From assembly GCA_022844265.1 (NCBI GenBank), contig JALHMA010000012.1, positions 1 through 37,096 on the forward strand: a stretch of 37,096 nucleotides of DNA, given 5' to 3'. This document shows positions 1 through 37,096 of the stretch, piece after piece. The stretch comes from Saprospiraceae bacterium (GTDB lineage Bacteria; Bacteroidota; Bacteroidia; Chitinophagales; Saprospiraceae). Every line of letters starts with the position of its first letter. Positions within the stretch are counted from its first letter, which is position 1. A program made the translations under genes and the position numbers. The notes under the pieces were generated by a model, which worked only from the letters and a program-made list of their open reading frames with translations, was not told the DNA's origin and made no database searches.

Positions 1-231
1 AGAAGCGGTTCCGAAGCGGATTTCGAAGCGCCTTCGGAAATAAACGGCGTGAAAATGAGCACCCTGCTCCGGCGCATGGCGGCGGCACTCCAGGAAAATG
101 GTACGCCCGCTCTGGTACGTGCGATCGGCGAATATACCGGGCTGGTATTGAGCTGGGCAGAGCGATTCAACAGCCTGAGACAAGTTTTTGATGAAATTAA
201 ACAAATAGATACCGGCGCACAAACCGGGTAA
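1..231 (+). CDS. C-terminal fragment of an ORF that continues upstream of the window; its C-terminal module resembles the C-terminus of the next gene
   Basis: Frame 1 is open from base 1 (RSGSEADFEAPSEINGVKMSTLL...) to the stop at 229-231. The 49..231 ORF in the track is only an internal ATG. Confidence 0.7.
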   Translation, partial: RSGSEADFEAPSEINGVKMSTLLRRMAAALQENGTPALVRAIGEYTGLVLSWAERFNSLRQVFDEIKQIDTGAQTG

Positions 232-249
232 CTCAAAAAAACATCAACC

Positions 250-1680
250 ATGGATTGGTCAAGACAGGAACGCATCGAAATACACGACCGGCTGGTCGCT
301 ATGCTGGATGATGTCCGCAAGGAGATCATGGCGAAGTATCCGGATGTTGTGTCCGTGGATGTCGGCCTGAAACAAGTAAAAGGCCAACCACAGCAAATAA
401 TCTGCTTTCGACTACACGTCAAGCAAAAGAAGCCGCTCAGCCAACTCAAGCCTCAGGAAGTCCTTCCGTCAGCAATCGCTGGCATTCTAACCGATGTCAA
501 GGTCGATACCCCTTATTACATCAATGCGGATACCGGCAGTTATGACCCTATGTGGGGCGGTGTAGGTATTAAAACGCAAGAAGTACCCATATCGGGCACC
601 TTGGGTTGTTTTGTCACCCTGAATGCGGATGGAAAAGCTCATTTGCTCAGTAACCACCACATCCTCAAAGGTTCTACAGGCGCCATTGGCAAACTGGTCG
701 GCCAACCCACCGAGCCCGACGACACTTGCTGTTGCTGCATTTGCGGTGATATCGCCAAAGTTGTGGATACTGAAGATAATGCATCCGTAGATTGCGGAAT
801 CGCCATTCTCCTGGATAAACGGTTTTCAAACAACATATTGCAAATAGGACCGATTTTCGGCGATGCTCCGGCAATAATCGGCGACATTGTCAGAAAACGA
901 GGCGCGTCGAGCGAACTGACCTGGGGGGTCGTCATGTCCACGATGGAATCACCTAATGTACCTATTAACGGCCTCTTACGAACCAACCAGATTGAAGTGA
1001 TGCCCGATCCCATATTTCCTGAATTTGGAACCGGCGGCGACTCGGGCGCTGTGTATGTGAACAACTTAAACCAGATTATAGGGCTGCACTTTTCTTCCAA
1101 TAGAGTACCCGGGCCGGATAATTCCGCATTGGGCAACCACATCAGTGAGGTCAAGACCGCCTTGGGCATATCTATCCCATCCGCGGGTACTTTGGGAGCC
1201 ATTCCGCTTTCTGGCATTGCAGCCGAACCCATTTTAACGGCCAATCCCCATACTTTCATCCACCAAATAGAGCAAAAACTGAAGCGCAGCGAGCCGGGCC
1301 AGAAATTGTTACAGGCCATCCGCGACAACCGTCACGAAGTTATGGACCTTATCAACGACAACCGGGAAGTAAAAGTAGCCTGGAACCGCTACAATGGGCC
1401 TTCTTACATTGGGCATCTTATGAAGAATGCCCGCGAGCCACAACACAGTATACCCAAGGATATCCAAGGCTATTCTTTCAACAATCTTCTTATCAAAATG
1501 AGCGACGTACTGGAACGGCACGGCAGTCGGAAACTGGCCAAAGCCGTGGAAGACTATTCCGTCGTCGCGTTCGATTTTGCGCATGAATATACCGGGGCAG
1601 GGTCGCTCGACAGCCTGTTGGAGAAGCACAGCTTTTGCCCGCAATGCGGAACCATAAAAAACCCCAAACGCCATGCCTGA
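250..1680 (+). CDS. Trypsin-fold (chymotrypsin-like) serine protease, no obvious signal peptide, with extra C-terminal module
   Basis: 476 aa. Candidate catalytic triad motifs: LLSNHHIL (His), NASVDCGIAIL (Asp), GTGGDSGAVYV (Ser). N-terminal part resembles NAL1-like bacterial peptidases. Confidence 0.75.
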   Translation: MDWSRQERIEIHDRLVAMLDDVRKEIMAKYPDVVSVDVGLKQVKGQPQQIICFRLHVKQKKPLSQLKPQEVLPSAIAGILTDVKVDTPYYINADTGSYDPMWGGVGIKTQEVPISGTLGCFVTLNADGKAHLLSNHHILKGSTGAIGKLVGQPTEPDDTCCCCICGDIAKVVDTEDNASVDCGIAILLDKRFSNNILQIGPIFGDAPAIIGDIVRKRGASSELTWGVVMSTMESPNVPINGLLRTNQIEVMPDPIFPEFGTGGDSGAVYVNNLNQIIGLHFSSNRVPGPDNSALGNHISEVKTALGISIPSAGTLGAIPLSGIAAEPILTANPHTFIHQIEQKLKRSEPGQKLLQAIRDNRHEVMDLINDNREVKVAWNRYNGPSYIGHLMKNAREPQHSIPKDIQGYSFNNLLIKMSDVLERHGSRKLAKAVEDYSVVAFDFAHEYTGAGSLDSLLEKHSFCPQCGTIKNPKRHA

Positions 1681-4600
1681 TCAAAACCCCGGTACGCTGG
1701 ATGCCATCGGCATTGAATTGATCAAAGTCTTACAACCCATCAAGACAAGGGTGGAAGAGGGCGACATCCTGCTGCTGCTGGCAGAACTGGGCATCCAGTT
1801 TCCGGAAGCGCTGAAAGATGACTCAACCTTTACTTCCGCCCTGGACGGCTTAGTAGACGATGTCTCGGCCATGCCCGACATTGTCAAGTTATTGGTCGCC
1901 GCTATATCTGCTGAGGAATGGGGAGAAGTGGGCAATCAATCGGCCGCCCTGACCGCAAAAATCATCTCCGCCATCCAGAAATTCACAGTCGTCAAAGACG
2001 CGCTCGACAATTTTCCCATGGACGGTCTATCGGGGGGCGATCTATCGGAGCTTGAAGGTTTTGTCGCCGATTTCGTCCGCAACCTGTTAGATTACTTGTT
2101 GATTCACTACCTGGAAAGCAAGTCCGAAGTGCTGGTAGCCGGGCTTGAATTTTTTGGTATACTGGATCGATCGGTTCAGCGCGCAGGTTCCACCAACCCC
2201 GTATTTCCGGAATATGTTAAATACCAGCTACAATTAGACAATGTTCCCAAGCTCTTCGACAATCCCGGCGAGCTGCTGCGAACCCTGTACGGCTGGGGCG
2301 ATCCCAGTTTCACCGGCCATGCTATGCTGGAAAAGCTGGGCAAACTGGCCTTGGGCCTGGGGCTGCCGGCGGTCTACAACCCCGCCACACCCGAATTGGA
2401 CGTTCTGTTTGTCCGCCTTACTCCCAATCTCGGGCTAAGCCCTTTGCCCGGTCTTGATATTTTGATCCACGATAACTTCGGCATGGCGGGCGCATTTTCT
2501 ACGGGCACCGAGGACTGGAACTTTACCAGCGGCCTCAGCGCCTCAATAGAGGTAGGCGCGCTCATCACCCTGAGCCCTGCCGGGGACGTATCCCTACGGC
2601 CGGTTGTCGGGCCGTTCAACGGGGAACTTACACTCGTTTTCACGGTACCCGGTTCGGCGCCTTCCTCAACGCCGTACATCCTCATCGGCGAACCGGATGC
2701 CAGCCGCTTCGAGTTCGCGCAGTTTCGCCTCGAAGCGGGCGCAGGCCTGACCTGGCAACCGCCCGACGCGCGGGGGCGTTTCCATGTGGAAGGAGAACTG
2801 AGCGAAGGCAAGATCGTCATCAAACCGCGCGATCCCGACGGATTTCTCGCCAAAATTCTGCCCGAAGAGGGCATTGTCATCGACCTTAGTTTTTTGATGG
2901 GCTACGACAGCGACAGGGGGTTTTACTTCGACGGCAGCGGCGGGCTGGAAATTCAGTTGCCGGTCAATTTGCAACTCGGACCGCTCCTGATCCAGGCGCT
3001 CACGCTTTCCTTGCAAGCCGGTTCGGGCGGTATTCCCATCGGCATCGGCGCCGACGTCGGCCTCACGCTCGGGCCGTTTGCAGCCGTGGTGCGGAACATG
3101 GGCATTAAAGCGATCCTGACTTTCCCGTCCGACAATAGCGGCAACCTCGGCGCTGCCAACCTGGAAGTCGACTTCAAGCCACCAACTGGCGTGGGTTTAT
3201 CCATTGACGCCGGAGTGGTCAAAGGCGGCGGGTTTCTGGATTTCAACTTTGAACAGGGAAAATATACCGGAATTGTCCAGCTCTCCATTCAGGGGGTGGT
3301 CAACGTCATTGCCATCGGCCTGATCACGACCAAAAATCCGGATGGTAGCCCGGGCTTTTCCATGTTGCTGCTGATCACCGCGGAATTCACGCCGATCCAA
3401 CTGGGCTTCGGCTTTACGCTCAACGGTGTGGGCGGTCTGGTTGGCGTCAACCGCACCATGATATTGCAGGCACTCCGGGACGGTGTGCGCAATAATACGC
3501 TCGACAACATTCTTTTCCCTTCCGATCCGATTGCCAACGCCAACCAGATCATCTCCGATCTCGAACGCGTTTTCCCCACGCAGCAAAATCGCTTCACTTT
3601 TGGGATCATGGGCAAACTGGGCTGGGGTACGCCTACCCTCATCAGCTTGGAAATAGGTCTCATGCTGGAGGTGCCCAACCCGGTCAGGCTGGCTATTCTG
3701 GGCGTCATCAAAATGACATTGCCTACGGAAGAAGCCGCTATTCTCAAACTACAGGTCAATTTTGTCGGAACGATCGATTTTGAAGCGCAATACATCACTT
3801 TCGATGCCAGCCTGTTTGATTCTACGCTGCTCATTTTTACCCTCGAAGGAGATATGGCGCTGCGCATCAAGTGGGGCAACAACTCCAATTTCCTGTTTAC
3901 GGTAGGCGGCTTCCATCCGAACTATACGCCGCCGCCCCTGGATTTACCTGACCTGCGGCGCTTGTCCATTAGTTTGCTCAGCGGCAACCCGCGGCTTACA
4001 GTGAGTTCGTATTTTGCCGTAACATCCAATTCCGTGCAATTCGGCGCCGGAGTAGATTTTTATTTCGGAGTAAGCGGATTCGAGGTGATCGGCTATTTGA
4101 ATTTCGATGCACTGTTCCAGTTCAATCCTTTCTATTTCAATATTTCAATCTCAGCGGGTTTAGGCGTTTATCTGGGCGGCAGCGAGATCATGGGCATCCA
4201 TTTGAGCGGAACGCTGGAAGGCCCTACGCCCTGGCACATTACGGGGCGCGTCAAATTTAGCATTCTATTTTTTATCAGTATCAGTGTAAGCGTAGAGACC
4301 ACCTGGGGCGATTCCCAGAACACCTCTCTGCCCGATATCGAGGTATTGCCGGAACTGAAAAAAGCTTTGCAGAATAAGGCCAACTGGCTCACGCCTCTTG
4401 AAGCGACCAATGAAAACCCGGATAATCTGGTGCAGTTACGCATGATAGAGAACACGGACGAGCAAATTATCGCCCATCCGAGTCGTAGCCTGTCGGTGAG
4501 CCAAAAGGTGGTACCCCTAGACATAGACATAGAAAAATTCGGCACCCAGAACCCGGCGGATTATTCCAATTTCCATTTAGTCCTCGTAGACGGGGATGGT

Positions 4601-5098
4601 GTTGAAATAGGAAGTTCGGCCCTGAAAGAAGAATTCGCGCCGGATAGTTTTTTCAGACTCACCGAATCGCAACGCGTGAGCAGGCCTTCCTTTGAAAAAT
4701 ACAACAGCGGATTGAGTGGAACGGGCACCTCCGAACTGACATCCGATTTTTTCCGGGAAAGAGAAGTAGAATTCGAACAGATTATCCTGGACGAACCCGA
4801 CCCCACGCCCATACTGGTATCTTATGATGTGCTGCAATTCAACGCATTTATTAAAAACGGTTCGGCGGCTAAATCTCCCCTCGGGAGCAAGGCGAATAAA
4901 ATCTCTCCATTGGCGCCCGGCAAGGTCGGCCTCGCCACAGAGGGCTTCTCTATTGTCAACACCGACAACCTGGCCCTGTTCGAAGGCATACAGACCGCCA
5001 GTTTTCAGGAGGCGCAGATGATGTTTCAGAGTGTTTTGACTCAGCGACCCGAACTGGAAGGCCAAATCAATATTGTTCCAACCTTTGAACTTGCTTGA
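1673..5098 (+). CDS. Large beta-rich hypothetical protein, DUF6603-like
   Basis: 1141 aa. Helical N-terminus, then a long run of alternating hydrophobic strands with Gly turns (e.g. GVGLSIDAGVVKGGGFLDFNFEQGKYTGIVQLSIQGV...FTLNGVGGLVGVNR). Start overlaps the previous stop (ATGCCTGA). Family name from memory of motifs. Confidence 0.65.
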   Translation: MPDQNPGTLDAIGIELIKVLQPIKTRVEEGDILLLLAELGIQFPEALKDDSTFTSALDGLVDDVSAMPDIVKLLVAAISAEEWGEVGNQSAALTAKIISAIQKFTVVKDALDNFPMDGLSGGDLSELEGFVADFVRNLLDYLLIHYLESKSEVLVAGLEFFGILDRSVQRAGSTNPVFPEYVKYQLQLDNVPKLFDNPGELLRTLYGWGDPSFTGHAMLEKLGKLALGLGLPAVYNPATPELDVLFVRLTPNLGLSPLPGLDILIHDNFGMAGAFSTGTEDWNFTSGLSASIEVGALITLSPAGDVSLRPVVGPFNGELTLVFTVPGSAPSSTPYILIGEPDASRFEFAQFRLEAGAGLTWQPPDARGRFHVEGELSEGKIVIKPRDPDGFLAKILPEEGIVIDLSFLMGYDSDRGFYFDGSGGLEIQLPVNLQLGPLLIQALTLSLQAGSGGIPIGIGADVGLTLGPFAAVVRNMGIKAILTFPSDNSGNLGAANLEVDFKPPTGVGLSIDAGVVKGGGFLDFNFEQGKYTGIVQLSIQGVVNVIAIGLITTKNPDGSPGFSMLLLITAEFTPIQLGFGFTLNGVGGLVGVNRTMILQALRDGVRNNTLDNILFPSDPIANANQIISDLERVFPTQQNRFTFGIMGKLGWGTPTLISLEIGLMLEVPNPVRLAILGVIKMTLPTEEAAILKLQVNFVGTIDFEAQYITFDASLFDSTLLIFTLEGDMALRIKWGNNSNFLFTVGGFHPNYTPPPLDLPDLRRLSISLLSGNPRLTVSSYFAVTSNSVQFGAGVDFYFGVSGFEVIGYLNFDALFQFNPFYFNISISAGLGVYLGGSEIMGIHLSGTLEGPTPWHITGRVKFSILFFISISVSVETTWGDSQNTSLPDIEVLPELKKALQNKANWLTPLEATNENPDNLVQLRMIENTDEQIIAHPSRSLSVSQKVVPLDIDIEKFGTQNPADYSNFHLVLVDGDGVEIGSSALKEEFAPDSFFRLTESQRVSRPSFEKYNSGLSGTGTSELTSDFFREREVEFEQIILDEPDPTPILVSYDVLQFNAFIKNGSAAKSPLGSKANKISPLAPGKVGLATEGFSIVNTDNLALFEGIQTASFQEAQMMFQSVLTQRPELEGQINIVPTFELA

Positions 5099-5100
5099 CC

Positions 5101-8100
5101 ATGAGTGACGTATTAGCCAGATATGCTTTTCTACCCTGGATGCGAAGGGGCCTTTCCGCCAAAATTGAAGAAGTGGAAAACTTCAACAATTTTACAACAC
5201 CGCCAGCCGGCGGCTGGACGCTCGAACGCCCCGAAATCGACGTGCGGGTGAATATTGCGGCAAAAAAAAGCGGTAGTACAACTGATGATTTTGTTGATCA
5301 GAGCATTTCCCTCGTTGGGCCGGGAGACATCATAGGAATCGACAACCGGGTAGTGGTCAAAACCGAACCCAGAAACTGGATCACCAATTACGAGCCTAAT
5401 TTTTTCCCTTACCTTGAATTCTATGAAGAAGATTTTCCCTGGCGGTATACTCCCGCCGCTCCAATCGGACACAAGCTTCGACCCTGGCTGGTGTTGGTTG
5501 CCCTGAAAGTAGATGAGTTTGAAAAAGACAACGCCTTGTTCGGCGCTCTTCCATCCATTCTGATCAAGGGACATGAACAGGATACAGCCGGTACGAGCGG
5601 AGCCGCCAGTCGGGTTTTTCCCAATCCTGCACAAAGCTGGGCATGGGCCCATGTACACCTGAACGGCGACCTCGATCCTTCCAACAATCTGGACCCCAAT
5701 GTGCCTGCTAACCTGAACAGTGCACTCTCCAGGTTCCGTCAACTGCTTGCCAACAACCCGGACCAAGCGGTGGCCCGGATGGTTTGTCCGCGCATCCTCG
5801 ACCCCAATACCATGTACCACTGCTTCCTGTTACCCGCTTATGAAACGGGTCGCCTGGCAGGTTTGGGTGCCGACGCGGCCATTATTTCAACCCACAATGC
5901 CCAGGAATCTTCTTTCGGCGCCGATCATCGTACAGATGCCGACCATTCCAGATACGTTGATCATTTCCCCTATTACTATGCCTGGCAATTTATGACAGGC
6001 GACGTAGGCGACTTCGAATCGCTGGTGCGAAAGCTGGTTCCCAGAGAAGTGGACCCCCGGGTAGGCACACGCCCGATGGACATTCAGGAACCCGGGTTTA
6101 ATATTTCCTTTGATTCCGTATCTGTGCCCGACAATGGCATCGTCATGTTGGAAGGCGCTCTACTCCCCCCCTTCGGCACCACTACGCGCGCGCCTTACCC
6201 AACCCACGTTACGACCCCTGCCTACACCTATCGTAAAAGGCTGGCTGATCTGCTCAATCTGAGTGAAGACCTGATGGAAGCCACTTTCCCGCCTTCTCAA
6301 TTTTACGGAACCAATCCATTCGGATACCATGGGCCAGCTAATCTGATTGAGGATGATCCCATCATTACGCCGGACCTCTACGGTCGATGGCATGCCTTGA
6401 AAAACACCCTCGACACTAACCTTGGTCCGGCAGGCGCACTTAACCACAACAAGACCTGGTTTTACGAACTCAACCTTGATCCGAGAAGCCGTGCCGTAGC
6501 GGGGCTGGGGGTGAAACATGTGAAAAACAACCAGGAAAAAATCATGGACAAGGCATGGGATCAAATAGGGGAAGTGATCGAAGCCAATAGAAAACTGCGT
6601 TGGGGGCAATTTTCCCAGCAGGTAGCTTTTGCCTCTTTTTCCAAAAACCTGAAAGCCCAGACGTCTGAACAAGCGAACGCTATAGCTGCCAATCTATACC
6701 GGAAAGTTAAAATCGGCTCCCTGACCGCTTTCAAACAAGTAAATGACAGCGCGCTGCCAAACGCCGTACAAAGCTATGCTTACCGGCGGATGGAACGACC
6801 GGCCGGGCCCTTTATGAAACGCATGGGCCTGGGAAACGTCATTTTCAACAATAACTTAAGAATATCGCTGGCAAACAAAACACAGGTCGCTGTGGCACCC
6901 AAGGTATCCAGCCAAATGCAGGCAAGTCTGCCCGGGCTGAACGTCAACCAGGATGTACAGATCGTGTCCAATCATTTCGTAAAGACGCCCATGTTCGCGC
7001 CCATGGAACCCTTTATACAGGAGGTTGAACCTAATATGGAAGCGGAAATTCGGTTCCAGGCTGCCGTCGGCGATTACCTGAATTACTTTGGAGCCGACAA
7101 CTGGCTTGACGTGCCCGATCTGCCTGCCCTCAACCTGACCGCTCTGACCAATCAGGTGATTAATTTTATTAACCCGTTATCAATTATCCCCAAATACGTC
7201 TATCACAATATCCATTTCAGTAAACCGACTTATCCCGTTCCGCCGGCCGATAAAATCGTACCGGTGATGGCATATCCCGTTTTCCCGGAACCCATGTACG
7301 AGTCGGTTAAAGCGTTGGGAGTAGATTTTCTTATTCCGAATCTTCACCTGATTCCCAACAACACCGTCACACTGCTGGAATCCAACCAGCGATTCGTGGA
7401 GGCTTTTCTGGCAGGAACCAACCACGAAACGGGCAGGGAATTACTTTGGCGGGAATTTCCCACAGATCAGCGAGGCAGTTACTTCCGTCAGTTCTGGGAT
7501 TCGAGCGACCAGGTCAACAGCGGAGACTTGAGTGAAGAAGTTTTGGCAAGCCAGGGGCTGGATATCGAAGAAATACACACTTGGTTATCCAATTCCGAAC
7601 TGGGTACTCACAATGCCCGGCCCGGCGTACCCGATACGGGACTCTTAGTGATGGTCATCCGTGGCGACCTGCTGAAAAAATTTCCGGATACGGTTATTTA
7701 CGCTCAACAAGCGCGGTTCAAGGCCGGCAGCAACCACCTGACCGACCCGCGCGAACTGGCGGAAGCCAAAGAGTTTCCCATTTTCAGCGCAAAAATAGAA
7801 CCGGATATTACCTTCTTCGGCTTCAACCTAACGGCAGAACAGGCGCTGGGTGACCGCAATACGAGTGATCCGGGCTGGTTTTTCGTAATCCAGGAACGTC
7901 CGGGAGAGATACGGTTCGGTCTTGACATCGGCGGTTCGGGTGCAGCGCCGGCCACTTGGAACGACCTCAATCAAGCCAATGCTTCTATCAGCGGTATATA
8001 TCTAAATGCAACGGACAATGCGGTAAACCCTTCTGGAGTCAATGGCAACAGAATAAATGGCAAACCGGTCAACTGGGGTTTTAATTCAACCAATTTTGCG

Positions 8101-8160
8101 CAAATCCTATATCAAAACCCGGTGCTGCTGGCAGTTCATGCCGATGAAATGATTCCTTAA
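5101..8160 (+). CDS. Large hypothetical protein (1019 aa from the preferred ATG) of a four-protein uncharacterised locus
   Basis: ORF track starts at TTG 5095 (MTMSDV); ATG 5101 is preferred, two bases after the preceding TGA. Distinctive motifs FLPWMRRGL, FFPYLEFYEEDFPWRYTPAAP, LRPWLVLVAL, SWAWAHVHL. Confidence 0.7.
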   Translation: MSDVLARYAFLPWMRRGLSAKIEEVENFNNFTTPPAGGWTLERPEIDVRVNIAAKKSGSTTDDFVDQSISLVGPGDIIGIDNRVVVKTEPRNWITNYEPNFFPYLEFYEEDFPWRYTPAAPIGHKLRPWLVLVALKVDEFEKDNALFGALPSILIKGHEQDTAGTSGAASRVFPNPAQSWAWAHVHLNGDLDPSNNLDPNVPANLNSALSRFRQLLANNPDQAVARMVCPRILDPNTMYHCFLLPAYETGRLAGLGADAAIISTHNAQESSFGADHRTDADHSRYVDHFPYYYAWQFMTGDVGDFESLVRKLVPREVDPRVGTRPMDIQEPGFNISFDSVSVPDNGIVMLEGALLPPFGTTTRAPYPTHVTTPAYTYRKRLADLLNLSEDLMEATFPPSQFYGTNPFGYHGPANLIEDDPIITPDLYGRWHALKNTLDTNLGPAGALNHNKTWFYELNLDPRSRAVAGLGVKHVKNNQEKIMDKAWDQIGEVIEANRKLRWGQFSQQVAFASFSKNLKAQTSEQANAIAANLYRKVKIGSLTAFKQVNDSALPNAVQSYAYRRMERPAGPFMKRMGLGNVIFNNNLRISLANKTQVAVAPKVSSQMQASLPGLNVNQDVQIVSNHFVKTPMFAPMEPFIQEVEPNMEAEIRFQAAVGDYLNYFGADNWLDVPDLPALNLTALTNQVINFINPLSIIPKYVYHNIHFSKPTYPVPPADKIVPVMAYPVFPEPMYESVKALGVDFLIPNLHLIPNNTVTLLESNQRFVEAFLAGTNHETGRELLWREFPTDQRGSYFRQFWDSSDQVNSGDLSEEVLASQGLDIEEIHTWLSNSELGTHNARPGVPDTGLLVMVIRGDLLKKFPDTVIYAQQARFKAGSNHLTDPRELAEAKEFPIFSAKIEPDITFFGFNLTAEQALGDRNTSDPGWFFVIQERPGEIRFGLDIGGSGAAPATWNDLNQANASISGIYLNATDNAVNPSGVNGNRINGKPVNWGFNSTNFAQILYQNPVLLAVHADEMIP

Positions 8161-8194
8161 TGTGGCTGTATTGCCATTAGTACTTGTAAACTGA

Positions 8195-11100
8195 ATGACC
8201 ATGAAGCTCAATAAGTCCAAATTCGCCTCTCTTCAAAAGAAAACGAGTGAAAAAAGAGAGCTTTTGAAGCGTAAAAAGCAGGATTTGCAAACAATCCGGG
8301 CAGCGCTTGCCACATCTGCCAGGGATTTGAAAAACGAACTGGTCAAAGGAGCCGGCGCTCAAAAGAGCAAGGTAGACAGGATAAAAAAAAATCAAGACAA
8401 CCTGCACGCCAGGTTAGGTAAAACACAGGAACAGATCGTCGGAATAGAAACCGATCTGAGCAATATTATTGGTGAAGTACTGTTTTCGCGCGACCCGCGC
8501 GACCAGATTGCGCTGCTTGATGATAACTATCCTGTTTTTTTGATACCAGTCCGGATAGAAACGCGCTTTATGACGGTTAAACACATTGCCAGAGTAAAGC
8601 CAGAACTGCCGCCGCCGTTGGAAACCCCGATTTTGACCATTGTAGGGGGCATTCCGGTTGCAGCGCCCCAACTGCTCAGCGTGGGCGCCCTGTTCGAAGG
8701 CAGAACGGAAATACCCGTTATCAAAGACGCTCAAGAACTCTGGATCCGCATTTTCCCCGATGATATTGCTATTCACACCCATGAAGACCGCCTGACCGAA
8801 TCTGAAATACAAGCCGCCCAAATCTTCTGGAACCATATCTGGTATGCAGGCGAAGACCGCTCGCTGCAAATCGGCGCCTGGCGCGGCCTGGTGTCGGGCA
8901 GGGGCCCTGAACGGGCAGCCTGGATCGCTAAACAAATGGAACCTGCCAACCCGCAGGATAAACCTGCCGCCGCTACAGACCCTGCTCAACCGCTTCCATA
9001 CAGCCCCGTATTCCCTACCCCAGGAGTTAAATCGAGTAGCTGGAGCCACGCACCGCACACACGGGTAATGCCCGAACGATTCGTCGCCCGTTTATACACC
9101 GGATCGACCTATCGCGAGGTGGTAGGCGAAACCGTAGCAGATTCCCTGCAACTCGGCCCGGATCCTCTTGCCGGCGCGGGAGAAATCACCAGCACGGACG
9201 GGTTGCTCGAACTGGCCGACCCATTAAAATGGATGAAAGATTTTGAAGAAGCGGAAAAAACAGGAATGGCCATTCGGGTGCCGTTGATGCACCGGGAGCA
9301 TTTGACAGGTTTTGACAGGATACTTGTACTCGGTGTCAAGGCCGCTGCCGGCCCGGATGAAGGACAGGCCCTGCTCGAAGAACTGATCGACAACCACCAT
9401 TATCGGCACGGTGGATTTTCCATTGTTCCGCAGGGTACGCCGACCAACAACACTGAAGATGTCAAATCGGGATACACTGCCTTTAACAGCGATGACGAAG
9501 AACTTTTTGATATTGAACTGAAGGATGCGAGATTTGAGCCCAGTGTGCTCGACCTCGAAAAAACCGACGGCCAACGCTTAGCCGAAGCCTTGGGAATCTC
9601 TTATAAAACCCTGCAGCATATTCGACATGCCGACCGCAAGGATATCCGGGAGGCTATGCTCATGAACCGCGCACTCTGGCCCACTACATTCGGATATTTT
9701 TTGTCGCAAATGATGCACCCAGTTTTTTCAAGCGGCGATATCATACAGACCCGTAGCCATTTCAATCAGTACGTGCTGGGGCGGGGCAAAATGCCAGCAA
9801 TACGAATCAATAATCAGCCGTATGGCATTCTCCCGGCGACAGCTTTTTCAAAATGGACTTATCCTGATAACAGCATTCATTCCCGGTTTCTGAATAATAT
9901 GCACAAGCAGGTGCTCAAAAACATGGAAACCACCTGGGACAACCTTTCCCAGCGTGTAAAATATGCAGGCGGGGTAGTAAATTCTGCAGAATTCAGTAAT
10001 CATTTTTTAGATATTGTAGGCCTGCACCCTTCCAGTGTGGAATTTTACCAGCGCTTCATTGCCGGCCCTTATTTTCTCTGGAACCTGTACAATTACAGCC
10101 AGATTATACAGAAAAACAATGTCAACTTCGAACAGGCTTCCTATGCAACTTCGCTGGATTTTCTTCAATTGTTCAACAGTCAAAACTACTCATTCGTCTT
10201 GCCGCCCCGGGTATTTGACTTTTTCTACCTCAAAGATCACAAATACCTTGACGGGCCGTTGATTGATACCCTGGGCCTGTCCGAATTACGCACGATCCAG
10301 GCAATGGGCAGCCAGGGGGAAAACTATATCCACTGGCTGGCTAAAAGCAACTGGAACGAGATCAAAGCCGAAAACTTCACGAATATCGGCGCCCCGGGTG
10401 CTAAACCGCCCACAGCACTGCTATACCTGATGTTGCGCCACTCCACCCTGTTAGAGTATGTACGCACCAGCCTTACCCTGCTTGTAGACAAGGGTATTCT
10501 TGCTACATCCGCATTGATCGATACGGAACTGATGAATTTGGGAGCCATGGGGCAGATTAGCATGGAAACAAAAAATCTGGTAAAAACCCAGATACAGTTC
10601 AAGGAAGGGTTATTGCTAGAAAAAGACATCGAGAAAAAGGTACAAAAGGAGTTTGAAACCCGTGCGGCAAAAGGCGAACTGGAAGACTTGAACCTGAAAT
10701 CGCTGAACCAGGTAAAATCGGAATACAAGGCGGCATTGAAATCCACTGCAGCACCCAAAATGGAAGCGAAAGTCGAAGCAGAGCTCAACATAGTACTGCA
10801 AGGCTTTCAAAATACTGTCAATAAAATTGAAACCCTCACCGCCAGTTATGAATTTCTGCAAGGTATCACCCTAGCGGACTATATACGACAGGAAATTTTT
10901 AAACCCAACCCCAATCAGGACCTAATTGAAATACAGGAACTGGTAGAAGCATTGAACGGCCTGGCGGATTTGCCGACGGCCCGGCTGGAGCGGTGTTTTG
11001 CCGAGCATATAGACCTGGCCTCGTATCGGCTCGATGCGTGGTTTTACAGCCTGGTGCTGGATCGTCTGGAAAATCTTCGCAATAAAGGCGCCGAGCGAAC

Positions 11101-13945
11101 TACCGGCGTTTACCTGGGCGCCTATTCCTGGCTGGAGGATATCCGGCCAGGCAGTCTACCCGGCATTCATTACAGGGAAGTAGATATTACACCCGATGTG
11201 ATTGTAGTCCCGGGGTTCCGGGAAGTTGCCCTTGAAGGACTGACTATTCAGGGACAAATCAATACGGGAAGGCCCTGGTTGTCTATCCAGGATATCCTTC
11301 TGCAATCCCCTATTGTGTCTACACCCACATCGCCCCGACCGATCAGCACAACGCGCACCGAGAAAGGGCCGCCCGATCCTGTAGTGAACGATCTGGAACT
11401 AATGCCGACCAGCGGGGCGATTCTGACTATCCAGCAAAAAGTTGAACAGGCTTATTTGAATACTCCCTTGCTGCTGGACGTACCTGTCATCAAAAACCCG
11501 GGCCCTCCGTACGTTTATTTGGGAAAGGACAATGTCGGCGACATCACTTACGATCCTGTTATTGACAAATTTATCCATAATCCAAGGGTTGACCCTGGCA
11601 ACCAAGGTTATATTCATGCGCCTTCCATAAATCAGGCGACGGCAGCAGCCGTCCTGCGTTCGGGGTACGTGTCGCACAATGCCAGTTCCCCGGACAATAA
11701 AATGGCAATCAATCTGAGCTCCGACCGCGTCCGCAGAGCCATGTACTTTGCAGAAGGGATGAAAAACGGTCAGGAACTGGCCGCATTATTGGGCTACCAG
11801 TTCGAAAGGGGATTGCATGACCGGGATACCGGCCTGGATGCCTTTATTCTGGAGATCAGGACCAAATATCCCCTGGTTGCAGGTCGGGTCACAGACAATA
11901 GCGGCGTAACCAGCATTTCAAGCGCCGAAGCTTATAACGTAGTTAACGGCCTTGAACTGGTAGAAAACAGTAGGAATTCCAGCGCCGATTATCCCTATGG
12001 CGTGAGTGGTTTGCCAAATTCAGGCTCTGCCAAATCCGCTATTATAGAAGAAGTCGATAGGTTGCACGATTCGCTCGATGCGATCAGCGATCTGTTGCTA
12101 TCCGAATCGATGTACCAGGTTGTACAGGGTAATTTCGCCCGGGCGAATGGCGCCCTGAATGCGATGGGAGGGCAAAGCGTCGTAATTGATCCCGAGGTGA
12201 TTAAAACGCCTAGAAAATTCCACGTGCTTTCGCACCGGTTGGGCGTGCAATTTGACCTTTCCCCCAATGGGCATACTATGTGGACCTCGCAGGGTACTGC
12301 ACGTTCGCTGGCCGAACCGTTTCTGAATCGCTGGCTGAGCAGCATGCTGCCGGATAAAAATAAACTGTTGGTCAATTTCCAGTACAGAGTATATACACCG
12401 GAAGGATTTCCCGGCGCTGTTTTTGAAGACATGCTGTCGTTGGGAGATCTGGGCCTGGAACCTATCGATTTGTACTGTATCCTGACCCAACCTTCAGAAC
12501 AGGGCGATGCCGTGGAATTAGTGAATCGGATCGCATATCACGTTCGTAAGAACATAGAAATGGCGGACCGGATCAGTATCGAAGTACTCTTTACCTTCCG
12601 CACCGGATTTGCGCAAGACGAATTGTCGCTGTTCGAATTACAACCGCTCATCGATCAGCTGCATGCAGTGGTGGGGAATAGCCGGCACGCCAAAGCAACA
12701 GACTTCCTGTTATCCACAGGTGCGGAGAGCGTTATTGCTGCCAACCCTGCCAAAGGGCTGGATACTGCCCCGCTTTTTGCCCGCCTTTCAAATGTTGCAG
12801 GCCTCACCATGTCAAACGGTGCGCGGGGGCTTCTGGGTGTTATTACAGACATACAAACAGAGGTAACAGGTATCAATACACTGATTTCAAATGTCGGATT
12901 TCCGGGAATAAGCGGAGCCGCACTGTTTGCCTTGCGGGAAGCCCTGACTGGAGCGCTTATGTTCGGTGTACAGAATGCCGTGCCCGACTCTGCGGTTGAT
13001 ACATCCGAAACGATCGTCAACGACTTGCTTTTACTGGCTGCCCGCGTACTGACCGAACTGGAGCCCCGACAGGTAAAAGCTGCAGACTTGTTGTCTCAGG
13101 CGCCCGCAGCCTCCAGTGAAGATCAAAAACTGGTTATTTTGAGCGAGGTAGCCAGGCAAATATTCGGCCGTTCGTTCAAAGTGTACCCGGAATACCGTCT
13201 CTACAACGACAGCGTATTCGACGCCGCCTTGCAGTATCCCGATTATTTAAACGACGCTTCGCCTTTTGCCCTCGAAGAATGGCTACAGGGATTGTCGCCC
13301 GTGCGGAAACGTACCCACGCCTACCATCGGGCCCGGCTGTTGTCGCAGACCCTCCGGAATACGGATAGCCATCTGCAACTTACGTTGTCGCAATTGCCGC
13401 TGGAACCTTTGGACGAATCCGCTAACGTATTAACGCGTTGGTTGGGAGTCGAATTCCCGAAGGGCTACCGCATGCCGGATGAAAACATTTCTTTCGTCCT
13501 GCAAATGCCGAACAGTTATTCCGCAGGTAGTCTACAGGCCGGCATTATTGTAGACGAATGGGTAGAGGAAATACCGGAGGAAACGGCATATACGGGCGTA
13601 GCGATACATTACAACAATCCGAATTCCGAACCCCCTCAGTCCTGTCTGCTGGCAGTTTCGCCCGATCTCACCGGGCAATGGTCCTGGGACGATCTGATGG
13701 ATACTTTGTCCGAAACCCTGGATTGGTCCAAAAAACGGGCGGTCGACCCGGATTTGTTGAACGATTCGCTGTATGCCCAGGTATTACCCGCCATTTTTGC
13801 AGCAGTCAGTGCGAGCGGCAACACACCCACTTTGGATTTTGGAAGAAATATAATTAAAAAACCTACGCCCGGCAAGATTGATCTTGTCCGGATCTCGGAT
13901 TATATAGTGGGAGAATCTCCTTTTGATATTAATCTTTTTCCATAA
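8195..13945 (+). CDS. Giant hypothetical protein (1916 aa), basic coiled-coil N-terminus
   Basis: Continuous ORF. Lys-rich heptad-like N-terminus (KKTSEKRELLKRKKQDLQTIR...), then ELWIRIFPDDIAIHTHEDRLTESEIQAAQIFWNHIW. Alternative start at 8201. Confidence 0.7.
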   Translation: MTMKLNKSKFASLQKKTSEKRELLKRKKQDLQTIRAALATSARDLKNELVKGAGAQKSKVDRIKKNQDNLHARLGKTQEQIVGIETDLSNIIGEVLFSRDPRDQIALLDDNYPVFLIPVRIETRFMTVKHIARVKPELPPPLETPILTIVGGIPVAAPQLLSVGALFEGRTEIPVIKDAQELWIRIFPDDIAIHTHEDRLTESEIQAAQIFWNHIWYAGEDRSLQIGAWRGLVSGRGPERAAWIAKQMEPANPQDKPAAATDPAQPLPYSPVFPTPGVKSSSWSHAPHTRVMPERFVARLYTGSTYREVVGETVADSLQLGPDPLAGAGEITSTDGLLELADPLKWMKDFEEAEKTGMAIRVPLMHREHLTGFDRILVLGVKAAAGPDEGQALLEELIDNHHYRHGGFSIVPQGTPTNNTEDVKSGYTAFNSDDEELFDIELKDARFEPSVLDLEKTDGQRLAEALGISYKTLQHIRHADRKDIREAMLMNRALWPTTFGYFLSQMMHPVFSSGDIIQTRSHFNQYVLGRGKMPAIRINNQPYGILPATAFSKWTYPDNSIHSRFLNNMHKQVLKNMETTWDNLSQRVKYAGGVVNSAEFSNHFLDIVGLHPSSVEFYQRFIAGPYFLWNLYNYSQIIQKNNVNFEQASYATSLDFLQLFNSQNYSFVLPPRVFDFFYLKDHKYLDGPLIDTLGLSELRTIQAMGSQGENYIHWLAKSNWNEIKAENFTNIGAPGAKPPTALLYLMLRHSTLLEYVRTSLTLLVDKGILATSALIDTELMNLGAMGQISMETKNLVKTQIQFKEGLLLEKDIEKKVQKEFETRAAKGELEDLNLKSLNQVKSEYKAALKSTAAPKMEAKVEAELNIVLQGFQNTVNKIETLTASYEFLQGITLADYIRQEIFKPNPNQDLIEIQELVEALNGLADLPTARLERCFAEHIDLASYRLDAWFYSLVLDRLENLRNKGAERTTGVYLGAYSWLEDIRPGSLPGIHYREVDITPDVIVVPGFREVALEGLTIQGQINTGRPWLSIQDILLQSPIVSTPTSPRPISTTRTEKGPPDPVVNDLELMPTSGAILTIQQKVEQAYLNTPLLLDVPVIKNPGPPYVYLGKDNVGDITYDPVIDKFIHNPRVDPGNQGYIHAPSINQATAAAVLRSGYVSHNASSPDNKMAINLSSDRVRRAMYFAEGMKNGQELAALLGYQFERGLHDRDTGLDAFILEIRTKYPLVAGRVTDNSGVTSISSAEAYNVVNGLELVENSRNSSADYPYGVSGLPNSGSAKSAIIEEVDRLHDSLDAISDLLLSESMYQVVQGNFARANGALNAMGGQSVVIDPEVIKTPRKFHVLSHRLGVQFDLSPNGHTMWTSQGTARSLAEPFLNRWLSSMLPDKNKLLVNFQYRVYTPEGFPGAVFEDMLSLGDLGLEPIDLYCILTQPSEQGDAVELVNRIAYHVRKNIEMADRISIEVLFTFRTGFAQDELSLFELQPLIDQLHAVVGNSRHAKATDFLLSTGAESVIAANPAKGLDTAPLFARLSNVAGLTMSNGARGLLGVITDIQTEVTGINTLISNVGFPGISGAALFALREALTGALMFGVQNAVPDSAVDTSETIVNDLLLLAARVLTELEPRQVKAADLLSQAPAASSEDQKLVILSEVARQIFGRSFKVYPEYRLYNDSVFDAALQYPDYLNDASPFALEEWLQGLSPVRKRTHAYHRARLLSQTLRNTDSHLQLTLSQLPLEPLDESANVLTRWLGVEFPKGYRMPDENISFVLQMPNSYSAGSLQAGIIVDEWVEEIPEETAYTGVAIHYNNPNSEPPQSCLLAVSPDLTGQWSWDDLMDTLSETLDWSKKRAVDPDLLNDSLYAQVLPAIFAAVSASGNTPTLDFGRNIIKKPTPGKIDLVRISDYIVGESPFDINLFP

Positions 13946-13977
13946 CCCCAGCGCCTCTATTAAGATAATAAGTTACC

Positions 13978-16900
13978 ATGTTGAAAATATCTGATATACA
14001 GGAAAATATGGCCCGTCAGGGTGCTATCTCGGTTTACCAGCTGGCTATTCTGGACTTTCTCAATCAGGCCAAAACCCCCGAGGACATAGCCGGAAAGGAA
14101 CCGCAACGAGGACCACTGGAAGATGATCCCGGAAGAAAATCTACCCGGAAAGGTTATGATATCGGAATCACCGTGGCGGAAAGGATTCTGGCACACAGGG
14201 CTTCGTTTCCGGGCAATCAGTTTACAGACATCGTGCAACTGGCCGATATTCCCTATTTCGGTATCGACAAATTCAATGACCTCATCTATACCTTCGTAGC
14301 CTTGCGCGCACCTGTTCCAACCGGCTTGGGGCAGGAATTTGATGACTTTATCAAGGCCCTGAGCGCGTTGGAAGTCAATGCGCTACGAAGAAAAATACCC
14401 CCTGCCCATACGATTTCCGCCGTAAGAAAAATATTCTTTGACGACAAGGTGCCCTCATTGCGGGGCGGCGATGACAATCATTTTGATTGGAACAAAATAA
14501 TACCGGCGGCTGAAAAGGTTCAGTCGCCGGCAGATTGGGGCATCAATATGGGATTGATCAACGCTGTGAACTATATCACGCGCAACCCGAATATCCGCAT
14601 CGGCGGTAAATGGGTGAATATGCATTGGCTGATAGCTGGGCTGGATGCCAAAAACCGGCCTGCCGTGGTGGATACCGGCCATGGAGAAACGGAGATTAAG
14701 TCCAATTTGGAACTTGCGACATACTTACTGGGTGTCGGAAATTCCGCCTATCAGTACTTGAAAGTTTTTGATATCGGGCCGCAAGACAGGTTTGAAATCA
14801 AGCAACCTGAACTGGCCGACAGTTACAACAAATTTGCGCCCGCAGCAGTATTGACGGCTTTTGCCGATGTATACGCCATGCCGTATCAAAAAGAACGCTC
14901 GCTCTCATGGAACCTATTGACCTATTATACCGACCAAGAAGGACCTGTTAAAAGCAGGTTCCAGCATTTTGCCCGGACTTTAAACCTGGGCGAATTGACG
15001 GATGGTATTTTTACTAAAGATACGGTGGAATTCAGACAGGCCTTGGTTCACAAAATACAATCCGCAACATTCTTCGAGTTGAGCCAGAACAATCGGGATG
15101 CCTTTGTCCGTCGTATGCTGAACGACCCCGACAAGGATAGCGCGGCCCTTACTTACCGAGTCGCTACAGCTTATGTAAGCGATCTTTTCCTGGATAATTT
15201 ATACCTCCAGGTCAGTATGGAAATTTCGCGGCCGGCCATCCTATCATGGAACCGGCTGGAAGCGCGGCCCAGAACGCAGGATTTTTCCCGGGTACTACGT
15301 GCCGAAGTCAGGGATGCCCTGTGGTTCCTGAGCCGGCAATGGCAAATGGGCGAATTCAAGGGAGAAGACACTGGGTCCTCCGTAGAGATGCGCGTCGACA
15401 TGGAAACCACCCTGATTAATAAATTTTCTCTGAAGGGTGGGAATGCGCAATCATACGACGGTACCGTACCGATGGAAACGATCGTGGAGCGCGAACCCAT
15501 TCAACTGGATTTTACGATGCGCCAGGAAATGGGTCGCCATTTCGAACGGTTACTACAGGCAAAATTATCGGCCGCCCCCGGAAGTATAGCACAAAGTGTG
15601 ATCGATGGGATCAGGGCGGATTTTAGAAACACGCCCGCTTTTCAGTTTTCCCTGCCCACCCCTGCCGAATTTTATCCGGAAATACATAGCAATACTGCAT
15701 TGCTGAAGATATACGCCTGCCTGAGTGAAGGGCGTGCGCTCGACGGCGGGAACTTGTACCGGAGTATAAAGCATGGAACGCCGGCTTCTTCTTACGCGAC
15801 TTCAACCGGAGATGCAGCGGCCCTGAGCAGGGTCGACGATGCAGCAGCAGATCTATTGGTCTGGTTTGAACGCGTTTATAGTCAACCTGCCTCCGCCACC
15901 GAGTCCGCCTGGAACCCCTCTCAGTTGGAATACCAGTTCCATTGCTCGGCGCCTGCAGGGCTGCACGCTTCTACCGTGCTGACTACGACGGAGTATGCCA
16001 ATGGCCATCTGGATTGGTATAATTTTGATTTTGAAACGGCTGCGGACGAATATAACGGTACTTTGACCAGTGGAATGCCTGATGCCAACCTGATCAACCG
16101 GCGCTTGATTTCAGTATTACCAGCCGACCTGATTTTTCCGGGTATGCCAGCGTCCCGTTGGTGGCAGTTTGAAGACTACAAAATCGACATCGGCGATATT
16201 AAAGCCAACACGAATGAAGTCCCCAAATTGTTGTTGGCGGAATTTGCGCTGATTTACAGCAATGACTGGATGTTACTGCCATTTAACGTTCAGGTGGGCA
16301 ACCTCTGCAATATTCGCAACCTAGTGGTGAAGGATGTTTTTGGACAGTACATCCAGGTCAATGCGGCGGGAGCAGGTGACGATACGGATTGGCAACGCTG
16401 GTCGATGTTCAACCTAAAAAGAAGAAACATGCTTTCTGGTCGGGCCGACAACCGCCTGTTCGTTCCGCCTGCCGTGATCCGGACCATGGAAAGCGAACCT
16501 ATTGAAAAAGTAAACCTGTTGCGCGACGAAATGGCGAATATGGTCTGGGGCATTGAAACGTCTATTCCCGATGGGCTTGGCAGTCATGAGGATGGCTGGG
16601 ATGCTGCCCGTCGCCTCTACGATTACCTTATAAAAATTACTCCGTCGCCGGGAACACAACCGCCGGTCAATAATGACGCCCAAATACGATATCAAATCGG
16701 CACAACGGTTCCGGAACACTGGATTCCTTTTATCCCCGTTCGCCTGGGCGGTGTAAACAGCCGGCAGATACAGCTTCGGCGAGCTGCTATGCCCAGGCTT
16801 ATTCCTGGCCGTACACCTGAACGCATTCGCCCGCGCACGGAATTGTTGCGAACCGGCTATGATCCTTCAGCCCAAACCTGGGGGCCTTACTTCCTACACG

Positions 16901-17067
16901 AAGAAGAAGTGCCACGCTCAGGCGTGCAGGTCACACGGTCCTGGCAACGTACCCGATGGCTCCAAGGCGCGGTATTCACATGGTTGGGGCGGCAAGTCAA
17001 AAACGGACGGGGGGAAGCAAACAGCGGACTGGAATTTGATAGCGTTCAGGAAAAAGAAGTTTTATAA
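13978..17067 (+). CDS. Large hypothetical protein (1029 aa) with N-terminal helix-hairpin-helix-like segment
   Basis: Continuous ORF. AERILAHRASFPGNQFTDIVQLADIPYFGIDKFNDLI looks HhH-like. Internal motif LRAEVRDALWFLSRQWQMGEFKGEDTGSSVEM. Confidence 0.7.
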   Translation: MLKISDIQENMARQGAISVYQLAILDFLNQAKTPEDIAGKEPQRGPLEDDPGRKSTRKGYDIGITVAERILAHRASFPGNQFTDIVQLADIPYFGIDKFNDLIYTFVALRAPVPTGLGQEFDDFIKALSALEVNALRRKIPPAHTISAVRKIFFDDKVPSLRGGDDNHFDWNKIIPAAEKVQSPADWGINMGLINAVNYITRNPNIRIGGKWVNMHWLIAGLDAKNRPAVVDTGHGETEIKSNLELATYLLGVGNSAYQYLKVFDIGPQDRFEIKQPELADSYNKFAPAAVLTAFADVYAMPYQKERSLSWNLLTYYTDQEGPVKSRFQHFARTLNLGELTDGIFTKDTVEFRQALVHKIQSATFFELSQNNRDAFVRRMLNDPDKDSAALTYRVATAYVSDLFLDNLYLQVSMEISRPAILSWNRLEARPRTQDFSRVLRAEVRDALWFLSRQWQMGEFKGEDTGSSVEMRVDMETTLINKFSLKGGNAQSYDGTVPMETIVEREPIQLDFTMRQEMGRHFERLLQAKLSAAPGSIAQSVIDGIRADFRNTPAFQFSLPTPAEFYPEIHSNTALLKIYACLSEGRALDGGNLYRSIKHGTPASSYATSTGDAAALSRVDDAAADLLVWFERVYSQPASATESAWNPSQLEYQFHCSAPAGLHASTVLTTTEYANGHLDWYNFDFETAADEYNGTLTSGMPDANLINRRLISVLPADLIFPGMPASRWWQFEDYKIDIGDIKANTNEVPKLLLAEFALIYSNDWMLLPFNVQVGNLCNIRNLVVKDVFGQYIQVNAAGAGDDTDWQRWSMFNLKRRNMLSGRADNRLFVPPAVIRTMESEPIEKVNLLRDEMANMVWGIETSIPDGLGSHEDGWDAARRLYDYLIKITPSPGTQPPVNNDAQIRYQIGTTVPEHWIPFIPVRLGGVNSRQIQLRRAAMPRLIPGRTPERIRPRTELLRTGYDPSAQTWGPYFLHEEEVPRSGVQVTRSWQRTRWLQGAVFTWLGRQVKNGRGEANSGLEFDSVQEKEVL

Positions 17068-17263
17068 CTCAAATTACAATAACTGAACGGTTTCACCGGA
17101 CTTTCACAGATTCACCTGTTGATTTGGGTCCGATGTTCTACTCGCAAAGAAATCCCGGCAGAATCAGAATCGGGTTTGCGATAGAGGAAGGAAGAACGGC
17201 ACTTTCTTATTGTCTTCTGCTCGAAAAAATCTTGCTGAAGCACATTTGTTTAAACCGCCCAAC

Positions 17264-17296
17264 AAAAAAGGGTTCACGCTTTCGCGCAAACCCTTC
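17264..17296 (-). terminator. Intrinsic terminator downstream of tRNA-Ala
   Basis: Minus-strand RNA AAGGGUUUGCGC-GAAA-GCGUGAACCCUUUUUUG: 12-bp stem (two G-U wobbles), GAAA tetraloop, U tract. Confidence 0.85.
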
Positions 17297-17305
17297 ATAA
17301 TCAAG

Positions 17306-17378
<73 letters not shown>

Positions 17379-17386
17379 TATTCAAA

Positions 17387-17427
17387 GTGGACGTGCAAAT
17401 GTATAAAACTTACACTTGCACATCCAC
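17387..17427 (-). other. 17-bp stem-loop between rplQ and tRNA-Ala
   Basis: GTGGACGTGCAAATGTA / TACACTTGCACATCCAC flanking a 7-nt loop; fully paired with two G-U wobbles in minus-strand RNA. Confidence 0.75.
17393..17400 (-). promoter_or_regulatory. Possible -7 element of a Bacteroidota promoter for tRNA-Ala
   Basis: Minus strand TACATTTG fits TAnnTTTG close upstream of the tRNA. No clear -33 TTG, and it overlaps the stem-loop. Confidence 0.3.
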
Positions 17428-17443
17428 TCCTACTTATCTGGTA

Positions 17444-18166
17444 TTAATCTTTTTTCTCTTCTTCTTCTGTAGCGGGCGTTTCGTCGGCAGCCGGTGCTTC
17501 TTCCGTTGCTTCGGCGACTACTTCAGGAGCGACTTCTTCTGCAACAGGCGCTGCTGCTTCCACTTCAGCCACTACTTCAGCCGCCGTTTCTTCAGCGACA
17601 ACTGCAGGAGCAGTTTCTTCCGCAACCGGAGCGGCTACTACTTCTTCTTCTACCTGTGTTACAACTTCCTCGATAACAGCCGGCGTTTCATCTACTTCTT
17701 CTACGACTGCTGCTGTTTCGGGCGTTCCGGCAACCACGGCTGCTTTTTTGCCACCGCGACGGGTTTTCTTGGCCGTTTTGGTTTTACCTGCATTCGGGTT
17801 GTAGGTTTCGTTGAAATCCACGAATTCGATCATGGCTGTTTCAGCGCCGTCACCGCGGCGGAAGCCGAGTTTGATGACGCGGAGGTAACCGCCCGGACGT
17901 TCGGAGATTTTGGCTGCGATCGGGCCGAACAGTTCTGTCAGGGCCTCTTTATTCTGTAAGTAACTGAAAACGACGCGGCGCGAGTGGGTGGAGTTGTCTT
18001 TCGACTTGGTAATGAGCGGCTCGGCGTAACGGCGCAGGGCTTTCGCTTTCGCCAGGGTGGTTGTGATGCGTTTGTGCTCGATCAACGAGATGGTCAGGTT
18101 GGCCAGCAAAGCGCGGCGGTGGGAAGCGGTGCGTCCGAGATTGTTTATTTTATCTCCGTGTCTCAT
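17444..18166 (-). CDS. rplQ: 50S ribosomal protein bL17 with long acidic C-terminal extension
   Basis: [53 protein letters not shown] is bL17; residues after about 123 are Glu/Ala/Val-rich. Confidence 0.97.
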
Positions 18167-18237
18167 GGTACAGGTACCTTTTTGTAGGTGGCGGCACTGG
18201 AGCAGCGTTAGCGCTCATGCAGTTACCACGCTTTGTT

Positions 18238-18386
<149 letters not shown>

Positions 18387-18393
18387 ATTAGAT

Positions 18394-19392
18394 TTACTCT
18401 TCGTCCAATTTGTATTTCGCAAGGTCCATTCCGAAGGTCAGGCCCTTATCTTGCAGTAATTCTTCGATTTCCACGAGCGACTTTTTACCAAAATTGCGGA
18501 ATTTAAGCAATTCGTGGGTGTCGTAGCGCACCATTTCGGCCAGGGTATTGATCTTGGCTGCTTTGAGGCAGTTGTAGGCACGTACGCTGAGGTCGAGGTC
18601 TTCCAGGGAAGTTTTCAACAGTTTGCGCATGTGCAGGATGTGTTCATCCACTACATTTTCCTCGCGGCTGGTCGGTGTGTCAAACGTGATATTGTCGTCT
18701 GTGATCAGCATCAGGTGCTGGATCATAATACGGCTGGCTTCGCGGATGGCGTCTTCGGGGTGGATCGTGCCATCGGTTTTGATGTCGATGGTCAGTTTTT
18801 CATAGTCCGTACGTTGGCCTACGCGGGTATTTTCCACTTTGTAGGATACGTTTTTGATCGGGGTATAGATGGCGTCGATCGGGATCACGCCGATGGCGAG
18901 GTCTTTCGGAGCGCCGTCGTCGGCGGGTTGGTAGCCGCGGCCTTTGCTGATCGTCAATTCCAGTTCGAGGTTGATGGTCGGTTCCATGCGGCAAAGCAGC
19001 AGGTCGGGATTCATCACCTTGAACACGTTGTTGAACTCTTCGATCATACCGGCCCGGAATTCTTCGCGACCGCTGATGGTCAGGTAAATTTTTTCTTGCG
19101 GGTTTTTATCGTCCTGAATCACTTGTTTCAGACGCACCTGCTTGAGATTCAGCACAATATCCACCACGTCTTCTACTACGCCACGAATGGTTGCGAACTC
19201 ATGGTCGACACCGCCGATACGAACGGCGCTGATGGCATAACCTTCTAATGAAGAGAGGAGGACGCGACGAAGCGAGTTGCCCACCGTTTGGCCAAAACCT
19301 GGTTCCAAGGGTTTGAACTCGAAAGTGCCTTCAAAATCAGTTGCTTTTTGCAGCAGAATTTTTTCAGGCTTTTGGAAATTGAGAATACTCAT
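18394..19392 (-). CDS. rpoA: DNA-directed RNA polymerase subunit alpha
   Basis: 332 aa. FEFKPLEPGFGQTVGNSLRRVLLSSLEGYAISAVRI and the C-terminal domain LKAAKINTLAEMVRYDTHELLKFRNFGKKSLVEIEE. Confidence 0.98.
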   Translation of the reverse strand: MSILNFQKPEKILLQKATDFEGTFEFKPLEPGFGQTVGNSLRRVLLSSLEGYAISAVRIGGVDHEFATIRGVVEDVVDIVLNLKQVRLKQVIQDDKNPQEKIYLTISGREEFRAGMIEEFNNVFKVMNPDLLLCRMEPTINLELELTISKGRGYQPADDGAPKDLAIGVIPIDAIYTPIKNVSYKVENTRVGQRTDYEKLTIDIKTDGTIHPEDAIREASRIMIQHLMLITDDNITFDTPTSREENVVDEHILHMRKLLKTSLEDLDLSVRAYNCLKAAKINTLAEMVRYDTHELLKFRNFGKKSLVEIEELLQDKGLTFGMDLAKYKLDEE

Positions 19393-19477
19393 ATTTTGGA
19401 AGTCTCCTTAATAAAGGGTGGGAAAACAAAAATTGGTTTGAGGGCGGAGCAGGTCGGATTGAAAAAGCATAAACGCG

Positions 19478-19514
19478 AAAATGGTTGGCACCGTAACCGA
19501 GTGCCAACCGTTTT
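19478..19514 (-). other. Stem-loop between rpsD and rpoA
   Basis: AAAATGGTTGGCAC-cgtaaccga-GTGCCAACCGTTTT: 9-bp perfect core plus A/T flank; no good U-tract on the minus strand. Confidence 0.6.
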
Positions 19515-19527
19515 GCTATCAATATCT

Positions 19528-20142
19528 TTATTTAGAGTACAACTCTACGATTAACTGCTCGTTGATCCGTTCCGGTATCTGGTCGCGTTGCGGGTAGGAA
19601 AGGAAGGTGCCCTGCATTTTATCAGGGTTCCATTCGAGCCATCCGAACTGGCGCACATTGCTTGTTTTTGCGTTGGCGTGGGTCGTTACGATCTCCAGAC
19701 CTTTCGATTTGCCGCGCACTGCGATCACATCGCCCGGTTTAACCGAATAGGAAGGGATGTTTACGATATTGCCATTCACAGTCACGTGGCGGTGACCTAC
19801 CAACTGGCGGGCGCCACGACGGGTTGGGGAAATACCGAGGCGATACACGGTGTTATCCAGGCGTGCTTCCAGCAATTGGAGCAATATTTCGCCGGTTACG
19901 CCGTGACGGCGTGTTGCGCTGACGAAGGTTTTGCGGAACTGACGTTCCAGTACACCATAGGTATATTTCGCTTTTTGCTTCTCCGTCAACTGCAAAGAAT
20001 AGTTTGAAGCCTGTTTTTTCTTCTTAGACAGACCATGCTGTCCGGGAGGATACTTCCGGCGTTCAAATGCTTTATCAAACCCAAAAATCGGGTCGCCGAA
20101 CGAGCGGGCTTTTTTAGTTGTTGGTCCAGTATAACGAGCCAT
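19528..20142 (-). CDS. rpsD: 30S ribosomal protein uS4
   Basis: [21 protein letters not shown]...[32 protein letters not shown]. Confidence 0.98.
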
Positions 20143-20195
20143 TCTTTACAGGAATGTGTTAGAATTCGATAATGAAATGTAGTGAGCAGCAATAA

Positions 20196-20588
20196 TTATA
20201 CGCGGCGGCGCTTAGGCGGGCGGCAACCATTGTGCGGCATCGGCGTAACGTCGTTGATGACGGTTACTTTGATACCGGACTGGTCAATCGCACGAATAGC
20301 AGCTTCGCGACCGGAACCCGGGCCTTTTACAAATACCTCAGCGGTACGCATACCGGCTTCAAATGCTGTTTTCGCAGCATCATTGGCCGCTACCTGCGCA
20401 GCGTATGGGGTGTTTTTCTTGGATCCACGGAAACCTGCCTTACCGGCTGATGCCCATGACACTACTTCACCTTGCTTATTGGTGATAGAAATGATAATGT
20501 TGTTGAAGCTGGCCCGAATGAAGACAATTCCTTCGGGGGAAATTTTGACTTTGCGCTTAACAACTTTTTTTGCAGCTCCTTTTGCCAT
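20196..20588 (-). CDS. rpsK: 30S ribosomal protein uS11
   Basis: [46 protein letters not shown]. Confidence 0.98.
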
Positions 20589-20616
20589 TGTATATGGTAG
20601 TGTGCTTTAAACTTGG

Positions 20617-20728
20617 GTGTTTAGTATCTAGTATTTAGTGTCTGGGACACTTTGCCTTTGGCTTTTATTGTTAGGTTTGCCAAAGGCAATGAGTCCTAAA
20701 TCCAAAAAACCAAACACTAAACACTATT
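20617..20728. repeat. Inverted repeat in rpsK-rpsM spacer: TAGTGTT-type outer arms with 11-bp inner stem
   Basis: Inner TTGCCTTTGGC (20652-20662) / GCCAAAGGCAA (20679-20689); outer gtgtttagtatctagtatttagtgtc versus ccaaacactaaacactatta. Confidence 0.75.
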
Positions 20729-21104
20729 ACTTCGTTGCTTTTTTCTTGTTCGCAACCGTCTTACGCTTGCCCTTGCGGGTACGAGCATTGGTACGGGTAC
20801 GCTGGCCACGTAGTGGCAAACCTTTCCGGTGACGGAGACCGCGGTAACAACCGATATCCATCAGACGTTTGATACTCAACTGAACTTCCGAACGAAGTTG
20901 ACCTTCGGTGCGGTAATCATCCGCGATGATGCGGGTGATCGCCTTGATGTTCTCATCCGTCCAGTTTTCCACTTTTGTGTTCTCGTCCATCCCCGCTTTA
21001 TCCAGGATAACTTTGGCTGTTGTAGAGCCAATTCCATAGATATAGGTCAGACCGATAACCCCTCTTTTATTCCGGGGCAAATCCACACCAGCAATACGTG
21101 CCAT
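20727..21104 (-). CDS. rpsM: 30S ribosomal protein uS13
   Basis: [38 protein letters not shown]...[24 protein letters not shown]. Confidence 0.98.
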
Positions 21105-21197
21105 ATTCTATTGTTGATTTGTTGTAACCTTTGATAAGTCGATTCATTTTTAAATTATTGATTTTCAATAACTTGCGAATGAATCAAACGCCGGCTT

Positions 21198-21314
21198 TTA
21201 ACCCTGGCGCTGTTTGAATTTCGGGTTTTTCTTGTTGATTACATAAAGTTTGCCATTCCGGCGAACAATCTTGCAATCAACCGAACGCTTTTTGATAGAC
21301 GGTTTAACCTTCAT
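21198..21314 (-). CDS. rpmJ: 50S ribosomal protein bL36 (not in ORF track)
   Basis: Hand translation: [38 protein letters not shown]. Form lacking the Cys zinc ligands. Confidence 0.95.
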
Positions 21315-21358
21315 GTCGTGCGTATTTTCAGTTTGCAAAAATTATATTGACACCTTGA

Positions 21359-21577
21359 TTATTTGTAGCGGTAAATAATTCGTCCACGAGTCAAATCGTA
21401 AGGCGACATTTCTACCGATACTTTATCACCAGGCAAAATTCTGATGTAGTTCATGCGCATCTTGCCGGAGATGGTCGCCAATATGACGTGCCCGTTTTCC
21501 AGACGCACTTTGAAATTTGCATTGGAGAGCGCTTCCGCTACTTCTCCGTCTTGTTTAATAATGTCTTCTTTTGACAT
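21359..21577 (-). CDS. infA: Translation initiation factor IF-1
   Basis: [72 protein letters not shown]. Confidence 0.98.
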
Positions 21578-21609
21578 ATAAGGCCTTTTCGATTTTGGGC
21601 TGCAAAGGT

Positions 21610-22464
21610 CTAACTTTTTGGGGAGATTTCCCGCAAAGAATTATTATTTTTTATAGCGTCCAAAATAAATTCATGCGTAGAGAGAATATCCGCCTTTCCT
21701 TTCCGTACTGCTACCGAGTGTTCGTAATGCGCGCTCGGTTTTCTGTCTCTGGTGTGGATGGTCCAGCCGTCGGTATCCTGGTACACCTCTTTAACACCCA
21801 TATTGATCATCGGTTCAATTGCTATCACCAGACCTTCCATCAAAACCGGCCCTTTCCCTCTTCTTCCGAAGTTCGGAACTTCCGGTTCTTCGTGTAAAGA
21901 GCGTCCAACGCCATGTCCCACCAGATCTCTCACCACTCCGTATTTATGTTGCCGTTCACAGTAGTCCTGAATTGCGAATGAAATATCTCCCACCCGTTTT
22001 CCATGCACTGCCTGTTCGATGCCTTTGTATAAAGAGCCGTAGGTGACGCGGAGCAGTTCCATGGTAGCATCGTCAACATCTGCCAAAGCAAACGTAAAAG
22101 CCGCATCCCCGTAAAATCCTTCCAGTTCCACACCGCAATCCACCGAAGCAATATCTTTTTCTCCAAATTCCCTGTTCGCCGGAATCCCGTGTACCACTAT
22201 ATCATTGTAAGAGATACAGAGTGAACCCGGAAAAGGGTTATGTGGCGACCCGTAGCCTTTAAAGGCCGGCCGGGCTTTGTGATCGCGGATAAATTCTTCA
22301 GCCGCCTGATCCAATTGTTTGCCGGTTACACCCGGCTTGAGCAGCGTACCAACATATCCCAGGGTTTTTGAAACCAGGAGGTTGGCATTGCGCATCAATT
22401 CAATTTCTTCTTTGGTTTTATAGAAGACTCTTTTGCCTTCTTTACCAGAACCGAAAAGTCCCAT
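21610..22464 (-). CDS. map: Methionine aminopeptidase, type I
   Basis: Metal-site motifs [46 protein letters not shown]. Confidence 0.96.
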
Positions 22465-22469
22465 AATTT

Positions 22470-23834
22470 TTATTGCGGCTGCCCCATTTGGAGGCCCTGT
22501 GAAGAGCGTCCCTGTATGCGGCCGGATTTAATAAGACCATCGTATTTCTGCGTCAGCAAGTAGCTCTCGATCACTTGTAAGGTATCCAGTGCAACACCCA
22601 CCATAATCAGCAGCGTTGTGCCGCCAAAAAAGAGTGCAAACTGTTGGTTGACTCCGAAAGTGGCTGCAATGGATGGCATGATACCGAGCAGACCGAGGAA
22701 TATTGCGCCCGGAAGTGTGATCCGGGTCATAATATTATCGATATAGTCAGAAGTCGCTTCACCCGGTTTGACACCCGGAACAAACGCATTGTTTCGTTTC
22801 AGGTATTCTGCATAGTTCGTCGGATTAATCATCAGGGCCGTATACACATAAGTACAGATAACGATCAGCAGGAAAAAAGATGCGTTATAGCCAAAGGAGT
22901 AAATATCGCTGAACATTTGCAATTGTCCTGTACCGCTGTCTGCACTGGCCAGGTATTGATAAGCGGTAGCCGGAAGGAACATCAGCGCCTGGGCGAAGAT
23001 GATCGGCATAACGCCCGCAGAGTTTACTTTTAATGGCAGGTAGTCGCGTGCGCTGGCAGCAGGTACGGAACCGCCCGAACGCCCTACCATTCGTTTGGCA
23101 AACTGTATCGGAATCCGTCGAACACCCTGGATAACCAGGATAGTAGCCAGTACGATCAGGAAGAAAAACGCCAGTTCTACAAAGAAAAGCAGCAGTTTAT
23201 TGTCGCTGAAAAGTTTCTGGAATTCAAATACAAACGCTTGCGGCAAACGGGCAATGATACCGGCCTGGATAATCAGGGATACGCCATTGCCGATACCTTT
23301 ATCGGTAATACGCTCACCCAGCCACATACAAAAGATGGTACCGGCAGTGAGGATGATGATATTGGTAAACCAGAACAGGCCATCGGGAATTTCAGAAGAA
23401 ATGGCGCCCGGGGTACTGCGAATCAACTGGAGATAACCGCCGCCCTGTACCAGGGTAATGGCTACCGTCAGCAAACGGGTGATCTGGTTGATCTGTTTGC
23501 GACCGCTTTCACCTTCTTTGGTTTGCAGGCGCTGGAAATAAGGCACCGCAAAACCCAGCAACTGTACAATGATAGATGCCGTGATGTAGGGCATTACGCC
23601 CAGGGCAAAAATGGCAGCATTGTCAAAAGCGCCGCCGGTAAATACGTTGATCAGACCGAGAAGGTCGTTGGAACCGCGATTTTGGGCTGCTTTGTCAAGC
23701 GCGGCCGGAATAACACCCGGCAATACCACGAAAGTGCCCACACGGTACACCAACAATAAACCCAACGTAAAGAGAATACGCTGGCGGAGTTCTTTGATAC
23801 TCCAAATATTTTTGAGAACCGTAAAAAGTTTCAT
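22470..23834 (-). CDS. secY: Preprotein translocase subunit SecY
   Basis: 454 aa polytopic protein; LGVMPYITASIIVQLL, GERITDKGIGNGVSLII, RNNAFVPGVKPGEATSDYID. Confidence 0.98.
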   Translation of the reverse strand: MKLFTVLKNIWSIKELRQRILFTLGLLLVYRVGTFVVLPGVIPAALDKAAQNRGSNDLLGLINVFTGGAFDNAAIFALGVMPYITASIIVQLLGFAVPYFQRLQTKEGESGRKQINQITRLLTVAITLVQGGGYLQLIRSTPGAISSEIPDGLFWFTNIIILTAGTIFCMWLGERITDKGIGNGVSLIIQAGIIARLPQAFVFEFQKLFSDNKLLLFFVELAFFFLIVLATILVIQGVRRIPIQFAKRMVGRSGGSVPAASARDYLPLKVNSAGVMPIIFAQALMFLPATAYQYLASADSGTGQLQMFSDIYSFGYNASFFLLIVICTYVYTALMINPTNYAEYLKRNNAFVPGVKPGEATSDYIDNIMTRITLPGAIFLGLLGIMPSIAATFGVNQQFALFFGGTTLLIMVGVALDTLQVIESYLLTQKYDGLIKSGRIQGRSSQGLQMGQPQ

Positions 23835-23851
23835 TGCCGAGAGAGAAGAAT

Positions 23852-24298
23852 TTAAACAAGTTCAACACTACCACCTGCCGCTTCAATGGCTGCCTTCGCG
23901 GAGGCCGACACTGCATGCGCCTTGATATTCACTTTAGAGGTCAAGGTGCCTTTACCCAGCACTTTGATTTTGTCGCTGGCTTTTGCCAGGCCTACAGAGA
24001 CCATTAATGCCACATCCAGATCAGATACGCCTGTTTTTTGGACATACGCTTCGAGCGTGCTCAGGTTGAGCGGTGCATACTCTTCGCGATTAACATTATG
24101 GAAGCCGCGTTTTGGCAAACGACGCTGCATAGGCGTCTGACCGCCTTCAAAGTGGCGTTTTTCCTTCGAGCCACTGCGGGCTTTATCACCCTTGTGACCG
24201 CGCGTGGAAGTACCGCCATGGCCAGATCCTGTACCACGACCAATACGCTTTTCTTTTTTCACAGAACCCTGTGCCGGACGAAGATTATTGAGTTCCAT
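23852..24298 (-). CDS. rplO: 50S ribosomal protein uL15
   Basis: MELNNLRPAQGSVKKEKRIGRGTGSGHGGTSTRGHKGDKARSG. Confidence 0.98.
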   Translation of the reverse strand: MELNNLRPAQGSVKKEKRIGRGTGSGHGGTSTRGHKGDKARSGSKEKRHFEGGQTPMQRRLPKRGFHNVNREEYAPLNLSTLEAYVQKTGVSDLDVALMVSVGLAKASDKIKVLGKGTLTSKVNIKAHAVSASAKAAIEAAGGSVELV

Positions 24299-24385
24299 TG
24301 CTGTGTTTTATTCGATATGAAAACCCGTATGGGAGATTCCCACAACAGGTTTTTAGTTGAATTTCAATGATGAATACAATTGCAA

Positions 24386-24565
24386 TCAGGCGTTTTCTAC
24401 CTGAACCAAATGTTGTACGACCCGGATCATTCCATGAATCTGGGGATTGGCTTCATGCTCGACCGTTTGATTCATTTTGCGGAATCCCAGCGCCGTAAGC
24501 GTGTTTTTCTGCCGTTTGGTTTTATCAATCGGGCTTTTGACCAGTGTAATTTTTACCTTGCTCAT
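24386..24565 (-). CDS. rpmD: 50S ribosomal protein uL30 (not in ORF track)
   Basis: Hand translation: MSKVKITLVKSPIDKTKRQKNTLTALGFRKMNQTVEHEANPQIHGMIRVVQHLVQVENA*. Confidence 0.95.
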   Translation of the reverse strand: MSKVKITLVKSPIDKTKRQKNTLTALGFRKMNQTVEHEANPQIHGMIRVVQHLVQVENA

Positions 24566-24573
24566 GTTGCTTA

Positions 24574-24601
24574 GTTATCGGTTATCAGTTATCGGTTATC
24601 A
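24574..24601. repeat. Four tandem heptamers GTTATCG/GTTATCA between rpmD and rpsE
   Basis: GTTATCG GTTATCA GTTATCG GTTATCA; the facing arm is weak or degenerate. Confidence 0.9.
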
Positions 24602-24614
24602 GACGACCAACCAA

Positions 24615-25142
24615 TTAACCATTAAACAATTTGTCCATTGAGATACCGCGCTGGCGGGCCACTTCAACCGGGCTGCGCAGGCTGGCCAATGCAGCAATCG
24701 TGGCTTTCACTACGTTGTGCGGATTGGATGAACCCTGCGATTTAGCCAGTACGTCGTGGATACCGGCCATTTCCAGTACAGCGCGCATAGCGCCACCGGC
24801 AATAACGCCCGTTCCATGAGCGGCTGGTTTGATCAATACGCGGCCTGCATCATATTTACCACGCGCTTCATGCGGAATGGTACCGTTCAATACAGGCACT
24901 TTAACGAGATTTTTTTCTGCGTCCTTCACCGCTTTGGCGATGGCTTCAGAAACCTCACGCGCTTTGCCCAAACCCTGACCAACGCGGCCTTTACCGTCGC
25001 CCACCACTACTACTGCGGCAAAGCTGAAAGTACGACCACCTTTGGTTACTTTGGCAACGCGATTGAGCGAAACCATTTTTTCTTTGAGACCCGAATCTTC
25101 AGAAGTACGGGAATTATCTCTTTCTCTTTCTTGCCGTGCCAT
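24615..25142 (-). CDS. rpsE: 30S ribosomal protein uS5
   Basis: [41 protein letters not shown]. Confidence 0.98.
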
Positions 25143-25183
25143 AGTTGACGAGCTACTGTTGAGATGTTGACTTAAAAATATAC

Positions 25184-25525
25184 TTAGAACTGGAGACCTC
25201 CCTCGCGGGCGCCGTCAGCCAAGGATTTTACACGACCGTGGTACAGGTAACCGCCGCGGTCAAAAACAACGTTTTCGATACCGGCAGCCTTCGTACGTTC
25301 GGCGATCAGTTTGCCCACTGCTACAGCCTGTTCCTGTTTAGTTCCGGTCAATCCGGCAGAAGAGGCCGAAGCCAGCGTATGCCCTGTCAGGTCGTCGATT
25401 ACCTGGCAGTAAATGGATTTATTGGAGCGAAAAATGCTCAGACGTGGACGCGCGGCCGTTCCGTTCACTTTTTTACGGATGCGCATGTGAATGCGCTGAC
25501 GACTTTGCTTTTTTGTGCGTTTCAT
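25184..25525 (-). CDS. rplR: 50S ribosomal protein uL18
   Basis: Start [45 protein letters not shown]; the ORF track start is 12 nt upstream. Confidence 0.95.
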
Positions 25526-25642
25526 TATTTTTATCAATTTGGGTTTTCCCGATTACCGACCGGGGAAACATGATAATAAGGTATGAATAGAGCGGCGTAC
25601 AAGGCATAAAAAACAACCCGAAACGACGCGATCCAATCGTTT

Positions 25643-26203
25643 TTATTTTTTGCTACCGGCAGTTTTACCTGCTTTGCGGCGCACCACTTCTCCCTTGAAC
25701 ATGATACCCTTTCCTTTGTAAGGCTCGGGTTTGCGGAAGGAGCGTATTTTTGCACACACCTGACCCAGGAGTTCCTTATCAGAACCTTCCAGGCGGATGA
25801 GTGGCGGCGAACCTTTTTCCATGGCCGTCGTCAACTTGATTTCCGAAGGGATGGAAAAGATGATCGGGTGTGAGTAACCAACCGTGAGGGTCAGGAGATT
25901 CCCCTGATTTTCCACACGATAACCTACCCCGATTACTTCCATTTCACGGATGTAGCCCTGGCTAACACCGGTCACCAGGTTGTTGAGCAGTGCGCGATAC
26001 AAGCCGTGTAAGGCTTTGTGCCGCTTCTGATCAGTCGGGCGCGTGACAGAAAGTGTGCCGTCTTCAATCTGCACACTAATATCCGGGTCCACTTTCTGAG
26101 AAAGTGAGCCTTTCGGGCCTTTCACGGTAACCGTGTTATCGGACGCGAGCGAAACTTCCACTTTTGCCGGTATTTGAATCGGCATTTTACCAATGCGTGA
26201 CAT
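25643..26203 (-). CDS. rplF: 50S ribosomal protein uL6
   Basis: MSRIGKMPIQIPAKVEVSLASDNTVTVKGPKGSLS...PEPYKGKGIMF. Confidence 0.98.
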   Translation of the reverse strand: MSRIGKMPIQIPAKVEVSLASDNTVTVKGPKGSLSQKVDPDISVQIEDGTLSVTRPTDQKRHKALHGLYRALLNNLVTGVSQGYIREMEVIGVGYRVENQGNLLTLTVGYSHPIIFSIPSEIKLTTAMEKGSPPLIRLEGSDKELLGQVCAKIRSFRKPEPYKGKGIMFKGEVVRRKAGKTAGSKK

Positions 26204-26247
26204 ATCGCAAATGAATTCTTAGTTCTAAGTTTTTGACGCTTAGGTGA

Positions 26248-26658
26248 TTAGGAAACATAGCAGAGCAACTCGCCGCCAACATTCATCTCGCGGGCTTTTT
26301 TGTCCGTCATTACTCCTTTCGAAGTAGAAACGATCATAATGCCCAGGCCGTTGATGATACGCGGAATATCCGTTGCACCGGAGAACTTACGCAAACCCGG
26401 ACGGCTTACCCGTACCAGATCGCGGATGACAGGCTGTTTGGTAGCCGTATCATACTTGAGTGCAATTTTGATGATGCCCTGCTTATTTTCAGGAGTTTTT
26501 TCCTCGAACGTATATTTGAGAATGTAACCCTGATCATACAAGATCTCCGTGATGGACTTCTTGATACGGGAAGCCGGAATCTCGACGATGCGATGGCCAG
26601 CCATCTGCGCGTTGCGGATGCGGGTCAAATAGTCTGCTATCGGGTCAGTGACTTGCAT
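26248..26658 (-). CDS. rpsH: 30S ribosomal protein uS8
   Basis: [19 protein letters not shown]...[33 protein letters not shown]. Confidence 0.98.
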
Positions 26659-26699
26659 TGTATCTTCTCGATTGATTGTATTCTAAAAAGATGTTGATT

Positions 26700-26795
26700 T
26701 GTGTTTTCGTGTTTTTGTGTGTTCGTGTTTTTGTGTTTTCGTCCGCAGACACTCTAAAACACTAAAACACTACAACACCAAAACCCTAAAACACC
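26700..26795. repeat. Octamer repeats GTGTTTTN as inverted arms between rpsH and rpsN
   Basis: Left GTGTTTTC GTGTTTTT GTGTGTTC GTGTTTTT GTGTTTTC; reverse complement of right arm GTGTTTTA GGGTTTTG GTGTTGTA GTGTTTTA GTGTTTTA. Confidence 0.9.
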
Positions 26796-26801
26796 TAATG
26801 T

Positions 26802-27071
26802 TTACCAGGATGCCTTGGTGATTCCTGGAATTTTACCATATAAAGCCATTTCACGGAACTTCACACGGCAGATACCGAATTTGCGCATGTATCCTTTCGG
26901 ACGACCAGTCAGCAAACAACGGTTGTGCAAACGAATCGGGTTAGCATTGCGCGGAAGTTTGTCCAGTGCTTCGTAATCACCGGCTTCCTTTAACTTTTTG
27001 CGCAGGGCGGCATATTTTGCAACCACACGCTGACGTTTTTGCTCCCGGGCAATGATGGATTTCTTAGCCAT
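26802..27071 (-). CDS. rpsN: 30S ribosomal protein uS14
   Basis: [69 protein letters not shown]. Confidence 0.98.
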
Positions 27072-27103
27072 TTTGCTCTATATCTGATTGAGTGTGAGGT
27101 ATC

Positions 27104-27673
27104 TTATTGTTGTTGCTGTTGCTTCTTAACAAACGGGATACCAATTTCTTTTAACAGTGCGTACGCTTCAGCATCCGTTTTAGCGGAAGTGATAAAGGAA
27201 ATGTCCATACCCATGATTTTCGACACCTTATCGATGTCTATTTCCGGGAATATGATCTGTTCCGTCACACCCATAGTGAAGTTGCCGCGACCATCAAATG
27301 ATTTGTCGTTGATCCCGCGGAAGTCGCGTACACGAGGCATCGCGATCGAAATAAAACGATCGAGAAATTCGTACATGCGTTCGCCGCGCAAAGTAACGCG
27401 CACACCGATGGGCATTCCTTCCCGAAGTTTGAAGTTCGAGACAGAGGTGCGGGCCTTGGTAGACACGGCTTTCTGACCAACGATGGTCGAAAGTTCGTTC
27501 GCTGCGTTGTCGATCATCTTTTTATCGCCGGTAGCATCGCCGATGCCCTGGTTGATACAGATTTTCAACAGGCGCGGCGCCTGCATGACAGAAGAGTAGT
27601 TGAACTGCTGCATGAGCGCAGGCACCACTTCTTGCTGGTATTTTGTTTTGAGACGAGGTACGTATTTCATCAC
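27104..27673 (-). CDS. rplE: 50S ribosomal protein uL5
   Basis: [43 protein letters not shown]; start overlaps rplX end by 4 nt. Confidence 0.98.
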
Positions 27674-28017
27674 TTGATGATGTTTCCTGATTTTTTAGAA
27701 AAGCGAACCTTTTCGCCATTTTCTTCTACACGGTAGCCGATGCGCGTGGCTTCCCCGGTTTTGGGATCCACGTGTGCGAGGTTGGAGATGTGAATGGTTG
27801 CTTCCATTTCACGGATACCGCCTTCCTCTGTTTGCGAAGCCTTGACGTGCTTTTTCACAATATTGATGCCTTCCACGATTGCGCGGTTTTTATCGGTAAA
27901 CACCTGGAGAACCAGGCCCGTTTTACCTTTGTCGTCGCCGGAAATAACCATTACCTGGTCGCCCCGACGGACATGCAATTTTGGTGCGAAACGCTTTACT
28001 TTATTTTTCGTAGCCAT
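27670..28017 (-). CDS. rplX: 50S ribosomal protein uL24
   Basis: [47 protein letters not shown]. Confidence 0.98.
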
Positions 28018-28048
28018 TGTAAAAATGTGCTAAATGGGTAATTGCTAA

Positions 28049-28414
28049 TTAGAGAACTTCAGGGGCCAATGAGATAATACGCATATAGTCCTTGTCGCGG
28101 AGTTCGCGGGCTACCGGCCCGAAAATACGCGTACCACGCGGCTCGTCAGAGGCATTCAACAGCACTACCGCATTGTCGTCAAAACGGATGTAGGAACCAT
28201 CCTTGCGGCGGATTTCTTTGCGTGTGCGAACGATAACAGCTTTGGACACTGTACCTTTCTTTACACCACCCGGAGAAGCATCTTTCACCGTCACGACGAT
28301 TTTATCGCCGACACCGGCATAACGCTGGCGGGTATGGCCCAATACGCGGATGCAAAGCACCTCTTTCGCGCCTGAATTATCGGCCACATTCAAACGAGAC
28401 TCTTGCTGAATCAT
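28049..28414 (-). CDS. rplN: 50S ribosomal protein uL14
   Basis: [46 protein letters not shown]. Confidence 0.98.
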
Positions 28415-28425
28415 AATCTTTATTA

Positions 28426-28519
28426 GTTATGAGTTAGGAGTTATGAGTGATGAGTTATTTGAATGGTTAGGAGTGAGGCAATGTGTGTCACTCATAACTC
28501 ATAACTTATAACTCATAAC
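28426..28519. repeat. Heptamer repeats GTTATGA as inverted arms between rplN and rpsQ
   Basis: Left GTTATGA GTTAGGA GTTATGA GTGATGA GTTAT (28426-28458); right arm 28489-28519 reverse complements to GTTATGA GTTATAA GTTATGA GTTATGA GTG. Confidence 0.95.
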
Positions 28520-28525
28520 TATAAA

Positions 28526-28789
28526 TCATTTCGCTCTTTCAAGGATTTCCACCAAACGCCAGCGCTTCATTTTACTGAGCGGACGCGTTTCCATGATGCG
28601 CACAGTATCACCGATATTACAAGTGTTCTCTTCGTCGTGTGCGAAGAACTTCTTGGAACGCTTTACGAATTTACCGTAAAGCGGGTGCATCAGGCGGCGC
28701 TCCACCTTGACGGCTACGGTTTTGTCCATTTTATTGGACACGACCACGCCGGTTTTTTGTTTACGAAGATTTCTTACTACTGCTTCCAT
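28526..28789 (-). CDS. rpsQ: 30S ribosomal protein uS17
   Basis: [76 protein letters not shown]. Confidence 0.98.
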
Positions 28790-28818
28790 CTATTTAGATG
28801 TAAATGAGTTGAACGCTT

Positions 28819-29079
28819 TTATTTCTGGCGACGGCGGCGAATCCGCAACTTGGACCGCAGTTCAAGTTGCTCGGGAGTCATCACTGCTAATTCCCTTTTC
28901 CGGCCTTCCGTGAGGATACGGGATATGTTGCGGCGAATTTCGCGCAATTCCATCGGATTGGCGATCCCTTTGACCGCATGGTCGAATTTCATTTGCTGGT
29001 ACTCCGTTTCCATGCTTGCCAGTTCGGCTTGCAGGTCGGCGACAGTCATGTCAGCAAGTTCCAATTTCTCCTTTGCCAT
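28819..29079 (-). CDS. rpmC: 50S ribosomal protein uL29
   Basis: Position between rpsQ and rplP; MTVADLQAELASMETEYQQMKFDHAVKGIANPMELREIRRNISRILTEGRKRE. Confidence 0.95.
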   Translation of the reverse strand: MAKEKLELADMTVADLQAELASMETEYQQMKFDHAVKGIANPMELREIRRNISRILTEGRKRELAVMTPEQLELRSKLRIRRRRQK

Positions 29080-29091
29080 TTTATTTTTGTT

Positions 29092-29134
29092 GATGGTTTA
29101 CAAGAGTTGACAGTTTATAAACCTATAAACCATC
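29092..29134. repeat. Short inverted repeat between rpmC and rplP
   Basis: GATGGTTTA (29092-29100) / TAAACCATC (29126-29134) with internal palindrome GTTTATAAAC. Confidence 0.6.
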
Positions 29135-29153
29135 CACTCATAAACTTTAATTT

Positions 29154-29573
29154 TTATCTTTCAAAGTCGTACCGCGTTACTGCTTTGCAGAGCACCGGAA
29201 GTTTTTGTGCAGCAAGTCGAAGCGACTCGTATGCCAGTTCTTCCGTAACTCCTTCAATCTCGAACAGTATACGACCTGGTTGAACTTCACAAACATAGTG
29301 GTCGACAGCACCTTTACCTTTACCCATACGAACTTCCGCAGGCTTGGAGGTAAGCGGTTTGTCGGGGAAGATGCGAATCCACACCTTACCTTCCCGTTTC
29401 ATGTGGCGCGTCAGTGCAATACGAGCGGACTCGATCTGACGGCTGGTGATACGGCTGAATTCCATAGATTTCAGGCCGAAAGACCCGAAAGAGATGGAAC
29501 TCCCCTTGTTTGCAAGCCCGCGATTGCGGCCTTTGTGTTGCTTGCGATATTTTTGACGTTTTGGCTGTAACAT
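29154..29573 (-). CDS. rplP: 50S ribosomal protein uL16
   Basis: [73 protein letters not shown]. Confidence 0.98.
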
Positions 29574-29646
29574 CCTGTGTCAATTTAAAAGCCTGTCAAT
29601 CAATGTTTTGTGCTCTATTTACTTTGTATATCCCGAAAACGGGCTG

Positions 29647-29677
29647 CAAAGGTACAACACAAGACAAGATTTTTCAA
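29647..29677 (-). promoter_or_regulatory. Candidate internal promoter upstream of rplP
   Basis: Minus strand TTTTG - 20 nt (from TTG) - TACCTTTG fits the Bacteroidota TTG / TAnnTTTG pattern; -7 at 29647-29654, TTG at 29675-29677. Confidence 0.5.
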
Positions 29678-29697
29678 AAGTTAGCATTAAATGATCT

Positions 29698-29779
29698 GAG
29701 TATTTGAGGATTTGAGGATTTGAGTATCTGACTTATTAAGGGATGCCTTGGTCGAATCTTCAAATACTCGAATCTTCAA
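29698..29779. repeat. Octamer repeats GAGGATTT/GAGTATTT as inverted arms between rplP and rpsC
   Basis: Left GAGTATTT GAGGATTT GAGGATTT GAGTATCT; reverse complement of right arm GAAGATTC GAGTATTT GAAGATTC. Confidence 0.85.
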
Positions 29780-29781
29780 AA

Positions 29782-30801
29782 CTATCTGCGCGGGCCGCCG
29801 CCGCTTCCACCGCGATTACCGCCGCCGCCGCTTCCGCCGCGATTGCCGCCACCACCGGTTCCGCCGCCGCGATTACCACCGCCGCCGGTTCCGCCGCCGC
29901 GATTGCCGCCGCCGCCGGTTCCGCCGCGATTGCCACCGCGATTACCGCCACCGCCGCCTTCGCGACGATCACCGCGTTCTCCGCGGTCGCCGCCTTCGCG
30001 ACGATCACCGCCACCGCGGCGATCTCCGCCGCGATCTCCACCACCGCCTCTGCGATCTCCGCCGCGGTCGCCGCCGCCTTCGCGACGATCACCACCGGTT
30101 CCTTCAGCTGCTGCGAACGGAGTCAGTTCGCGTTTAGTCAGTACTTCTCCTTTGAAAAGCCATACTTTGATACCGATTTTACCGTATACGGTCTGGGCTT
30201 CCACCCAGGCGTAGTCGATGTCGGCACGGAAAGTATGCAGAGGCGTACGACCTTCTTTATATTCCTCGCTGCGTGCAATTTCGGCGCCACCTACACGACC
30301 GCTGATACGCACCTTGATTCCTTCTGCTCCGGCACGCATGGTACCTTGAATAGAACCTTTGATGGCCCGGCGATAGTTGATACGCGCTTCAATTTGTTTG
30401 GCGATTTGTTCGCCTACAATGTTCGCATCGAGTTCAGGCTTCCGGATTTCAAAGATGTTGATTTGAACATCTTTGCCCGTGAGCACCTTGAGTTCTTCTT
30501 TTATCAGGTCAACTTCCTTACCACCTTTGCCGATAATGATACCGGGACGGCTGGTATGGATGGTGACGGTAACCCGCTTCATCGTACGTTCAATGACAAC
30601 ACGGCTGATACCGTTTTGCATTGGCTTGTTACGGTCGCGCGGATCGGCCGTTGCCGTTTTTGGACGGCGCGCACGGAGGTAGTTACGAATTTTTTCGTCT
30701 TCCACCACTTTAAGACCGTAGTCTTTGTCGGCATACCAGTTAGAATCCCAACCGCGAATGATGCCCAAGCGATTACCAATCGGATTTGCTTTTTGACCCA
30801 T
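29782..30801 (-). CDS. rpsC: 30S ribosomal protein uS3 with about 110-aa Gly/Arg/Asp/Asn-rich C-terminal tail
   Basis: [29 protein letters not shown]... KH motif [14 protein letters not shown]; tail [20 protein letters not shown]...[18 protein letters not shown]. Confidence 0.97.
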
Positions 30802-30837
30802 TTTATTACTGAATGAGGATGTGCGAATGAGTGATTT

Positions 30838-31209
30838 CTAAGAGATTTGTTCGGTGTCGAGCGCTACACGGTTTGCTACAACGATCGTAACGTGGTTACG
30901 GCGTTTGCGCACCCTGTATGCACGGCCTTGTGGCGCCGGAAGAAAGCGATAAATAATGCCTCCTCCGTCTACAAAGGCTGTTTTAATGTAGAGTTCGTAG
31001 TCGTCAGCGGCGCCTGCCTGCTCGGATTTCTGTTCCCAATTGTTGATAGCGGACAGTACCAGCTTTTCGAGCCATACTGCTGCTTCTTTATTGGTGTATT
31101 TCAGAATGCCGAGGGCATCTACCACCTTCTTACCGCGAATGTTATCTACTACGAGACGCATTTTGCGGGGCGACATCGGACAATTTCTCAGTTTAGCTAC
31201 TGCTTCCAT
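30838..31209 (-). CDS. rplV: 50S ribosomal protein uL22
   Basis: AKLRNCPMSPRKMRLVVDNIRGKKVVDALGILKYTNKEAAVWLEKLVLSAINN. Confidence 0.97.
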   Translation of the reverse strand: MEAVAKLRNCPMSPRKMRLVVDNIRGKKVVDALGILKYTNKEAAVWLEKLVLSAINNWEQKSEQAGAADDYELYIKTAFVDGGGIIYRFLPAPQGRAYRVRKRRNHVTIVVANRVALDTEQIS

Positions 31210-31278
31210 TGTTTATTTAAATTTGAAATCAAATTGCTGAAAATCAAGAAATTATGATCTACAACACCTGATAACCCA

Positions 31279-31545
31279 TTATTTTTTATTACCACCGTGA
31301 CCACGGAAATTTCGGGTTGGAGAAAACTCACCGAGTTTGTGACCCACCATATTTTCCGTTACGAATACAGGAACAAACGTTTTACCATTGTGTACAGCAA
31401 TTGTTTCACCGACCATGTCGGGAATAATCATTGAAGCACGGCTCCAGGTTTTAATCACCTGTTTACGGTTGCTCAGTTTTGACTTTACCACTTTTTCCAT
31501 CAATTTATGATGGATGTAAGGGCCTTTTTTGAGTGAACGCGGCAT
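31279..31545 (-). CDS. rpsS: 30S ribosomal protein uS19
   Basis: [55 protein letters not shown]. Confidence 0.98.
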
Positions 31546-31576
31546 ATCTCAGTTACAATTATGAGTCCGGTTAAAT

Positions 31577-32407
31577 TTATTTACCCGTTTTGCGACGGTT
31601 GATAATCAGTGCATTGGATGCTTTTGTACGGCTGCGCGTTTTAGCACCTTTGGCTTTCAGACCTTTCCGTGTACGTGGGTGGCCTCCTGAAGCGCGGCCT
31701 TCACCGCCACCCATCGGGTGATCCACCGGATTCATTACGACCGGACGTGTACGTGGTCTCCAGCCTTTCCAGCGCATACGACCTGCCTTACCCATGATTT
31801 CGAGACTGTGGTCTCCATTGCCTACAACACCGATGGTGGCGCGGCAGGTAATCAGGATACGACGGGTTTCGCCGGATGGCAATTTCAGTACGGCATAGCG
31901 GTCTTCACGGCCCATCATCTGGGCGCTGTTACCGGCGCTGCGTACCAGCACTCCACCTTGTCCGGGTTGCATTTCCACGTTGTGGACAAACGCGCCCAGG
32001 GGTACTTCCGCCAGATAAAGGCAGTTGCCCGTATCGGGTGTAACACCACGGCCGGAATGTACTACCTGGCCAACTTCCAGACCTTTCGGGGCCAGGATGT
32101 ACAGCTTTTCGCCATCGGCATATTGAACCAGCGCGATGTAAGCACTGCGATTCGGGTCATACTGAATAGACTGAACCGTTGCTGCACCTTCTTTATCACG
32201 TCGGAAGTCAATAAAGCGGTAACGACGCTTGTGACCACCACCACGGTTACGCATGGTACGGTGACCGTCGCTGTTGCGACCGCCTGTACTGCCAAACGTG
32301 GTGAGCAATGACTTCTCAGGTTTTGCGCCTTTCGTCAGTTCATCCCTCGAAACGGCTACCCGGAAACGTTGTCCCGGCGTCAGCGGATTGAATTTCTTAA
32401 CTGCCAT
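31577..32407 (-). CDS. rplB: 50S ribosomal protein uL2
   Basis: [25 protein letters not shown]...[26 protein letters not shown]. Confidence 0.98.
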
Positions 32408-32418
32408 TTTTTTTGTAT

Positions 32419-32515
32419 GTTATTGGTTATTGGTTATTCGTTATTGGTGTGCGCTGCGCTTGGCTTTTGATGCCGAATCTGGCGCCCTGATAACTATTAA
32501 CTAATAACTATTAAC
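32419..32515. repeat. Heptamer repeats GTTATTG/GTTAATA as inverted arms between rplB and rplW
   Basis: Left GTTATTG GTTATTG GTTATTC GTTATTG (32419-32446); right TGATAAC TATTAAC TAATAAC TATTAAC (32488-32515), running into the rplW stop codon. Confidence 0.95.
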
Positions 32516-32817
32516 TATTCTTCTGTGCCGCCGAAGATGTCGATGGTTTCGCCTGGAGTCAGGGTAACGAACGCCTTTTTGTAGGAGGATTTCGTACCTT
32601 TTACTACAGCCGTCTTCGTGCTGCGAGATTTCGGTTTGCCCGGCATAATTGCCGTATTGACTTTGTCGACAGAAACGTTGAACTGTTTTTCGACTGCTTT
32701 TTTGATCTCAATCTTGTTCACGTCCCTGTTCACCACGAACGCATACGTGTTGCGCTTGTCAGCGAGTTGTGTCGCTTTCTCGGTGATGACCGGCCGTATT
32801 AAAATTTGCTTAGCCAT
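32515..32817 (-). CDS. rplW: 50S ribosomal protein uL23
   Basis: ILIRPVITEKATQLADKRNTYAFVVNRDVNKIEIKKAVEKQFNVSVDKVNTAIMPGK. Confidence 0.97.
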   Translation of the reverse strand: MAKQILIRPVITEKATQLADKRNTYAFVVNRDVNKIEIKKAVEKQFNVSVDKVNTAIMPGKPKSRSTKTAVVKGTKSSYKKAFVTLTPGETIDIFGGTEE

Positions 32818-32827
32818 AACTTTTTTA

Positions 32828-32901
32828 GTTATCGGTTGTGCGTTGTGAGTTGTGAGTTGTGAGTATCAAATACTCACTATTCACTACTGACTATTCACAA
32901 C
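32828..32901. repeat. Heptamer repeats GTTGTGA as inverted arms between rplW and rplD
   Basis: Left GTTATCG GTTGTGC GTTGTGA x3; reverse complement of right arm GTTGTGA ATAGTCA GTAGTGA ATAGTGA GTAT; ends directly against the rplD stop. Confidence 0.95.
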
Positions 32902-33528
32902 CTACTCGCAGTTTTCTTTAATTTTCTCAATAGCGCTTTCCGAGATCACTACTGCGCCTGCCTGCATGATCTGATAAGTATTCAGATCGGTAGCGGGTGC
33001 AATGGTTGCCTTCTCAATATTCCGGCAGGACAGGTACAACATTTTGTCGTAGGCTCCTGTCACTGTCAGCGGCTTTTTGTCGGCTACTTGCAGTGCGTTC
33101 AGAATGGCCAGGAACTGGCTGGTTTTTGGCGCATCGAACGTGAAATCTTCCACGATGATGATACCACCGGCTTGTGCCTTGGCAGACAACGCGCTGCGAC
33201 GAGCCAGGCGACGCACTTTGGCGTTTACCTGAATATCGTAGTTGCGGGGGCGTGGGCCGAATACTCGACCGCCACCACGGTACAACGGGTTGTTGATGTC
33301 GCCTTTACGGGAGCCGCCTGTTCCTTTTTGCTTGTGCAACTTGCGGGTTGAACCGCTCATTTCACTGCGCTCTTTGGATTTGTGCGTGCCCTGACGCTGT
33401 GCGTTGAGGTAGCGTTTCACATCGAGCCATACGCTGTGCTCGTGCGGTTCGATACCGAATATCTCATCCGGGAGGGTCACTGACCGGCCCGTGGATTCGC
33501 CTTGGATGTTATAGACCGAAATTTGCAT
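32902..33528 (-). CDS. rplD: 50S ribosomal protein uL4
   Basis: KQKGTGGSRKGDINNPLYRGGGRVFGPRPRNYDIQVNAKVRRLARRSALSAKAQ. Confidence 0.98.
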   Translation of the reverse strand: MQISVYNIQGESTGRSVTLPDEIFGIEPHEHSVWLDVKRYLNAQRQGTHKSKERSEMSGSTRKLHKQKGTGGSRKGDINNPLYRGGGRVFGPRPRNYDIQVNAKVRRLARRSALSAKAQAGGIIIVEDFTFDAPKTSQFLAILNALQVADKKPLTVTGAYDKMLYLSCRNIEKATIAPATDLNTYQIMQAGAVVISESAIEKIKENCE

Positions 33529-33557
33529 TTCCGAAGAAATTAGTATTGGTCAAGAAA

Positions 33558-34181
33558 TTATTTTTCAATTGTTACATAAGCGCCCTTATGGCCTGGAATC
33601 GCACCCTTGATGAGGATGATATTCTGTTCCGGGAACACTTTCATAATTTGCAGACGGCGAACTTTCACCTGGGCGTGACCCATGTGACCACCCATACGCA
33701 TGCCTTTCATTACTTTCGCAGCGAAAGAAGAGTTACCCAGGGAGCCGGGAGCGCGCAGACGGTTGTGCTGGCCGTGTGTTTGTTGCATGACACCGCCGAA
33801 GCCGTGCCGTTTAACTACACCCTGGAAACCTTTACCTTTGGAGGTGCCGGTGACCAACACTTTGTCGCCTTCCTCAAAAATATCGGTGACGGTTACTTCG
33901 TCGCCCAGATTTTTAGAAAGGTTCGAGTCCCGAAACTCCTGTACTTTATGAAGCGGCTCTTCCAAGCCGGCTTTGCTAAAGTGGCCCATCAGAGCCTTGG
34001 GAGTATTCTTTGTTTTGCGATCGCCGAAAGCCAACTGGAGCGCTGAATAGCCGTCCGTTTCTTCTGTGCGAATTTGCGTTACTACGCAGGGGCCTGCCTC
34101 AATAATCGTGACTGCAACGTTCTTGCCGTTCTTGTCATAGATACTGGTCATGCCGATTTTTTTGCCAATCAGACCGTTCAC
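33558..34181 (-). CDS. rplC: 50S ribosomal protein uL3
   Basis: [36 protein letters not shown]...[14 protein letters not shown]. Confidence 0.98.
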
Positions 34182-34253
34182 TGTGTCGTTTATTTATATA
34201 ATTGAACGATACGTAGAATTTCTTTCAAATCGTGTTCCGGTAAAGCGAGCATG

Positions 34254-34289
34254 CGAAAAGCGACTTTCCGTTTTGCGGAACCGCTTTCG
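34254..34289 (-). promoter_or_regulatory. Structured stem-loop in the long rpsJ-rplC spacer
   Basis: CGAAAAGCG...TTCCG-ttttg-CGGAA...CGCTTTCG within a 189-nt spacer. Confidence 0.4.
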
Positions 34290-34370
34290 AATGTATTCAG
34301 TTAGTACGATAACCGCCACCACTTTGAATACCCCCGGAAACAACAGACTTGACTCCTTAGAATTTGCGAA

Positions 34371-34679
34371 TTAGGTGAGCTTGACTTGAATGTCAACACC
34401 GCTCGGCAGTTCCAACTTGGAGAGAGCGTCCACCGTCTTTTGTGTCGGTGTGTAGATTTCAATCAAGCGCTTGTGGGTGCGCAACTGGAACTGCTCACGA
34501 GCTTTCTTATTCACGTGCGGAGAACGCAGCACGGTGAATATTTCTTTCTCGGTTGGCAGCGGAATCGGACCAGTTACAACGGCTCCACTCGCACGTACTG
34601 TCTTGACGATTTTCTCGGTAGACTTGTCTACCAAGTTGTAGTCGTAAGACCGAAGTTTGATGCGAATTTTCTGATTCAT
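34371..34679 (-). CDS. rpsJ: 30S ribosomal protein uS10
   Basis: [64 protein letters not shown]. Confidence 0.98.
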
Positions 34680-34770
34680 TACCCTGAAAGGAATTTAAAA
34701 TTTCAATTTCATTGCTTTGGAAGCCGTTCTACAAAATTCCATTCTGTGTCCCTTGCTTCAAAAGCGAGCG

Positions 34771-34802
34771 CAAAGGTAAGCTCAGGGATTTTAAAAAACC
34801 AA
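34771..34802 (-). promoter_or_regulatory. Candidate promoter of the S10 super-operon
   Basis: Minus strand CTTG...21 nt...TACCTTTG (-7 at 34771-34778, TTG at 34800-34802), about 90 nt upstream of rpsJ. Confidence 0.5.
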
Positions 34803-34866
34803 GCAGGTTTGAAAATTTTCTGAAAAAACTTTTGGAGGCGGGAACTTTGGGTGGTTTGGGCTGAAT

Positions 34867-34973
34867 CTTATTCGTTATTGGTTATTCGTTATTGGTTATT
34901 CGTGTGGTTGCTTTTGGCTTGAGTAAGGAACTTGGCCAAGAGCAACCACCCTGATAACTGATAACTGATAACT
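34867..34973. repeat. Composite inverted repeat upstream of rpsJ: heptamer arms plus 15-bp inner stem
   Basis: CTTATTC GTTATTG GTTATTC GTTATTG GTTATTC | GTGGTTGCTTTTGGC (34904-34918) ... GCCAAGAGCAACCAC (34935-34949) | TGATAAC x3 running into the next gene's stop codon. Confidence 0.95.
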
Positions 34974-36228
34974 AAAACGCCATCCCAACCTGAAGCCTGC
35001 TGACCAGGTAAATCAGATTTCGTTGTGACGAGGTCATTTGCTCCCCATTTTCATCGGTCACAGTATTCTGCTGTAGTTGAAGGCCGGGGCCGATGTTGAA
35101 ATCGACATAGCCATTCCGCATAAACCGGTGCTGTATGCCCCAAACCGGCGCCCAACTCCAATCTTTAATACGCCTGTCTCCTACGTTCGGTGCAACATTG
35201 CCCAGTTGCTCGTAGCTGTAAGACCAGCGGGATTGTACGCCAACATACGTACCGGAAAGGCTGTTGCCGGATTTCCCCTGCGCGATCCGGCGCTTCAGGT
35301 TGTAATACCAGCGGGGTTCCAGAACCGCCATTGCCTGGTAGGTATGGCTGTTATACGTCTCTTTTTGGCCTGCGTTTTCGACCGTAAGCCCCGAAAGGGA
35401 GAGCAGTCCGCCGATTTCCATGTGTACCGACCAGGCAGAAGCGGCGATTTTCTGTTCATAACCGATGTTAGGCGCCAGGGAGAGCCATTGATACCGGTAA
35501 TCTTTGTAAAAGTCGAGCAGGTTATAAAAGTCGATTTTCCACATCCTGCGTTCTTCCGTAAAACAACGCAGCACCTCGCAATAGTTACCGGCAGTTTTTG
35601 CGGTTTTCGGGCGCGCCATAGCCAGGCCGATGGCAGCGCGGGGGCGAGCAAAAAATACGCGTCCGCCCCTGTTGAATGGATTGCTGCTCACCGTGGCCAT
35701 GCCCGCGCCAAAACCCAGGTCAAAATATCCCCGGTTGAAAAGCCTCCTTTGCACACCCCAATTGAGCAGCAAGGTGTTTCTGTTTCCCAGTGATTTATTC
35801 CTGTAGCGGGTGTATGCGTATTCCAGGCTGAGGTAATTCCCGGACAGGTTGTCGGCCTGTGTGCCATTTTTTACTTTTTTGGACATGCCATAATACCAGC
35901 GGGGTTCTGCGCGGACCGTCCAGGATGTCAGCCAGTCGCCATCGTCCCGAACTATTGCCTGTATGCCTGCATCAATAGATAAGGCAGGATGTAGTTTATA
36001 TTCTCCACTGAGATCGAGTTCCTGGGGACCTAAAAGTGAAGCCAGGTTTAATTTTAACAGGAAACGGCAGGGGTCCTGCATCTTAAACACCTCGTTTCGG
36101 GCATCCGTAAAAACAGCAGGCGTCAGGGCCTCGCTGCTTTCCGAATTGGAGATAAAAACAGTGTCGTTTTGTGCAGAAAGCATACAGGTAAGCAGAAGCA
36201 AACACGGAAGGAGATAAATCTTTTTCAT
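34972..36228 (-). CDS. Secreted / outer-membrane beta-rich hypothetical protein with internal duplication
   Basis: Signal peptide MKKIYLLPCLLLLTCMLSAQ gives a start at 36228 rather than 36501; repeated EPRWYY...LSG.Y...LGN...WG.Q.R...GY.D...G segments. Confidence 0.75.
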   Translation of the reverse strand: MKKIYLLPCLLLLTCMLSAQNDTVFISNSESSEALTPAVFTDARNEVFKMQDPCRFLLKLNLASLLGPQELDLSGEYKLHPALSIDAGIQAIVRDDGDWLTSWTVRAEPRWYYGMSKKVKNGTQADNLSGNYLSLEYAYTRYRNKSLGNRNTLLLNWGVQRRLFNRGYFDLGFGAGMATVSSNPFNRGGRVFFARPRAAIGLAMARPKTAKTAGNYCEVLRCFTEERRMWKIDFYNLLDFYKDYRYQWLSLAPNIGYEQKIAASAWSVHMEIGGLLSLSGLTVENAGQKETYNSHTYQAMAVLEPRWYYNLKRRIAQGKSGNSLSGTYVGVQSRWSYSYEQLGNVAPNVGDRRIKDWSWAPVWGIQHRFMRNGYVDFNIGPGLQLQQNTVTDENGEQMTSSQRNLIYLVSRLQVGMAF

Positions 36229-36293
36229 TAGTAGATATCCGTTAAGTAGGTGTGCAAAATTAGTTTCGCTTAAATTCTTTACAAATGCTTGAG

Positions 36294-36355
36294 TATCAAC
36301 ACGGATAACGGATAACTGATAACTACTCAGTAGAAATTGGTTATCCGTGTTGATA
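36294..36355. repeat. Inverted repeat with 16-bp perfect arms and heptamer-bearing loop
   Basis: TATCAACACGGATAAC (36294-36309) / GTTATCCGTGTTGATA (36340-36355); loop contains GGATAAC TGATAAC. Confidence 0.95.
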
Positions 36356-36361
36356 GTTGAA

Positions 36362-37096
36362 TCAGCGCAGCAGAATGCGCCCAAACTGCGCTTCCACCTG
36401 AATGAGTTTATGGCTGTTGGTACTTTTAAATAAAGCCTGTCGGGTATTTTTATCGGGGTTGCTGTATTGAAAAGGAAGGTCCTGGTCGATGGAAACGACA
36501 CCGTAAGTGTTGCGCAAATTGTAACTGTGTCGCAACGGACCGGCAGCGCGCAGGGTAATGTCCGATTTGGTGCTCACGACCGATACGTCGCCCGTTTGGT
36601 CGGTGGTTTCGAGGGTTACCTGGCCGTATTCACTTTTCAAACGGCAGGAATTGCGCAGGCCGCTGAGCGCGATATCGGCTCTTTTGACCTGCATATTGAC
36701 CGGTCCGGATAAATTTCGGCCTTCGACGTTGCCGAAACGGCTTTCCAGGTCGATTTTGCCGCCCAGTTGAACCAATTCAAAAGAGCAGAATTCGCCGTGT
36801 AAGCCGATCGCGCCGTCGAGTTTTTCCAGGTGGGCTTTGCCGAATTTATTGGAGATATCCACGGGGCAGTTGCCGGGCACGCTCAATTTCAGCACCGCTT
36901 TGAGGCTGGAGTGCGGTGCAGGGGCGCCGGATTTTAATCCGACATACGCCCGGACATATATTTTTTTGCCGACTGTGCTGACCACAAACTGCCAGGCTTT
37001 CAGGTCGATGGCAGCCGAATCGGCGCTGGGATGCCGCGCGCTCAATTCGGCGCTGACCTGAATGGTATTTCCACTGGAAGGCCGCACTTCCACTTC
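36362..37096 (-). CDS. DUF4097-like beta-helix hypothetical protein, N-terminus outside window
   Basis: Repeating strands (FGKAHLEKLDGAIGLHGEFCSFELVQLGGKIDLESRFGNVEGRNLSGPVNMQVKRADIALSG...). Frame stays open to the window edge. Confidence 0.55.
   Translation of the reverse strand, partial: EVEVRPSSGNTIQVSAELSARHPSADSAAIDLKAWQFVVSTVGKKIYVRAYVGLKSGAPAPHSSLKAVLKLSVPGNCPVDISNKFGKAHLEKLDGAIGLHGEFCSFELVQLGGKIDLESRFGNVEGRNLSGPVNMQVKRADIALSGLRNSCRLKSEYGQVTLETTDQTGDVSVVSTKSDITLRAAGPLRHSYNLRNTYGVVSIDQDLPFQYSNPDKNTRQALFKSTNSHKLIQVEAQFGRILLR

What the first reader, a model, noticed from the sequence alone, without database searches (positions are those of the whole stretch)
1..17067. Operon of a protease plus four giant uncharacterised proteins: candidate undescribed multi-component system
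Seen: six co-directional ORFs with tiny gaps or overlaps (8-bp overlap at 1673; 2-nt gap at 5098/5101; about 30 nt at 8160/8195 and 13945/13978) encode proteins of 1141, 1019, 1916 and 1029 aa behind a trypsin-fold protease. None has an evident signal peptide, and none shows motifs of secretion machinery, phage tail, NRPS/PKS or restriction. Motifs such as DFPWRYTPAAP, LWFLSRQWQMGEFKGEDTGS and WIRIFPDDIAIHTHE look like conserved family signatures; I have an unverified recollection of similar hypothetical proteins in Actinobacteria and Myxococcota. Inference: the four large proteins form one cytosolic assembly whose processing or activation depends on the protease. The operon start lies outside the window.
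Basis: partly seen in the sequence, partly recalled or inferred. Interest (0 to 1): 0.85.

Follow-up and report, generated by a model that had tools for sequence, protein, structure and literature searches.

The report
Four-protein assembly with swappable enzyme cargo
Bacteria and some archaea share an undescribed set of four very large proteins, always encoded together, next to one gene slot that holds a different digestive enzyme in different species; it looks like a new kind of enzyme-carrying molecular machine whose purpose is still untested.

Summary
Genes 2-5 (DUF6603, P3, P4, P5) form an almost invariant cassette. In GTDB, 428 stretches encode P3. Of the 69 retrieved loci that are not cut short, 68 carry all four genes on one strand, across at least 11 bacterial phyla; plasmids add Gemmatimonadota and haloarchaea. 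Only DUF6603 has a named Pfam family, of unknown function. P3-P5 match no Pfam, PHROG, PADLOC or PDB family, and a confident model of the P5 core has no fold match. The key discovery is the first gene. The trypsin-like protease is one occupant of a variable slot that elsewhere holds PhoD phosphatases, M64 metallopeptidases, subtilases, phospholipase-D-like enzymes, galactose/glyoxal oxidases or tyrosinase. Sister cassettes 60-79% identical carry unrelated enzymes, and five classes occur within the window's own genus. Trypsins and subtilases share a ~98-aa C-terminal domain that also occurs as a stand-alone gene, including the truncated one at window 1-231. So the protease is most likely cargo, not an activator of the complex. 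Best reading: a four-protein chassis that carries swappable enzymes, probably for export or delivery. The modular cassette is shown; delivery is inferred. No description was found in an open-access literature search.

The parts
1..231 (+). C-terminal 76 aa of a stand-alone 'tag' protein (5' part lost at the contig start); full-length 138-140 aa homologues sit at the same place in L013, L014 and L016
   Evidence: tag HMM E 2e-11; whole-genome search E 1.4e-9; contig begins here
250..1680 (+). P1, cargo slot: trypsin-like serine protease with H-D-S motifs (H136/H137, D181, GDSG at 263-266)
   Evidence: motifs; homologous to cassette trypsins; weak PDB hit to glutamic-acid-specific protease; no Pfam hit of its own at E<=1, relatives hit Trypsin/Trypsin_2 weakly
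1279..1569 (+). C-terminal tag domain of P1 (aa 344-440), shared with tagged subtilases and the stand-alone tag gene
1673..5098 (+). P2, core: DUF6603 protein; N-terminal helical region (about aa 1-160), then a long antiparallel beta-sheet of amphipathic strands
   Evidence: Pfam E 3e-139; AF2 model pLDDT 77.6, pTM 0.45; strand alternation; Foldseek resemblance to SprA, ushers, LptD, apoB at low TM-score
5101..8160 (+). P3, core: no known family; remote relative in the type II cassette
8195..13945 (+). P4, core: largest subunit, no known family
13978..15231 (+). N-terminal extension of P5 (418 aa), found only in the window and its closest relatives L013, L014, L016
   Evidence: weak HHH_3 hit E 0.27
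15229..17067 (+). P5, core domain: confident model without a PDB or viral fold match
   Evidence: AF2 pLDDT 82.5, pTM 0.79; fold searches negative
17305..17378 (-). tRNA-Ala(GGC), 3' boundary of the cassette; ribosomal protein L17 and following genes beyond
   Evidence: not a general integration site

Best explanation
The locus is one copy of a widespread modular system. Four co-encoded, co-inherited large proteins (DUF6603, P3, P4, P5) form a chassis, and one or more genes in front of them encode a swappable enzyme payload. Shown: the fixed core, the variable enzyme slot, enzymatic motifs kept in most payloads, repeated replacement of payload class on a conserved core, and a small domain that joins payloads of two unrelated protease folds and also exists in trans. 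Inferred: the four proteins assemble; the tag domain docks or chaperones the payload; the assembly moves the enzyme out of the producing cell, to or across a target envelope. The DUF6603 sheet of amphipathic strands would contact lipid or line the passage. In the window the payload is a trypsin-like protease.
For: Core: 428 P3-encoding stretches in GTDB genomes; 68 of 69 untruncated loci have all four genes with mostly overlapping or near-zero gaps; same order on plasmids of Streptomyces, Rhizobium, Gemmatirosa and haloarchaea. Slot: PhoD in 14, M64 in 10, S8 in 6, PLD in 3, galactose/glyoxal oxidase in 2, tyrosinase in 1, plus about a dozen trypsin-type loci. Motifs kept in most: HExxH with a downstream acidic residue, DDHE/SGDVH, two HKD, GDSG; the subtilase patterns HGTH/GTSMA were found in only some. 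Swapping: at least 25 class changes over 56 labelled loci; pairs such as L070/L082 have 68-79% identical cores and M64 versus trypsin; five classes in the window's genus. Tag in cis and in trans; in 393 genomes 4 of 5 tag genomes carry the cassette, Fisher p 6e-7. Export: payload families are usually secreted, yet no cassette PhoD passes a hydrophobic N-terminus cut-off that 12 of 19 PhoDs from the same and related genomes pass. A target-binding hint: tail-fibre-like genes beside the related type II cassette. A membrane or lipid hint for P2.
Against: No experiment or multimer model shows that the four proteins bind each other or the cargo. No contractile, translocase, NTPase or immunity gene is conserved beside the cassette. 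The P2 model has low overall confidence (pTM 0.45) and TM-scores of at most 0.15 by query length to its best matches. The tag is found only on trypsins and subtilases, not on PhoD, M64, PLD or oxidase payloads. Fibre-like genes were seen only in type II loci (2 of about 10). The signal-peptide test is a simple hydrophobicity cut-off. The 80 loci were chosen by similarity to P3, so rates are not unbiased.
Confidence: 0.5

Rival explanations
1. A scaffold or compartment that keeps one enzyme inside the cell or on its own surface (metabolosome- or cellulosome-like), without delivery to other cells.
For: No signal peptides in the core; no secretion, lysis or immunity genes conserved nearby; peptidoglycan-binding, lamin-tail and FG-GAP domains fused to or beside some core genes suggest attachment to structures; large core relative to one enzyme.
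Against: The enzymes share no pathway (proteases, phosphatase, PLD, copper oxidases); most come from families that are normally secreted; fast swapping between sister cassettes resembles conflict payloads more than housekeeping.
Confidence: 0.27
2. A defence or programmed-death system whose protease, phospholipase or phosphatase kills the host cell after infection.
For: Proteases and PLDs are common death effectors; single payload members hit EAD9 or AbiJ_NTD4 weakly; patchy distribution.
Against: No PADLOC match, no NTPase or sensor, about 15 kb of structural-looking core, and oxidases such as tyrosinase and galactose oxidase are odd suicide effectors.
Confidence: 0.1
3. One reading: a protease-activated four-protein assembly.
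For: In the window the first gene is a protease with intact catalytic motifs that overlaps P2 by 8 bp.
Against: The slot is often a non-protease with the same core.
Confidence: 0.06
4. A divergent member of a known delivery machine (eCIS, Tc/ABC toxin, T6SS) that profile searches miss.
For: Same logic: conserved apparatus, variable payload, adaptor domain in cis or trans (compare DUF4157 in eCIS, PMC11297309).
Against: No sheath, tube, baseplate, RHS or TcA family at E<=1; no PDB sequence relative; the confident P5 model matches nothing.
Confidence: 0.07

Closest known systems
DUF6603 (PF20248), Pfam family of unknown function
   Same: P2 is a full-length member (E 3e-139)
   Different: Pfam names the domain only; the four-gene cassette and payload slot are not part of it, and no held paper mentions DUF6603 or PF20248
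Extracellular contractile injection systems (eCIS) with swappable toxins and DUF4157
   Same: Conserved apparatus plus variable payload next to it; an accessory domain that is either fused to the payload or encoded beside it (PMC11297309)
   Different: No phage-tail sheath, tube, spike or baseplate proteins; tag unrelated to DUF4157 by Pfam
Tc/ABC toxin complexes
   Same: Few very large proteins and interchangeable cargo (PMC11067744)
   Different: Cargo is a separate gene, not the C-terminus of an RHS protein; no RHS/YD-repeat or TcA families found
Encapsulins and microcompartments
   Same: Shell or scaffold plus enzyme with a targeting segment (own knowledge)
   Different: No encapsulin or BMC shell family in Pfam scan; core proteins are 600-1900 aa and of four different families
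NAL1-like and bacterial trypsin-like proteases
   Same: P1 relatives hit NAL1 and trypsin models weakly
   Different: Carry the cassette tag at the C-terminus

Membership tests
DUF6603 (PF20248) | Profile match above gathering score over the whole domain | tested here: met
   465 bits against cut-off 27, positions 1-501 of 502
Extracellular contractile injection system | Sheath, inner tube, baseplate, spike genes | tested here: not met
   Pfam, NCBIfam and PHROG scans of the operon proteins
Extracellular contractile injection system | Payload loading domain or signal in cis or trans | tested here: inconclusive
   An analogous but unrelated ~98-aa domain occurs in cis and as a separate gene; loading is untested
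Tc/ABC toxin complex | RHS-repeat shell (TcB/TcC) and TcA pore | tested here: not met
   No such family at E<=1 in any core protein; no PDB relatives
Polymorphic payload system in the wide sense | Conserved carrier with frequently replaced effector | tested here: met
   25 payload-class changes on the P3 tree; sister cores with unrelated payloads
Polymorphic payload system in the wide sense | Payload acts on another cell | not testable with these tools
   Needs co-culture and localisation experiments
Polymorphic payload system in the wide sense | Cognate immunity gene next to payload | tested here: not met
   No conserved small downstream gene; extracellular hydrolases need none
Encapsulin / bacterial microcompartment | HK97-type or BMC shell protein | tested here: not met
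   No such Pfam match; P5 fold search negative
Known anti-phage defence systems | Match to a PADLOC model | tested here: not met
Trypsin-like (S1, clan PA) protease, for P1 | His-Asp-Ser triad in order with GDSG | tested here: met
   H136/H137, D181, GDSG at 263-266; fold not modelled

The most novel reading that the evidence does not exclude
A new class of protein-delivery or enzyme-display nanomachine, shared by bacteria and archaea, built from four large proteins unrelated to phage tails, Tc toxins or secretion systems, in which DUF6603 supplies a membrane-active beta-structure and the first gene supplies a swappable enzyme, some loaded through a small dedicated docking domain.
Probability: 0.4. 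Interest if true: 0.95.

Novelty: categorically new. Interest (0 to 1): 0.82.

Why it matters
A fixed four-protein core spread over at least a dozen phyla, with an exchangeable enzyme in front, is the genomic signature of a modular machine, yet its core proteins match no described system. If it delivers or displays enzymes, it would add a new kind of apparatus to microbial competition or nutrition and a programmable carrier for proteins. It also gives DUF6603 and several 'hypothetical' giants a testable context: which proteins bind, where the particle goes, and whether moving the ~98-aa tag moves a cargo.

Tried and rejected
Known machine by sequence: Pfam, NCBIfam, PHROGs, PADLOC and PDB profile searches gave only DUF6603; the coiled-coil and designed-bundle PDB hits were set aside as composition matches. 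Phage origin: no P3 relative in IMG/VR contigs. Gene duplication among P3, P4 and P5: profile comparisons negative. P4 of type II as a relative of P4: not supported. A universal docking domain on all payloads: not found. tRNA gene as integration site: the window has one close by, most other loci do not, and GC content does not differ clearly from the flank. P5 N-terminal extension as a common part: present only in the nearest relatives. Literature: no paper with DUF6603 or PF20248 and nothing from a payload-family search. The two AF2 jobs went to P2 and the P5 core; P3 and P4 were not folded.

Full report
WHAT IS THERE. The window starts at the first base of contig C12 of a 6.05-Mb, 561-contig Bacteroidota assembly. 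Protein 2 is a full-length DUF6603 protein. Proteins 3, 4 and 5 have no significant family match in Pfam, NCBIfam, PHROGs or PADLOC and no credible PDB relative even as profiles. P3, P4 and P5 are not relatives of one another.

THE CORE IS ONE UNIT. tblastn against plasmids found the four families side by side in Streptomyces, Rhizobium, Gemmatirosa and haloarchaea (regions), with partial or weaker matches in Paraburkholderia and Nocardia. A P3 profile found 428 relatives in GTDB genomes. The 80 best loci come from 11 phyla. In loci not truncated around P3, 69 of 69 have P4 and P5 and 68 of 69 have P2, on the same strand, with many 4- and 8-bp overlaps. In an even sample of 393 Bacteroidota genomes, P5 occurs in 9, and each of those 9 has the whole cassette. 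Exceptions: Streptomyces anthocyanicus has P5 alone, and genome G398, in the window's genus, shows no P5 next to its P4. IMG/VR viral contigs hold no relative of P3.

THE FIRST GENE IS A SWAPPABLE SLOT. Pfam scans of the genes just upstream of P2 gave PhoD-like phosphatase (14 of 57), M64 peptidase (10), subtilase (6), PLD (3), galactose/glyoxal oxidase (2) and tyrosinase (1), besides trypsin-type proteins and unidentified ones. Catalytic motifs are present in most: HExxH followed by an acidic residue in M64, GDQI/DDHE/SGDVH in PhoD, two HKD motifs in PLD, GDSG in trypsins; the simple motif patterns were not all found in the subtilases. On a P3 tree of 85 rows, the payload class needs at least 25 changes over 56 labelled loci in 10 classes. 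Close pairs show direct replacement: L070 and L082 (core 68-79% identical) carry M64 versus trypsin; L030 and L043 (60-70%) trypsin versus PLD; L050 and L049 (61-74%) trypsin versus subtilase. In the window's own genus P3 occurs in 7 of 25 sampled genomes, and the payloads are trypsin (window), tagged subtilase (G423, G398, G400), PLD (G424), PhoD (second copy in G407) and an unidentified type (first copy in G407). Some loci carry two or more payloads in tandem.

A SHARED PAYLOAD DOMAIN. The C-terminal ~98 aa of the window's trypsin recur at the C-terminus of other cassette trypsins and of subtilases, two unrelated folds, and as a stand-alone 138-140-aa gene in L013, L014 and L016. The truncated ORF at window 1-231 is the C-terminal half of such a stand-alone gene. 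In 393 Bacteroidota genomes the domain occurs in 5, of which 4 have the cassette (Fisher p 6e-7). The fifth, G029, is an orphan tagged trypsin. PhoD, M64, PLD and oxidase payloads lack it. eCIS toxins show the same cis/trans pattern with the unrelated DUF4157 (PMC11297309).

STRUCTURE. The P5 core folds confidently (pLDDT 82.5, pTM 0.79) and matches nothing in the PDB (best E 0.39) or among viral models. DUF6603 is modelled as a helical N-terminus followed by a long antiparallel sheet (pLDDT 77.6, pTM 0.45). Its best fold matches are giant beta-barrels and lipid-binding sheets: SprA, PapC usher, LptD, apolipoprotein B (E 4e-5 to 1e-3), but with query TM-scores of at most 0.15. Alternation of hydrophobic and polar residues along its strands is about twice that of shuffled strands (3.2 versus 1.4). 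A membrane- or lipid-facing sheet is therefore possible; this is inference.

LOCALISATION. A simple hydrophobicity cut-off flags a hydrophobic N-terminus in none of the P3, P4 or P5 proteins, in 1 of 80 P2 proteins and in none of 14 cassette PhoDs. The same cut-off flags 12 of 19 PhoD proteins from the window's genome and its relatives. Payloads of normally secreted families thus appear to lack ordinary export signals. This fits export by the core, but it also fits an intracellular role.

A SECOND CASSETTE TYPE. Half of the DUF6603 genomes in the Bacteroidota sample (9 of 17), including contig C211 of this genome, carry another arrangement: a divergent DUF6603, a remote relative of P3 (profile comparison E 1e-10, probability 97%), in several loci a ~300-aa protein, and in most a ~1200-1400-aa protein unrelated to P4. 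Metallo-beta-lactamase-fold, DUF4135 or kelch proteins flank some. In L100 and L102 an adjacent gene matches phage tail-fibre families and the S74 chaperone. This hints at target binding, but only in type II.

HOW IT PROBABLY WORKS. Shown: fixed four-gene core, variable enzyme slot, kept catalytic motifs in most payloads, frequent replacement, shared payload domain. Inferred: assembly of the four proteins, docking by the tag, and export or delivery of the enzyme. The chassis-plus-cargo reading is well supported as a genomic pattern; the export step is perhaps 40-50% likely.

NOVELTY. The logic resembles eCIS and Tc toxins (PMC11297309, PMC11067744), but their defining parts were searched for and not found. 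No held paper mentions DUF6603 or PF20248. Subscription literature was not searchable, so an existing description cannot be excluded.

Noticed in passing
window 18238-18303/18331-18389, 28420-28458/28490-28529, also 26698-26742/26754-26794 and 32419-32448/32491-32519: Intergenic gaps hold pairs of 7- or 8-bp tandem repeats in inverted orientation with a different unit at each place; the two pairs folded form long hairpins (DNA fold z-scores -10.2 and -7.7).
   Followed up: partly
G000 contig C211 (L097), 9.8 kb: A type II DUF6603 cassette in the same genome, cut by contig ends.
   Followed up: partly
L100:2982-5096(-), L102:17603-19000(-): Tail-fibre-like proteins with an S74 intramolecular chaperone next to type II cassettes.
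   Followed up: partly
L150:9380-10792(-), genome G029: A tagged trypsin-like protease in a genome without DUF6603 or P5: an orphan payload.
   Followed up: partly
L004:17047-18852, Streptomyces anthocyanicus plasmid: P5 alone without P2-P4 on a 387-kb plasmid.
   Followed up: no
genome G398 around C1:944400 (L144, L151): Cassette with payload, P2, P3 and P4 but no P5 found directly downstream of P4.
   Followed up: no
L006, L008, L011 (haloarchaeal plasmids); L005: Core proteins carry extra domains: lamin-tail repeats on P5, decapeptide repeats in P4, FG-GAP repeats in Streptomyces P3; a peptidoglycan-binding protein precedes P2 in L005.
   Followed up: partly
window 17305-17378: tRNA-Ala(GGC) lies 238 bp after the cassette, before the L17 ribosomal-protein region; most other cassettes have no tRNA nearby.
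   Followed up: yes
window 29794-30097: GC-rich imperfect tandem repeat region, probably encoding a glycine/arginine-rich stretch on the minus strand.
   Followed up: no
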